Virus record (IMG/VR): IMGVR_UViG_3300044655_001044
Location: 1-50,929 of that record
Direction: 5' to 3' (one strand)
Origin: a virus
Length of the DNA: 50,929 bases
Positions 1-50,929 of this stretch are shown one piece after another; within the stretch, counting starts at the first letter, position 1; every line of letters starts with the position of its first letter. A model generated the notes under the pieces. That model made no database searches. It was given only the letters and a program-made list of their open reading frames with translations, and was not told where the DNA came from. A program made the translations under genes and the position numbers.

Positions 1-2
1 CT

Positions 3-248
3 AATACATTATCGGAACAACAAAAAGAAGAGTTAAAGAACATCCTTTCTTTATCTCATGAAGATGTATTAACTAAAACAACTGAATTAAAGGAATCTAT
101 TATCAATCAAGTATCTACACTTATAAGTGAATCAAATGAAACTGATTTATCAACTAAATTAAAGAAAGTGAAAGATGAGGTTAACGAAATGTTCCCATCC
201 AAATTAAATTATTACAGATTAACAGAATTAAAAAATGGACTTAACTAA
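3..248 (+). CDS. 3' end of an unrecognised protein (partial)
   Basis: An open frame enters from the left edge and stops at the TAA at 246-248, giving 81 residues of a longer protein. The visible part is helical and highly charged, rich in Lys, Glu, Leu and Ser, with no cysteine, and ends YYRLTELKNGLN. I do not recognise a domain. It lies upstream of the head cassette, where T4 relatives carry the portal and prohead core genes, so a structural or assembly role is possible but is inferred only from position. Its last 8 nt overlap the convergent bS21 gene, so no terminator separates the two. Confidence 0.7.
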   Translation, partial: NTLSEQQKEELKNILSLSHEDVLTKTTELKESIINQVSTLISESNETDLSTKLKKVKDEVNEMFPSKLNYYRLTELKNGLN

Positions 249-432
249 GTCCATTTCTTTTTTGTTGTAGATATACCGCTTTCAATTTTTCAGTTCTTTT
301 CTTAACAGAAGGTTTAACAAACTGTTGTCTCTCCCTTAATTTTTGAACTTGTTTTGTTTTCTGAACTTTTTGTTTATAAGTTCTTAACGCAGTCTCAATA
401 CTTTTCTCTTTTTGTAAATCAATTATAATCAT
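241..432 (-). CDS. rpsU: Ribosomal protein bS21 homologue
   Basis: This 63-residue basic protein matches bS21 of the small ribosomal subunit along its whole length. The pattern is a short beta strand (MIIIDLQ), then IETALRTYKQK, LRERQQFVKPSVKKR and LKAVY. The second block corresponds to the RRREFYEKPTTERKR region of E. coli bS21 and resembles Bacteroidota versions (FVKPSVxRR) more closely. The length is normal for Bacteroidota bS21. In cells bS21 sits on the 30S platform next to the 3' end of 16S rRNA. In Flavobacterium it helps mask the anti-Shine-Dalgarno sequence. A phage copy could exchange into host ribosomes and favour phage mRNAs; that role is inference. The gene stands alone on the minus strand, convergent with the gene to its left, and has both a late-type and a host-type promoter within 55 nt of its ATG. 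Confidence 0.9.
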   Translation of the reverse strand: MIIIDLQKEKSIETALRTYKQKVQKTKQVQKLRERQQFVKPSVKKRTEKLKAVYLQQKRNGLS

Positions 433-433
433 A

Positions 434-483
434 TATAAATAAATATATTACAAATATATGAAAGTATTTTTGGAATAATCAAA
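434..483 (-). promoter_or_regulatory. Double promoter of the bS21 gene (host type plus late type)
   Basis: Read on the minus strand, TTTG (483-480) is followed after 21 nt by TATATTTG (458-451), which fits the Bacteroidota -33/-7 promoter. Closer to the ATG are TATTTATT (445-438) and an overlapping TATTTATA (441-434), the late-type octamer seen before many genes here. The gene could therefore be transcribed both early by the host polymerase and late by the phage-modified one. The region is very A/T-rich, so the late-type match alone would be weak. Confidence 0.6.
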
Positions 484-537
484 TATTTTATTTATTTTTT
501 ATAAAACACCATAAAATAAAAATAATATGAAATTATA

Positions 538-963
538 ATGAAAATTGGTAAGTATATTCCATTGGGAACGTACAATGAAGTAAAAATCGGTTATGGTACC
601 GTAGATTTTAAAAATCTGAAAACCATATATCTTAAATTAAATTCGTGGTTACAACCCGAAAACGAAACGGACGACTTCAACCATTTGATTGGAAAATCAA
701 GAAGAAAGGTTAAAGAAATAATTTACAACTTAAAAAGTCCGTATTTTAAAGACCAATCTATTGTAGATTTAGATGTTAGAACTAAAGGGATTAAGTTAGA
801 AAAGAGGTCCTTTATGAATTTGGAGGTAACATTATATGTTAACAATCAATTCGACATTAAATCAAAAGATGTTAAAATAATCATTAATGATTTATTTGAA
901 CATATCGTAGATGAAGGATTATCTGATAAAAAACTATTCAATTTTTACAAAACAAAGAAATAA
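538..963 (+). CDS. Unrecognised protein in the prohead core gene position
   Basis: A 141-residue protein with balanced charge, beta strands in the first half (IPLGTYNEVKIGYGTVDF) and amphipathic helices in the second. I recognise no catalytic motif. It lies 38 nt upstream of the prohead protease. In T4 this place is occupied by gene 68, a prohead core protein of the same length, so a minor core role is possible, but that rests on position and size only. ATG 538 is chosen because an ATG 11 nt upstream is out of frame. There is no Shine-Dalgarno sequence and no clear late octamer in front. The gap from 433 to 537 holds the bS21 promoters facing the other way. Confidence 0.6.
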   Translation: MKIGKYIPLGTYNEVKIGYGTVDFKNLKTIYLKLNSWLQPENETDDFNHLIGKSRRKVKEIIYNLKSPYFKDQSIVDLDVRTKGIKLEKRSFMNLEVTLYVNNQFDIKSKDVKIIINDLFEHIVDEGLSDKKLFNFYKTKK

Positions 964-977
964 GTTAGATATTGATG

Positions 978-985
978 TATTTATA
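978..985 (+). promoter_or_regulatory. Late-type promoter before the prohead protease
   Basis: TATTTATA lies 16 nt before ATG 1002 and is followed by GTAATAAAAAC, closely like the sequence before the scaffold gene (TATTTATA, GGTAATAAAAC). The pair suggests a consensus that extends beyond the octamer to a downstream AATAAAA stretch. Confidence 0.6.
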
Positions 986-1001
986 GTAATAAAAACTATA
1001 A

Positions 1002-1685
1002 ATGAAGGTATTAGGACCAAAAGAAACCGGCAGAGGATTATTAATTGAGTATGATGCTGGTCACGTATCTCCAGAAGAGAATAAAAAAATAATTTCAGAA
1101 ATGAAGAACATGGACTTCTCACAGGACATGATTCTTTATGCTGTTTTACAAAAATATGACACTCCAAATAAGAACGGAAGGATTTATCCTGAGATGTTAC
1201 TTAAGAGAGAAAACGAAAAATACCAAACAATTATTAAGAAGGGTGGAGCTTTAAATGAATTAAATCACCCAACATCTTCACTTATTGATTTAGATAGAAT
1301 TTCACATTCAATTCTAGAAACATGGTGGGATGGTAAAATCCTTATGGGTAAGATAAAACTATTCACTTCTCCAGGTTGGAAGAAGATGGGTATTGTTTCT
1401 ACCAAAGGAGACCAAGCTGCTATGTTATTAATGAACGGAGCAACTTTGGGTATCTCTTCACGTGGAGTAGGTTCACTTAAACAAGTTAAAGGTGAGAACA
1501 TTGTACAAGAGGACTTTGAATTAGTTTGTTTTGATTTAGTTTCATCACCATCTACACCTGGCGCATATGTTTTTAGTGACCCATCTGAAAGAGACCAATA
1601 TCAAGAATCTACAATTGAAAAACCCGTAGTTGAGGACAGAATGAAAAAACTAATGGGTAGATTAGATACATTTCTATCTAAATAA
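1002..1685 (+). CDS. gp21: Prohead maturation protease, gp21-like
   Basis: This 227-residue serine protease cleaves scaffold, capsid and internal proteins during head maturation in T4-like phages. Visible family signatures are NGRIYP (58-63), NELNHP with the probable catalytic His89, GISSRG with the probable catalytic Ser152 or Ser153, and LVCFDLVSSPSTPGA near 164-178. The length is close to T4 gp21 (212). The C-terminus carries DRMKKLMGRLDTF; an R-M/I-K-x-L-M pattern recurs at the ends of the scaffold and several accessory proteins in this window and may be a core- or shell-binding peptide (inference). The gene directly precedes scaffold and capsid genes, as in T4, and has its own late-type promoter. 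Confidence 0.93.
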   Translation: MKVLGPKETGRGLLIEYDAGHVSPEENKKIISEMKNMDFSQDMILYAVLQKYDTPNKNGRIYPEMLLKRENEKYQTIIKKGGALNELNHPTSSLIDLDRISHSILETWWDGKILMGKIKLFTSPGWKKMGIVSTKGDQAAMLLMNGATLGISSRGVGSLKQVKGENIVQEDFELVCFDLVSSPSTPGAYVFSDPSERDQYQESTIEKPVVEDRMKKLMGRLDTFLSK

Positions 1686-1739
1686 TTAATTTATTAGGGG
1701 TGGGAATATTGAAATAGTCAATTTTTCCAAATTTCCAAG

Positions 1740-1747
1740 TATTTATA
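1740..1747 (+). promoter_or_regulatory. Late-type promoter before the scaffold gene
   Basis: TATTTATA starts 34 nt before ATG 1774 and is followed by AGGTAATAAAACAAC. It lies in an 88-nt gap between the protease and scaffold genes. No octamer is seen before the capsid gene, so scaffold and capsid are probably one transcript. Confidence 0.6.
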
Positions 1748-1773
1748 AGGTAATAAAACAACAAATTTTACAA

Positions 1774-3006
1774 ATGAGCGAAAAATCTATTTTAGAACAA
1801 GCGTTACTTCAAGTGCAAAACCTTGAAGAAGCTGTTAAGCAAAATGCAAAAGGTATACTTGCTTCTACAATGAAACAAGAACTAAGCGACTTGCTTAAAG
1901 AATCGTTAGAAGAAGAGGAGAAGTTAGATCCAATGGGTGAACAACCTGAAGACGAAACTAAACCTGACGAAGAGGAAGATGATGTAACAACAGATGATGA
2001 AGCTGACACCGATGGTGAAGATGCTGACACTGATGTTGAAGATGCTGACACAGACCTCGATAATGAACCAAGTAAAGGAATCGATGACTTAGATTCTGAA
2101 GCTGGTGATGATACCGATACATCTATGGATGATTTAGGTACTGAACCATCTCCAGAAGAAGGTATGGATGACGAAGACGTTATGGACATGACAGGAGCTT
2201 CAGATGATGAGGTTCTTAAAGTTTTCAAGGCTATGAAACCAGAAGATGGTATCGTAGTTAAGAAAGATGGTAATAACGTTGAATTTGCTGACGGTCAAGA
2301 TGAGTACATCATCAAACTTGATAGTGAGGAAACTCCTGATGTTGATACAGATATGGACACAGATTTAGATACTGATATGGGTTCTGAAATGGACACAGAT
2401 TTCGGTGCTGAAACTGACGAAACTTCTGATGATGCAGAAATGGATGAAACTTTATATGAAATTGAGTTAGGTGAAGACGAAGATGAAGTTAAGGAAGTAG
2501 AAGCTTCTGAAGGTGAAGCTAAAGAAGTTGAAGTTGGTGAAGCAGCAAGAACATTGGGTAACGATGTTAGAAAGCCAGCTGACCAAGGTAAAAAATATAA
2601 AGCGGGTCGTCATGAAATGAATGAAGAAGTTGAAAAGTTAAAGAAACAAAATTCTGAGTACAAGAAGGCTTTAATTCTTTTCAAAGACAAGCTTAATGAA
2701 GTTGCAGTATTCAACGCAAACTTAGCTTACGCTACTCGTTTATTCACTGAACATTCTACAACAAAACAAGAGAAATTGAATATTTTAAAGAGATTTGATT
2801 CTATTTCTTCTATGAATGAAGCTAAAACTTTATTCGCAACAATAAAAACTGAATTAGGTACTAAAACAACTGTAACTGAATCAGTGGCTGAAAAAATCAC
2901 TAACATGCCATCAACATCTACTTCTACTGAGGTTTTAGCTGAGTCAAAAGCTTACGAAAATCCACAGTTCAAAAGAATGAAAGATTTGATGACAAAAATA
3001 AAATAA
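1774..3006 (+). CDS. gp22: Prohead core scaffold, gp22-like
   Basis: A 410-residue, very acidic protein between protease and capsid genes. Residues about 45-150 and 185-230 are low-complexity Asp/Glu/Thr runs with repeated DADTD, DTDLD and DTDMD units. About 275-320 is a basic/acidic helical segment (EEVEKLKKQNSEYKKAL) typical of scaffold coiled coils, and the C-terminus ends ENPQFKRMKDLMTKIK. Scaffold proteins of T4-like phages form the internal core on which gp23 assembles and are then digested by gp21. Several I/L-x-E tripeptides, such as ILE in the first 10 residues, fit gp21 cleavage. It is longer than T4 gp22 (269) because of the acidic repeats. Starts and ends support a single intact frame. 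Confidence 0.88.
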   Translation: MSEKSILEQALLQVQNLEEAVKQNAKGILASTMKQELSDLLKESLEEEEKLDPMGEQPEDETKPDEEEDDVTTDDEADTDGEDADTDVEDADTDLDNEPSKGIDDLDSEAGDDTDTSMDDLGTEPSPEEGMDDEDVMDMTGASDDEVLKVFKAMKPEDGIVVKKDGNNVEFADGQDEYIIKLDSEETPDVDTDMDTDLDTDMGSEMDTDFGAETDETSDDAEMDETLYEIELGEDEDEVKEVEASEGEAKEVEVGEAARTLGNDVRKPADQGKKYKAGRHEMNEEVEKLKKQNSEYKKALILFKDKLNEVAVFNANLAYATRLFTEHSTTKQEKLNILKRFDSISSMNEAKTLFATIKTELGTKTTVTESVAEKITNMPSTSTSTEVLAESKAYENPQFKRMKDLMTKIK

Positions 3007-3033
3007 ACTAAAAAAAAACAAAATATTTTAAAA

Positions 3034-4773
3034 ATGGGAGCATTATTAGAATCAGGTATGGTTGGTAACATCGGATTAAAACATTTACGTGTTATCAAGG
3101 AAGATACCATTAAAAAATGGGACGAATTAGGTTTCTTAGAAAACTTAGAAGGTCACCAAAAAGATAATATCGCGCAATTGTATGAAAACCAAGCGTCATA
3201 TTTGATTAACGAAGCGGCTGTAGCAGATTCTTCAGGTTCTTTTGAAACTGTAGTTTTCCCTATCATCCGTCGTGTATTCTCTAAGTTATTAGCGAATGAC
3301 ATCGTATCAGTACAAGCAATGAACTTACCAATTGGTAAATTGTTCTTCTTCGTACCTAAAATCCAAGAAAGAGATGGTAATGGTCATTACTCTCCTTATG
3401 GATATCCAAATACAACTGATGCTGCAACTGCTGGATACCCTGCAACTGCAAAAAATCTTTACGATCGTTTTTACGAAAGTAGTGACGCAGCAACTGAAGG
3501 TCTTTTTGATTATTCAAAAGGTTCATTCACTGATGTTTCTTTAACTGGTACATCTATTGTAACTTTTGCAAATGGTGTTGAAACTTCTGGTGTAACTATC
3601 AGTACAGGTACCGATGTTTCATCAGTTATCTTAAAGTTAACAGGTTTCTCTGTATTAGGTCAAGGTAAATTAGCTGGTCCAGACGGTAACGAAATGGATA
3701 CAGAAGAGTTTTTAGCTTCATTAACAATCACTGCACCTCGTGCAAATGCGTTAAGTGGTAGAACTTTCTTACCTTTCAACGTTGTAACACAAAAATATGG
3801 TAAAGGTATCGTATCTTACGGAGTAAAAGCTTCAGGTACAAACGGTAACTTATTCCAAGATATTTGCGATGCAGATGGTGCAATTTACTTAAATGTTGAT
3901 TTACAAACTTACAGTTCAACTGCAGGTTTTTCAGATACGGAAATTGTAGTTACAACATTACAAGGTAATGATTTTACAGCAACTTATCGTCAATATGCAT
4001 CTTTAGAATTTGAAGATCAAATTGGTGAGGTTTCTTTTGATTTAGAATCGGTAACAGTTTCTGTAACTGAAAGAAAATTAAGAGCTAGCTGGTCTCCTGA
4101 ATTGGCTCAAGACGTTAGTGCATTCCACAACATCGACGCTGAAGCAGAATTGACAGCTTTATTATCAGAGCAAATTGCTGCTGAAGTTGACCGTGAAATC
4201 TTACGTGATTTACGTAAAGGTGCGGCATGGAAAGCTAAATGGGATTACAATGAGTGGAAATACGGTGGAAACGGTGGTGCAACTTTACAAGGTTACACAC
4301 AAAAAGACTGGAACCAAACTTTAGTTACTAAAGTTAACCAAATTTCAGCTCAAATCCATAAAACAACCTTAAGAGGTGGTGCTAACTGGATTGTAGTTTC
4401 TTCTGAAGTTTCTGCAGTATTTGATGATTTGGAATATTTCCACGTATCAAACGCAGCTCCTGAGCAAGATTCTTACAACATGGGTATTGAGAAAATCGGT
4501 TCTTTGGCAGGTCGCTACCAAGTATACCGTGATCCTTACTTCCCAGCTAACAAAATCTTGATTGGTCATAAAGGAAAATCTTTATTGGATGCAGGTTATG
4601 TATACGCACCATATGTGCCATTACAATTGACTCCAACAATGTACAATCCTTTCACAATGACTCCTATCAAAGGTATCATGACTCGTTACGCAAAGAAAAT
4701 GGTGAACAACCGTTACTTTGGTATCATCGATGTACAAGGTATCACAACATTTGATATGAATACATTAAGATAA
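3034..4773 (+). CDS. gp23: Major capsid protein, gp23-like
   Basis: A 579-residue HK97-fold capsid protein. The core aligns with T4 gp23: RKLRASWSPELAQDVSAFHNID corresponds to the T4 segment RQLKASYSIELAQDLRAVHGMD, followed by AEAELTALLSEQI. The precursor cleavage site is visible as INE|A at residues 58-61 (YLINEAAVADSSG), matching T4 FLTE|A after residue 65, so the first 60 residues are a removable peptide. It is longer than T4 gp23 (521), mostly through a beta-rich insertion around 145-290. Codon use is strikingly more C-ending than in neighbours (for example ATC, TAC, TTC, CGT), as expected for the most highly expressed gene. It starts at ATG 3034 after an A-rich leader without a Shine-Dalgarno sequence and is closed by a strong terminator. 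Confidence 0.95.
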   Translation: MGALLESGMVGNIGLKHLRVIKEDTIKKWDELGFLENLEGHQKDNIAQLYENQASYLINEAAVADSSGSFETVVFPIIRRVFSKLLANDIVSVQAMNLPIGKLFFFVPKIQERDGNGHYSPYGYPNTTDAATAGYPATAKNLYDRFYESSDAATEGLFDYSKGSFTDVSLTGTSIVTFANGVETSGVTISTGTDVSSVILKLTGFSVLGQGKLAGPDGNEMDTEEFLASLTITAPRANALSGRTFLPFNVVTQKYGKGIVSYGVKASGTNGNLFQDICDADGAIYLNVDLQTYSSTAGFSDTEIVVTTLQGNDFTATYRQYASLEFEDQIGEVSFDLESVTVSVTERKLRASWSPELAQDVSAFHNIDAEAELTALLSEQIAAEVDREILRDLRKGAAWKAKWDYNEWKYGGNGGATLQGYTQKDWNQTLVTKVNQISAQIHKTTLRGGANWIVVSSEVSAVFDDLEYFHVSNAAPEQDSYNMGIEKIGSLAGRYQVYRDPYFPANKILIGHKGKSLLDAGYVYAPYVPLQLTPTMYNPFTMTPIKGIMTRYAKKMVNNRYFGIIDVQGITTFDMNTLR

Positions 4774-4797
4774 TCTTAGGATTCACAATACAAAAGA

Positions 4798-4823
4798 CCC
4801 TCGTAGAAATACGGGGGTTTTTT
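4798..4823 (+). terminator. Intrinsic terminator after the capsid gene
   Basis: An 8-bp stem (CCCTCGTA paired with TACGGGGG, one T-G pair) closes a GAAA loop and is followed by six T. It lies 25 nt after the capsid stop codon and is one of the best terminators in the window. Confidence 0.9.
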
Positions 4824-4836
4824 ATTTAAAATGAAA

Positions 4837-4850
4837 TATTTATATTTATA
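4837..4850 (+). promoter_or_regulatory. Two overlapping late-type octamers
   Basis: TATTTATA occurs twice, at 4837-4844 and 4843-4850, 12 nt before ATG 4863 and just after the capsid terminator. The gene at 4863 therefore appears to be its own late transcription unit, bounded by terminators on both sides. Confidence 0.6.
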
Positions 4851-4862
4851 AACAATTAGAAA

Positions 4863-5189
4863 ATGAACAAAAGAATCGCAAAATTACAAAATATAATGGA
4901 AGCTAACCAAAGGTTAAATAAATCATTATTAAAAGAACAAAATACACATCAACCAGCAAACTTTACCACAGGTCAAGTGGTAAATGCTAAAAGAGACGTT
5001 GATGGTCAAATGTATACAATTAAAATAACTCAAGCCACACCATCATATATGGTTGGTACAATTACCGGACCAGGAAATTATGATAAACAATCATTAAAAA
5101 ACGGAATATCGGGTCTTGAATTATATTCGGTTTCACCCGGAACAATACAAGGTAATTCGACAATGGGTATGTTTACAGTGGTAAAATAA
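4863..5189 (+). CDS. Small probable capsid-associated protein
   Basis: A 108-residue protein that I cannot assign to a family. The N-terminus MNKRIAKLQNIMEANQRL is a basic amphipathic helix containing IME|A at residues 11-14, the I/L-x-E pattern cut by gp21-type proteases; T4 internal proteins carry similar N-terminal targeting peptides. From about 30 on it is beta-rich (GQVVNAKRDVDGQMYTIKI, MVGTITGPG, GLELYSVSPG) and looks like a small compact domain. As a single-gene late unit directly behind the capsid gene, a head decoration or internal head protein is the best guess, but this is inferred from context. Confidence 0.7.
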   Translation: MNKRIAKLQNIMEANQRLNKSLLKEQNTHQPANFTTGQVVNAKRDVDGQMYTIKITQATPSYMVGTITGPGNYDKQSLKNGISGLELYSVSPGTIQGNSTMGMFTVVK

Positions 5190-5193
5190 TTTA

Positions 5194-5217
5194 AACCCCC
5201 AATTACGGGGGTTTTTT
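5194..5217 (+). terminator. Intrinsic terminator
   Basis: AACCCCC (5194-5200) and GGGGGTT (5207-5213) form a 7-bp stem around the loop AATTAC, followed by a run of T to 5217. It ends the transcript of the gene at 4863 and directly abuts the host-type promoter that starts at 5221. Confidence 0.88.
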
Positions 5218-5220
5218 ATT

Positions 5221-5252
5221 TTTGGTATATTCCAGAATATTACTTATATTTG
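5221..5252 (+). promoter_or_regulatory. Bacteroidota-type promoter
   Basis: TTTG (5221-5224), 20 nt, then TATATTTG (5245-5252) match the Bacteroidota -33/-7 promoter exactly. The -7 element ends 5 nt before ATG 5258, so transcription would start at or next to the start codon and the mRNA would be leaderless. The first part (TTTGGTATATTC) is identical to the promoter at 30009. Confidence 0.82.
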
Positions 5253-5257
5253 CTATT

Positions 5258-5563
5258 ATGCCAGAAATTAACTATGAAATATTAAGATTGGACGTCTTAA
5301 CCAAACTCATTGATGAGAGGGGGATTTCTTGTAAAAACAAGAAAGATGTGATGATTGAATACCTTAAAATGGACGATGAGGGTAAGTATATCCGTGAGAC
5401 AACCTACGAAAAGGAAGGAGGTCGGTTTTTGGTGGGTATAGACCTCAAAAATCACTCCCAATTGATTCAGATGGGTAAGTTAGTGGAAAAGAAAGAGTCA
5501 CACCCTAAAGGTCTCTATTCGTCAGATAGGATATATTTTATATCAAATCAAAAATTAATCTAA
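5258..5563 (+). CDS. Small protein with a SAP-like segment
   Basis: A 101-residue protein starting MPEINYEILRLDVL. ATG 5258 is preferred over an in-frame ATG at 5222 because the latter lies inside the promoter. Residues about 9-43 (LDVLTKLIDERGISCKNKKDVMIEYLK) resemble the helix-turn-helix layout of a SAP motif, which binds DNA or RNA; the likeness is by eye only. The rest is beta-rich and unknown. It has its own host-type promoter between head genes and an opposite operon, so it is probably an early-expressed accessory gene. Its stop at 5563 abuts the end of the minus-strand gene at 5564 with no space for a separate terminator. Confidence 0.7.
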   Translation: MPEINYEILRLDVLTKLIDERGISCKNKKDVMIEYLKMDDEGKYIRETTYEKEGGRFLVGIDLKNHSQLIQMGKLVEKKESHPKGLYSSDRIYFISNQKLI

Positions 5564-6316
5564 TTACCAAGATTTACAAGCCCAATATCTAGGTTTCCAA
5601 CGAGGACCTGGATTGTCACAATTCATACGTGCTCTAAAGTTCTTTCTTCTTGCAGGGTTATTTTTCTTAATAACCATTCTTTTACCTTTCGCAGATTTAC
5701 CGCCAAATCCGAAATTAACCTTAACGACTTTACCTTTATCGTTTTTAACATATACTTTAAACTTCTTAATATCTCCTTGCATGATTTTTCCAAGTTGAAC
5801 TTTACGTCCTTGATATTCGGCTTCATTTAATAAACCACCATTGTATTCAAAATTGGTATTTTCAACAGAACCATCCTCATCTTCGTATATTAACACAGTA
5901 GTGTCTTCGTTATATTCAAAAAGCCTTTCAAATTGTTCTTCAGATATTTGAATTATTGTTCTTTTTTCCATACTCTCATCAAATTTAGTCATTGTTGGTT
6001 TATTACCCTTACCCACTTTTGGGTCTTTTTTTTCTGCTCTTCTTTTTTGTGATGTCATTGCTTTCTTATCTTTTTTACTGTAAGATGAAGCAACTTTTGG
6101 AGTTTCATTAGACACCTTTTTAGAAGGTCTACATTTTGGATATGATTTGCCGTCAGCATCTTTTCTACCACAAGGAGGGTGTTTACCATCTACCTTTTTA
6201 CTAACATCTACCCACTTTTCTTTAAACCATCTTGCAAGGTCTTCTCTTAAAACCTCGCCTGATTTAATACATTCGTTTATATACTCTTTATCTTCCTTTG
6301 AAACAATGATTTTCAT
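5564..6316 (-). CDS. Tagged virion protein of two joined modules
   Basis: A 250-residue basic protein that looks like two virion proteins joined. Module 1: tag MKIIVSKEDKEYI, then about 29-106 with WFKEKWVDVSKKVDGKHPPC, YPKCRPSKKVS and SQKRRAEKKDP, a conserved basic, Cys-containing domain known from several marine and T4-like phages. Module 2: a second tag at 116-134 (MEKRTIIQISEEQFERLF), then GLLNE|AEYQGRKVQLGKI at 161-178 and a C-terminal domain (KFKVYVKND, KVVKVNFGFGG, PARRKNFRARMNC, YWACKSW). ISE and LNE|A fit prohead-protease sites, LNE|A being like the capsid site INE|A. Release of the C-terminal domain in the capsid is inference. It is the last gene of a tightly packed operon. Confidence 0.8.
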   Translation of the reverse strand: MKIIVSKEDKEYINECIKSGEVLREDLARWFKEKWVDVSKKVDGKHPPCGRKDADGKSYPKCRPSKKVSNETPKVASSYSKKDKKAMTSQKRRAEKKDPKVGKGNKPTMTKFDESMEKRTIIQISEEQFERLFEYNEDTTVLIYEDEDGSVENTNFEYNGGLLNEAEYQGRKVQLGKIMQGDIKKFKVYVKNDKGKVVKVNFGFGGKSAKGKRMVIKKNNPARRKNFRARMNCDNPGPRWKPRYWACKSW

Positions 6317-6317
6317 G

Positions 6318-6596
6318 TTATTTAATTTTATTTACCTCATTAACAAATTTATGACACTTATCGGATACCTTACCCTTATCGTGGTCTGTAATAGATAACT
6401 TCACATTATCGTAATGAACTGTCATATCAGGGTGATGATTCTGTTTGTTAGCAATTTTCATCACCTCATTAGTAAATGACATAACTTCCTTATAATCTTT
6501 AAAATAAAATGTTTTAATTAATTTACCGTTTGTTTCCACCCAATCATTAATATTCATAATTTTATTTTTTTGGTCTTCGGTTATTATTATTCTCAT
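6318..6596 (-). CDS. Pterin-4a-carbinolamine dehydratase with N-terminal tag
   Basis: A 92-residue protein. Residues about 16-92 match pterin-4a-carbinolamine dehydratase (PCD/DCoH), which dehydrates 4a-hydroxy-tetrahydropterin during recycling of the cofactor of aromatic amino acid hydroxylases. The active-site signature is visible: NHHP, then Tyr six residues later (DMTVHY), then nine residues to His (TDHDKG), followed by VSDKCHKFVNEV. The usual Glu four before the first His is Asn here (ANKQNHHP), and THD is replaced by TDHD, so activity is uncertain. The first residues, MRIIITEDQKNKI, are not part of PCD but are the tag shared with neighbouring proteins and contain ITE|D. The gene lies 1 nt from each neighbour, so co-expression is certain if the operon is transcribed. 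Confidence 0.85.
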   Translation of the reverse strand: MRIIITEDQKNKIMNINDWVETNGKLIKTFYFKDYKEVMSFTNEVMKIANKQNHHPDMTVHYDNVKLSITDHDKGKVSDKCHKFVNEVNKIK

Positions 6597-6597
6597 A

Positions 6598-7359
6598 TTA
6601 TAATTTAGTGTCTTTAACGAATTTTTTGTGAGAATCTTTATATGATTTTAATGATTCATCATTAATATCTTTAGAATATTGCCAATTCCAATATAAATCA
6701 TCATTTGTTTTGAAACCATAAAATTCATGAACTTTCTTTTGTAAATCATTAACATTTACACCGTTAAAATTTTGACCCGTACATATAAAACCAGTTTCAA
6801 TATCTTTAACTAAATTAGATTCACCTAACGCTGTGTGTCTATTTTCTATCCAAGTTAGACGTTCGATTAGATTTTGATAAAACATATTTGTTTGTCCCCA
6901 TCTAACGGAACTTAGAAATACCACAGCATCTGATTCAAATAGTTCTTTACTTATTTTCCAAAGTTCATCTTTAGGGTTGTTAACACTGGCCCAACATCTA
7001 TGGTGACCGGTTGGATTTTTATCTTTATCCTTAAGTTTTGATTTTAATAAACCACAACTATTACCGTCTTTTCTTGATACGTTACCCTCACAAGGAACAA
7101 TATTTAATTCTGAAACGTCTATCAATGTTGATTTATCACCCAATTCATCGTTAAGATACATCGCAATCATTTTAGATTTTGGTATATCAATATCATTTTT
7201 GTCCCAATTATGTCTATTAGAACAACTTAATAATAAAACTTTTTTCTTCTTTTTAAGAACATCCAATGTTTTCTTTAAAGATTTCCAAGCATCAGATTGT
7301 ACCATCTCCTCAGAAATCATCATTTGTTTAATCCTTTGTATATTCTCTTCTAAATTCAT
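6598..7359 (-). CDS. Flavodoxin-like NAD(P)H-dependent oxidoreductase with N-terminal tag
   Basis: A 253-residue protein. From residue 38 (KVLLLSCSNR) it follows the flavodoxin-like fold of NADPH-dependent FMN reductases and iron-sulfur flavoproteins: beta strand and phosphate loop, a Cys-containing segment (ELNIVPCEGNVS, CGLLKSK, HHRCW), then ELFESDAVVFLSSVRWGQ at about 141-158 and NLIERLTWIENRHTALGE, which would bind flavin. The Cys spacing is not a clear cluster motif, so an Fe-S centre is only possible. The first 20 residues, MNLEENIQRIKQMMISEE, are extra and combine R-I-K-x-M-M with ISE, both recurring in virion-type proteins here. Redox cargo packaged in the particle is a hypothesis. 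It abuts the next gene upstream without a gap. Confidence 0.8.
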   Translation of the reverse strand: MNLEENIQRIKQMMISEEMVQSDAWKSLKKTLDVLKKKKKVLLLSCSNRHNWDKNDIDIPKSKMIAMYLNDELGDKSTLIDVSELNIVPCEGNVSRKDGNSCGLLKSKLKDKDKNPTGHHRCWASVNNPKDELWKISKELFESDAVVFLSSVRWGQTNMFYQNLIERLTWIENRHTALGESNLVKDIETGFICTGQNFNGVNVNDLQKKVHEFYGFKTNDDLYWNWQYSKDINDESLKSYKDSHKKFVKDTKL

Positions 7360-8016
7360 TTATTTACATTTTCTCCAACCACCACCTTTTGCTTTATAAT
7401 CTTTCGCTGCGAATCCATTTGCGTAAGCTGAAGGGTATACGTCAAATTTAGATTTAGCTTTAGCCTTAGATGCTGCCCATTTTGCAGGGTCTGTTGGGCA
7501 GTTTTTACTTTCGTCTATTGCCATTGCTTCATACATCTCCCTTTCTGACACATTTTTAGGTTCAACACCTTTTTTCTTCATATTGATTGCAATTGCGGCT
7601 TGTTGTGCAGGACTACTCGCTTCATTTACAGGAACACAGTTTGGAACTTTTTTACCGTTCTTCATCTTAGAACCAACTTGTTTGTAACCGTCCCAACATT
7701 TTTCGTCAAGTTGTCCTTCTTCATTCATACTAAACTGATCCATATCAGCAGTTACATCTTGACTATCTTTACGTTTTGTTTCGTTCATAAAGAAATCAAA
7801 AACTTGATCCATATTGTTTTTAGCTTCAGATACATGATCATCTGCCCAATCGTGACCATTTTTAATAATTTGGTCCAATTCTTGGGGATTCATTTTCATT
7901 AACATTTCACATTGTCTGTGAATTTGTTGTAAATTACCGAAAAACATATAGTTTTCAGTTGTTTGACTTTCAATTATTTTCTTTAATTGATCTTCGCTAA
8001 TTATAATTTTCTTCAT
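7360..8016 (-). CDS. Tagged multi-domain virion protein, probable polyprotein
   Basis: A 218-residue protein, taken from ATG 8016 because a late-type octamer lies at 8020-8027, inside any longer frame. It begins with the tag MKKIIISEDQLKKIIES, followed by a helical region (20-80). Three short conserved phage domains follow, each directly after an I/L/V-x-E tripeptide: LDE|K (103-106) before CWDGYKQVGSKMKNGKKVPN; VNE|A (130-133) before SSPAQQAAIAINMKKKG; IDE|S (167-170) before NCPTDPAKW and PSAYANGFAAKDYKAKGGGW. The sites match the specificity of T4 gp21, so cutting into small basic pieces inside the head is plausible but untested. It is the first gene of the operon 8016-5564. Confidence 0.8.
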   Translation of the reverse strand: MKKIIISEDQLKKIIESQTTENYMFFGNLQQIHRQCEMLMKMNPQELDQIIKNGHDWADDHVSEAKNNMDQVFDFFMNETKRKDSQDVTADMDQFSMNEEGQLDEKCWDGYKQVGSKMKNGKKVPNCVPVNEASSPAQQAAIAINMKKKGVEPKNVSEREMYEAMAIDESKNCPTDPAKWAASKAKAKSKFDVYPSAYANGFAAKDYKAKGGGWRKCK

Positions 8017-8019
8017 ATT

Positions 8020-8027
8020 AATAAATA
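8020..8027 (-). promoter_or_regulatory. Late-type promoter of the tagged-protein operon
   Basis: TATTTATT on the minus strand lies within the 13-nt gap between two genes and ends 3 nt before ATG 8016. With a T4-like spacing the transcript would begin at or within the start codon, giving a leaderless mRNA for the operon 8016-5564. Confidence 0.6.
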
Positions 8028-8029
8028 CA

Positions 8030-9418
8030 TTATTTTTCTGATACAATTTCAAAATTTATTGACTCCTTATAGTATATCTCTTCCGTATGGGTTTTTCCTT
8101 TAATTTGTAGAAAATACTGTCTTGGTATTAAATAAGAACTATCTAATTGAAATGAGTTTTCATTTGTTTTATCTAATAACGTCCAATCGTGTACAATTAC
8201 TTGGGTCGTACCTTCCTCAATATAAATTCTATAATAAACCTCATCTAACAATACCGTTTTAGGTACATCAATAGATTTAAATGTAATAACTACTTTTCTT
8301 ATTTCACCACTTACTATTTTTTCATTTTGTTTAATTCCAAAAAATTGAATGGCGTACCTTTGTAATTCTGTTTGGTTTTCACCTACCGTAAATCCGGCAG
8401 TGTATGGTTTTGGAATGAACTTTTGTCTTACCCCACCAGAAATTGTATTACCATCTAAAATAACACCTTTCCAATGGTCAGTAAAGAATTTTTTTCCGTC
8501 ACATTCTGGTGTGGTTATTGTAAATGTAACCTTATAGATACCTTTTCTAATTAATGTTGTGGTTAAACCTGAAAGACCTGTAATAACCGCTCCATCAGAG
8601 TCTAATATGTCAACCGTTGGGTTTGAATCTAAATTATAAAAATTGGTTCCTTTTGTAACGTATAGATATAAATTCTGTGATACTTTCTCAACAAAATTAT
8701 TTCTATCGTCCATTATGGTATCTTCAAAATGTGAGTCAACATATGGTTCAAAGAATGTTTGTGTGTATTTTGTAAAAAATGCAACTGATTGGTCTCTATC
8801 AGGTGTTAAATATTGATAAACAACGGCGAACGATAATCCTAAACCATGATTCGTATCACCTGAAATAATACCATTTACATAGGGGGTAATATCAAAATCA
8901 ATGTTTTCACCACCATTATCCATATGTATTTTATTACCTGTGTATCCTGAAATGACTGTTGGGGAGTCGTGATATACACCTGCAGTTGACCATTGATTCA
9001 ATGTTGTTCTATAATACCAGTTTGATGGTCTTTCGTCAAATGTTCTGTTTCCATTTACAAAATCATAACCCGAATCGGCGTAATCAAATCCTAAACCTTC
9101 ATCCCAAAATTGGTCTAATTTAAATAATATCAAGTCAAATGAACTTGTTCTGTCTCTACCTGTAGTTCTATTCTCACCTTTTAAACCCTCATCACCAAAT
9201 ATTGTATTTGTTAAATGTAAAGTATGTCTAGTGTTAGAATCTACCACTAATTCATCGTTATTAACTTTATTTTTTAAATCGGTAAAGTCAACTTTAAATA
9301 AAAATTTAGAAAATGAAGAACCATAAAAAATCTCTGTTGCAGGGTTTTTTGCGGTGTTAGCCTGTGAATCCTTAATAATAGTATTATTCTTTTCAAAATA
9401 GGAACGGAAATATGACAT
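8030..9418 (-). CDS. Tail or baseplate structural protein, unassigned
   Basis: A 462-residue protein with no catalytic motif that I recognise. It is rich in aromatic and Asn/Asp residues and in beta strands, with phrases such as RPSNWYYRTTLNQW, GLGLSFAVVYQYLTPDRDQSVAFFTKYTQTFFEPY and a C-terminal part with Ig-like alternation (RKVVITFKSIDVPKTVLL, YYRIYIEEGTTQVIVHDW). These features and its place directly behind the OB-fold hub protein suggest an exposed tail or baseplate component. It has its own late-type octamer 11 nt before the ATG. Confidence 0.75.
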   Translation of the reverse strand: MSYFRSYFEKNNTIIKDSQANTAKNPATEIFYGSSFSKFLFKVDFTDLKNKVNNDELVVDSNTRHTLHLTNTIFGDEGLKGENRTTGRDRTSSFDLILFKLDQFWDEGLGFDYADSGYDFVNGNRTFDERPSNWYYRTTLNQWSTAGVYHDSPTVISGYTGNKIHMDNGGENIDFDITPYVNGIISGDTNHGLGLSFAVVYQYLTPDRDQSVAFFTKYTQTFFEPYVDSHFEDTIMDDRNNFVEKVSQNLYLYVTKGTNFYNLDSNPTVDILDSDGAVITGLSGLTTTLIRKGIYKVTFTITTPECDGKKFFTDHWKGVILDGNTISGGVRQKFIPKPYTAGFTVGENQTELQRYAIQFFGIKQNEKIVSGEIRKVVITFKSIDVPKTVLLDEVYYRIYIEEGTTQVIVHDWTLLDKTNENSFQLDSSYLIPRQYFLQIKGKTHTEEIYYKESINFEIVSEK

Positions 9419-9429
9419 CTCTTTTTTAT

Positions 9430-9437
9430 TATAAATA
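9430..9437 (-). promoter_or_regulatory. Late-type promoter
   Basis: TATTTATA on the minus strand, followed by ATAAAAAAGAG, lies in the 24-nt gap before ATG 9418. Confidence 0.58.
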
Positions 9438-9442
9438 TCAAA

Positions 9443-10954
9443 TTAATTGGTTCTAATCGATTTGTTTAACATGTCATTTTCTAAAGTTGTGATTTTTTTC
9501 ATTAAATTAACGAAACTCGGGTCAGTTTGAACCAATGGACCCATCAAATTATGTTGATGGCTGGTGATTAATCTAATCATTGATTGGAGTACATCTATCA
9601 AAACTTCACCCCTAACTAACGCATATGTATTAGGTTCAATGTCTTTAATGTAGTTTTCGTGAGTAGGTTCATACCTGTCAATTTTGGTAAAATCAATTGG
9701 TATGTTATATTCGTTGGTATCTGTTGAAATTAGATAGATTTTGTCTGATTTAACGGTTGCAAATGTTTGTTCAACATTATCACCGCTTTCTTCCAAAACA
9801 TTCTTTTTTGTTACACTAGTTACTGTTGGAGCGTCAAAACTTGATTTTGAGAAAACGATACCTTCTTGGATTCTATTACCAAAAGTAACGTTTGTTAATA
9901 AAGTTTTTCTATTCGTTAATTCAGTTGGGGTCGCTAAAGTTCTCTCTTTACATTCTTTTCTACATCTAAAATAAAATGGATGCATTTCGGTTTCACCATA
10001 AATTGGGTTGAAGTAGTTCAATCCATCGTGATGTAATTTATATAGATTTAACCGTATATTAACAATCGATTCTTTTAAATCTGAAGCTGTAAATACAAGT
10101 GTGGGTTCAATTGAAGTGTTCACTCTATTGTTAATGTTATATGCGTTGATTAACGTACTACCAGTAGTTAAAACAATATCTTCTAATTTCGAGTTTGAAC
10201 TTACAAATTTTGGTCCTCCATTTTTAGTGTCATAAACATAAAATTCAATATTAACTCCTCCACCGAAAAAATTAGTAACATTATACTCAACAAAATATTT
10301 GATTTGTTGAATTTGTAAGGTATTTGTGACAACATCTTTATTGTTATATTCTAATTTTTTTGGGTATTTTTTTAAATGTATTGTTGATGAATTATCCGAC
10401 ATTATCGGATGTGACAATAATGTCTTTTTTTGTGCACTTGTTGCAAATGATTTACTTAACAATTTACCACCTCTAATATTCACACCATTTTCTGTAAAAA
10501 TAACATCAGAACCATATTTTCCATAAACACCATAATCAGTATTTTTTGCTAACGAACCATTAGATTTTGGTTTAATATAATTTCCGTCTTTATCTTTAAC
10601 ATCTTCACCGTGTTTCGCTGCAATACCGTATGTTGTATTTTCAAGTTGTGCCGAATGTGTTTGTCCATTATAATCATGAACAGTCGTAAATGGGCCAGCA
10701 ATATATTCCAAATTCACAGTATCTTTATCAGTGTCGTAATTTATAATTTTAACTGATTGTCCTTTTTCAGGAATGAAATTTAAATTTGTCGGTAAAAATG
10801 GAATTGCGGTAAATAAATCCTTGTCATCCCAAGCATTATAATCAAAAGCCTTTTCTAACTCACCCGTATATGAACTATACCTAACTGCACGAATACGACC
10901 AATACCTTTTGGGTCATTATTATCAACACAAATGGCGATATCAATTATTTTCAT
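9443..10954 (-). CDS. Baseplate hub OB-fold protein, gp5-like
   Basis: A 503-residue protein. The N-terminal 110 residues have the pattern of the OB-fold domain of gp5/VgrG-type hub proteins: IAICVDNNDPKGIGRIRAVR, FTAIPFLPTNLNFIPEKGQ, SVKIINYD, NLEYIAGPFTTVHDY. The middle (VYGKYGSDVIFTENGVNIRGG) fits a spike stem, and the C-terminus (TSHQHNLMGPLVQ, then a coiled coil) is typical of these proteins. The hub caps the tail tube and carries the membrane-piercing spike. No lysozyme domain is visible, unlike T4 gp5. It overlaps the preceding small gene by 4 nt (ATGA), indicating translational coupling. Confidence 0.75.
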   Translation of the reverse strand: MKIIDIAICVDNNDPKGIGRIRAVRYSSYTGELEKAFDYNAWDDKDLFTAIPFLPTNLNFIPEKGQSVKIINYDTDKDTVNLEYIAGPFTTVHDYNGQTHSAQLENTTYGIAAKHGEDVKDKDGNYIKPKSNGSLAKNTDYGVYGKYGSDVIFTENGVNIRGGKLLSKSFATSAQKKTLLSHPIMSDNSSTIHLKKYPKKLEYNNKDVVTNTLQIQQIKYFVEYNVTNFFGGGVNIEFYVYDTKNGGPKFVSSNSKLEDIVLTTGSTLINAYNINNRVNTSIEPTLVFTASDLKESIVNIRLNLYKLHHDGLNYFNPIYGETEMHPFYFRCRKECKERTLATPTELTNRKTLLTNVTFGNRIQEGIVFSKSSFDAPTVTSVTKKNVLEESGDNVEQTFATVKSDKIYLISTDTNEYNIPIDFTKIDRYEPTHENYIKDIEPNTYALVRGEVLIDVLQSMIRLITSHQHNLMGPLVQTDPSFVNLMKKITTLENDMLNKSIRTN

Positions 10955-11151
10955 TTCTTAATCCTTTTTTCAATTTCTTTATTAACTTTATTATATGAAC
11001 TTTCAACACTCTCCATATGTCTTGTTAAATCAATTATTAATTGTTTTGTCTTTTCAAATTCTTCGTATAATTCATTAACGACAATGAATAAATCTTTATT
11101 TGATTTATTTTCAACGTCATATACTATTTCTATAATTTTTTCTTTTTCCAT
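10951..11151 (-). CDS. Small coiled-coil protein
   Basis: A 66-residue, highly charged protein predicted to be almost entirely helical (IVVNELYEEFEKTKQLIIDLTRHMESVESSYNKVNKEIEKR), with heptad-like spacing of Ile, Leu and Val. It lies 3 nt behind the 685-residue protein and overlaps the hub gene by 4 nt, so it is part of the baseplate operon. A chaperone or small structural role would fit; no family was recognised. Confidence 0.7.
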   Translation of the reverse strand: MEKEKIIEIVYDVENKSNKDLFIVVNELYEEFEKTKQLIIDLTRHMESVESSYNKVNKEIEKRIKK

Positions 11152-11154
11152 ATA

Positions 11155-13212
11155 TTATGCTAGTCCTCCAGTGACTTTAAGTGCTCCTCGTGCTATTACC
11201 GCCACTCCATTAATAACAGGCACCGTTATCGGTTTATTTGAACCGTGCATGTAAGAGTTATTATTTACTTCTTTAGTGTGTTGTTGGACTGTTGTTGCCA
11301 AAACATTTAATAAGTTATTATCTTTACCAAATATTGGTTGGGATGCATTTATACCTTGTTTTTCTAATTGTTTCACGATATTGATAATAGTTCTAGTATT
11401 ACTAAATCCTGATTTTTTATCAGCGTAGGAATCAATAATACCAGGAACTTGAAAATTAGGTCCCCCAAATAATGCAGCATCTATTGTTTTATCAATCACA
11501 GTAAATAATGCATTACAGTTATTAAGCTTTGTGTCCAACAGTCCACGTAATAAATTTATAACAGAAAGAATATAATCTCTATATTTTTTAATTTTTTCTT
11601 TTAATATGTTCCACGCTGTAATTTTTAAAAATTCAAGTAAATCTTTTTTAACTAATTTCCAAAACTCACTTATAAATTTCCATAAAATATCCTTAATTAT
11701 TTTGAAAAACAATTTATGTAATTTTTTCATTATTTCTTTTGCCAATAAAACAACATTACCTCCCGTTGAATTTATATATTTATAAATTATTACAATTGGT
11801 AAAATATACTTTGGTGATAAAATAGAACCAATCAATGCTTTAGGTAAGTTTAAAATATAACTATTGAATAACGATATTTGAAAATTAACTAATGGTATTG
11901 TTCCACCAGCTTCTTGATATGATGTTGTTGCAGTATTTAAAAAGACGTCATTTACTGCATCATCTAAATTGTTTTTTGAAAGATACACAAAATCTTCATA
12001 GTGTGATGGATTTGATGGTATTGTAAAATTATTACAATCTGTAAATTTTAAAACTTTATTGAATCTATTCGCCTCGTCGTCTAAATCAATACCTTCCATA
12101 TCGTCAAAATCAAAATAAGATTCAATATCTTCATCGTCTTCATTAAATTGATTTTCCGCACTTTGATTTAATCCTTGACTTGGGTTATTACAAACTTTCA
12201 TCAATTTATTTAGTAATCTATTTAAATCATTCATACCAATATCAAATAACGGGGGTTCAGATTTATCACCTTTCAATACCATCATCGTTGCAGTTTTGAC
12301 CACTGCCGACAAATCTAACTGTTCAATATTACTATAATAATCATTAAAAAAACCACCAACCGTAGCACCTGTTTGTGCCAAGGTGACAACACCTGACAAA
12401 TTATCTAATTTAAATTCTTGATCTGCTTCCACCCATTCTAAGTCAAATAGTTTTTTTCCGTCAGATGCTTCAACCGATGTAGTTCCTGTTGCTGTAAAGG
12501 TAGAATATAATGTACGATTCATTTTAATTAAATTCCTTGATGGATTTTGTGGTTCATAGACAATTTGACCACTATTACTAGTTGGGTTTATTGTCAAAAT
12601 ATTCATAAAATCAAATTCACCAGGTCGTATGAATAACGTACTACCCGTGATTGGAGTCGATGATCCACAAATACCGTCTCCAGCAAAAAGGATATTTTTA
12701 ACGTTATCCATCACAATATTTTTAGAAGACGTTATTGTTGTATTAATGGCTTCATGTGCTAAAAAATGTAATCTGTCTTTAGACACAAAGTTTTGTGTTG
12801 TTAATTTAGACCCGTAAGTTTTTTTAACAGTAAAAGTTGTAGATTTTTTTTTATTTAAAAAAGTATCAACTAAATCAATAATTTGACTAAAAATATCGGT
12901 TTTTAATTTTCCAGCATCTTTTTTTTTCTGCAGTTTAGTTTTTAAATCTGTAAATTTTTTCTTTATTTTTCTTTTTGCATCCGCAAGTAATGGACCATCT
13001 CCATTAAAATCAATAATACCCCCAAAACCATCCTCATCTATTGCATTGTTATACTTTTCGGTAAATTCCTTAACAGCCTGAATTTTCCCTTTAATTCTAG
13101 CAATTAAAACCTTTGTTTTAGATATTTTGGGAGTGGGTTGTCCTTTTTCTGGTTGTTCTATTGATTTCTGTTGAAAAGCTGGATCGCTTAATTTATCGTT
13201 TAATGATGACAT
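11155..13212 (-). CDS. Large baseplate-operon protein with hydrophobic helical C-terminal part
   Basis: A 685-residue protein that I cannot assign. The first 130 residues are basic helices (AKRKIKKKFTDLKTKLQKKK). About 135-330 is beta-rich. At 355-385 there is an acidic loop (NEDDEDIESYFDFDDMEG). About 465-585 is a long run of hydrophobic and basic helices (ILPIVIIYKYIN, KLFFKIIKDILWKFISEFW, DYILSVINLLRGLL) that could contact the host membrane or pack as a helical bundle. The C-terminus is rich in Val, Ala and Gly. It lies between the hub operon and a small helical protein, so a hub or tail-tip component is likely. Start and stop overlap its neighbour by 1 nt (TAATG). Confidence 0.7.
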   Translation of the reverse strand: MSSLNDKLSDPAFQQKSIEQPEKGQPTPKISKTKVLIARIKGKIQAVKEFTEKYNNAIDEDGFGGIIDFNGDGPLLADAKRKIKKKFTDLKTKLQKKKDAGKLKTDIFSQIIDLVDTFLNKKKSTTFTVKKTYGSKLTTQNFVSKDRLHFLAHEAINTTITSSKNIVMDNVKNILFAGDGICGSSTPITGSTLFIRPGEFDFMNILTINPTSNSGQIVYEPQNPSRNLIKMNRTLYSTFTATGTTSVEASDGKKLFDLEWVEADQEFKLDNLSGVVTLAQTGATVGGFFNDYYSNIEQLDLSAVVKTATMMVLKGDKSEPPLFDIGMNDLNRLLNKLMKVCNNPSQGLNQSAENQFNEDDEDIESYFDFDDMEGIDLDDEANRFNKVLKFTDCNNFTIPSNPSHYEDFVYLSKNNLDDAVNDVFLNTATTSYQEAGGTIPLVNFQISLFNSYILNLPKALIGSILSPKYILPIVIIYKYINSTGGNVVLLAKEIMKKLHKLFFKIIKDILWKFISEFWKLVKKDLLEFLKITAWNILKEKIKKYRDYILSVINLLRGLLDTKLNNCNALFTVIDKTIDAALFGGPNFQVPGIIDSYADKKSGFSNTRTIINIVKQLEKQGINASQPIFGKDNNLLNVLATTVQQHTKEVNNNSYMHGSNKPITVPVINGVAVIARGALKVTGGLA

Positions 13213-13589
13213 TATAATGAATAATTACTTGGTTTATTATCTGAACCATCATTTACCAGTTTATCTAATAACTCCCTATCTTCATCCGATAATGTAAGTT
13301 TACCCATTGGTCCACCTCCATTACCACCACCTGTAGTTTGTTTTAATAGTAAACTTTGTAATTTAACTAATGAAATTTTCTTCTCGGTACAATCGTTTAA
13401 AATCTTCTGTTGTTCTTTAATAACAGGTCCAATTGTACTCATATCTTCAGCGTCCTTCATAAATCCCATCATTTTTCTCAAAATTTGGGACGCAGTATTT
13501 CTATTCTCTACAACATCGTTATAGATTTCCTGCATTAGGGCTAACGCCGAATCAACATCTAAAGTAATATTGTTTCTTTGTGTTCTCAT
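13212..13589 (-). CDS. Small helical protein heading the baseplate operon
   Basis: A 125-residue protein: helical from about 10 to 85 (DSALALMQEIYNDVVENR, MMGFMKDAED), then a Gly-rich linker (TTGGGNGGGPMG) and a short helix with a polar C-terminus. No family is recognised. It is the first gene of the unit 13589-9443 and has a late-type octamer ending only 3 nt before its ATG. Context suggests a baseplate assembly protein. Confidence 0.7.
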   Translation of the reverse strand: MRTQRNNITLDVDSALALMQEIYNDVVENRNTASQILRKMMGFMKDAEDMSTIGPVIKEQQKILNDCTEKKISLVKLQSLLLKQTTGGGNGGGPMGKLTLSDEDRELLDKLVNDGSDNKPSNYSL

Positions 13590-13592
13590 ATC

Positions 13593-13600
13593 AATAAATA
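13593..13600 (-). promoter_or_regulatory. Late-type promoter of the baseplate operon
   Basis: TATTTATT on the minus strand occupies most of the 14-nt gap between the sigma-like gene and ATG 13589. Transcription from it would be leaderless. Confidence 0.6.
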
Positions 13601-13603
13601 GAT

Positions 13604-14302
13604 TTATTCTAAAAATCCAACCAAAATACCGTCATACATCTTTTTAAAACGTTTTAGGGATACTCTAATCTCTTTTGTGGATAATGAGGTCATTTCTCGT
13701 AATGAGAGTAAGATAAGGTTCTTATTGAATTTATTACCATCCCCAACTTGGAATATTTTATCAAAATTGCTAAAAATCTCTAACAAGGCATATCCCAATT
13801 TTTGTTCGTTTTCCGTTAGGTTTTCCTTCTCAATAAAGTTTTCTAAAGAAATGGTTAATTTAATTATAACACTTTGATAATCAATAATATGTTCATCAAT
13901 AACATAAGACAAATCTTTTCTATCTTCAATGTCAGATGATATGTCATCATAAGATACTTGTCTATTCTGTTCTTTAGTGTCTTTCTGTATTGCTCCCATA
14001 AGGTAGTTTTTACAGATAGTTCCAAAGTATGAATACGCTTTAGTGTTCTTTGTGTGGTCAAATTTATTAATTTTGGTGATTAAAAAAGACATAGTGTCGG
14101 TGTGAATTTCTTCAAATTCCATATCCTTCCTATATAATTTATATCTTCTAATAATACTTTCAACCATAATAACTAATGGTTCTCTTAAAAACTCATTGAA
14201 TATTTTGTTTCTTTCGTCTTCGTCAGTACTCTCTAGGTAATTAACGACGGCTTTTTCTTGATCCTCACCAAAGTATATTTTTTGGGTTCGTGGTCTCGGC
14301 AT
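13604..14302 (-). CDS. gp55: Late transcription sigma factor, gp55-like
   Basis: A 232-residue protein with a recognisable sigma region 2 at about 75-115: INKFDHTKNTKAYSYFGTIC then KNYLMGAIQKDTKEQNRQVS. This parallels T4 gp55 ([22 protein letters not shown]). gp55 directs host RNA polymerase to phage late promoters. The acidic stretch after it (DDISSDIEDRKDL) also resembles gp55. The C-terminal third is helical, ends KKMYDGILVGFLE, and may hold the clamp-binding part; T4 gp55 has a hydrophobic-acidic end for this, which is not obvious here. The protein is longer than T4 gp55 (185). It is the obvious partner for the TATTTATA/T octamers. It follows the glycosyltransferase gene directly (its start at 14302 abuts 14303). 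Confidence 0.8.
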   Translation of the reverse strand: MPRPRTQKIYFGEDQEKAVVNYLESTDEDERNKIFNEFLREPLVIMVESIIRRYKLYRKDMEFEEIHTDTMSFLITKINKFDHTKNTKAYSYFGTICKNYLMGAIQKDTKEQNRQVSYDDISSDIEDRKDLSYVIDEHIIDYQSVIIKLTISLENFIEKENLTENEQKLGYALLEIFSNFDKIFQVGDGNKFNKNLILLSLREMTSLSTKEIRVSLKRFKKMYDGILVGFLE

Positions 14303-15082
14303 TTAAACTGTTTCATAATTTACATCTCGTTTATTCTTAAAAAAGAATTCTTTTTTGGCAGTTTCCAACCAAAATTTAACCTCATTTTCTGACAGTTTTT
14401 GTTTTTCATTATTCTTGTAATCCCAAAATAATGAGTCTTCTCTTAAGTTTACATGTTGATAACCGATTTTAGGAACTGTCATGACCCTAATACCATTGTG
14501 TGTTAATCTTAAAAAGAATTCGTATGCGAATGTTAATTTGATATTTTCTTTTAAACTACCGTTATCCTTAATAACTTGGGTTCTATATAAACCACCACTT
14601 ATTTGATAATTTTGGAAATCTAATAATACTTCATTGTCAATGAATCCTTGCATTTCAGTAAAACCATATGCCCAAGCTGATTCATTTGTAAAACTTACAA
14701 ATTTACCATCAGTATTAATGTCTCTTACAATAGGTAAAAATACATCAACATCTTTATAAATTTTCATATAATCGTTGATTGATTTTAACCAAATAGGTCT
14801 AAATTCATCATCAACCTCTAAAATAGTAAACCATTCAGTATCACATTTCTCAATACCTAAATTAACTTGTGAACAAAAATCTGTTTCACCTTTATTAACC
14901 ACAATTTCAATTTCTAATTTTTCAGAAAGATTCTCTAAATCTTTTTTTAATTTACTTGGACAAACAATTGACACTTTAACATCATTGTGGAAATCCTCGA
15001 TAGACGATAACGCGTTATTTAACATAACTTTATAATCATCATCTAATTTATGTAAAGGTAAAATTACTGTTATATTTTTCAT
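14303..15082 (-). CDS. Family 2-like glycosyltransferase (GT-A)
   Basis: A 259-residue protein. The N-terminus ITVILPLHKLDDDYKVMLNN and the following NALSSI segment fit the nucleotide-binding start of GT2 enzymes; CSQVNLGIEKCDTEWFTILE then VDDEF at about 91-95 supplies the DxD-like metal site (EVDDE). GGLYRTQVI and YEFFLRLTHNG follow the acceptor-domain pattern. The sugar and acceptor cannot be read from sequence; phage enzymes of this kind modify DNA or virion proteins. It is 1 nt from the next glycosyltransferase gene, so the two are co-expressed. Confidence 0.82.
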   Translation of the reverse strand: MKNITVILPLHKLDDDYKVMLNNALSSIEDFHNDVKVSIVCPSKLKKDLENLSEKLEIEIVVNKGETDFCSQVNLGIEKCDTEWFTILEVDDEFRPIWLKSINDYMKIYKDVDVFLPIVRDINTDGKFVSFTNESAWAYGFTEMQGFIDNEVLLDFQNYQISGGLYRTQVIKDNGSLKENIKLTFAYEFFLRLTHNGIRVMTVPKIGYQHVNLREDSLFWDYKNNEKQKLSENEVKFWLETAKKEFFFKNKRDVNYETV

Positions 15083-15083
15083 A

Positions 15084-16148
15084 TTATACTGTTTCTTCTT
15101 GTTTTAATTTGTCTAATGCCGATTGAATAGAATCAACTCTTTTATTTATTAATGAACCAAATATTGATAAAATATTATTTTTTGTAATTTCGGTGTCATA
15201 AGGTAATAACGTTTCTTTCATTTTATCTTTAACTTCGTCAGTTAATTCAATACCCTCAATCCACGCTAAAATATAGGTACCTAATAATTCAACTAACTTA
15301 TTACCATCGTATGTCCACATACCATTTTCACTTAACCAATCTGGTTCAGTGTCAGGAATTTTACCGACTACAGGAACCCCACATTTCATAGATTCTAATG
15401 GGAATGTACCAAACGTACTTTCATCATCAACCCATACCGATACCATACATTCCTTTAAGTTTGACGAAAACTCATCATAAGACATCTGAACCATATCTCT
15501 AAAAGTAATCCAACGCAATTGTGGGAACTTCAAATAAAATTCAGAAATTAATTTTCTATGTACCGCTCTATCTCTACAACTGATTGCCACATAAGGTTTT
15601 AATGGTAAATTAATTGGTTTAAAATTATCTCCAATAATTGGCGGAATAATATACACTAAACTTTCAGGGAAGTAATCTAAAATGTATTTTTTTGCACTTT
15701 CAGTTGTGGTAATAACTTTATCAAATCCATATTCACTATACCTACTACCAATTGGTAATGTCTCAAACATATATTCTTTTTGTTGTATCAATAAAACTTT
15801 AATACATCTAATGTTTGATAATTGTTGTAATGTGTTTCCGTAATACTCGGGAACAACTAAGACATCTTCAATTTTAATTTCAACTTTATCTTCTTTGATA
15901 GATACAATCTCTAATTCACTATATTCTTCACTTAACCAAGAACTAACCCCAACATAGTTTTTATCTTCAACTAAAATTTTGGATTTTCTACCATTTCTAT
16001 TAAGTGTTAATGCTAAATCGTAAATGTATTTTACTGATGCTCTTGCATTTGTTTTAGTGTCGTATGTTAAAAAATAAACAACACTTTCATTGTTATTTAA
16101 TCTACCTAAAGCAGATTCTAATTTTTCTATGTTTTCGTTATTACTCAT
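15084..16148 (-). CDS. Glycosyltransferase, GT-B type
   Basis: A 354-residue protein with a two-Rossmann layout. The N-terminal half has YFLTYDTKTNARASVKYIYD and RNGRKSKILVED; the C-terminal half has the nucleotide-sugar binding part FGTFPLESMKCGVPVVGKIP, typical of GT4 retaining enzymes (an E plus a Gly-Val-Pro-Val loop). Near it, VWVDDESTFGT completes the pocket. The substrate is unknown. It overlaps the preceding small gene by 8 nt and precedes the GT2-like gene, forming one operon that leads into the sigma factor gene. Confidence 0.8.
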   Translation of the reverse strand: MSNNENIEKLESALGRLNNNESVVYFLTYDTKTNARASVKYIYDLALTLNRNGRKSKILVEDKNYVGVSSWLSEEYSELEIVSIKEDKVEIKIEDVLVVPEYYGNTLQQLSNIRCIKVLLIQQKEYMFETLPIGSRYSEYGFDKVITTTESAKKYILDYFPESLVYIIPPIIGDNFKPINLPLKPYVAISCRDRAVHRKLISEFYLKFPQLRWITFRDMVQMSYDEFSSNLKECMVSVWVDDESTFGTFPLESMKCGVPVVGKIPDTEPDWLSENGMWTYDGNKLVELLGTYILAWIEGIELTDEVKDKMKETLLPYDTEITKNNILSIFGSLINKRVDSIQSALDKLKQEETV

Positions 16149-16422
16149 CGTCTTCTATTAATATTTGATTTTTTATTAGTGTGTTAAATGCAATTTTAAA
16201 TGATGTGGTTGTATTGTTTTGTGCGAATTCACCAAGTTCTTCATCTACTTGTTCAAACTCGGCCAACACTCTATCTAAACACATTTTTATAATTTCATAT
16301 TTGAAAATGTTTACCTCGGTAACATCTTCTCCATCCTCGTCTTTTATATTTTTTCCTGTTCTACATTTGTCTGTGACTCCGTCAAGGTCAATGTAGTAGA
16401 TTTTTCCAAAGATTTCAACCAT
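16141..16422 (-). CDS. Small unassigned protein
   Basis: A 93-residue acidic protein starting MVEIFGKIYYIDLDGVTDKC, with a helical second half (EIIKMCLDRVLAEFEQVDEE). No family is recognised. Its first 79 nt overlap the end of the upstream HAD-like gene in another frame. I keep this start because the first 20 residues look like real protein sequence, but a later start cannot be excluded. It overlaps the glycosyltransferase gene by 8 nt. Confidence 0.65.
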   Translation of the reverse strand: MVEIFGKIYYIDLDGVTDKCRTGKNIKDEDGEDVTEVNIFKYEIIKMCLDRVLAEFEQVDEELGEFAQNNTTTSFKIAFNTLIKNQILIEDDE

Positions 16423-16988
16423 GGTTCTTGTATTTCTGTTAATTTAGTTATTTCTTTTTTATTTGTAAAGTATTGATTATAAGTCGTATTAAATTTAATT
16501 ACAACTTTATCACTTGGACACGAGTCAACAATTTTTTTACAATCAGTAATCCAAACATCACACTTATTCCAATTCTCATTTAAGTTTTCAGTTTTAATAG
16601 ATTTAATATTATTACCCATGAATCCATTTTTTGATAAGAAGAAAAGTGTTGCAGGTTTTGCTTTACCTAATTCATCTAAACCAACTAATGTAAAATTGTG
16701 TTCAGGATTATCAAAAATCATTTTATGTAAATCCGTAAATGTGGTGGAGTAACTCAAACCAGCGTGACCAAATATTTCAATTGGGTATTCAACAAATAAA
16801 AAATATTCAAATTCTTCTTGTGATTGAAATTTATAAGAATTTAATAAATTGTCGTTTTGAATTGGTTCCGTTATGTCGTATTCAAAGACATCTTCACTTT
16901 CACTATCCAAATAAGAATCCTTATAATGAAAGTCAAATTTTTGAATTGTGTTTCTTATAACACCATCTATACTAATAAAAATTTCCAT
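16344..16988 (-). CDS. HAD-like protein, possible phosphatase
   Basis: A 214-residue protein. The N-terminus MEIFISIDGVIRNTIQKFDF resembles HAD motif I (hhhhDxDGVhR), but the second Asp is missing: only Asp8 followed by Gly is present. LFFLSKNGFMGNNIKSI near 115-131 could be motif II (Ser), and CDVWITDC (about 143-150) sits where the last acidic motif is expected. The C-terminal 30 residues are polar and probably disordered, and they are the part overlapped by the next gene. Function may be a phosphatase or a non-catalytic relative; confidence in the fold is moderate. It starts after a terminator, so it begins a new transcript. Confidence 0.6.
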   Translation of the reverse strand: MEIFISIDGVIRNTIQKFDFHYKDSYLDSESEDVFEYDITEPIQNDNLLNSYKFQSQEEFEYFLFVEYPIEIFGHAGLSYSTTFTDLHKMIFDNPEHNFTLVGLDELGKAKPATLFFLSKNGFMGNNIKSIKTENLNENWNKCDVWITDCKKIVDSCPSDKVVIKFNTTYNQYFTNKKEITKLTEIQEPWLKSLEKSTTLTLTESQTNVEQEKI

Positions 16989-17029
16989 AATAAAAATATA
17001 ACATATTCATAACCATAAGTAAATAATAA

Positions 17030-17059
17030 ACCCACACCATTATAGTAAACGATGTGGGT
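17030..17059 (-). terminator. Probable terminator after the PhoH gene
   Basis: ACCCACA (17030-17036) pairs with TGTGGGT (17053-17059), a perfect 7-bp stem with a 16-nt loop. On the minus strand it is followed by TTTATTATTTAC. The T-run is interrupted, so termination may be partial. Confidence 0.6.
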
Positions 17060-17084
17060 CAAAATATGTAATTTAATAATTATT

Positions 17085-17816
17085 TTAATCGTACCTATTC
17101 AATATTTCACCAATGATTGGGTTTCGTACAATGTCTTGCATTCCAAATTCAAAAATACCAATTCCCTTAACATCTTGTAATCTCATTTTGGCATCAAATA
17201 AACCAGATTTAGTTTTATCTCTAAATTTATCTGATTGTTCAAGGTCTCCTGATAAGAAAAATTTGGAATTAAATCCAATACGAGTTAATAATAACTTAAT
17301 TTGTGATGGGGTAGCATTTTGTGCTTCCTCAAAAACAAGAATAGTATTATCTACGTTCCAACCTCTCATGTAAGCGAGAGCAGCAACCTCAATATAACCT
17401 TGGTCTTTTAGTTCTTCTCTTGATTCCTTACCAATAATTTTGTTTAATAGATAATATGACGGATAAATGTATGGGTCTAATTTCTCTTCTAAACCCCCTG
17501 GAAGTGACCCTAATTTCTCTTCAGCTTCAACTGCGGGCCTAACTATGATAATCTTCTCATACTTGTTAGAATCGTCGTATAATAGGTCCACAGCACGTTT
17601 CATTGCTATGTAGGACTTACCTACACCTGCGGGACCGAAACATAATGTTATTTGATTTTCTCCAAGAATGTTCCAATAAATTTCTTGGTTTTTCGTTAGG
17701 AACTTTTCTTTAGGACGTTTGATGATTTGTCTAATCCTATCCTTATGTGATATCTTCTTCTCTTCTACTAATACGGGTGGGTGGTTGGTTGTTTTGGTTC
17801 TAGTTTTATATGCCAA
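17085..17816 (-). CDS. phoH: PhoH-like ATPase
   Basis: A 243-residue P-loop ATPase of the PhoH family, common in T4-like and marine phages. Walker A is GPAGVGKS (61-68); IIVRPAVEAEEKLGSLPGGL is the family signature; Walker B is NTILVFEEAQNATPSQIKLL (about 156-175); and KFFLSGDLEQSD follows as the sensor. The biochemical role in phages is not settled; bacterial relatives act on RNA or as helicases. The gene stands behind its own late-type octamer and is followed by a probable terminator, so it is likely a single-gene late unit. Confidence 0.92.
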   Translation of the reverse strand: MAYKTRTKTTNHPPVLVEEKKISHKDRIRQIIKRPKEKFLTKNQEIYWNILGENQITLCFGPAGVGKSYIAMKRAVDLLYDDSNKYEKIIIVRPAVEAEEKLGSLPGGLEEKLDPYIYPSYYLLNKIIGKESREELKDQGYIEVAALAYMRGWNVDNTILVFEEAQNATPSQIKLLLTRIGFNSKFFLSGDLEQSDKFRDKTKSGLFDAKMRLQDVKGIGIFEFGMQDIVRNPIIGEILNRYD

Positions 17817-17848
17817 AATTGATAGTTTTAAAAGTTCTGTTTATTGTT

Positions 17849-17856
17849 TATAAATA
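17849..17856 (-). promoter_or_regulatory. Late-type promoter of the PhoH gene
   Basis: TATTTATA on the minus strand, followed by AACAATAAACAGAAC, lies in the 43-nt gap between the dUTPase gene and ATG 17816. The downstream AATAAA echoes the promoters of the protease and scaffold genes. Confidence 0.58.
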
Positions 17857-17859
17857 TCA

Positions 17860-18513
17860 TCAAACACCAGTAGATCCAAATCCTCCCTCACCTCTTTCTG
17901 TATTAGATAATTCAAGAACCTCCGTCATATATATGGTAGGATAAGGTAATATGATGATTTGAGCTCCTCTATCTCCAACTTTGTATTTAATTGAGTCCAA
18001 ACCATTTGTTTTCTTAAAGGTGGCTTGTAATTCTCCTCTATATCCACTATCAATAACACCCACACAATTTGATAATATTAAATCTTGGTTACGTACAGAT
18101 GAACGTGGGAATACTAAACCGACATAACCTTGTGGAATTTCAATTGCAATACCAAATCCATAAGAAACACTAAATGATGTATTTTCTATTTCTTTTGTGA
18201 TTGTTAAATCCATACCAGCATCCCCAACTTTTGAATATGATGGGATTACAGCTTCAGGAACTAATTTTTTAACTTTAACTAAAGTACCACCTCCCGTCAT
18301 TGTTGGTTGAGTGTTAATTATGTTTCGTCCGGCAACAGGAGTATTAACATTTTTTGGTGCGTCATCATTAATAATTTCTCCAGATAATTTATTTAAAACA
18401 TCTTCTAACTCACTTAAATAACTCATATCCTGACTTTCATCAGTATCGTCATTAAGTGTTTTTTCAATCTCTTCTAATTTTTTTAGGTACTGTTCTATTT
18501 CTTCTTTTTCCAT
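17860..18513 (-). CDS. dut: dUTPase with an N-terminal helical extension
   Basis: A 217-residue protein. Residues 78-217 are a trimeric dUTPase, which turns dUTP into dUMP and pyrophosphate and keeps uracil out of DNA. All five motifs are visible: DAGMDL (98-103), PRSSVRN, GVIDSGYRGE with the catalytic Asp, GDRGAQI, and the C-terminal RGEGGFGSTGV. Residues 1-77 are an added acidic coiled-coil segment (EQYLKKLEEIEKTLNDDTDE) and a Gly/Thr linker, not usual in dUTPases. It lies 1 nt behind the 70-residue gene. An early role in nucleotide metabolism is expected. Confidence 0.93.
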   Translation of the reverse strand: MEKEEIEQYLKKLEEIEKTLNDDTDESQDMSYLSELEDVLNKLSGEIINDDAPKNVNTPVAGRNIINTQPTMTGGGTLVKVKKLVPEAVIPSYSKVGDAGMDLTITKEIENTSFSVSYGFGIAIEIPQGYVGLVFPRSSVRNQDLILSNCVGVIDSGYRGELQATFKKTNGLDSIKYKVGDRGAQIIILPYPTIYMTEVLELSNTERGEGGFGSTGV

Positions 18514-18514
18514 T

Positions 18515-18727
18515 TTATTTTTTCTTTTCTTCCAACCATTTATCTAACGCCTTTATTCTTCTTTTAAGGTCATCATCTTGGGGTCTTAAACATATTTCTA
18601 CGAATAAATCAGTTATTCGTATTAACTCTTCTAAAGTAACAGAAACACCAACTGTTGTGACATACTCTAAAGCCATTTTACTTTGCGATTGACGCATAAT
18701 TTGTATTTCACGACTATAGAACTCCAT
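18515..18727 (-). CDS. Small helical protein
   Basis: A 70-residue protein, helical throughout (EIQIMRQSQSKMALEYVTTV, TLEELIRITDLFVEI, LKRRIKALDKWLEEKKK). No family is recognised. It is 1 nt from the dUTPase gene, so the pair is co-expressed. Confidence 0.7.
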   Translation of the reverse strand: MEFYSREIQIMRQSQSKMALEYVTTVGVSVTLEELIRITDLFVEICLRPQDDDLKRRIKALDKWLEEKKK

Positions 18728-18746
18728 ATCAGTTGGTGTTTAATTG

Positions 18747-18983
18747 TTATTTACTTTTGTAATACTCAGGTGTGTTCTTACTATCAATGATACATTCAAT
18801 TGCCATTTTAGCAACTGAAATGCTTTCACTTGAACGTGTGTCACCTGCTCTGTACTTTGATGCGACAATTGTTGCTTCTTCTACCGATTCCGCTTCGATA
18901 ATGTACTTGTACTTTTTAACACGAGGGTTTCCTTCTCTGTCCATTTGTTCGGTTTCATAACCGATTGTAACTAAATAATGCAT
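18747..18983 (-). CDS. Small protein resembling DUF4494-type proteins
   Basis: A 78-residue protein: beta strand MHYLVTIGYETEQ, then KKYKYIIEAESVEEATIVAS and AKMAIECIIDS. The pattern of a strand-rich start followed by an EA-containing helix resembles small Bacteroidota DUF4494 proteins, by eye only. No function is known. It lies between the GT4-like gene (6 nt away) and the 70-residue gene. Confidence 0.65.
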   Translation of the reverse strand: MHYLVTIGYETEQMDREGNPRVKKYKYIIEAESVEEATIVASKYRAGDTRSSESISVAKMAIECIIDSKNTPEYYKSK

Positions 18984-18989
18984 GTTGTT

Positions 18990-20210
18990 TTATTTTATTA
19001 TTGATTTAAAAAATTCTACTCTATCTTGACAAACTTTTTTTAATGAGTATTTGTCTTTTACTGTTTCATATAAACGATTACCTAAATCTTCAATCATATT
19101 TGGATTCTCAACTAAACGTTTCATATGTTTTGCCCAATCCTTATGATTTCTTCTTGGGTTAACTAATAATGCATTACCATTATCATTAAACTTACCGTCG
19201 TTAATTGCTGAAATTAAATCTAATGTATATGGGTCAGTTTCACTTGCAATAATTGCTTTCTTATGAAACCCAGCTTCAATAACTTTTAATTGTGATTTGT
19301 TAGCGTTAAATTGAGATTCAACTAACGGAGCCAAAGACACGTCAAATGTATTATAATTTGATGCGTATGTTTTAATGTCCTTTGTCCACCTTCTTCTATA
19401 TGATTCATTTTCATCATCATATGGTGTATCAACAAATGTATTTAAAAAACTTTTATATTGAGGACTTAATACTTTATAATCTTCAGTAAAGAATTTTTCA
19501 TACTTATACCAAACAGTTTCTGTTGGTTGAATTGGACGTTGTCTTTGTTTTCCTTCTTGGTTAATTTCAGTGACACTTCCTCTTAAGTCAAATCCACATA
19601 ACACAAATTGTACTTTATCTTTGAAACTGTTGTGCGTTGAAGAAATACCATTTGACATTAATTCAATATCGTGTAAGTGTGATGAACCACCTAACCAACC
19701 AAATCTAATTTTATCTGACTTAATTGGTTCTCTCTTAAACTGAGGTTCATCTTCATTAACTGCATTTGGAAAAATCTCAATATTTTTTATATGTAATTTA
19801 TCTTTAATTGTTTTAGCAAAAATTGGTGTCGTCGTTGTAACGTAATCAACTGCTTTTAACATGTCGATTTTCATCTCACCTATCTTAGACGCTTTAACGT
19901 GATGATACATTGGGTGTCTTTGATCGACAAACCACAAATCATCAATATCCATAATAACTTTAATACCCTTGGATTGCAACCATTTTATTCTTCCAATGTT
20001 TTGTTCGTGATTTGTTTGATGTATGAACGTATGAAATACGACGATATCGTAATTTAAAAAATATTCATCATTGTTATCTGCATTATATGAGATATCAACA
20101 TGGATATCATCCGAATGATTATCACCAATAAATTGGTAAGGGTCCATCATCCTAAACTTACCTACTCCGTGTTTATCCGAGGGAATCGCTAAAATTCTAA
20201 TTTTTGACAT
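18990..20210 (-). CDS. Glycosyltransferase, GT4-like (GT-B fold)
   Basis: A 406-residue protein. The N-terminal domain has RILAIPSDKHGVGKFRM and NYDIVVFHTFIHQT; VIMDIDDLWF and VTTTTPIFAKTIKDKL are characteristic of phage and bacterial GT1/GT4 proteins. The C-terminal domain has IRFGWLGGSSHLHD, FDVSLAPLVESQFNANKSQL with KVIEAGFHKKAIIAS as the donor-binding loop, and a final helix. Substrates are unknown. It is the third glycosyltransferase in a 6-kb stretch, which suggests a glycosylation pathway for DNA or virion surface. No late octamer is seen before it; the 51-nt gap upstream has only a weak host-type match. Confidence 0.83.
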   Translation of the reverse strand: MSKIRILAIPSDKHGVGKFRMMDPYQFIGDNHSDDIHVDISYNADNNDEYFLNYDIVVFHTFIHQTNHEQNIGRIKWLQSKGIKVIMDIDDLWFVDQRHPMYHHVKASKIGEMKIDMLKAVDYVTTTTPIFAKTIKDKLHIKNIEIFPNAVNEDEPQFKREPIKSDKIRFGWLGGSSHLHDIELMSNGISSTHNSFKDKVQFVLCGFDLRGSVTEINQEGKQRQRPIQPTETVWYKYEKFFTEDYKVLSPQYKSFLNTFVDTPYDDENESYRRRWTKDIKTYASNYNTFDVSLAPLVESQFNANKSQLKVIEAGFHKKAIIASETDPYTLDLISAINDGKFNDNGNALLVNPRRNHKDWAKHMKRLVENPNMIEDLGNRLYETVKDKYSLKKVCQDRVEFFKSIIK

Positions 20211-20261
20211 TAATTACTATTATATGTCTATAATATAAGAAATAAAAATGAGAAAACAAAA

Positions 20262-20834
20262 TTACTTTGCTTTATTTACACCAGTGATTTTACCTTTGAA
20301 TATTGAATCACCTACCTTTAATACTAAATTTTCATTAATTGATGCTGTGGTTGATGCTGTTAATATTTGATTTAACTTTTCGTCCATCACTTTACGAACT
20401 GTATTTTCAATAAGTGTGGCAATTGCCCCCATATCAATATTACTATTATATTGTACTACTTGTTTTTGTTGTGGTTGTTTTTTACCGACACCTTCTTGTT
20501 CCATTAATCTTTTAGCACCTTTTAAGAAATCCATATCAAGTGTATCATTTAAAGATATTTGTTGAATTGGATTCTCAATCATTGCTTTTTTAATTGCGTC
20601 AGGTAATTTAGAATTTTGTATTTTATCAACAGACGGCATACCCATTTGTTTTGTAGAAGATTGTTGTGGTAAATCTTGACTATTCATTAAATCTTCTGGA
20701 TTAGACCTTAACATTTCTTCATTTACATGACCTCTTTCGTAGTTTCCGCCGTCTACTTTATTCATAACCTTTTTAGCATTAACTAATTTTTGCATTAAAT
20801 CGTTAGATGATATTGTTCCTTTTCCTTGTGACAT
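20262..20834 (-). CDS. Unassigned protein, probable virion or assembly protein
   Basis: A 190-residue protein, Gln/Met/Asn-rich and largely disordered in the first 85 residues. FLKGAKRLMEQEGVGKKQ (about 104-121) includes a K-R-L-M-E run similar to the tails of neighbouring proteins; IATLIENTVRKVMDEKLNQI (about 137-156) is a coiled coil; the end is a small beta unit (LVLKVGDSIFKGKITGVNK). No family is recognised. A late-type octamer ends 3 nt before its ATG, so it is late-expressed and starts a unit. Confidence 0.7.
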   Translation of the reverse strand: MSQGKGTISSNDLMQKLVNAKKVMNKVDGGNYERGHVNEEMLRSNPEDLMNSQDLPQQSSTKQMGMPSVDKIQNSKLPDAIKKAMIENPIQQISLNDTLDMDFLKGAKRLMEQEGVGKKQPQQKQVVQYNSNIDMGAIATLIENTVRKVMDEKLNQILTASTTASINENLVLKVGDSIFKGKITGVNKAK

Positions 20835-20837
20835 ACT

Positions 20838-20845
20838 AATAAATA
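20838..20845 (-). promoter_or_regulatory. Late-type promoter
   Basis: TATTTATT on the minus strand lies in a 33-nt gap, 3 nt before ATG 20834, with the same TATTTATTAGT sequence as the promoter before the tape measure gene at 40059. Confidence 0.6.
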
Positions 20846-20867
20846 TTTTATTTTAATATAATATTTT

Positions 20868-21698
20868 TTATGAAAACATTAAACGCTTAATGTTTTTAAT
20901 ACTTTCTTGAAGTTTCTTATTTTCATCCTCTTCTTCAGGATTTGCAACAGGTTTTTCTGTTGGTTTTGGTTGAGGTAATTCTTTTTCAACTTCCTTTTTA
21001 AATCTTTCTCTTGTACCTTGACCTGGTTTAGTATTACCACCAACCTCTTTTTGTTTATTAATCCAATCAACTTCTTTAGCTTTATATAGTTCTTTTCCTT
21101 TATCAACCGTATCTTGTGGTGTTGGTTCAGGTTTAGTTTGAGGTTTTGGTTGAGGTAACTCTGTTGTCTTTGGTTCTTGTGATGTTGTAACCTCCGGCTC
21201 TGTTGGTGTTGGTTCCGTAGGTTCAGTTGTAGGAGTAGTTGGTTTAGTAACAATAGGTTTAACAATCCTTGGTTTTTTAACTTCAGGTTTATTTGTCCAA
21301 TCGGAAGTTACATAAGTAACACTCATAGATTTATCGTCACCTTCTTTATAATCGGGTCTTTTTTGGTCAAACTTACTATCACTAACCTTTAAATTACTCA
21401 TACGACCAACCATAAAAGTTCTCCAACCTGTTTTATCAAATCCTTTTTTGGATACTGATGGTGGTTGGACATACGCACGAACAACTAAATTACCTTTTTT
21501 ATTTAAACCTAACGCAACCGCTTCTGCGTCAATTCTATTACCTGGTTTAACACTATTTTTTGCGGGTTTTCTTGGCCCACTATAAAAAAAAGATATCTTA
21601 TTCCTACTTTTGATTGCATCAACAATAGGTTTTGTTTTAGTCGTCTTTAATATATTTTGTTCTTCAATAACATCGAAGAATGTTTGATTAAAATTCAT
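20868..21698 (-). CDS. WYL-like domain protein with Pro/Thr linker and conserved tail
   Basis: A 276-residue protein. Residues about 30-130 follow the phage WYL-like domain pattern: ISFFYSGPRKPAKNSVKPGN, AVALGLNKKGNLVVRAYVQP, GWRTFMVGRMSNLKVSDSKF, RPDYKEGDDKSMSVTYV. Such domains bind ligands or nucleic acid in bacterial regulators; in phage proteins of this kind the role is unknown. A Pro/Thr/Glu linker (about 145-200) follows, then charged helices ending LQESIKNIKRLMFS, matching the R-x-K-x-L-M tail of other proteins here. DVIEEQ near the N-terminus (I-E-E) could be a prohead protease site. Its ATG overlaps the stop of the gene before it by 1 nt. Confidence 0.7.
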   Translation of the reverse strand: MNFNQTFFDVIEEQNILKTTKTKPIVDAIKSRNKISFFYSGPRKPAKNSVKPGNRIDAEAVALGLNKKGNLVVRAYVQPPSVSKKGFDKTGWRTFMVGRMSNLKVSDSKFDQKRPDYKEGDDKSMSVTYVTSDWTNKPEVKKPRIVKPIVTKPTTPTTEPTEPTPTEPEVTTSQEPKTTELPQPKPQTKPEPTPQDTVDKGKELYKAKEVDWINKQKEVGGNTKPGQGTRERFKKEVEKELPQPKPTEKPVANPEEEDENKKLQESIKNIKRLMFS

Positions 21699-22093
21699 TA
21701 TTCGAAATCAGGATATTTGTTGGTTTCACCAAATTTATTTTTATTAATAACTTGTATTCTTGTATTAATATCGGTTAATGAACCAACTTGTCCATTATCA
21801 CCAATTTGTCCTTTACCAAATTCGTCACCATCTGACATTGCATTAGGATTTGTAACACCATATCCATTTTCACCACTATATTTATTGGTTGCCATAATTT
21901 GAATTCTTGTGTTAATATCAGTTAATGAACCGACAGTACCCGTATCACCAACTTGTCCTTTACCTAATTCATCTCCGTCGGAAAGTGCATTTTTACTTGT
22001 GATACCATAACCATTTTTTTCTGAATATCTGTTAATAACAACTTCTTGTGTTCTTAATTTTTCAGCGATAACTTCTAATTGTGTCTTTGCCAT
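21698..22093 (-). CDS. Two-repeat protein of unknown function
   Basis: A 131-residue protein built from two near-identical 46-residue repeats (residues 21-66 and 70-115) with a third partial start at 117-126 (NKNKFGETNK). Each repeat reads N-K/R-Y-S, NGYG, DGDE, GKGQ, then VGSLTDINTRIQ. It is polar, Gly-rich and lacks cysteine. A short helix (QLEVIAEKLRTQEVVI) precedes the repeats. No family is recognised; the repeat form and its place among probable virion proteins suggest a structural or adhesive component. It lies 1 nt from the next gene. Confidence 0.72.
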   Translation of the reverse strand: MAKTQLEVIAEKLRTQEVVINRYSEKNGYGITSKNALSDGDELGKGQVGDTGTVGSLTDINTRIQIMATNKYSGENGYGVTNPNAMSDGDEFGKGQIGDNGQVGSLTDINTRIQVINKNKFGETNKYPDFE

Positions 22094-22094
22094 A

Positions 22095-22589
22095 TTATAA
22101 CATTAATTTTTTTATTCTTTGTAATTGTTCAAACAAACCTGATAATTTAATACTTGATATTGAAGATTTATGTGAATTACTTTTCATCATATTCAAAGGA
22201 GGTAAGAAATCTGGCTTCTTTGAATGTTTTTTCAAATGACTATTTTTTCTTTCCCCTGTTATCCCACCAATATCATCAGCCTGTTTTCTTCCGTCTTTTC
22301 TATTACTCACCATATCTCTTTCACCTTGTAGGTATTGTTTGGACCACATATCCATTAATTCACCACCAGCCAAGTCATACCTAACTCTATCACCAATTTT
22401 ATCAATATTTTGTAAGTCATGTATAATTCTTTTTAACTGTCCATATTTAACTTTTTTATCTATTAAAAGTTTCTTAGCTCTTTGTACACCATGAACATGT
22501 GTTCCGTTAAGACCAACAATTGTGTGGTTAATCTTATCTAAAATGTTCTGCGGTATATCAAATATCCTATGTTTTAAATCCTTATTCAT
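22095..22589 (-). CDS. Unassigned basic protein with conserved tail
   Basis: A 164-residue basic protein. The first 85 residues are helical (QNILDKINHTIVGLNGTHV, AKKLLIDKKVKYGQLKRII). The middle is polar and probably flexible (SNRKDGRKQADD, HLKKHSKKPDF). It ends LFEQLQRIKKLML, again the R-I-K-x-L-M tail. No family is recognised. It overlaps the preceding gene by 8 nt. Its charge and tail suggest a capsid internal or accessory protein (inference). Confidence 0.68.
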   Translation of the reverse strand: MNKDLKHRIFDIPQNILDKINHTIVGLNGTHVHGVQRAKKLLIDKKVKYGQLKRIIHDLQNIDKIGDRVRYDLAGGELMDMWSKQYLQGERDMVSNRKDGRKQADDIGGITGERKNSHLKKHSKKPDFLPPLNMMKSNSHKSSISSIKLSGLFEQLQRIKKLML

Positions 22590-23355
22590 TATCTTTTTTA
22601 ATATAATTAATTACATCGTCAGCAGTTAAACCGTGACTATCCATACTATTTTTTAATGAATTAAGTTGTCTTTTAATAATTGGGTGTATTTCTTTTGGTT
22701 CAACTTCTTCCTTTTCCTTTTCTAAAACATCATTATCTTTACTTCTACCTTTAAGAATACTCTCAATATATTCCTCCATATACTTCTTTGGGTTCTCAAC
22801 TAATCTAACCTTATCGTCAGGTAAATTTTTATCATAACCCATTTGATCCATTCTATCTTCAGTTTCTTCACTGTCCAAACCTAAATCTTTTTCAAAATAT
22901 TCTTCAGCCTCTTCGTAATCTGCGTCATTTCCCATTGTTGCATCAAATCCAAGAGCATCTTTCATTGCAATTTCAATAAGTTCTCCTTTGGTTAATTTAC
23001 CCTCTCCCCAGAACTTTGTGTAGTTTTGAACCTTAGTCATACCGTAATTACCCATCATACCTTTACCAGTTAGAGCCACTTCATCACTTGTTGAATCGGA
23101 ACTAACACCTTTAGCATCTAAATCCGAAGGTTTTTTACTTGTTAAGATATTACCATTTTTATCTACAATCTCATCCACCTCTTCTTCTTTTTCTACTTTA
23201 TCAGGTATTTTATTATAATCTGTTTTATCAGAAAACTCTTTGGCCCATTTGGACCACTTCTTATTTTTACCCCCTTTGGCTTTTGCATAGAAGAATCTTT
23301 GTTGTGCTTTTGATGCAAATTTCTCCTCAATTACCTGTTTTATAAAATTATTCAT
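22582..23355 (-). CDS. SKAQQRFF-domain protein, probable virion protein
   Basis: A 257-residue acidic protein. The N-terminus has IEEKFASKAQQRFFYAKAKG, where SKAQQRFF is a known phage-protein motif (DUF3008-like) often followed, as here, by a Lys/Trp-rich helix (KKWSKWAKEFSDKT). The IEE just before it could be an I-x-E protease site. The middle is Asp/Glu-rich and partly disordered; the end (KRQLNSLKNSMDSHGLTADD then VINYIKK) is helical. It is the first gene of the minus block 23355-18990 and has a late-type octamer. Function is unknown. Confidence 0.72.
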   Translation of the reverse strand: MNNFIKQVIEEKFASKAQQRFFYAKAKGGKNKKWSKWAKEFSDKTDYNKIPDKVEKEEEVDEIVDKNGNILTSKKPSDLDAKGVSSDSTSDEVALTGKGMMGNYGMTKVQNYTKFWGEGKLTKGELIEIAMKDALGFDATMGNDADYEEAEEYFEKDLGLDSEETEDRMDQMGYDKNLPDDKVRLVENPKKYMEEYIESILKGRSKDNDVLEKEKEEVEPKEIHPIIKRQLNSLKNSMDSHGLTADDVINYIKKDNE

Positions 23356-23370
23356 CTAAATGGACTTTTA

Positions 23371-23378
23371 TATAAATA
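23371..23378 (-). promoter_or_regulatory. Late-type promoter, leftward
   Basis: TATTTATA on the minus strand lies 15 nt before ATG 23355. Together with the octamer at 23396 it forms a divergent promoter pair in a 53-nt gap, one octamer facing each way. Confidence 0.6.
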
Positions 23379-23395
23379 TCAAATGTTATGAAAGA

Positions 23396-23403
23396 TATTT
23401 ATA
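23396..23403 (+). promoter_or_regulatory. Late-type promoter, rightward
   Basis: TATTTATA ends 5 nt before ATG 23409. An in-frame ATG at 23388 lies upstream of the octamer and would be excluded from the transcript, so 23409 is the start. Confidence 0.6.
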
Positions 23404-23408
23404 TAAAC

Positions 23409-25529
23409 ATGGCTAATCAGAATATTTTAAGATTTTACGGTTCCAAACTCGATTTAAAGGTAGATTATTCCGAATTATATGACTATGAACTATCAAAAGT
23501 TCAAATGGATTATAATGAAGAGGTCTTAGATTTCGACACGGAAATAACATATACAGGACTAACTATCGATTCTTCTTGTTTAACGGGACTAACTTCACCT
23601 TGGGAAGTTGCGGTGAATACTCGTTATACGGGAGACACCTGTGATTTTACTGTTCGTAGAAGAACAGAGAAGGGTTGGACATTAGATTTGGTTTTTGATA
23701 GATTAGTAACTGGAACGACATTTTACTATTTAGGAATTAAAGATGATTTGGCTAATGGGAATTACGCGGATAATAATTTAACATTCTCATTTACCAATAA
23801 TAAAAAGATAAAATGGGAGTCATTTCATTATTCGGGATTATGTAATCCAGATAGTGGGTACACGGAGTCATATTACACAATAACAGGTAATACTCCTGAA
23901 TTATGTGCAAATGGAATATATGACGATTTTAATATTACAATCACATTTGATAGATACACATATCTTTATGGTTGTGAGATTGAGAATGAGGGGGGATTTA
24001 ATGATTTAATATTAGGTCCACACGCAGTTAGTTATACTGATGAATTATGGGCTCCGACAACTGGTGATACTGGTAGTTTCTTTTCGGGTTCATTTATAGG
24101 TCACTCAACACAAATCACCACAGGTTATACAATGGTTACCGGATCATTAAATTGGATTACGGGGGATACTGAATATAGTTATGTGGAAGAATTAAATAAA
24201 AAATGGGCAGGAGAAAAACAAAAAAGATTAGGAACACTTAAAATTTATCATAACGGTAAAAGAATATATAAATTAGAAAACTTTGAGGAAATAATTCCAT
24301 CATTAAGGTCTTCTGAAAATGAAATCGTACAAATTTTTGGTAATAATTCACTTAATGGTGTTTTAAAACAAGTTAAGTATTTTGAAGAACCGTTGGATTT
24401 TGTTCATGTTAATCATCATTATTTAACATCAATTAAACCAAATTATTCAATATATGGTTGTTCAGATGTTTTACCAAGCCCAACACCAACACCAACTAAC
24501 ACACCAACACCTACTAATACTGTTACTCCTACTAATACTGTTACACCAACTAATACATCAACCAATACACCAACACCAAGTATTACACCTACAAACACTC
24601 CTACTAACACAATTACTTCGACACCAACAAATACCGTTACTCCAACGCAAACGCCGACTAATACACCGACTAACACACCAACACCAACAGGAAGTGAAAC
24701 CCCAACACCTACTCCAACTAACACACCAACTCCTACGGTTACTGAAACACCTACGCAAACTCCAACGAATACACCCACTAATACCCCCACTAATACGGTC
24801 ACACCTACCAATTCAGTTACACCCACACCAAGTGTCGCCGCAAGTGGGATAACTACAAGCAATTTAGTATTACATTACGACCCATCAAACCTTTCTTCAT
24901 ATCCTGGTAGTGGAACAACAATTAATGATTTATCAGGTAATGATTTGAATGGAACAATGAGTAATATAACATATACATCACCATACTTCACATACAATGG
25001 TTCTTCATCACAAATTTCAGTTGCAGATAATGCGGCATTAGAACCGGGAAGTGGTGATTGGACAGTAGAAGTTTGGGTGAATCAATCAGTAGCAGGTAAT
25101 GATGTAGTACTTGGTAAATTTAACGCAGCTGGGTTAACAACAAGTGTGGGTTATAGTGTTAGAACAACTGCTTCAACATTTTATGGACAATATGGTTCGG
25201 GTGCGGGTTCAGGATCAACACTATTTGTTAATAGTACAAACCACACCGCAACACTTAATACATGGTATCAAATAGTTTATGTATTTACTAATGTTGCGGC
25301 CAATACATTTCAAACATTTGTTAATGGTGTTAGTATCGGTACTGTAAATCACAGTTTAGCAAGTATATTAAACACTACTACAAACTTATACATTGGTTCA
25401 TATAATAATGGTGAATACCCACAATACTTTGATGGTAAGATTGGTATAACCCGTTTATATAGTAGTGCATTAACATCAACTGAAGTTTTGAATAACTATA
25501 ACGCAGACAAATCTAAATACGGTTTATAA
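23409..25529 (+). CDS. Host-binding adhesin with TPT-rich stalk and LamG domain
   Basis: A 706-residue tail protein. Residues 1-350 are beta-rich and unassigned, perhaps an attachment part to the tail. About 355-476 is a stalk of Thr-Pro repeats (TPTNTPT, TVTPTN). About 480-706 is a laminin G/concanavalin-like domain: [88 protein letters not shown]. Such domains bind sugars, so this is a likely receptor-binding or capsule-binding fibre. A rigid or glycosylated Thr-rich stalk would present the domain; glycosylation by the phage glycosyltransferases is possible but unproven. No signal peptide is visible. Confidence 0.85.
24472..24837 (+). repeat. Imperfect DNA repeat coding for the TPT stalk
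   Basis: About 366 nt of imperfect 6- and 12-nt units (ACACCA, ACTAAT, CCTACT variants) encode about 122 residues of Thr-Pro-Thr-Asn repeats. Synonymous variation between units argues for old repeats, but the region could still change length by recombination. Confidence 0.85.
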
Positions 25530-25539
25530 CAAAAATATA

Positions 25540-25547
25540 TATTTATA
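25540..25547 (+). promoter_or_regulatory. Late-type promoter
   Basis: TATTTATA lies in the 22-nt gap between two genes and ends 4 nt before ATG 25552. Confidence 0.58.
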
Positions 25548-25551
25548 ACAT

Positions 25552-25905
25552 ATGGAATTCTTTATAAGACAAGGGGCATCTGACCCAATATTAAAAATGA
25601 GGATGATTGATGACGGTAAAAACGACAAATCATCATTTAATGATTTATTGGAAAATGCAACAATCACATTTGACATGTTTGATGTTAGTACCGGTGAACC
25701 CGTATTATTAAATGAAACTTGTAATATCACAACAAGAACAAAATTATATAACCAAACGACTGACGAATATTATATCGTTTATAGATTCACTGAACAACAG
25801 ACATCTGAAATAGGTAAATTTGAAGGAAAAGTAAATGTGTCGTTTGATAATGGTAATAAACTTATATTACCCGTTAAGGAAAAATTATACATTAATATTT
25901 TTTAA
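25552..25905 (+). CDS. Small tail protein with BppU N-terminal-like domain
   Basis: A 117-residue all-beta protein. The order FIRQGASDPILKMRMIDDGK, LENATITFDMFDVSTGEPVL, YYIVYRFTEQQTSEIGKFEG and LILPVKEKLYINIF resembles the N-terminal domain of phage upper-baseplate proteins (BppU family), which anchors fibres. The likeness is by pattern only. Its position directly after the adhesin gene supports a tail-fibre accessory or linker role. Confidence 0.65.
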   Translation: MEFFIRQGASDPILKMRMIDDGKNDKSSFNDLLENATITFDMFDVSTGEPVLLNETCNITTRTKLYNQTTDEYYIVYRFTEQQTSEIGKFEGKVNVSFDNGNKLILPVKEKLYINIF

Positions 25906-25929
25906 TACCTCCTTTTTTTCTTATACTTA

Positions 25930-25983
25930 TTAATGTAAACAAGGCAAACTGTGATTTAATCACAAGCTAATACGTCACATTAA
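25930..25983 (+). promoter_or_regulatory. Palindromic leader of the DNA polymerase gene
   Basis: The 91-nt gap before the polymerase holds TGTGATTTAATCACA (25950-25964), a perfect 15-nt palindrome, flanked by the inverted pair TTAATGT (25930-25936) and ACATTAA (25977-25983). In RNA this can fold as a small hairpin within a larger stem just 13 nt before the ATG. T4 gp43 represses its own translation by binding a leader hairpin, so an operator is a reasonable guess. A DNA operator is the alternative. No late octamer or full host promoter is seen here. Confidence 0.5.
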
Positions 25984-25996
25984 AAAAAATTAAAAG

Positions 25997-28894
25997 ATGA
26001 AAGAGGTTATCTCTCAGGAAGTTATTGAAGGCTTCCTCAATGGTGGTGACGACGAAATGTATATCGTCGGTGTTGAATATGACTACCCAACCAATACAAT
26101 TTGGAAAATTATTCAAGACCCAATTGAAGGAAAAATTATTAAATCTGATACATTTACACCGTTTATATGGGTAGGTGATTTAACAGGATTAAATTTTTAT
26201 AACAACTCAAAGGCCATGCAGAAAAAACGTATGGGTGAGTTTGGGATATTAATTGAAAAGTTAGATACACACGGCAACGAACGTTTAGAAAATGGTATGA
26301 CCCATATTGTTAAGAGTATTAAATCATATACGGATTTAGTATCGTTCTTTAGAATGGGCGGATTAAATCCATGGGACGAAAAAGTTAGACAACATTTTAC
26401 CGTATTAAACCCTGTAGAACAATATCTTATACAGAAGAAAAAAAGATTATTTAAAGGTATTGATGAATATAGTGGTGTTAATAGATTTGTATTTGATATT
26501 GAGACCACAGGTCTTGACCCTGAAACTTGTGTTATTATATTAATTGGAGTTAAAGACAATCGTGGTATGAACGAAACAATTGCAGCATTTGGTGAAGACG
26601 GTGAAAAGAAATGTATAGAAAGATTTTTCAAGTATATTAAAGATTTAAAACCAACCATTGTTGCAGGTTATAACTCCGCGTTCTTTGACTGGCCATTTAT
26701 ATTAAAACGTGCAGAAATACTTGGTGTTGACGTTAATGGTCTTACACAAATATTCACAACGCAAGGAATGAAAGAGAAGGAAGGAATGTTAAAACTTGCA
26801 AATGAAATTGAACCATACAAACAACACGTTATATGGGGATTTAATATTATTGATATTGCACATTCAGTTCGTAGAGCACAAGCTATCAATTCTGAAATTA
26901 AAAGTTGGGGATTAAAATATATTACAACATATTTGGAGAAAGAAAAACCTAATCGTGTATACGTAGATGGTGCAAAGATTTCAAAAATATATCTTGATAA
27001 CGAAAGTTATTATGTAAATCCAAAGACAGGAAACTACAAACAAATTGGAGAACCTGGTACAGAAAATCTAACACAGAAATATCCTGGTAAATTTGAGATA
27101 TGGACAGGAAGAAAAATTGTGGAACAATATCTTGACGATGACTTGTATGAGACTATGGTTGTAGATGATTCATTTTCTCAATCAACATTCTTATTATCAA
27201 AACTTGTACCTACCACTTATGAAAGAATTGCAACAATGGGAACTGCAACACTATGGAAAATTATTATGTTAGCATGGTCTTATGAAAACAATTTAGCAAT
27301 ACCAGCAAAAGATGAGAAACGTGCAATCACTGGTGGTTTATCAAGATTACTTAACGTAGGTTATTCAAAGAACATTGTTAAGTTTGACTACGCATCACTT
27401 TATCCATCAATTCAACTTGTATATGATGTGTTCCCTGATTGTGATGTGATGGGTGTACAAAAATCAATGTTAAAATATTTCCGTGATATTCGTATCAAAT
27501 ATAAATTACTTGCTGGTGAATTAAAAAATAGTGATCCAGTTCTTGCTGAAATGTATGATAGAAAACAATTACCAATTAAGATTTTTATCAACGCTTATTT
27601 CGGTAGTTTATCTGCACCACACGTATTCCCTTGGGGAGATATGAATATGGGTGAAACCATTACCTGTGTTGGTCGTCAGTGTTTAAGGATGATGATTATG
27701 TTCTATATGAAGAAAGGTTATAAACCTTTGGTAATGGACACGGATGGTGTGAACTTTGAAACACCATTGAATATTGATGATACGGTTTATGTTGGTAAAG
27801 GATTAAATGAAATGGTTACATTAGGAAAAGAATATAAAGGTATTGAAGCGGACACCGCAGAATTCAATGATATCTTTATGAGAAATGAAATGGGATTAGA
27901 TATTGACTATGTGGCGCCGGCTTGTATTAATGTTTCTCGTAAGAACTATATCATTAAGATGATGAAGAAAGGAAAAGAGAAAATTAAATTAACAGGTAAC
28001 ACAATCAAATCAAAAAAATTACAAACATATATCGTAGAGTTTTTAGATGAAGGATTAAAGTATTTGTTAAATGGTGATGGATTATCTTTTGTGGAATTAT
28101 ATTATGAATTTGTAAGTAAAATCTATAATAAAGAAATTCCATTATCTAAAATTGCAAATAAAGCTCGTGTTAAACAATCTATTAATGATTATAGAAAGTA
28201 TGTTCAGAAGACAACTAAAGCTGGTTCATTAATGTCTCGTCAAGCACATATGGAATTAATTATGAGAAGTGATTATCCCGCAGGATTAGGAGATACAATT
28301 TATTATGTAAATAATGGTGTTAAGAAATCATCTGGAGATGTTCAGAAAGTTAGTAGACCTAGTAAGAAAGTTTTAGAAGAATATCTTGCAAAACATGGTA
28401 CGCCAATGCCCGAAGATTACATTGAAGTGAATTGTTATATGATTGATGAAAAAGAAATATTAAATAATCCTGATTTAAAAGGTGATTATAATGTTCCTCG
28501 TTATCTTAATAATTTTAACAAACGTGTTGAACCATTGTTAGTTGTTTTTCATCCATCAATTAGAGAAGATATATTAATTGAATCACCTGACCAAAGACAA
28601 TTCTTTACAAAATTACAATGTGAATTAGTTAATGGATTTCCATTAAAAGAAGAAGGTCAAGATAAATTAGATGAGGTAATGACTTTATCAGATAGTGAAG
28701 TATTATTTTGGAATCGTGTGGGTAGAGACCCTTACTTTATGTATGTGGAAAATAGTTTAGAACTTGCCGACCCATTTTGGGTTGACCACAATAGAAAAGT
28801 AATTTCGTTTCAAGAACAAAGTACCAAATCAAATGAAGAGGAAATTATTGAGACTAATGGTAATGATTATGCATTACACGCAATAGAAAGTTAG
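25997..28894 (+). CDS. gp43: Family B DNA polymerase, gp43-like
   Basis: A 965-residue replicative polymerase with 3'-5' exonuclease. Exo I is FDIETTGLDPE with Asp167 and Glu169; exo II is VAGYNSAFFDWPFI. Polymerase motif A is KFDYASLYPSIQ with Asp464; motif B is KIFINAYFGSLSAPHVFPWG; motif C is MDTDG with Asp581 and Asp583. The length is close to T4 gp43 (898). Exo III was not pinned down. The 3' end overlaps the convergent neck gene by 4 nt. It is an early function between late genes, with an unusual palindromic leader and no late octamer, consistent with early expression. Confidence 0.96.
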   Translation: MKEVISQEVIEGFLNGGDDEMYIVGVEYDYPTNTIWKIIQDPIEGKIIKSDTFTPFIWVGDLTGLNFYNNSKAMQKKRMGEFGILIEKLDTHGNERLENGMTHIVKSIKSYTDLVSFFRMGGLNPWDEKVRQHFTVLNPVEQYLIQKKKRLFKGIDEYSGVNRFVFDIETTGLDPETCVIILIGVKDNRGMNETIAAFGEDGEKKCIERFFKYIKDLKPTIVAGYNSAFFDWPFILKRAEILGVDVNGLTQIFTTQGMKEKEGMLKLANEIEPYKQHVIWGFNIIDIAHSVRRAQAINSEIKSWGLKYITTYLEKEKPNRVYVDGAKISKIYLDNESYYVNPKTGNYKQIGEPGTENLTQKYPGKFEIWTGRKIVEQYLDDDLYETMVVDDSFSQSTFLLSKLVPTTYERIATMGTATLWKIIMLAWSYENNLAIPAKDEKRAITGGLSRLLNVGYSKNIVKFDYASLYPSIQLVYDVFPDCDVMGVQKSMLKYFRDIRIKYKLLAGELKNSDPVLAEMYDRKQLPIKIFINAYFGSLSAPHVFPWGDMNMGETITCVGRQCLRMMIMFYMKKGYKPLVMDTDGVNFETPLNIDDTVYVGKGLNEMVTLGKEYKGIEADTAEFNDIFMRNEMGLDIDYVAPACINVSRKNYIIKMMKKGKEKIKLTGNTIKSKKLQTYIVEFLDEGLKYLLNGDGLSFVELYYEFVSKIYNKEIPLSKIANKARVKQSINDYRKYVQKTTKAGSLMSRQAHMELIMRSDYPAGLGDTIYYVNNGVKKSSGDVQKVSRPSKKVLEEYLAKHGTPMPEDYIEVNCYMIDEKEILNNPDLKGDYNVPRYLNNFNKRVEPLLVVFHPSIREDILIESPDQRQFFTKLQCELVNGFPLKEEGQDKLDEVMTLSDSEVLFWNRVGRDPYFMYVENSLELADPFWVDHNRKVISFQEQSTKSNEEEIIETNGNDYALHAIES

Positions 28895-30006
28895 ATAATA
28901 TTAATAGGTGCAGGCATTGCTCTAAACTTAAGAGATTTGTTTAGGTTCTCTGCCTCACCTGCTTTTCTTTCAAGTATTTTGTCAGGACGTAATCTTTCTA
29001 ATCTTGCCATAAGTTCTTCAACCAATTTAGATTTTTCATCTTTACCTTCAGTAATTAATGAACTGTAATCTAATTTAATTGTACTATCAGGAACTTGTAA
29101 ATCACCTGAAAACTTACCCCATATACGACCTAAACCTTCTTTAGAATAACCGATTAGATATTTTCTAACCCAATTCTGTGAAGGTTTATTTAAACTACCC
29201 CATGTTAATTCTTCCGTCATTACATCCGAAGGTAATTTAATAACATCTTTGTTTTTCTCTAAACAAGTATCTCTATCCATAGTTTCATAGTACCAATACC
29301 AAACGTTGTAGTTATTTTTAGCGATAGAACCAAAGTCAAATTTACCACCTGGTACGTTATAAAGGTGTACCAATTTCTTACCTTCAGGACCCGCGGTAAT
29401 CTTATAAGTTAAATCACCACCAATCATTCTACTCTTAAAGTTTCTATCTTGCATTCTTAATAATAGGTCAAAACCCGGTGTCATAAAATATGAACCAGCG
29501 GTCCCAACTTGAGCATATCCACCCACACCACCGAAACCAACACCACCAAGTGCACCAAAACCACCTAAAAATGGATCAACAATTGAGTCATTTAAAGTTG
29601 CACGTGTAAAGTATAATAACTCGTTAATTTCACGACCAGCAGGGATTTCATATACTTGTTGACCTTGTGAAACTGTAAAATAGTCCTTCTTTAATTCACT
29701 TGTTCCTCCAGCCTGTAAACCTACAATTTTGGAATATGAGTGAGTATATTGAGTTTCGTAATCTAAACTTCTTGTTGTGAAAGCCCTTGAAAGGGATTGT
29801 GTATCTAAATCAAGTCCGGCCAATGCTGACCATTGAGACTCAATTAACCAATCACTAACGTATTGTTCGTATTCTGATAGAGATAACTCTAAAAAGGTAT
29901 CCATTTGTTCCTGTGTAAGTTCAATTCCACGAACTGGCATCCCCAAAAGGTGAAAAACCTGCGTATATAATTTATCTCTTTCTTCCGGTGTAATAATAGT
30001 GGCCAT
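28891..30006 (-). CDS. Neck or head-completion protein, gp13-like
   Basis: A 371-residue structural protein. The N-terminal 60 residues are helical (ERDKLYTQVFHLLGMPVRGI, QMDTFLELSLSEYEQYVSDW), as in head-tail connector proteins. The middle has YEIPAGREINELLYFTR, a Gly-rich loop (GGFGALGGVGFGG, about 148-160) and YNVWYWYYETMDRD (about 230-244). It ends with basic helices. It resembles gp13-type neck proteins of large T4-like phages in size and layout, but I give the gp13 label only tentatively. It has a late-type octamer 15 nt upstream that is embedded in the host-type promoter of the opposite gene. Confidence 0.6.
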   Translation of the reverse strand: MATIITPEERDKLYTQVFHLLGMPVRGIELTQEQMDTFLELSLSEYEQYVSDWLIESQWSALAGLDLDTQSLSRAFTTRSLDYETQYTHSYSKIVGLQAGGTSELKKDYFTVSQGQQVYEIPAGREINELLYFTRATLNDSIVDPFLGGFGALGGVGFGGVGGYAQVGTAGSYFMTPGFDLLLRMQDRNFKSRMIGGDLTYKITAGPEGKKLVHLYNVPGGKFDFGSIAKNNYNVWYWYYETMDRDTCLEKNKDVIKLPSDVMTEELTWGSLNKPSQNWVRKYLIGYSKEGLGRIWGKFSGDLQVPDSTIKLDYSSLITEGKDEKSKLVEELMARLERLRPDKILERKAGEAENLNKSLKFRAMPAPINII

Positions 30007-30008
30007 AA

Positions 30009-30040
30009 TTTGGTATATTCTAATAAATAGTGTAAATTTG
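30009..30040 (+). promoter_or_regulatory. Bacteroidota-type promoter of the nuclease-like gene
   Basis: TTTG (30009-30012), 20 nt, then TAAATTTG (30033-30040) fit the Bacteroidota -33/-7 promoter. The spacing and the first 12 nt (TTTGGTATATTC) are the same as in the promoter at 5221. It ends 5 nt before ATG 30046, so the mRNA would be leaderless. Confidence 0.8.
30022..30029 (-). promoter_or_regulatory. Late-type promoter of the neck gene
   Basis: TATTTATT on the minus strand, 15 nt before ATG 30006, lies wholly inside the spacer of the rightward host-type promoter. The two promoters therefore overlap and could exclude each other. Confidence 0.55.
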
Positions 30041-30045
30041 AACTT

Positions 30046-31065
30046 ATGATAGAAATATATCCTTACAGTCCTTATAATTTAAGACACAATTATTTTCATA
30101 ACCTTTTTCAGAATGATACATTTAAGTCATATTATATTAAAAAATGTAATGAGGTCTTCAAAAGAAATGGTGAGAGACTTGGAATTTGGGGTTTCTGGTG
30201 GAGAGGAAATTATGGTATTTTAAATGAACAATCAATTTGGTGTTGGAGAAATACCGTTAATACACATCCTTATTGTACTTTAGATCTCTTTTATTTATAT
30301 AAACATTTTAAAAATGAAACCTTAGATTACGATAATCCGACCACGTTATTTGAAAATATTGATAAGTTATTTGAATTTGTAGATGAGAACTTTGATTTAT
30401 TTTTTACTATGAACATTGAAGAAAAATATTTTAAAAATTTTTGGCGTCGTTGTAATAAATCTTGGGGAAGAGGTCAGGTAACCACTATTGCAGTTATGTA
30501 TAAAATAAGGGAACTTTTTCCTGACTGTAAAATACTTAAAATGGATTTTAGTATTATGAGAGGGGACGGTAACGATTTTAAAGGTATTGACATAATAATT
30601 GAAAATGATTGTGGTGAAATAATAACAATACAAGTTAAATCGGGAAAAATAATTCAAGAAAATGAAATAGGTTTTGTTGTTGAAAGTTCAGTTAATGATT
30701 TAAAATCAAAAGCTAAATATTATTGTTTTGTTGATTTTAAAGACAATAAAACAACAATAGTCACATTTCAAAATTTATTACAATATATAATAAGAGGAAC
30801 TATAAATCATACTTTCCGTAAGGAAATATTACAACCAATAAAAATTAATGAACATATGGAAGTACCTGAAACTTTACATAAAATTACAGAATTTATCTAT
30901 AACAAACCTGAATTAATAATTGAATTACAATATGTTAAAAGCGGTACCAATTTAATGGAAATTAAAGATGATGTCGTAATGATAACAATTGGTAATTTTT
31001 TAGATGAAAATTTATCAAATGAATTGTCTGAGTTTTTTATAAAATTACAAGAGACTTTTAAGTAA
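30046..31065 (+). CDS. PD-(D/E)XK nuclease-like accessory protein
   Basis: A 339-residue protein. Around 165-200 the segment KMDFSIMRGDGNDFKGIDII followed by ENDCGEIITIQVKSGK has the layout of a PD-(D/E)XK nuclease core: Asp182 in GID, then the hydrophobic strand with Gln196 and Lys198 (Q-V-K). The next strand (KAKYYCFVDFKDNKTTIVTF) also fits. The N-terminal 140 residues are Trp/Tyr/Phe-rich (GIWGFWWRGNYG, IWCWRN, NFWRRCNKSWGRGQ) and unlike anything I know. It has its own host-type promoter in an otherwise late region, so it is probably an early accessory gene that acts on host or rival DNA or in packaging (inference). It overlaps the helicase gene by 21 nt at its 3' end. Confidence 0.6.
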   Translation: MIEIYPYSPYNLRHNYFHNLFQNDTFKSYYIKKCNEVFKRNGERLGIWGFWWRGNYGILNEQSIWCWRNTVNTHPYCTLDLFYLYKHFKNETLDYDNPTTLFENIDKLFEFVDENFDLFFTMNIEEKYFKNFWRRCNKSWGRGQVTTIAVMYKIRELFPDCKILKMDFSIMRGDGNDFKGIDIIIENDCGEIITIQVKSGKIIQENEIGFVVESSVNDLKSKAKYYCFVDFKDNKTTIVTFQNLLQYIIRGTINHTFRKEILQPIKINEHMEVPETLHKITEFIYNKPELIIELQYVKSGTNLMEIKDDVVMITIGNFLDENLSNELSEFFIKLQETFK

Positions 31066-32796
31066 ATCCTTACTGAACGATTCTGAGTATTCACCATCTC
31101 CCATAACTTGGTCGATGATTCCTTTTTTCTTTTGTAATATATTATAGATGATTTTCTCAACTGTATTCTCAAAAACGGGATAATATACTAATACACTATT
31201 CTGTTGACCATAACGATATGCTCTATCTTCGGCTTGACTATGATGTGCAGGTACAAATGATAAGTCATTCATAACCACAACTTCACCGGCGGTTAATGTA
31301 ATACCAACACCACCAGCAATAATATTTGAGATAAATATTTTTACCTTATCTTCATTTTGAAATCTATCAACACTTTCTTGTTTCTTTTCTTTAGACATAC
31401 TACCATTTAATATTACAGAGTTCTTTTTGTATTTCTCATGTAACATATCTAATGACATTGTAAAGTTGGTGAATACAATTACTTTCTTTCCTTGGTCTAA
31501 ACATTTGTCTATAATCTCACAAGTATATGGAATTTTTTCGTAAGCAATAAGTTGTCTAATTTTCATTAAACGATTTAAGGTAACACTAATAGTTTCATTG
31601 TCCTTCTTATCATTACTAATTCTTGTAAACTCTTCTAACTCCTCATCATACATTTTACTACTTAACTCTACAAATACAGGTGTAACAATTTTTTCAGGTA
31701 AATCTAAAATATCTGTTTTCATTCTACGAAGAACATATGACTTTGTTCTTTCTCTTAACTCATCCAAATTACTTGCACCACTTGTGTTCCACACTTTTCT
31801 ATTTCCAACTGTGAATTGATAACCTTTACAATAACGACGAACATAAGATTGCCAATTCAATGTTAAAGGTGAATCAACAATCTTTAATAAATTAAAATAG
31901 TTAATTGGTCTTGACGTCATTGGGGTTCCTGTTAATAACCAAACTCGTGGTATGGTTTCTAATACATCATTCAATAAACGAGTTCTGTTCGCCGTGCTAT
32001 TACTAACATAATGTGCTTCATCCACAATTGCTAAATCAAACTTTTCATTTACCAATAATTTATAGTCATCACTATCTTCACTTTTTTCTGTAGTGTGGTA
32101 ATTCTTTAATATATCGTAATTGATAATGTAGTAATCAAAGGTAGAACCCCATTTACGACCTTCAACTATTAATACTTTTCTATCGGTGTAATTTTTAATC
32201 TCTCTATCCCAATTTATTTTAAGAGACGCGGGACATACAATTAATACTTTCTTCGCACCACTTTCCATTGATGCAATAACCGCTGCCGTCGTTTTTCCAA
32301 GACCCATATCATCGGCCAATATAAACTTATTGTTTGCTAATAATTTCTCAATGGCGACTTTCTGATGTTCCATAGGAGGACGATTATCATACGGACTATA
32401 ATCTATTACACGATTTAACTTTTTCTCATCTTGGACAATTGCGGACTTTGGTAACCACATTGCACTCATTTGGTCACTATCTAAAACTTTACCCCATATA
32501 TGAAAAGCTTTATCAGATTCACATAACAATTTTTCACACCAAATTTTTTCAGGAGGGACAGGTAATAACCTTTCTTCCATAATTTTTTCTCCAAATGTGG
32601 AAACCAAATTAATATATTTTCTAGCGACCTTTGGACTCAATTCGTAATATTTCATTACATATTCAGCTTGGGGTCTGGTTAACTTAAAATTTTTAACCTC
32701 ATCTATCTTTCTTTTCCAATCCAATAATTGGTTATTGGAACCTTCGTAAGTTAATAATATACTTCTCGCTTCAATCTCGGGAATTTTTATCTCCAT
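31045..32796 (-). CDS. SNF2-family helicase
   Basis: A 583-residue DNA-dependent ATPase. After an N-terminal extension of about 145 residues comes the SNF2 core: HQKVAIEKLLANNKFILADD then MGLGKTT (Walker A), KVLIVCPASLKINW (Ia), FDLAIVDEAHYVSN (DEAH box), VWLLTGTPM (III), KKVIVFTNF (IV), IIAGGVGITLTAGEVVVMND (V), and EDRAYRYGQ (VI). The layout resembles SMARCAL1-type annealing helicases; in T4 the branch-migrating helicase UvsW has a related job in recombination and replication restart. It is convergent with the nuclease-like gene. No full late octamer is seen before it (a TATTTAGT variant lies at 32814-32821). Confidence 0.9.
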   Translation of the reverse strand: MEIKIPEIEARSILLTYEGSNNQLLDWKRKIDEVKNFKLTRPQAEYVMKYYELSPKVARKYINLVSTFGEKIMEERLLPVPPEKIWCEKLLCESDKAFHIWGKVLDSDQMSAMWLPKSAIVQDEKKLNRVIDYSPYDNRPPMEHQKVAIEKLLANNKFILADDMGLGKTTAAVIASMESGAKKVLIVCPASLKINWDREIKNYTDRKVLIVEGRKWGSTFDYYIINYDILKNYHTTEKSEDSDDYKLLVNEKFDLAIVDEAHYVSNSTANRTRLLNDVLETIPRVWLLTGTPMTSRPINYFNLLKIVDSPLTLNWQSYVRRYCKGYQFTVGNRKVWNTSGASNLDELRERTKSYVLRRMKTDILDLPEKIVTPVFVELSSKMYDEELEEFTRISNDKKDNETISVTLNRLMKIRQLIAYEKIPYTCEIIDKCLDQGKKVIVFTNFTMSLDMLHEKYKKNSVILNGSMSKEKKQESVDRFQNEDKVKIFISNIIAGGVGITLTAGEVVVMNDLSFVPAHHSQAEDRAYRYGQQNSVLVYYPVFENTVEKIIYNILQKKKGIIDQVMGDGEYSESFSKDLLKSLL

Positions 32797-32837
32797 ATAA
32801 TATATACAATATAACTAAATAGAATGAAAGATTAAAC

Positions 32838-32845
32838 TATTTATA
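32838..32845 (+). promoter_or_regulatory. Late-type promoter that fixes a start codon
   Basis: TATTTATA ends on the A of an ATG at 32845. Transcription could not include that codon, so the next in-frame ATG at 32851 is the likely start. Confidence 0.58.
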
Positions 32846-32850
32846 TGGAT

Positions 32851-33363
32851 ATGAATAATAAACTACCTATTACGAGAATGTCCAAATTCCTTTCTCAAGA
32901 CGACTTTGATTTAAATATTCAAATGGGTCAGGAGTACCTTCATGGTGATTTGGGGATAAAATTGGTACTATATCGTGTAGATAAACAAAAAACAGAAAAC
33001 GACGACGTTTACGCCGAAGTTGGAGTGGATGAAATTAAATATTTCCCACCTATTGAGTTTTATGCGTTAGTTAAAATAGAAGAACCAAAGAATAGTACAT
33101 ATAAAGGTGGGTTATTAAGATACAACGAACCAGGTAATATGACATTATCGGTATATATAAAACATTTAGAAGAATTGAAGGTTGACATTAAATACGGAGA
33201 TTTTATTGGATATCCTGAATCTGAAACAAGAACAAGATATTATAATGTTTCAAATGACGGAAAGGTAACATCAGATAATAAACATAATATGTTTGGTTAC
33301 AAACCATATTATAGAAACATTGTATGTACTGCGGTACAAGACAATACATTTAGAGGAGTATAA
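32851..33363 (+). CDS. Neck or tail-completion protein, possibly gp14-like
   Basis: A 170-residue protein from ATG 32851. The region LGIKLVLYRVDKQ, DVYAEVGVDEIKYFPPIEFY, NMTLSVYIKHLEELKVDIK and GDFIGYPESETRTRYYNVSN follows the order seen in T4 gp14 (YYVPREYV, EVTLSI, GDLIYFP, FEINWV). I therefore suggest a gp14-like role in joining head and tail. T4 gp14 is longer (256), and the match is by eye. It lies 1 nt before the gp15-like gene, as expected for a neck/tail-completion operon. Confidence 0.5.
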   Translation: MNNKLPITRMSKFLSQDDFDLNIQMGQEYLHGDLGIKLVLYRVDKQKTENDDVYAEVGVDEIKYFPPIEFYALVKIEEPKNSTYKGGLLRYNEPGNMTLSVYIKHLEELKVDIKYGDFIGYPESETRTRYYNVSNDGKVTSDNKHNMFGYKPYYRNIVCTAVQDNTFRGV

Positions 33364-33364
33364 C

Positions 33365-34645
33365 ATGGGAATACCTAAAAGAAAAACAAATATTGAAATC
33401 TATAAAGGTTCTGAACTCACTAAAAGGAGACAGGAACTTTTGGATAATATTACCAAATCAGATACGAATCTTCCCGATTCTATATTACACGATGATTTAG
33501 ATAGGGGTATGTTAGATTATGTTACAAAAACATTTAAGGTTGTAACTGACGGTAAACAAATCCCAATTATAAATAAAATTCTTACAATACAAAGATGGGG
33601 AGAGTTTATGCAGAATTGGTCGTTTAGTGATGAAGACGGGAACATGCAACTTCCATTTATTGCAACCATTAGAAAACCTGACGTTCAATTTGGAACAAAT
33701 CCGGCAGTTCAAAGAACAATACCCGATAGATACCAAGTTTATTATGCATCAGTTCCGAATTGGAATGGTTCACAATTAGGTGCGGATATATATACAATCC
33801 CACAACCTATCCCTGTGGATATTACTTATGATGTAACAATTATATGTAATAAATTTAGAGATTTAAACAAGTTTAATAAAATCATATTACGTCACTTTGC
33901 GTCAAGACAAGATTACACAATGATTAAAGGACATTACATTCCTATTGTTCTTGATAAGATTGAAGATAATAGTCCAATTGAAACGATTGACGGACGTAGA
34001 TTTTACGTTCAGAATTACCAATTTACAATGTTAGGTTATTTGATAGATAGTGAGGAGTTTGAAGTGAAACCCGCCATTAATAGATTATTTACCATGTTTG
34101 AGTTTATAAAAGACAATCCCAAATTTGGTGTCAATAAAGTTGTTAATACTAATGATATAATACAAACTGTAAATTTAGCAGTTGACGGAATTCAAACTGT
34201 TTTTGATGTTGGTGAAAGTATTGGTACATTATTCGGTGTTTATGTAAATGATGTATTACAAACAAAAAATACAAATTATTTACATATTACTTACACTTCA
34301 AAAATAGAATTTGTTTCTCCATATATCCCAACCGCCGGAAGTAAACTCACCATTGTTTATTATAAAAGTAAAAATAGTAGAATAGTAGGAACATCAGGTA
34401 CAATTTTTAGTTTTGTTAGAGAAGAGTTTCAATTCACAGGTTCGGGATCTTTTTTTGACCCACCAACCAATAATAGACCAATGTTTGATACAAATGAAAT
34501 GATTAATAGTGTTGTTACAGTTGAGATTAATGGATTGGCAGAACAACAAGGTATCGGATTTATTGTTTCAGATGATAACTCGTATATTATTTTATCGGAT
34601 AGACCATCAATAAATTCAAATATATCGGTAGGATATTTATTTTAA
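33365..34645 (+). CDS. gp15: Tail sheath stabiliser, gp15-like, with extra C-terminal domain
   Basis: A 426-residue protein. The start is ATG 33365; a longer frame would overlap the previous gene. Residues 50-245 follow the T4 gp15 pattern, which caps the sheath and tube: KQIPIINKILTIQRWGEFM, LPFIATIRKPDVQFG, VYYASVPNW, YTIPQPIPVDITYDVTII, GHYIPIVLDKI, RFYVQNYQFTMLGYL. Residues 246-426 are extra compared with T4 gp15 (272) and hold a beta domain with DGIQTVFDVGESIGTLFGVY and NSVVTVEINGLAEQQGIGF. That extension, from Met244 on, is repeated as the separate next gene. Confidence 0.72.
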   Translation: MGIPKRKTNIEIYKGSELTKRRQELLDNITKSDTNLPDSILHDDLDRGMLDYVTKTFKVVTDGKQIPIINKILTIQRWGEFMQNWSFSDEDGNMQLPFIATIRKPDVQFGTNPAVQRTIPDRYQVYYASVPNWNGSQLGADIYTIPQPIPVDITYDVTIICNKFRDLNKFNKIILRHFASRQDYTMIKGHYIPIVLDKIEDNSPIETIDGRRFYVQNYQFTMLGYLIDSEEFEVKPAINRLFTMFEFIKDNPKFGVNKVVNTNDIIQTVNLAVDGIQTVFDVGESIGTLFGVYVNDVLQTKNTNYLHITYTSKIEFVSPYIPTAGSKLTIVYYKSKNSRIVGTSGTIFSFVREEFQFTGSGSFFDPPTNNRPMFDTNEMINSVVTVEINGLAEQQGIGFIVSDDNSYIILSDRPSINSNISVGYLF

Positions 34646-34655
34646 ATTATAATCT

Positions 34656-35159
34656 ATGTACGAATTTATAAAAGATAATGTCGTTTCAAGTCAGAGTCAA
34701 AACATGCCGATTAATATAACAACGGTCAGTTTTGTTGCGGACGGAACACAAACTAATTTTAGTGTTGGAACTAATATCGGAACCTTATTTTCAGTTTCAA
34801 TGAACGGTATTGGTCAAATAAGAGATTTAAGTTTTACGTTTATAAACTTTACAAGTACGATTACTTTTATTGAACCTCCGTTAAATAACTCAATAATAAC
34901 GGTACAATTTTATAAAGGAATTAATAGTGTAATATTAGATAATAAGGGTAAATTATTACAATATGAAAAAGAAGAGTTTATTTACTCTACATCAACGGTG
35001 TTTAACTTAAGTAATTACATCAATAGTTTAATAACAGTTGAAACCAATGGATTAGCTGAAGAAGAGTCAGTTGGGTTTGAGATTACGGGAGACGATGAAA
35101 TTACATATCTCTCCAATCCTAAAGTTGGGTCAAAAATTAGTATATCTTATCTATACTAA
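34656..35159 (+). CDS. Stand-alone duplicate of the gp15-like C-terminal domain
   Basis: A 167-residue protein that repeats the C-terminal part of its neighbour. MYEFIKDN matches MFEFIKDN at 244-251 of the gp15-like protein; DGTQTNFSVGTNIGTLF matches DGIQTVFDVGESIGTLF; NSLITVETNGLAEEESVGFE matches NSVVTVEINGLAEQQGIGFI; both end on a beta strand with Y-L-F or Y-L-Y. The gene begins at the Met that corresponds to Met244, so it looks like a tandem partial duplication that became a gene. The domain layout (DGxQTxFxVG, then a strand-rich end) resembles small beta modules of phage tail proteins. A tail decoration role is likely. Confidence 0.8.
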   Translation: MYEFIKDNVVSSQSQNMPINITTVSFVADGTQTNFSVGTNIGTLFSVSMNGIGQIRDLSFTFINFTSTITFIEPPLNNSIITVQFYKGINSVILDNKGKLLQYEKEEFIYSTSTVFNLSNYINSLITVETNGLAEEESVGFEITGDDEITYLSNPKVGSKISISYLY

Positions 35160-35314
35160 TCATCTCCGTAAATGTCCTTCTTTTTAGGTTTACAAAGTTC
35201 CTCAATGTGTTTTTCCAATACTTTATAAATTTTTAATCCATTTTTATCACAAAAATTTTTTAACATTTCGTGGTGTTTCTGACCTATTTTAACGTTTTTT
35301 TGTTTGTTTTCCAT
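35156..35314 (-). CDS. Small reverse-strand protein, possibly DNA-binding
   Basis: A 52-residue protein read on the minus strand from ATG 35314 to TAG 35156, short but with natural composition: basic N-terminus MENKQKNVKIGQKHHEMLKN, then FCDKNGLKIYKVLEKHIEEL and a polar end CKPKKKDIYGDD. The strand-helix-helix layout (NVKIGQK, HHEMLKNFCDKNG, KIYKVLEKHIEEL) fits a ribbon-helix-helix-type DNA-binding protein. It overlaps the end of the previous gene by 4 nt and is the only reverse gene in the late tail block, with a TATTTATC octamer variant before it. Confidence 0.7.
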   Translation of the reverse strand: MENKQKNVKIGQKHHEMLKNFCDKNGLKIYKVLEKHIEELCKPKKKDIYGDD

Positions 35315-35330
35315 ATAAAAGATAATTAAA

Positions 35331-35338
35331 GATAAATA
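35331..35338 (-). promoter_or_regulatory. Possible late-type promoter (variant)
   Basis: TATTTATC on the minus strand lies 16 nt before ATG 35314. The last base deviates from the octamer, so this is a weaker call. Confidence 0.35.
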
Positions 35339-35384
35339 ACTATCTTTTTAATAAAAGTTAGGAAATCTTTGGTAAAAACAAAGA

Positions 35385-35392
35385 TATTTATT
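35385..35392 (+). promoter_or_regulatory. Late-type promoter of the tail sheath gene
   Basis: TATTTATT lies 38 nt before ATG 35431 and is followed by AGATAAGTAATAAAAACAA, sharing the downstream AATAAAA with the protease and scaffold promoters. The longer leader sets the sheath, scaffold and tube genes apart from the near-leaderless ones. Confidence 0.6.
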
Positions 35393-35430
35393 AGATAAGT
35401 AATAAAAACAATTTAACCAAACAAAAATCA

Positions 35431-38262
35431 ATGGCAAGTAATAACAGAGTTTTCGTGTCTCCTGGTGTTTATACATCAGAGAAAGATCTAACATTCGTAG
35501 CACAAAGTATAGGTGTTACAACATTGGGATTAGTGGGTGAAACCTTAAAAGGTCCCGCTTTTGAACCAATATTAATTTCAAATTTTGACGAATTTAAAAC
35601 ATACTTCGGACCAACCTCACCTGAAAAAGATGGTGCTGGCAATCCAAAATATGAATTAGGTTATGTCGCTAAATCTTATTTACAAGAGTCAAATCAATTA
35701 TTTGTAACAAGAGTATTAGGTAAGACAGGTTACAAAGCAGGAAAAACATTCGGCATTAAAACAATAGGTGGTATATCTGTTGACTTAACACAAACTCCAA
35801 GTTCAACTACAGGTATTACAACACCAACAGCTGAGGACATTGTAAACCCAACATATAGTACTTTTTATAGTTCATTATCTGGTAAAACCAATTCAACTGG
35901 TACAACGGTTACAAATTATATAGTCACTAATTACGGTAGCGGTTTATCTACAGGTGATTGGTTTACAATTGGAAATGTTCCATCATCAGCAACATCAGGT
36001 TTAACGGGAAATCAAAAAACAAGTCCTATTGGAACCGCAACTATAAAAAATTGGAATAACGTGTTTACCAATACTAACGGTACCGAAGTGTATAGTTACT
36101 TATTTGTTTATGCTGCTAGTTCAATGAATTTTACCACAACAAAATATACATATACCGCAACTTCAGTATATGATAAGGAAATTGTTATGGCGGCATTAAG
36201 ATCAAGAGGAAATTATTCACAAGAATCTTTAAATTTTCAAGTTACTGGAAACACATCTTTTACTATTAGTGGGGCAACGTTAACAAGTGACCCATTATCG
36301 GAATTTAATATTTATGTTACAGGAACTACAGGTGCTAAGGTTTTCACGTGTAGTTTAGATTCAACGTCAACAAAATACATAACTAAAGTTTTAGGAACAA
36401 GTCCATATGATAAAGATGGTAACGATGTTCCATTATATGTTCACGAAGTTTATCCGAACTTAACAAAAAACTTATATAATCAAGGTTTAATTAGAGGTTT
36501 AAGCCTAACTGAAGTATATAATGCGGAAGGTGACAACTTCTCAAATACTTGGGACACACCAAAGTCACCTACTGTGGTTTCTGAAGTTCGTGGTGGTAAA
36601 GTTGATGATTTATTTGATGTTATTACAATTTCTGACGGAAACGCCGCAAATCAGGAAATTAAAATCACAATTCAAAATATTAATATTGAAACAGGTGAAT
36701 TTGATATATTAGTTAGAGATTTTAATGATTCCGATGAAAACATGGTTGTTTTGGAAAAATTCTCAAGATGTTCAATGAATCCAGACGTTGCAGGATATGT
36801 TGCTAGAAAAATAGGTACATCAACTGGTGAGTATACTTTGAATTCTAAATACATTATGTTACTTATGGACTCTAACGCACCATCAAATGCATTTCCTGCA
36901 GGATTTAAAGGTTTTACAAATGCAACTTTATCAGGTTCAACAACATTAGGTAGTGTTCTTTATAAAACTGAATTTTTTGATTCTGGTGAAACAATTTATG
37001 ATGACATAACAAGTAATGGTGATAAATTTAGAAAAACATCTTTAGGTTTATCTTCTGATGGTAATTTTAATTTTGACTCCGATTTGTTTAAATATAAATG
37101 TTCAACAGAAGCAACTCAAAAAGGATCAACAGACGGATTTCACTTATCTATAAACGCAGCTACAATAACTGGAAATACAGTTTCAGGATTAATGTACCAA
37201 ACAACACCTTATGATTTAGAAGGTACCGATAAAGGTAAATTAGATAGTATTAACTTCCGTAAATTTACATTTGCCGTATGTGGTGGTTTTGATGGTTGGG
37301 ACATTTACAGACAAGTAAGAACATATGGTGACGGTTATATATTTGGAAAATTAACATATATTTCAGGTCTTACAACAAATGGTGGATTGTTTGACACTGC
37401 AAATGGAAACTCTGATTATTATGCTTATTTAGAAGGTATTCAAACATATGCAAATCCTGAGGCCGTAGATATTAACGTATTTGCAACTCCAGGTATTAAC
37501 TTCTACGACCATAGTTCATTAACAACTCAAGCAATTGACATGATTGAAACTGATAGAGCGGATTCAATTTATATAATTGGAGCACCAAATGAAACTATTG
37601 CATCTAACGTTATTGACGATTTAGACGGTATCGCAGTTGACTCAAACTATTCAGCCACATATTGGCCTTGGATTCAAGTAAGAGACACGGATAATGCAAC
37701 TCAATTATATATTCCACCAACAGGTGAGGTTGTTAAGAACATCGCCTTAACTGACAACGTATCTTATCCTTGGTTCGCAGTTGCGGGTTACAGTAGAGGT
37801 TTGGTAAACGCAATCAAAGCACAAAAGAAACTTACTCTTGACGAAAGAGATGAGTTATATAAGGCGAGAATCAACCCAATTGCAACATTCTCTGATACAG
37901 GTACCATTATATGGGGTAATAAAACGTTACAAGTTAGAGAGTCGGCTTTAGATAGAATCAACGTAAGAAGATTATTATTAAGAGCTAGAAAATTGATTTC
38001 TGCGGTAGCTGTAAGGTTATTGTTTGAACAAAATGACGACCAAGTAAGACAAGAGTTCTTAAGATTAGTAAATCCTATCTTGGAATCAATTAAGAAAGAA
38101 AGAGGTTTGTATGACTTCCGTGTGAGTGTATCTAATGATCCAGAGGACATCGATGCTAACACATTAAGAGGTAAGATTTATATCAAACCAACTCGTTCTT
38201 TAGAATTCATTGATTTGGAATTTGTAATCACTCCAACAGGAGCTTCATTTGACAATATCTAA
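35431..38262 (+). CDS. gp18: Tail sheath protein, gp18-like
   Basis: A 943-residue contractile sheath protein. The N-terminus RVFVSPGVYTSEKDLTFVAQ, TTLGLVGETLKGPAFEPILI and FDEFKTYFGP are the typical sheath start. The conserved C-terminal domain has ADSIYIIGAP, YPWFAVAGYSRGLVNAIKAQ, LDRINVRRLLLRARKLISAV, RLLFEQNDD and RGKIYIKPTRSLEFIDLEFV. It is much longer than T4 gp18 (659) because of beta-rich surface insertions between about 110 and 620. It has its own late-type promoter and is followed by a terminator. Confidence 0.93.
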   Translation: MASNNRVFVSPGVYTSEKDLTFVAQSIGVTTLGLVGETLKGPAFEPILISNFDEFKTYFGPTSPEKDGAGNPKYELGYVAKSYLQESNQLFVTRVLGKTGYKAGKTFGIKTIGGISVDLTQTPSSTTGITTPTAEDIVNPTYSTFYSSLSGKTNSTGTTVTNYIVTNYGSGLSTGDWFTIGNVPSSATSGLTGNQKTSPIGTATIKNWNNVFTNTNGTEVYSYLFVYAASSMNFTTTKYTYTATSVYDKEIVMAALRSRGNYSQESLNFQVTGNTSFTISGATLTSDPLSEFNIYVTGTTGAKVFTCSLDSTSTKYITKVLGTSPYDKDGNDVPLYVHEVYPNLTKNLYNQGLIRGLSLTEVYNAEGDNFSNTWDTPKSPTVVSEVRGGKVDDLFDVITISDGNAANQEIKITIQNINIETGEFDILVRDFNDSDENMVVLEKFSRCSMNPDVAGYVARKIGTSTGEYTLNSKYIMLLMDSNAPSNAFPAGFKGFTNATLSGSTTLGSVLYKTEFFDSGETIYDDITSNGDKFRKTSLGLSSDGNFNFDSDLFKYKCSTEATQKGSTDGFHLSINAATITGNTVSGLMYQTTPYDLEGTDKGKLDSINFRKFTFAVCGGFDGWDIYRQVRTYGDGYIFGKLTYISGLTTNGGLFDTANGNSDYYAYLEGIQTYANPEAVDINVFATPGINFYDHSSLTTQAIDMIETDRADSIYIIGAPNETIASNVIDDLDGIAVDSNYSATYWPWIQVRDTDNATQLYIPPTGEVVKNIALTDNVSYPWFAVAGYSRGLVNAIKAQKKLTLDERDELYKARINPIATFSDTGTIIWGNKTLQVRESALDRINVRRLLLRARKLISAVAVRLLFEQNDDQVRQEFLRLVNPILESIKKERGLYDFRVSVSNDPEDIDANTLRGKIYIKPTRSLEFIDLEFVITPTGASFDNI

Positions 38263-38288
38263 TCTAAAAGGAGATATATAAAAATAAG

Positions 38289-38316
38289 AAGGGTATCAGA
38301 AATGGTACCCTTTTTT
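38289..38316 (+). terminator. Intrinsic terminator after the sheath gene
   Basis: GGGTATC (38291-38297) pairs with GGTACCC (38304-38310), 7 bp with one T-G pair, loop AGAAAT, followed by six T and preceded by AA that extends the stem. The loop repeats in the terminator after the tube gene. Confidence 0.85.
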
Positions 38317-38541
38317 AATGCTCCACGTAGAACCATATTATATAACAATTATACTATTATATTATACCCAGAATACTGGAACTAGATATACTAGTATTTA
38401 TTATTGAAATATTAAATTATTAAAGGAGAGTAGTAAACTGGAACTAGATACTGGAGCCTGTAAAAAACTACGAAAAATAATTGACATAAACAAGTATTTC
38501 CAATAAAAAACTTAAAATAAAATTATTTTCCAATATAGATA
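38317..38541 (+). repeat. Gene-free region with 14-bp direct repeat and small palindromes
   Basis: The 324-nt gap between sheath and tube genes is the longest gene-free stretch. After the terminator it holds ACTGGAACTAGATA twice (38375-38388 and 38437-38450), the palindrome ATACTAGTAT (38388-38397), a small hairpin ACTAG-atata-CTAGT (38381-38395) and AAAGGAG twice (38268-38274 region and about 38422-38428), which resembles a Shine-Dalgarno sequence but has no start codon behind it. No convincing ORF or tRNA is visible. It may be a processed leader RNA, a protein-binding site or a remnant. Confidence 0.5.
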
Positions 38542-38549
38542 TATTTATA
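38542..38549 (+). promoter_or_regulatory. Late-type promoter of the tail tube gene
   Basis: TATTTATA lies 37 nt before ATG 38587 and is followed by AGAAAGTAAATAAC. The tube gene is its own unit between two terminators. Confidence 0.6.
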
Positions 38550-38586
38550 AGAAAGTAAATAACTTAAAAACTTTAACAAATACAAT

Positions 38587-39075
38587 ATGGCAGATTTATT
38601 AATGAAAATGCCGGTTCCTTACGAACCGAAAAGAAAAAATAGATTTATCCTAAGATTTCCATCATCTTTAGGAATAAATGAGTGGTATGTATTCTCCACA
38701 GCGAGACCATCTGCTAAAATTAAATCAGTTGAGATTCCTTTCTTGAACACAAAAACTTATGTTGCTGGTCAATTTGAGTGGGAAGAGATTAAAGTTCAAT
38801 TTAAAGACCCAATTGGTCCTTCTGCTTCTCAAGCACTTATGGAATGGTTCCGTTTACATGCGGAGTCAGTTACAGGTCGTATGGGATATGCTGCGGGTTA
38901 TAAGAAAGACATTGAATTGGAGATGTTAGACCCAACGGGAGTTGTGGTTGAAAAATGGATTTTACAAGGTTGTTTCTTAACAAGTTTGAACTTCGGTGAT
39001 TTAGATTACTCAAGAGATGATTTGGCAACAATTGACGCTTCATTAAGAATGGACCGTTGTATCCAAGTTTATTAA
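38587..39075 (+). CDS. gp19: Tail tube protein, gp19-like
   Basis: A 162-residue protein of the size of T4 gp19 (163). PVPYEPKRKNRFILRFPSSL, KSVEIPFLNTKTYVAGQFEW, EEIKVQFKDPIGPSASQALM, EWFRLHAESVTGRMGYAAGY, KWILQGCFLTSLNFGDLDYS and DLATIDASLRMDRC are the standard tail tube pattern. It polymerises to form the inner tube of the contractile tail. It stands between its own promoter and terminator, fitting the need for many copies; codon use is C-enriched as in the capsid gene. Confidence 0.94.
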   Translation: MADLLMKMPVPYEPKRKNRFILRFPSSLGINEWYVFSTARPSAKIKSVEIPFLNTKTYVAGQFEWEEIKVQFKDPIGPSASQALMEWFRLHAESVTGRMGYAAGYKKDIELEMLDPTGVVVEKWILQGCFLTSLNFGDLDYSRDDLATIDASLRMDRCIQVY

Positions 39076-39097
39076 TATAATAATTTTTCATATGAGA

Positions 39098-39130
39098 AAC
39101 CGATATACCAGAAATGGGTATCGGTTTTTT
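39098..39130 (+). terminator. Intrinsic terminator after the tube gene
   Basis: AACCGATA (39098-39105) pairs with TATCGGTT (39119-39126), extendable with a small bulge through ACC/GGG, loop containing CAGAAATG, then a run of T. The stem bases differ from the sheath terminator but the loop is nearly the same. Confidence 0.85.
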
Positions 39131-39176
39131 TATTTAAAAACTTTACTTTATCATAGTTATAGTATAAACTTATATT

Positions 39177-39926
39177 ATGGACGAATATAAAATAGACCCA
39201 ACAATTGCATACGACGTAGTAGAACTACCAAGTAGAGGTATACATTACCCAAGTAAAAAGAAATCAGTAAGAGTTGCTTATTTAACTGCTGCAGATGAAA
39301 ATATTCTTTCTGCTCCAAACTTAATTGCGAATAACGGTGTTATCAATGAACTTTTAAGAAGAAAGGTTTTGGATAAAGATTTACAAGTAGATGATATTGT
39401 GGATGAAGATAGACAAGCCATTCTTATATTTTTAAGAAATACAGGTTTTGGTTCAATATATAACTTAACCACAACTGACTCAAAGACACAAGAACAATTT
39501 ACGGTTGAAATTGATTTATCTGAATTAAAGATGAAGGATTTTAACTTGAAAGAAGATAGTAATGGTGAATATCAATATTACATGGAAAAGAGTAAAATAG
39601 ATATCACCTTCAAGTTTTTAACTCAAAAACAAGAAAAGGAAATTGAAGATATAAAGGAAAGTTGGAATGGTAATGGGGTGGCTCCAATTGTTACAAAACA
39701 ACTTGAATTTATGATTAAAACGGTTGCAGGTAACAAAGACCAAATGAACATTAGGAACTTTGTTGAGAATATGCCGATTAAAGATTCACAAGAATTTAGA
39801 AAATTTATCAAAGATAATAAACCAGGGTTAGATTTAACCCAAACAGTAACCACCCCATCAGGAGATATAGTCCAAATTGACATTGGATTTGGGGTTGAGT
39901 TTTTTCGACCTTTCTACGGAATATAA
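39177..39926 (+). CDS. Baseplate hub assembly chaperone, gp26-like
   Basis: A 249-residue protein. The order VVELPSRGIHYPSKKKSVRV, YLTAADENILSAPNLIANNG, INELLRRKV, DEDRQAILIFLRNTGFGSIY is that of T4 gp26-type hub chaperones, which are involved in hub assembly rather than the finished tail. The second half (LTQKQEKEIEDIKESW, NIRNFVENMPIKDSQEFRKF) is helical. It is followed by a short frame at 39895 that overlaps its last 32 nt and by the tape measure gene. That is the usual order of tail chaperone then tape measure. Confidence 0.72.
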   Translation: MDEYKIDPTIAYDVVELPSRGIHYPSKKKSVRVAYLTAADENILSAPNLIANNGVINELLRRKVLDKDLQVDDIVDEDRQAILIFLRNTGFGSIYNLTTTDSKTQEQFTVEIDLSELKMKDFNLKEDSNGEYQYYMEKSKIDITFKFLTQKQEKEIEDIKESWNGNGVAPIVTKQLEFMIKTVAGNKDQMNIRNFVENMPIKDSQEFRKFIKDNKPGLDLTQTVTTPSGDIVQIDIGFGVEFFRPFYGI

Positions 39927-40056
39927 AAAAAATCAATTAGACGAGATTTTATACCTCATTAAAAAGGGGTTTACATATGGCGATATCCTATCTATGCCCA
40001 TATATGTTAGAAGATATTATATTAACTTCTTATTAGAGTTAGAAAATCCTAATTAA
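39895..40056 (+). CDS. Small tail assembly chaperone-like frame without an ATG
   Basis: A 53-codon frame in the +1 phase relative to the gp26-like gene. From TTG 39895 it reads (M)SFFDLSTEYKKNQLDEIL, YLIKKGFTYGDILSMPIYVR and RYYINFLLELENPN. GFTYGDILSMPIYVRRYYIN strongly resembles short tail chaperones found between gp26-type and tape measure genes of T4-like phages. There is no in-frame ATG: the frame opens at a TAG near 39870. It is translated either from TTG 39895 or by a +1 shift from the upstream frame near TTT TTT CGA (39900-39908). It ends 3 nt before the late octamer of the tape measure gene. Confidence 0.7.
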   Translation: MSFFDLSTEYKKNQLDEILYLIKKGFTYGDILSMPIYVRRYYINFLLELENPN

Positions 40057-40058
40057 TC

Positions 40059-40066
40059 TATTTATT
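40059..40066 (+). promoter_or_regulatory. Late-type promoter of the tape measure gene
   Basis: TATTTATT occupies most of the 15-nt gap and ends 5 nt before ATG 40072. The same TATTTATTAGTAT sequence precedes the gene at 20834. Confidence 0.62.
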
Positions 40067-40071
40067 AGTAT

Positions 40072-42000
40072 ATGGCACTAACAGATCAACAAGTAAAGGA
40101 TGCGGTAAATAAATATAAAAATGACCCTAAAGGGTTATCAAAATATTTAGATAAAGAAGGGGCATCTCAACCACAAGTATTAACTGCGTTAGCAGGAGTT
40201 TCCGCAACATCTACAGGAAATAGTAAAAATACTTCAAGTGGTTCATCTCAAACTGCGTACGCACAAAAAGCAACTAGTTTTACTGCAGCGTTTAATGTTA
40301 CACAATCTAACACATATGGTGATGAGGTTACCACTCCAGGTGACATATTAAGTGCATTAAGTAAGAACGGTGCAAATTTATTTAAAGATTTAAAAGTTGC
40401 TGGTAATGAAATATTTCAACAACTACAATTAGAAAATCAAGTTAGAACTGAAGTAAACGAAAAAATTGGTATTAGTGGTGAATTATCTCAAGGTTTAAGA
40501 AAAGAAATGATAGATTCGTATCCCGCCGCGATTAGAATGGGATATGGTATTGCACAAGTAACTGAATTGGTAACCAACATGATGGAGTCATCAGGTAGAT
40601 TTAATTTAATTTCTTCAGAAACATTAACAAAAAGTTTTGATTCGGCAAGGGCATTTGTGGGTAGTTTAGGTGATATGGGTAAGTCGTTTACCGAATTTGA
40701 AAAGGTTGGAATTGGTGCTGGTAATGCTATTGATTCAATTAATCAGGCTGGTAAGAATTCATTATCGTTAGGACTTGTAGCTAAAAAAACAATTACGGAT
40801 ATTAGAGAAAATATTGAGAAGTTAAATAAATACGGATTTAAAGAGGGTATTGAAGGTTTAGCAACTATGTCAAGAAGGGCAAAAGAATTTAGAATGGATA
40901 TTGGTGATGCCTTCATCATTGCAGATAAAGTAATGGACCCTGAAAAGGCAATAGCATTAACCGCTAATTTACAAGTTTTAGGTGGTGCAATTGGCGATTT
41001 TAATGACCCTCTTAAGTTGATGTACATGGCCACTAACAATGTTGAGGGATTACAAGATGCAATTATAAAGGCTTCAGGTTCATTGGCAACATATAATGAC
41101 AAACAAGGTAGATTTGAAATTACAGGTATTAATATTAGAAGAGCGAAGGCGATGGCGGATGAATTAGGTATTTCATATGAAAGTTTAACTAGAGGTGCCG
41201 TTGCGTCACAAGAAAGATTAGCAGCATCAAATGATTTAATGGCTAAAGGTTTTAGTATCAAAGAAGAAGATAAAGAATTTATTACCAATTTATCTAAAAT
41301 GGATAATGGTAAAATGGTAATTGAAATACCTAAAACATTATCACAAGATTTTGAAGGTAAAAGTAAAATAGCGCTATCTGATTTGACACAAAAACAAATT
41401 GAAGTATTACAAGATAATAGAAAAGCATTTGAAGCCATGAGTCCAGCAGACATAGCTAGAGACCAAGTCACATCAGTTAAAAACATAGAAAGAGATTTGG
41501 CATCAATGTGGGCATTACAAAAAATAGAGGCTGTAAGTATGGGGGCAGGAAAAAAAGGTTTAAATTTAAATGAACTTGGTGCTGATGCGATGAGAAATGT
41601 ATCAAATTATACTGATACTTTTTTAAAAGAAAAAAGGGGACCATTTAATGATAATAATAAAGAAAGAATAGCGGCGGCCGTCGAAGATTTTAAAAACTTA
41701 CCACAAGTTCAGGAACAAATAACAAAATTAAATGTTTTAACTGAAATATATGGAGCACAAAATGCAACGGTTAAAAAAATAACAGAATCACTTAATAAAG
41801 AATTTGAAAAAGTGAAAAATGGAGTTAGCGATAATAACACACCGCAAAATTCAACATTAACAGTAAATCATAATTTAATTACTTCATCAATTATGGACGG
41901 TATTAATAAAGAAGTTATGAAAAACCCAACAGCAATAACTGAATGGGGACATAAAAGTGATTATACCACACCAAAATTAGCCGCTAACAATAAAAAATAG
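40072..42000 (+). CDS. Tail tape measure-like protein
   Basis: A 642-residue, largely helical protein that sets tail length or fills the tube. It follows the chaperone genes, where a tape measure is expected. The N-terminal 120 residues are polar, with Ser/Thr/Asn runs. The rest is helical with long stretches such as GDAFIIADKVMDPEKAIALT, NLQVLGGAIGDFNDPLKLMY and RRAKAMADELGISYESLTRG, which are typical of tape measures of large Bacteroidota phages. No transmembrane span is obvious. Its length corresponds to a tail close to that of T4 by the usual 1.5 A per residue rule (T4 gp29 is 590). Confidence 0.75.
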   Translation: MALTDQQVKDAVNKYKNDPKGLSKYLDKEGASQPQVLTALAGVSATSTGNSKNTSSGSSQTAYAQKATSFTAAFNVTQSNTYGDEVTTPGDILSALSKNGANLFKDLKVAGNEIFQQLQLENQVRTEVNEKIGISGELSQGLRKEMIDSYPAAIRMGYGIAQVTELVTNMMESSGRFNLISSETLTKSFDSARAFVGSLGDMGKSFTEFEKVGIGAGNAIDSINQAGKNSLSLGLVAKKTITDIRENIEKLNKYGFKEGIEGLATMSRRAKEFRMDIGDAFIIADKVMDPEKAIALTANLQVLGGAIGDFNDPLKLMYMATNNVEGLQDAIIKASGSLATYNDKQGRFEITGINIRRAKAMADELGISYESLTRGAVASQERLAASNDLMAKGFSIKEEDKEFITNLSKMDNGKMVIEIPKTLSQDFEGKSKIALSDLTQKQIEVLQDNRKAFEAMSPADIARDQVTSVKNIERDLASMWALQKIEAVSMGAGKKGLNLNELGADAMRNVSNYTDTFLKEKRGPFNDNNKERIAAAVEDFKNLPQVQEQITKLNVLTEIYGAQNATVKKITESLNKEFEKVKNGVSDNNTPQNSTLTVNHNLITSSIMDGINKEVMKNPTAITEWGHKSDYTTPKLAANNKK

Positions 42001-42009
42001 TATTAAACC

Positions 42010-42017
42010 TATTTATA
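42010..42017 (+). promoter_or_regulatory. Late-type promoter
   Basis: TATTTATA, followed by ATAAAATAAAAA, ends 12 nt before ATG 42030, in the 29-nt gap after the tape measure gene. Confidence 0.58.
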
Positions 42018-42029
42018 ATAAAATAAAAA

Positions 42030-45000
42030 ATGCCGAGTTATTTAGATTTTAACACAACAAAACAGTTTAGAAACCATATATTAGGTAAGACCTTACAACA
42101 ACCTAATGGACCCCAAACGTTTACAAACAGTTCATATATTGAACAAAATCTAAGTGACATTCCTAATTTATTACAAGGTCAGGTAGATACCAACAGAGGT
42201 AGTGATTTAAGAATACCAAAAAACTCAAACATATATAAACCTGACGAATATTTTATTGGTGAAGTTATTAACACATTACCTCGTTCAGTTAATTTAAAGT
42301 TATACCCAAGTTTTGTTCAAACAGATTTAAGTTTATTCGGTATCATTAGTAATTCAAATTATGAAACTGAATCTGAATTAGTTAAGTTTTCAACTAGTTT
42401 AATTAAAAATGACCCACAAGGACCCGTTTATAGTAGAATAGCTCAAAATGTAGAAAAAAATACATATGGTCGTGTGAGAATATTGGATGCTCTTAATGGT
42501 AACACAGCCACCGCGGTTAACATAATAACAGGTAGAGAACCATTAATTGAATCAAATTACACAATCACGGTTGATAATACATTAAGTATACCAGGTCAAG
42601 CGGTTGATTTTTTAAGAACGGTGTCGGGAGTACAATTACCCTTTAGTCAAATACCGGGTGATTATTTAAGCAATCCAAGAAACCCAATTAATTATAGACC
42701 ACAAGCGTCATCACAATTAGGTGCATTATATCAAGACGTAACAGGCGTATTAGGTTCATTAATCGGAATACAAAGACGACCATTGTTGTCAAGGAAACCA
42801 TCTGACCTTTTGATTGAACATATGGGAAGTGGTCAAAAAAACAGGTTATATGACCTATTACGATATTCCACATATGCACCAAATTATACCACAACAGCAA
42901 GGTCACAAAACACATCTAAAATTTTTAATTTTGTCGATAAAGTTGCACAAGGGGTAAAAAATATTTTAGGTGTTGAGGCACCTACAGGAAAAGCATATAT
43001 TGGAGATGATAGAGGTGAGGATGTAAAATATGAGATGAACGATTTTAATGATAGACCCGTAAAGAGTAACTATTTTTTAACGTTAATGTTTGATAAAGTG
43101 TCAGCTGAATTATTTCACACAAATAAAAATATTACAGAGGGAGGGTCAATCGGCGGTAAGTTATCTTGGATTAGTAAAAACTCCAAAAATAAATTAGGTG
43201 CTAATAACGATAGCTATCAAGCTTCATTATTTACTGGTAGTACATCAATTAATTATAAATTTAGGTCCGATTCAATTTTAGGAATTACACAAGAATTATT
43301 AGATTCAATGCCTTCAGATGGAGGTGCAGCACGTTCACATGTTGCAAATGTTATTGACCAAACAAGTAGAGTTTTCCAAGATGGAGACACAAGAATATCG
43401 AGAGGTTCTGCAGTTAAGTATACGGACAAATTTACAGGAGAAGAAAGTGGAGTTGAATATGCTAGAGTTTGGACGAAAGATAGACCATATATGACAAATT
43501 TTGATACGATGCCATTGGCGACAAATCAAAAAGATATTAACACAAAAAAATACAAACAAACAGGAAGAAAATATAGAAGAGGTAATATAAGACGATTCAA
43601 TTCAAGTGTATTAGACGACACATGGAATTTGAATATGGCACCGATGTCTAATGGTAAAAAATCATTTGATACGTCAACAAATATTGTTGAAAAAAATATA
43701 GGTAATGGTGATTTCTACGCTAAAAAATATATGTTATCAATTGAGAATTTAGCATGGAAAACATCTAATTTAAAAGGATTTCAAGTTAGCGATTTACCAG
43801 CATGTGAAAGAGGTAATAACGGAGGAAGAGTCATGTGGTTTCCACCATATGATTTAAAAATGTCAGAACAAAATAGTGCAAGTTGGGAAAAGAATTCTTT
43901 TATTGGAAGACCCGAACCGATTTACACATATCAAAATACCGAAAGAACCGGACAAGTTTCATTTAAAGTAGTTGTTGACCACCCAAGTATTATGAATTTA
44001 TTGGTTAGAGAACATTTCAAAGGAATGTCAGATGAAGAATCAGATAACTATATAAATGCGTTTTTCGCTGGTGCACAAGATGTTGACTTCTATTCTTTAA
44101 TACAAACATACACCACTTTAGACCAAAACGATAGAGATTTAATCCAACAATATCTTAATGCTGGAATTGAAAAACAGGCAATAACTAATATTAAATTTAC
44201 CAGTGAACCATTACCAGCCGACAATGGAGATACTGATAATAATAAATTTACAAATATAGAGTATAATATAAAAAATTCATTTTATTTTGAAAATGACATA
44301 CCAAGTAAACAAGGAAATTCATTAACAATTTCAGATGGAGATTACGGTTCACAAATCACATCTTATAGTGGAACGTCAGGTACATGTGTCACTAATTTAA
44401 CGACAGCAATGAATAGTTCGTTAAATTCATCAGATAAACTTTTACTAATAGGAAGTACCGGATCAACATCAACTCCAAGTGTTATCACCGAAATAACTGG
44501 TAAAATAACAAGTGGATTCACCGAGTTAGGTGTAAATTTTACCGAATTAAATAAACAATTAGATGATTTAAAAACGGTTTTATCAGGTAAAACTATTGTT
44601 GGAGATGCTGAAATTCAAATTTTAACTACAACATCTGAAGCGGGAGATGAAAATAAAAATTTCTATTTAGGTATAAGAAGAATACATTCATTACTAAAAT
44701 ACATTATTGGTTATATAACTAAAAATAATAACCCACCAAGTTTAGTTTGGTTCGACCAACTTAAACTTGACCCATTTGTAAAGGATGGTTTACGATTTAA
44801 CACTTTACCAATTACAAAAAGTTTTAAAGATTTTGGTTATGATGTGGATGGACAAATAAAATTTAATGTTAGTACATTTGGTGAAAGTTATGTGTTAGAT
44901 AATGCTGGAGGAGAAACAAATGTTGATTGTTCTAAACCATTTACAAATACATTATTAAAGGTATATTCACCAACGGCATTTTATTGTAGAGAGGGTAAAG

Positions 45001-46790
45001 TAAAAATTAAATATACAAAAAGTGCGGGTGAAAAAACAGTACAAAAGATTAACATTCCACCTCTAAAATTAGTAGTTTCAAGGGATACGGTAGACATTAC
45101 AAAAAAGAAACCATCGATAGATGTTATGAAAAGAATTATAATGAAAACATTATCGGAGTGTTTTTATTTTAAAAAATTAGAGGAGGACTCACCGGTAGCA
45201 TTTAAATCTTTAACAGAAAAATTAAAATATTTTCACCCATCTTTTCACTCAACAACACCAGAAGGTTTGAATAGTAGATTAACATTTTTATTACAATGTT
45301 TAAGACCTGGTGATACCATACCAATTAAAGGACTTTCAGATAATAATGATATTGGTGCAAGAAACACAACCTTTGGACCACCACCAATTTGTGTATTGAG
45401 AATTGGTGATTTCTACCATTCAAAAATTATTATTAAAGACATTAATATAACATATGAAGAAGGTGTTTGGGATTTTAATCCTGAAGGTATTGGTGTACAA
45501 CCAATGATTGCTAACGTTCAGTTACAAGTTAATTTTATTGGAGGACAAGGATTAGATAGACCTGTTGAAAAATTACAAAATGCGTTATCGTCTAATTTCT
45601 TTGCAAATACAGAAATGTATGATGAAAGGTCAATACCAACTGATGGTAGAATTGGATATGAGAATAGAGAAAAGTTCACAAAAGAATTTTTACAAACATT
45701 AAATAATATTGACATAGCAAAAACCCCATCAGTTTCGACGGACCCGAATAAAATAGTACAAGGCACATATATTGGTGTTGGTAGTGGTACTAAATTAGTA
45801 TACACAACCTTAATAAATGAATTATATAAATTAGCGGATAACTATACTAAAAAATATAAATCTACATATGAATCAATTTATGAAAAATATGGTCCTAAAG
45901 TAGTTGGATTATTTTTCTCACCAGATTATAGAACAATTAATGAGTTAAATATTAATATTGAAGAAGGTGATGTTATTAATATGTTAGGAGAATATAGTGG
46001 AAATAATAATTTATCTTTTTATTCTAACGCATTTAAAAACACATTAACATATTCAATCACAACATTACCAACTAAAGAACTTATGGATATGTTAGGGTTT
46101 GAAATGGGTGGTGAGGATGTATCAAAAGAGGCGGAAGATATAATTAAACCTATTATTAATAAAATAGTATCTGACATTATTGATGAATTTTCAACATTAA
46201 AATCAATAAAAGAAGTTGAAACATCGAGAAATGAAACTGTATCAATAATAGATAAATTAAACTACATTGCAATATATTCAGGAGACACTAAAATTGTTGA
46301 AACAACATTGGTAAAAACACCTTTAACGGGATTTAATCAATCAGGATTCACATCAAACTACAATGTAGTTATTGATTATTTAAGAAGTTTTGATTTAAAA
46401 ACTACTTCATTATTTAACTCATCAATTGATTTTAACACAGTATATCTTGAATCTGCAACAATTTCAAATGAAGATATTAAATCAATATTACAAGTATTCC
46501 TAATTGGACATAAATCAGATATTGTGGACCCACTTGTTAATCGTTGGATTGGTGATGAATTGTTACAATATACCACACAAAATTTTTATGAAAAATTTGA
46601 TTTATTTGTTAACACAAATAATAAAACAACATTAACAATTGATGTTGCACCTATTAGAAGTAATGAAACACCAATAGAATATGAAACTTCACCATCTAGT
46701 GAGGTTTCAGATTTAACAAAATCAGATGATATATTTAAAATATTCTCATCAAAAAATAACCTTGGAACCACTTTAAATTTTTATAAATAA
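42030..46790 (+). CDS. Very large tail/baseplate structural protein
   Basis: A 1586-residue protein without a catalytic motif that I recognise. Landmarks are GGRVMWFPPYDLKMSEQNSA, RPEPIYTYQNTERTGQVSFK and VVVDHPSIMNLLVREHF (about 600-665), a pattern shared by large structural proteins of many T4-like phages; and FHPSFHSTTPEGLNSRLTFL, GPPPICVLRIGDFYHSKIII, INITYEEGVWDFNPEGIGVQ and NFIGGQGLDRPVEKLQNALS (about 1070-1190), which resemble LysM/spike-binding tail proteins of contractile systems. The last 370 residues are helical and unassigned. Its place between tape measure and gp53 supports a baseplate or tail-tube end role. It overlaps the gp53-like gene by 1 nt. Confidence 0.75.
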   Translation: MPSYLDFNTTKQFRNHILGKTLQQPNGPQTFTNSSYIEQNLSDIPNLLQGQVDTNRGSDLRIPKNSNIYKPDEYFIGEVINTLPRSVNLKLYPSFVQTDLSLFGIISNSNYETESELVKFSTSLIKNDPQGPVYSRIAQNVEKNTYGRVRILDALNGNTATAVNIITGREPLIESNYTITVDNTLSIPGQAVDFLRTVSGVQLPFSQIPGDYLSNPRNPINYRPQASSQLGALYQDVTGVLGSLIGIQRRPLLSRKPSDLLIEHMGSGQKNRLYDLLRYSTYAPNYTTTARSQNTSKIFNFVDKVAQGVKNILGVEAPTGKAYIGDDRGEDVKYEMNDFNDRPVKSNYFLTLMFDKVSAELFHTNKNITEGGSIGGKLSWISKNSKNKLGANNDSYQASLFTGSTSINYKFRSDSILGITQELLDSMPSDGGAARSHVANVIDQTSRVFQDGDTRISRGSAVKYTDKFTGEESGVEYARVWTKDRPYMTNFDTMPLATNQKDINTKKYKQTGRKYRRGNIRRFNSSVLDDTWNLNMAPMSNGKKSFDTSTNIVEKNIGNGDFYAKKYMLSIENLAWKTSNLKGFQVSDLPACERGNNGGRVMWFPPYDLKMSEQNSASWEKNSFIGRPEPIYTYQNTERTGQVSFKVVVDHPSIMNLLVREHFKGMSDEESDNYINAFFAGAQDVDFYSLIQTYTTLDQNDRDLIQQYLNAGIEKQAITNIKFTSEPLPADNGDTDNNKFTNIEYNIKNSFYFENDIPSKQGNSLTISDGDYGSQITSYSGTSGTCVTNLTTAMNSSLNSSDKLLLIGSTGSTSTPSVITEITGKITSGFTELGVNFTELNKQLDDLKTVLSGKTIVGDAEIQILTTTSEAGDENKNFYLGIRRIHSLLKYIIGYITKNNNPPSLVWFDQLKLDPFVKDGLRFNTLPITKSFKDFGYDVDGQIKFNVSTFGESYVLDNAGGETNVDCSKPFTNTLLKVYSPTAFYCREGKVKIKYTKSAGEKTVQKINIPPLKLVVSRDTVDITKKKPSIDVMKRIIMKTLSECFYFKKLEEDSPVAFKSLTEKLKYFHPSFHSTTPEGLNSRLTFLLQCLRPGDTIPIKGLSDNNDIGARNTTFGPPPICVLRIGDFYHSKIIIKDINITYEEGVWDFNPEGIGVQPMIANVQLQVNFIGGQGLDRPVEKLQNALSSNFFANTEMYDERSIPTDGRIGYENREKFTKEFLQTLNNIDIAKTPSVSTDPNKIVQGTYIGVGSGTKLVYTTLINELYKLADNYTKKYKSTYESIYEKYGPKVVGLFFSPDYRTINELNINIEEGDVINMLGEYSGNNNLSFYSNAFKNTLTYSITTLPTKELMDMLGFEMGGEDVSKEAEDIIKPIINKIVSDIIDEFSTLKSIKEVETSRNETVSIIDKLNYIAIYSGDTKIVETTLVKTPLTGFNQSGFTSNYNVVIDYLRSFDLKTTSLFNSSIDFNTVYLESATISNEDIKSILQVFLIGHKSDIVDPLVNRWIGDELLQYTTQNFYEKFDLFVNTNNKTTLTIDVAPIRSNETPIEYETSPSSEVSDLTKSDDIFKIFSSKNNLGTTLNFYK

Positions 46791-47116
46791 TGAGTAGAAA
46801 TTATTACAATAGATACCAAGATTATATTACCGACGGAAAATTTAGAATTGTCCCTGGAATAGAAATACCAATTAAATCAACAGATAAATTTTTCCAATAT
46901 AAAAAAGGAAAACATAGATTAGATATTTTATCACAAGAATATTACAACTCACCAATGTTTGGTTGGTTAATATTATCAGCAAACCCATCCGTGGGTAGTA
47001 TTGAATTTGAAATACCAGATAATTCTTATATAAGGGTACCGTTTCCTTTGGTAACCTCTTTACAAGATTATAAAAACGGCGTAGAATTGTATAACTTATA
47101 TTATGGCGAACAATAA
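46790..47116 (+). CDS. gp53: Baseplate wedge protein, gp53-like
   Basis: A 108-residue protein with the gp53 pattern: NRYQDYITDGKFRIVPGIEI, KFFQYKKGKHRLDILSQEYY, FGWLILSANPSVG, DNSYIRVPFPLVTSLQDYKN. In T4 gp53 completes baseplate wedges and lets them join around the hub. It is shorter than T4 gp53 (196), as in many non-enteric T4-like phages. Start overlaps the large structural gene by 1 nt; end overlaps the next gene by 14 nt, so the three are translationally linked. Confidence 0.8.
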   Translation: MSRNYYNRYQDYITDGKFRIVPGIEIPIKSTDKFFQYKKGKHRLDILSQEYYNSPMFGWLILSANPSVGSIEFEIPDNSYIRVPFPLVTSLQDYKNGVELYNLYYGEQ

Positions 47117-50100
47117 TTTAAATGGTAGTGAAAATATATTAGTTAAGGTTGATGAAAATAACCTAATATATATTGACCCTAATAGTATTGTCAACGGAAA
47201 TACCGTTGAAACTAGAGGTGTAATTCCTGAAAATTTTGTGATGTACGTTAATTTAGAGGCGGACTTAGTACCAAGATCAATATTAACAGCGTCAGGAGGA
47301 CAAAACATAGTTGGTTCGTTGTCTTCAATTGCTAAAGGAACTTTGAATTTCCTTAGAAATCAAAATGGTCAGGATTTTGATACATCATGGACAGATTCAT
47401 TTTTAAATTCAGAAGAAGTAAAAAACAATAAAACAGGAGAGTTTACTGGTGAATTTGAACAATCAGATTCTTCAGGACAATCTTTTGGTATTGATAGTAT
47501 TAACATTGCAATTAAAGGTGCTAATTTTATCCCTCAAATCACAATAAATTTTGTTGATGTTAGAGGTAAAACATTATTTGAATCACCTAAAGATTCACCA
47601 TATAAAGCATTCTTTCATTTACCGTGGCCGATATATTATTTAACGGTTAAGGGTTATTATGGTAAGGCGATAAGATATCGTTTACATATGACAAATTTTA
47701 CATCTAGATATAACGAATCAAATGGAAATTTTGATATAACATGTACGTTTGTCGGTTCAACATATGCATATTTAAATGATATTCCACTATCGGGTATGTT
47801 AAACGCCCCGTATATGTATTACATTGAAAGTGATAGTGAAATAAAATTTAATAATAAAACTGGTATAAACGAGAAAAGAGTTAAAAAATCATCAAAAGGG
47901 TATTCAATACTTAAAACCGTTTACGATGAATATAAGGCCAAAGGATTATTACCAAAAGATTTTCCAGTTAAAACACTTAGGGAAGTTATTGCAATTGCTA
48001 AAAGTTTAGACAAAATTTTAGAAAGAACTATTTTTGACCAAGTTGTTGATTTTAAATTATTTAATGGAGTTAAAGAGTTTGAGAAAAAAATAATTGATTT
48101 TGAAAATTCAATTACAGCATGGTCTAATATTAATTTAACAGATGAAGTTGTTAATTTTACCGACACGGATACAGTTTATTTCAAATTAAAAGGTCAAGCA
48201 AAAGAAAAAAATACATTAGAAAAAATAACAGGAACAGGTACAAATACTTTAGAATACTTAATAATAAATTATCAAAAGGAGTTAAAAGAAATTCAAATCT
48301 TTACCGACGATTTAATAAAAAAGGACAAAAATGGTGTTAAATCAATTAATGTAGATTTCAAAAAAGAAACATTTAATTTAATTACTAATATTAAAAAAAT
48401 CAATCAATATTATAAACCATTTGAATCACAATATGTTATTGCAAAAAATTTAATATTATCTGACATATACGAAATTCAATCATCATTTGTAAAAGAAAGA
48501 GATAAGTTACAAAAAAGTGTAGAAGAAAAAATGAATACCATTATAAAAGACCCAAATAATGGTATAGGTATTGGATTTGACCCTACAATTAGAAATATTT
48601 TTGCGGTTATCTTGGCTAACGCCGATGTTTATATTCGTTTAATGAAAGACGTACACAAGTCAGCTTTTGACGTATCAGCACAAAGAAAGAATATTTTAAA
48701 TGGTTTAGTTGACGAAGCGCCTGGTGGTGATAACATATATCCTTGGCCCGAAATTAAAAAACAAACTGGTTCAGATAAGAGAAAAGTATTGGCATATCCT
48801 GGAGACCCTGACCTACAGAAAAAATTAAGATCAGATAATAAAACACTTTGGCCTGAAATTGATTTTATTGAAAACTATGTCGGAGTATCCACTAAAAGAT
48901 TAGACACATTGGCCGAAAAAGAAGGAGGTGTAGGTAACGTGAGTTTTGTTTTTGAATCTAATGTTGATGAAAAAAATTACACACCAACCTCAAATTTATT
49001 AAATTTATCTTTTAGGTTACCATATAATGATAAATCAATATCAAATATTTTTTATGAGATATATGAGAGGGCAAAAAACGCCACATTATTTGATACATTT
49101 AATAACCCTAAAACATTACAAGATTTAGCTAACATTGAATTTGAAAATATTAGATTTTCATTTAATGAAGATTATGATTTAATTAATTTAATTAAAGGAG
49201 TGTCCACAATAGATATATTAAAAAATTATCTTTTATCATTTTCACCATTGGAAAGGTTCCCATATTATTTAGACAATTTAGATACGGTACAATACATAAA
49301 AGATGTTATAGAAACACCATTTGAAATAAAACAATCTTACGGTAATGAGTTTAAAACGGATAAATCAAGTTCATTTGGTAGTTTAAAAAAATTACTTGAA
49401 GATTATAAAATTGAAGATTATAGAAAAAACATTTATCCATTTAATTCTACCGAGTACTTAAGTTATTTAAATAAAACATCTTTTGATGACAGTTTGAAGT
49501 TCACAAATATATTTCAGATTGATACAAAATCAGGATTTATTTGTACACCATTAGAACCCCAATCATGGGTTAAAAGTGATTACACAACAAATTTATTTAG
49601 TCAAAAATTAGAAATAGGAGATTCAAAAATTAACATACTCAATACCCCTTATTTCCATAAACAATTGAATGATGACTTTTTAATACAAACATCAAATGGA
49701 AAATATATTGGTTCAGCATATTTGTTATTGAACTCATTACCATTCAAAGATTTAGAAGATACGTTAACATTTAGTGGAAATTCGGTTAATATGTCTTCAA
49801 TGTTTAAAGAAGTTGGAGGAACACATTACGTTCCGTATCATTTGATGTTAAAATGGGGGTCATTATATCATAGGTATAAAAGACAAATTTTAGATAACGT
49901 TGATATATTATCAGGAGTAACGACTCCAATTGTAGGAAGTACGTTTTTTGATTTTAATGGTAATCTATTTTATCCAACTAACTCAGAAATTACAAATGTT
50001 GTAACATATAGTGGAAAAACCAATATTGGGTTACACCCATATTATGACAATGTATTTCACAATGTTGTTAATGGGTATAGTTATTTTAATTTTTCAACGG

Positions 50101-50929
50101 GAAGTACAGATAGTTTCTATAGTTCAGTAAGTGGGAGCACATATGTTGGTAGAAGTAGAACAAATAAAATAAATGATGGAATAAATTATTGGACATCATA
50201 TGTGGATAATTCTAAAATATTAACTGGTAGTACCTATTATACATTATTACCTTGTGATGGGTCTAACAAACAAGAATATCTAAATACATATAACGATTTT
50301 TATGTTGATTTAATAAATAATATTGAAATTGATATTATCGACTTTAATCAAGGTGAACAATCTAATTTCAGAGTTGTTTGGTACGAAGATGAAAATACAA
50401 ATGGTGAATCTTTTAGTGGAAAAACATTTAACACACCATACGAATATAATAGAAGTTTAAATATTGATGATAGAAATTTAGATAATCATTATTCAGTTAG
50501 TGAAAATAAAAGAAAAGTAATTGATTTAATTGGAACCTTTAGTCCTGATATTTTAGATTTATTTGAAACGTATTTTATAGAGTTTGCATCTGAAAGAGTA
50601 AATGTTGAGGTTGAAAGAAAAATATTCCCCGATTATATTGAAACATCATCAGGACATAGACATTATATTAGATATGATAATTTTCAAAATCTTTTAAAAT
50701 CAATCGTTACTGTTGACAGTACTAAAATTGACTCAACAAAAGACGTGTATAGTTCAATTAGAACAATACAAGAAGATAATCTAAAAACAATTACAAATGA
50801 TATTTTAACTAATGATAATTTAATTAAAATTACATTAGGAAATCCTAAAGAAATTAAATTATATGTTTGGGATGGATTTACAAAATTTTCAACAGGTAAC
50901 ACGTTTACATATAATGAATACAATCAATC
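47103..50929 (+). CDS. Very large baseplate-region structural protein (partial, runs off the window)
   Basis: An open frame from ATG 47103 to the right edge, at least 1275 codons, with no stop in the parts checked. It starts MANNNLNGSENILVKVDENN. Conserved-looking segments are INIAIKGANFIPQITINFVD, YKAFFHLPWPIYYLTVKGYY, YRLHMTNFTSRYNESNGNFD and GSTYAYLNDIPLSGMLNAPY (about 135-240), and then IFAVILANADVYIRLMKDVH (about 500). The rest is Asn/Asp/Lys/Tyr-rich with beta strands. Its place after gp53 fits a baseplate wedge or hub protein, but I cannot name a T4 counterpart. It overlaps gp53 by 14 nt. Confidence 0.78.
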   Translation, partial: MANNNLNGSENILVKVDENNLIYIDPNSIVNGNTVETRGVIPENFVMYVNLEADLVPRSILTASGGQNIVGSLSSIAKGTLNFLRNQNGQDFDTSWTDSFLNSEEVKNNKTGEFTGEFEQSDSSGQSFGIDSINIAIKGANFIPQITINFVDVRGKTLFESPKDSPYKAFFHLPWPIYYLTVKGYYGKAIRYRLHMTNFTSRYNESNGNFDITCTFVGSTYAYLNDIPLSGMLNAPYMYYIESDSEIKFNNKTGINEKRVKKSSKGYSILKTVYDEYKAKGLLPKDFPVKTLREVIAIAKSLDKILERTIFDQVVDFKLFNGVKEFEKKIIDFENSITAWSNINLTDEVVNFTDTDTVYFKLKGQAKEKNTLEKITGTGTNTLEYLIINYQKELKEIQIFTDDLIKKDKNGVKSINVDFKKETFNLITNIKKINQYYKPFESQYVIAKNLILSDIYEIQSSFVKERDKLQKSVEEKMNTIIKDPNNGIGIGFDPTIRNIFAVILANADVYIRLMKDVHKSAFDVSAQRKNILNGLVDEAPGGDNIYPWPEIKKQTGSDKRKVLAYPGDPDLQKKLRSDNKTLWPEIDFIENYVGVSTKRLDTLAEKEGGVGNVSFVFESNVDEKNYTPTSNLLNLSFRLPYNDKSISNIFYEIYERAKNATLFDTFNNPKTLQDLANIEFENIRFSFNEDYDLINLIKGVSTIDILKNYLLSFSPLERFPYYLDNLDTVQYIKDVIETPFEIKQSYGNEFKTDKSSSFGSLKKLLEDYKIEDYRKNIYPFNSTEYLSYLNKTSFDDSLKFTNIFQIDTKSGFICTPLEPQSWVKSDYTTNLFSQKLEIGDSKINILNTPYFHKQLNDDFLIQTSNGKYIGSAYLLLNSLPFKDLEDTLTFSGNSVNMSSMFKEVGGTHYVPYHLMLKWGSLYHRYKRQILDNVDILSGVTTPIVGSTFFDFNGNLFYPTNSEITNVVTYSGKTNIGLHPYYDNVFHNVVNGYSYFNFSTGSTDSFYSSVSGSTYVGRSRTNKINDGINYWTSYVDNSKILTGSTYYTLLPCDGSNKQEYLNTYNDFYVDLINNIEIDIIDFNQGEQSNFRVVWYEDENTNGESFSGKTFNTPYEYNRSLNIDDRNLDNHYSVSENKRKVIDLIGTFSPDILDLFETYFIEFASERVNVEVERKIFPDYIETSSGHRHYIRYDNFQNLLKSIVTVDSTKIDSTKDVYSSIRTIQEDNLKTITNDILTNDNLIKITLGNPKEIKLYVWDGFTKFSTGNTFTYNEYNQ

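Follow-up and report, generated by a model that had tools for sequence, protein, structure and literature searches.

Why should a gene for pterin-4a-carbinolamine dehydratase (PCD) stand among the virion genes of a phage? The question is raised by the window considered here, i.e., the whole analysed stretch of viral DNA of 50,929 nucleotides (IMG/VR record IMGVR_UViG_3300044655_001044, positions 1 to 50,929). Its minus strand encodes a PCD of 92 amino acid residues at exactly 6318-6596, and the plus-strand translation of the same interval is interrupted by stops. According to the original prediction, this enzyme is not a usual phage gene, and this holds: a tblastn search of 50,697 phage records gave the sole match MT835479, which was ruled out as a second phage PCD because its neighbouring genes are bacterial. 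In the open-licence literature, no paper was found that deals with PCD as a phage gene or gives the leader sequence described below.

The sequence and the structural model agree that the product is a genuine member of the PCD family. The Pfam profile Pterin_4a (PF01329) matched the reading frame with an E-value of 4.4e-18 and 65.6 bits against a cut-off of 26. Five NCBIfam models of 4a-hydroxytetrahydrobiopterin dehydratase also matched it, the top score (67.9 bits, NF002017) being below the curated cut-off of 80, and the closest solved PCD by sequence was 1uso (E 1.5e-10). The predicted structure (pLDDT 92.6) has the PCD fold, with DCoH 1usm as the top match (Z 13.5, rmsd 0.9 over 75 residues) and 14 entries of PCD/DCoH type heading the fold list (Z 10.9–13.5); the carboxysome protein acRAF (4low, Z 12.5) is also among the top matches. 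The match to 1usm spans residues 17-92, approximately the core of the protein, so residues 1-16 lie outside the matched fold. The identity proposed earlier was thus borne out by the profile, the solved PCD and the model, and the HHP-x5-Y-x9-H signature, on which it was founded, is present in the frame (HHP at residues 54-56, Y62 and H72). The phage protein has this signature, the fold and the small single-domain size in common with the PCD/DCoH family, and differs from it in C81, which replaces the last Asp of the motif, and in a variable position four residues before the first His (position −4).

Phage relatives of the protein were found at 33 loci, including 31 IMG/VR loci with 53–100% identity from a first scan and two more, L114 and L115, from a second. 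In an alignment of 13 phage sequences, H54, H55, P56, D57 and H72 do not vary, and Y62 hardly does; HHP occurs in every close phage relative. Neither of the two outcomes named with the original prediction as telling against it, a model without the PCD fold or a loss of HHP among close relatives, was thus observed. Glu at position −4 and Asp at the last motif position were found in all 30 cellular PCDs of Bacteroidota that were read, about ten of which have a loop longer by one residue. The acidic residue at −4 and the Asp 9–10 residues after the last His, typical of cellular PCDs, are both missing from the window protein, which has Asn and Cys instead. The replacement of Glu by Asn was seen correctly, but the loss of activity suggested on its account is not supported: position −4 is N, D or K among the 13 aligned phage PCDs and E in L114 and L115; neither HHP nor the third His varies; and dN is much lower than dS. 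As a sign of decay, this replacement was ruled out by the same variation. The last Asp of the motif, present in 1uso and 1usm, is replaced by Cys in all the phage PCDs read (the 31 loci, L114 and L115), a change that the original prediction does not mention. Because core dN (about 0.03–0.19) is far below dS (0.4 to saturated) and the set of active-site His is kept, the comparison of sequences indicates that the core is under purifying selection and that the protein is maintained with lineage-specific change. The phage PCD fold may have acquired an altered chemistry or another use.

A phylogenetic comparison with PCDs of Bacteroidota placed the phage copies apart: together with sequences from two MAG contigs, L081 (Crocinitomicaceae) and L083, they form a clade at 100/99 on a long stem outside the other bacterial PCDs sampled. 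Most inner branches of the tree, however, are weak, and the protein is short. A recent gain from a Bacteroidota host was rejected on the grounds of this clade, with the same two reservations. PCD is present in 74 of 99 sampled genomes of Bacteroidota. The PCDs of L081 and L082 (Crocinitomicaceae/Flavobacteriales MAG) have the phage-type Cys; the L081 genome contains one PCD, and phenylalanine hydroxylase (PAH) gave no match in the L081 or L082 genome. At the end of the Rhodospirillales MAG contig L083, positions 3959-4222 encode a PCD-like protein with YQP instead of HHP.

In the window, the PCD gene is the third of four tightly packed minus-strand genes extending from 8016 to 5564. The first of them (7360-8016) encodes a protein with the leader MKKIIISEDQLKKIIE and the motifs VYPSAYA and CW.GY...PNCVP and is preceded by TATTTAT at −11; the second (6598-7359) is a putative reductase, and the last (5564-6316) is a DUF5872 (PF19197) protein with a class A-like start, MKIIVSKEDK. 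Beyond this unit stand plus-strand genes of a prohead core protease of the Peptidase_S77 (T4 gp21) family (1002-1685), probably the leader-cleaving enzyme, of a gp22-like prohead scaffold (1774-3006), so assigned by position and composition with no family match, and of the major capsid protein Gp23 (PF07068; 3034-4773), where LINE/AA in the N-terminal region may be a propeptide cleavage site. They are followed by the gene of a small protein with a class D-like leader MNKRIAKLQNIMEANQRLNKSLLKE (4863-5189, plus strand). A relative of S77 and/or Gp23 was found within the fetched DNA of 25 of the 33 PCD loci. The distance from PCD to Gp23 is about 104 kb in genome G012 and about 67 kb in G017, and the PCD of G012 is located inside a run of leader-bearing genes. 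TATTTAT, which resembles a late promoter element, occurs within 45 nt upstream of 17 of 47 called genes of the window and is overall rarer there than in shuffled sequences (35 vs about 61).

The N-terminal residues preceding the PCD core (6570-6596, minus strand) form a leader, MRIIITEDQ, which was assigned to class A. The proteins of 7360-8016 and 5564-6316 begin similarly, with MKKIIISEDQ and MKIIVSKED, which confirms that PCD carries a tag in common with virion-type proteins. In the 13 aligned phage PCDs, I5, T6, E7 and Q9 of the leader are invariant. The consensus M[K/R]xIITExQ stands at the start of at least 90 phage proteins that are dissimilar to one another, and the pattern M-K-x-I-I-T-E-x-Q was found in at least 120 stretches of IMG/VR compared with 3 for a scrambled pattern. 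Among the matches listed, 153 of 154 open a reading frame of at least 50 amino acids or one running off the record, and the tagged proteins make up 95 clusters of low similarity. When 90 tagged members were aligned, nothing was common to them beyond M1, K2, I4, I5, T6, E7 and Q9, i.e., the residues set by the search pattern. Phage lysozyme, LysM, M23, cell-wall hydrolase, ECF-type sigma factor, DUF5872 and PCD are the Pfam families represented, and a DHH match falls below its cut-off. TATTTAT stands within 45 nt upstream of 65 of 146 tagged IMG/VR genes among the matches listed, with 51 occurrences at exactly −11 or −12. In Gp23-related isolates (immuto, Mel-JY01, RM378 and LR756508), no clear class A leader was present in the stretches read, and there was one near match, in immuto.

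The leader and the body of these proteins evolve apart, as follows from three cases. The PCD of L115 begins with MNLQENIQRIKDVILMEE, a leader of the class found in the reductase of 6598-7359, and has a CWPGY...PNCV tail; the reductases of G012 and G013 lack the class B leader; and a relative of the 7360-8016 protein in G004 bears MKVIKLKENDLRKYIAKIIKENQ. On this comparison of sequences, the short leader is modular and exchangeable among unrelated phage proteins. A part of its likeness in PCDs may be native, because cellular PCDs possess an N-terminal helix of their own, as that of L089, beginning with MKIISENQLSELL of a related look.

The leader invites comparison with the loading of the T4 head, where cleavage by the protease gp21 follows L/I-X-E, and where the internal protein IPIII can be packaged by virtue of its 10 N-terminal residues alone (PMC9026906). 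As in T4 internal proteins and Alt, short leaders, with I/L-x-E as their possible end, are found here on unrelated proteins, and the window phage, like T4, has a gp21-family protease and Gp23. T4 Alt is packaged in the head and then ejected. Its mature peptide is annotated (X15811) after 6 residues, MELITE/LFDE, and the propeptide MELITE resembles the PCD start MRIIITE/DQ, where ITE (residues 5-7) fits a gp21-type [I/L]-x-E site. The window leader differs in sequence from that of IPIII, MKTYQEFIAE, and several leader classes occur here; unlike T4 internal proteins, the candidate cargoes include a PCD and a flavodoxin-fold reductase. Capsid and tail cargo proteins of crassviruses provide another likeness, being stored in the virion, from which they presumably pass into the host, although the head is of another type (PMC10172136).

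A site of the form [I/L]xE was counted within 15 residues past the leader core and compared with shuffled sequences. It was present in 91 of 153 class A proteins among the matches listed (shuffled mean 39.9, maximum 56), in 15 of 17 of class B (mean 4.2, maximum 9) and in 37 of 43 of class C (mean 12.5, maximum 20); the five of five in class D (mean 2.0, maximum 5) are too few to weigh, as one shuffle also reached 5. The PCD leaders lack this second, downstream site common to most tagged proteins, so ITE would be the only site for trimming. Of the 32 leader-bearing records of at least 60 kb, 10 contain Gp23 and 12 contain S77, while the T4 portal was present in 6 and absent from 12 of the 18 records checked; where Gp23 is missing, the portal was found in two records, both also with S77. 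The leader's tie to T4-type heads thus appears partial from these gene contents, and records without T4 head genes may be fragments or belong to other phages.

The neighbouring gene 6598-7359 (minus strand), described in the original prediction as a flavin-type oxidoreductase, is supported as such by its model (pLDDT 73), which has a flavodoxin-like NAD(P)H quinone/azo-reductase fold over residues 37-253, with RosB at Z 11.5 and other matches near 11 (range about 10–11.5). It has no Pfam or NCBIfam match over the cut-off, the Pfam FMN_red match being weak. From flavodoxin-like reductases it differs in a conserved Cys-bearing insert and in the N-terminal class B leader MNLEENIQRIKQMMISE. Most PCD loci, as well as G012, G013 and G017, contain a relative of this protein. 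PCD together with a flavin reductase would fit the regeneration of tetrahydropterin. The search for pterin-dependent hydroxylases suggested earlier, run on 17 related records that may be fragments, revealed no PF00351/PAH protein, and dihydrofolate reductase (PF00186) and GTP cyclohydrolase (PF01227) were likewise absent from related records, with the same proviso.

In our opinion, these data are best explained by a phage-lineage PCD whose first 7–16 residues form a modular leader resembling a capsid-targeting signal and which is a head cargo ejected into the host; sequences, the structural model and the analogy with T4 give this explanation about an even chance. It brings together the fold, the conserved His set, purifying selection, the leader on unrelated proteins, its exchange and the enrichment of [I/L]xE after leaders; packaging, cleavage, ejection, catalytic activity and a partnership with the reductase are inferred. 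PCD would most likely be made late, from the unit starting at 8016, and its leader would draw it into the prohead core, with possible trimming after Glu7 by the phage S77 protease. After being packed alongside the DNA, it would be ejected into the host cell and would most likely act there as a small pterin-binding dehydratase on host-supplied pterin species, and the co-packaged flavodoxin-fold reductase would perhaps be its partner. A broader proposal, which we regard as tentative, is that environmental T4-like phages use interchangeable leaders, closed by a prohead-protease site, to fill the head with many enzymes and regulators, and that PCD and the reductase are delivered as a pair when infection begins and act on the pterin or quinone redox chemistry of the host.

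Several other explanations have to be weighed. An ordinary auxiliary metabolic PCD might work in the infected cell, recycling tetrahydropterin for a host hydroxylase or another pterin-using enzyme, and its N-terminus would then be the first helix of the family, similar to the leader by chance. Cellular PCDs indeed often begin with a short LTxEEI-type helix ahead of a conserved Trp, the enzyme is widespread in Bacteroidota, as noted, and the downstream [I/L]xE is missing from phage PCDs; however, the exact leader is present in none of 30 cellular PCDs of Bacteroidota and in nearly all phage ones, a different leader occupies the same place in L115, and the gene adjoins virion or leader-bearing genes even where it is far from gp23, which makes this explanation rather unlikely. 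The fold might instead be reused without catalysis, serving as a dimeric or tetrameric scaffold or else inhibiting or chaperoning some host protein, and such a protein may still be ejected cargo. There are precedents, as DCoH binds HNF-1 and acRAF serves RuBisCO. Scaffold use is compatible with the invariant change of Asp to Cys combined with the lack of a pterin hydroxylase in the 17 related records, and the free position −4, the long stem of the phage clade, the absence of PAH matches in Crocinitomicaceae-type genomes with Cys-type PCD and the high rank of acRAF among the fold matches also speak for reuse. Pure binding, however, would need neither HHP nor the third His, whose invariance in the aligned phage copies argues for a kept active site, and we consider reuse without catalysis unlikely.

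It is doubtful that the leader is some other N-terminal device, such as a peptide for docking to the tail or baseplate or a translation-start element tied to TATTTAT. Several cell-wall hydrolases, possible tail components, are among the tagged proteins, the spacing of TATTTAT ahead of many tagged genes is exact, and many leader-bearing records are without T4 head genes, but the invariance of I-I-T-E-x-Q at the protein level in PCDs and the excess of [I/L]xE after leaders of classes A–C over shuffled sequences suggest a site for a protease. A PCD-like frame that has decayed or arisen by chance, of which the distant L083 copy without HHP might be reminiscent, is highly improbable in view of purifying selection, the confidence of the fold and the 33 phage relatives.

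Should the leaders prove to be capsid-targeting signals, the sequence alone could suffice to recognise the proteins injected by large uncultured phages, and a testable role could be given to many unannotated genes. If PCD is packaged, it would be a new and unexpected delivered cargo for the T4-type head route and would link head cargo to host pterin chemistry.

Some minor observations concern other genes. The ECF-type sigma factor of L218 (6783-7346) bears a leader, and so does a protein of L150 (3588-4127), where a YHGS stretch recalls ADP-ribosyltransferases by eye and no Pfam match was obtained. In the window, the product of 13604-14302 weakly matches a late sigma transcription factor (phrog_234, E 4.7e-4), a long repeat rich in Pro, Thr and Asn extends over 23388-25529 within a large reading frame, and the C-terminal tails of the proteins of 20868-21698 and 22095-22589, ESIKNIKRLM and EQLQRIKKLML, resemble the class B leader at the opposite end.

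Follow-up and report, generated by a model that had tools for sequence, protein, structure and literature searches.

What is encoded by a short gene of a T4-like phage whose product carries a protease-like site ahead of each of its small domains? We analysed a whole virus record of 50,929 bases (the window), and the gene in question specifies a protein of 218 residues. The original prediction, made from the letters of the DNA, described a possible capsid polyprotein that the maturation protease cuts into several small basic peptides; it located the gene correctly (Table 1), and the strand is minus. We give a probability of about 60% to the following reading, which draws on sequence comparison: the protein would be a capsid-targeted modular polyprotein, with a tag that docks it, a gp21-type protease that cuts it and basic modules that stay with the DNA. 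Its matches in PHROGs are to families of unknown function only, and a PDB sequence search with it gave no match. Module D bears a weak likeness to Pfam DUF5872, a family present in the neighbouring protein 5564-6316, and was rejected as a member because its 13.9 bits fall below the Pfam gathering cut-off of 27.5.

Table 1. Coordinates of the features discussed, in positions of the window; a slash marks a putative cut
Feature	Position	Strand	Remark
Source record IMGVR_UViG_3300044655_001044	1 to 50,929		Virus record
gp21-type prohead protease (Peptidase_S77)	1002..1685	plus	Pfam, 78 bits
Very acidic scaffold-like protein	1774-3006	plus	No family match
Major capsid protein gp23	3034..4773	plus	250 bits
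Neighbour of same build: tag, LRE/DLARWF (DUF5872), internal ISE/EQF, LNE/AEYQGRKV module E	5564..6316	minus	
Gene for 218-residue modular protein, tag - A - B - C - D	7360..8016	minus	Start ATG at 8016, stop ends at 7360
N-terminal tag, residues 1-16 (MKKIIISEDQLKKIIE)	7969..8016	minus	Ends ISE/D and IIE/S
Module A, residues 22-79 (NYMFFGN...FMNE)	7780..7953	minus	Helical; from homologues and model
VSE62-64 within module A	7825..7833	minus	Predicted helix, poorly conserved
LDE103-105, putative cut ahead of module B	7702..7710	minus	
Module B, residues 106-129 (KCWDGYKQVG..KKVPNCVP)	7630..7701	minus	Predicted beta hairpin, basic
VNE130-132, putative cut ahead of module C	7621..7629	minus	
Module C, residues 133-155 (ASSPAQQAAIAINMKKKGVEPKN)	7552..7620	minus	Predicted helix
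IDE167-169, putative cut ahead of module D	7510..7518	minus	
Module D, residues 170-218 (SKNCPTDPAKW..GGGWRKCK)	7363..7509	minus	Net charge +9

A candidate protease is encoded in the same genome. Its S77 protein and T4 gp21 (PDB 5jbl) align at an E-value of 5e-12, and the alignment gives a putative triad of H89, S153 and D178, in which the serine and aspartate are kept and the histidine is at the expected place; the solved chain of 5jbl has alanine at the triad histidine position. T4 gp21 cuts after the glutamate of L/I-x-E (PMC9026906). Its substrates are gp23, which sheds 65 residues (PMC9026906), together with gp24, Alt, the internal proteins, gp22, gp67 and gp68 (PMC9026906, PMC5694885). 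The gp23 of the window has a putative maturation site, LINE/AA, after residue 60, and LINE/A is invariant in all relatives that retain the N-terminal region. The VNE/A at the border of modules B and C is nearly identical to this site. The 218-residue protein has these features of an S77 substrate: an S77 protease in the same genome, L/I-x-E at its borders (at C partly T-x-E) and a match to the phage's own gp23 site.

The sites that had been named at the borders, LDE/K (residues 103-106), VNE/A (130-133) and IDE/S (167-170), are all there, each directly preceding one of three modules, as is the ISE of the N-terminal tag (residues 6-8). Further [LIV]xE sites that had gone unmentioned are IIE/S at the end of the tag (14-16), VSE/A in the first domain (62-64) and VSE/R (156-158). 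This makes seven sites, against 1.9 expected from shuffles (sd 1.25, P=0.0011). None of 20,000 full shuffles put an [LIV]xE two residues or less from every one of the three module starts, and only one of 20,000 did so when the linkers alone were shuffled (P=5e-5). The number of sites is weak evidence on its own, and was rejected as sole evidence, because an apparently unrelated open reading frame of the window, apparently not a head protein (30046-31065, plus strand), is richer in the motif, with 17 occurrences against 6.4 expected (z 5.1). Conservation among relatives carries more weight.

Relatives were collected by scanning IMG/VR, with 80 loci each for the whole protein, for module D, for module E of the neighbour and for modules B and C together. 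The architectures of these homologues are mosaics (A-D, A-C-D, A-B-C-D, tag-B-C-D and A-E), and there are long chains that combine F (DUF5872), D, B and E. Modules and N-terminal tags are deleted, reordered and swapped, yet the border site is nearly always retained. Where a module is deleted, a site is left at the new junction, as in LTE/AKAKKNKP from A to D, VNE/ASS from A to C and LQE/SCW from tag to B. The tags are exchanged for unrelated-looking ones (MKVIKLKENDLRKYIAKIIKE, MKNLEDIIKKHLRTISE, MINPRIKRIIETAIKE), which for the most part likewise end in [IVL]xE, and tags like those of this family are found on unrelated proteins as well. One protein (locus L079, 2370-2789) has module A twice in tandem, beginning YMFFNNLE... 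and then VKE/NHSNENYMFFGNIE...

Border sites were counted in 66 non-redundant members with the motif [LIVM]xE. The motif stands at the end of the tag, ahead of module A, in 54 of 58 homologues, ahead of module B in 21 of 23 and ahead of module D in all 53, the last count being made in a wide window with a background of about 40%; the background for a four-residue window in the same proteins is about 11%. Ahead of module C the glutamate is present in 25 of 25, with the full motif in 18 and TNE/A in the other seven, and we count these threonines at P3 against the polyprotein reading. In the DNA contexts of this border the glutamate is kept in 38 of 38 and P3 is threonine in 13 of 38. The original prediction had proposed an alignment in which border sites would be conserved while linkers vary, and had named borders lacking L/I/V-x-E as evidence against cutting. 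The first pattern is what we see at the tag, B and D; the second appears at the C border only, as T-x-E in about a quarter of relatives, where the hydrophobic residue is not always kept. Sites away from the borders are kept less often: VSE156-158 in 3 of 22 homologues and VSE62-64 in 35 of 57. We rejected both as likely cut sites. VSE62-64, which falls in a predicted helix, is probably not one, and the presence of a comparable VSE inside module A in 61% of homologues also weighs against the polyprotein reading.

Another count, of 113 junctions, takes one representative per distinct upstream sequence, from T4-like sources only, and covers five module types. A site precedes module B in 29/34, C in 9/13, D in 19/21, E in 33/33 and F in 11/12, so that the rule extends to the modules of the neighbouring protein. 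Overall, 101 of the 113 non-redundant junctions (89%) have a site against a background of 11%, a comparison in which the junctions are not fully independent if, as may be the case, modules and their upstream sites are inherited together. P3 is mostly leucine or isoleucine (valine at C), P2 is free and P1 is glutamate. Because the border glutamate uses both GAA and GAG, and P3 several synonymous codons, selection acts on the amino acids at the sites. Retention of the sites supports a polyprotein with probable cleavage at its borders.

We also ran AlphaFold2 on the alignment, obtaining a model of low confidence overall (mean pLDDT 68, pTM 0.32). It has a helix in the tag (residues 8-17), a helical A (23-83), a beta hairpin in B (111-129), a helix in C (136-149) and a compact D (172-216). 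The stretches 16-19, 83-104 and 155-165 have a pLDDT below 50 and are disordered in the model, and the border glutamates 105, 132 and 169 are placed in loops, with VSE62-64 in a helix. A fold search of the model against solved structures gave nothing below an E-value of 0.001. The predicted pieces carry charges of -12 (17-105), +4 (106-132), -1 (133-169) and +9 (170-218), and the intact chain is close to neutral (+1). The expectation of small basic peptides is thus borne out for B and D; residues 17-105 form an acidic piece and 133-169 an approximately neutral one.

In the reading that we favour, the chain would be docked in the prohead core by its N-terminal tag. As the head matures, the S77 protease would cut it after residues 8 or 16, 105, 132 and 169, in each case just behind the glutamate of an [L/I/V]-x-E that closes the tag or marks a border of modules A, B, C and D. 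Of the small modules so freed, two or more are strongly basic, and the basic pieces would stay with the packaged DNA and might be injected along with it. That the products are kept, and that they bind DNA or act in the host, is what we infer for the modules.

Judged by its sequence, the protein is probably a variant of the T4 gp21 substrates, in which a tag like the capsid-targeting sequence (CTS) is combined with the multi-site cutting of the core proteins. Like the T4 core proteins gp22, gp67 and gp68, it comes with a phage-encoded S77 protease and has several L/I-x-E sites per chain; the scraps of the core proteins mostly leave, whereas in our protein the sites separate modules that are conserved and swappable. 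Like the T4 internal proteins IPI-III and Alt (CTS), it starts with a short tag closed by a gp21-type site, residues 1-8 or 1-16 ending in ISE or IIE where T4 has a propeptide of 10-19 residues, and it is probably carried in the head as they are. The T4 internal proteins have one mature domain and one N-terminal cut, whereas about three more cuts are predicted here and each of four modules has a preceding site; we rejected an ordinary T4 internal protein because there are several modules. By eye, the tag does not look similar to the T4 CTS, a further point against the polyprotein reading. The giant phages phiKZ and SPN3US, with an S80-type protease and AxE/SxE motifs, also make several post-glutamate cuts in one head protein (PMC10052503, PMC5694885); these extra cuts lie in discarded propeptides (PMC10052503), and both the motif and the protease family differ from the present case. 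Polyvalent proteins (Iyer et al. 2017) are phage proteins that combine several domains in a mosaic; their delivery and their separation by cutting have been proposed (PMC5512222). The 218-residue protein shares with them, through module swapping, a mosaic chain of several unrelated domains. They carry their own peptidase domain, whereas none was matched in our protein in Pfam, PHROGs or NCBIfam, and cutting would fall to the head protease, in trans; the modules of the family are also only about 25-60 residues long, unlike those of polyvalent proteins. For want of an embedded peptidase, we rejected membership of the polyvalent proteins as Iyer et al. define them.

Two rival explanations would keep part of this scheme. 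The protein could belong to the disposable core, as T4 gp67, gp68 and gp22 do, in which case gp21 would cut it at many sites only to let the pieces out of the head ahead of packaging, and they would have no later role. T4 gp22, gp67 and gp68 do break up into several fragments, and most of these depart (PMC9026906, PMC5694885); the acidic charge of the piece containing module A (-12) would fit. We nevertheless consider this unlikely, since the modules are far better conserved than the spacers and are swapped as units, and since module D stands alone as a gene in phages without S77. Such free-standing genes occur in two phages, DSL-LC04 (MMSKPTPTDPSKW...) and C72C1 (VAASKPKNPSLW...); neither complete record gave a match to S77, and module D should therefore have a function of its own. 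Stand-alone relatives of 44-57 residues are also found in BFVD. We also know of no T4 core protein that is a mosaic of swappable modules, and have counted this against the disposable core. Slightly less probable again is the removal of the N-terminal tag alone, with the rest remaining one multidomain internal protein and the LxE at the borders serving as module boundaries or binding motifs. The single N-terminal cut of T4 internal proteins is a precedent, and the conservation of P1' and P2' beside modules E, F and C suggests that the site moves with the module. Against this, the stand-alone module D genes begin just where IDE/ would be cut and have no LxE, so the motif is not part of the module D fold, and unrelated modules with different spacing obey the same rule. 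Moreover, most B modules in records without S77 have no site: it is found ahead of module B in 26/31 sequences from records with S77 and 8/20 from records without (Fisher p = 0.002, with kinship ignored and records that may be incomplete), a contrast that is only suggestive. S-TIM5, from a record without S77, has no site at this border (HKEDDDPCW), and most of the S77-less sequences that do have one are fragments of T4-like look. On the other side of the ledger for cutting at the borders, the B-border site is less faithfully retained among S77-bearing cyanophages, and an LDE also precedes a B-like module in HRTV-4, which lacks S77.

The other two rivals would do away with the head protease. 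That the sites are a functionless by-product of hydrophobic, glutamate-rich linkers finds some encouragement in the 19% glutamate of the upstream linkers and in the stronger excess in 30046-31065; the shuffles, the 89% retention against 11% background and the synonymous codon change at the glutamate already disfavour it, and we regard it as highly improbable. Cutting by a host protease instead of the phage head protease seems to us the least probable of all: the motif is short, but it fits the specificity of gp21 as well as the phage's own gp23 site.

The polyprotein reading can be carried over to the neighbouring protein 5564-6316. Its DUF5872 match has an E-value of 2e-12, and its parts alternate in charge, with +15 for the DUF5872 part, -11 for the spacer and +21 for module E. 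A second tag-like stretch (IIQISEEQFERLF) occurs in the middle of this protein. As a more tentative proposal, somewhat short of even odds, T4-like phages of aquatic bacteria may share a general cargo system, in which swappable capsid tags are joined to strings of small modules, each after a head-protease site, and one gene delivers several small proteins into the head and perhaps the next host; the acidic spacer, in a neutral precursor (net +1), would hold the basic DNA-binding modules in check until the cut. If so, the T4-like head-maturation protease would be a general processor of polyprotein cargo, and its work would extend past the trimming of scaffold and shell. With the site rule, sequence would be enough to pick out the packaged ones among the many small aquatic-phage proteins that lack a name, along with their cut positions and mature pieces, and T4 internal proteins and polyvalent proteins would be united in one scheme. 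In the open-access literature searched, we found no account of swappable modules separated by prohead-protease sites, and on phage polyproteins cut by head proteases nothing beyond the cases cited above.

Tagged proteins are also seen in cyanophages. Two NMNAT/cytidylyltransferase proteins start with MKSFLQFLKE/AA (L349 3001-4230) and MKSFSQFLTE/TT (L350 2501-3775), which by eye are close to the T4 capsid-targeting sequence. The former, a short tag ending LKE/A, is that of the NMNAT in the record of cyanophage S-SCSM1. This NMNAT has been detected in virions by mass spectrometry (PMC9602691), which supports the packaging of related tagged proteins. Adjacent to it is SSCSM1_93, a virion protein of 69 residues (L349 5808-6017) that is a stand-alone SKAQQRF module. 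The same module follows a tag in 22582-23355 of the window (minus strand), as MNNFIKQVIEE/KFASKAQQRFF.

Several other genes of the window deserve mention. A pterin-4a-carbinolamine dehydratase (6318-6596, minus strand; Pfam E 4e-18) has a tag-like start, MRIIITE/D, and is possibly an enzyme packaged in the virion. The product of 6598-7359 (minus strand) is weakly FMN-reductase/flavodoxin-like, with a tag-like N-terminus, MNLEENIQRIKQMMISE/E. Its tag ENIQRIKQMM is resembled by the C-termini of 20868-21698 and 22095-22589 (minus strand), ESIKNIKRLMFS and EQLQRIKKLML, and by this likeness one short element may serve at either end of a protein. Lastly, 23388-25529 (plus strand) has a long repeat followed by a stretch that by eye looks laminin-G/lectin-like, and is a probable virion surface protein.
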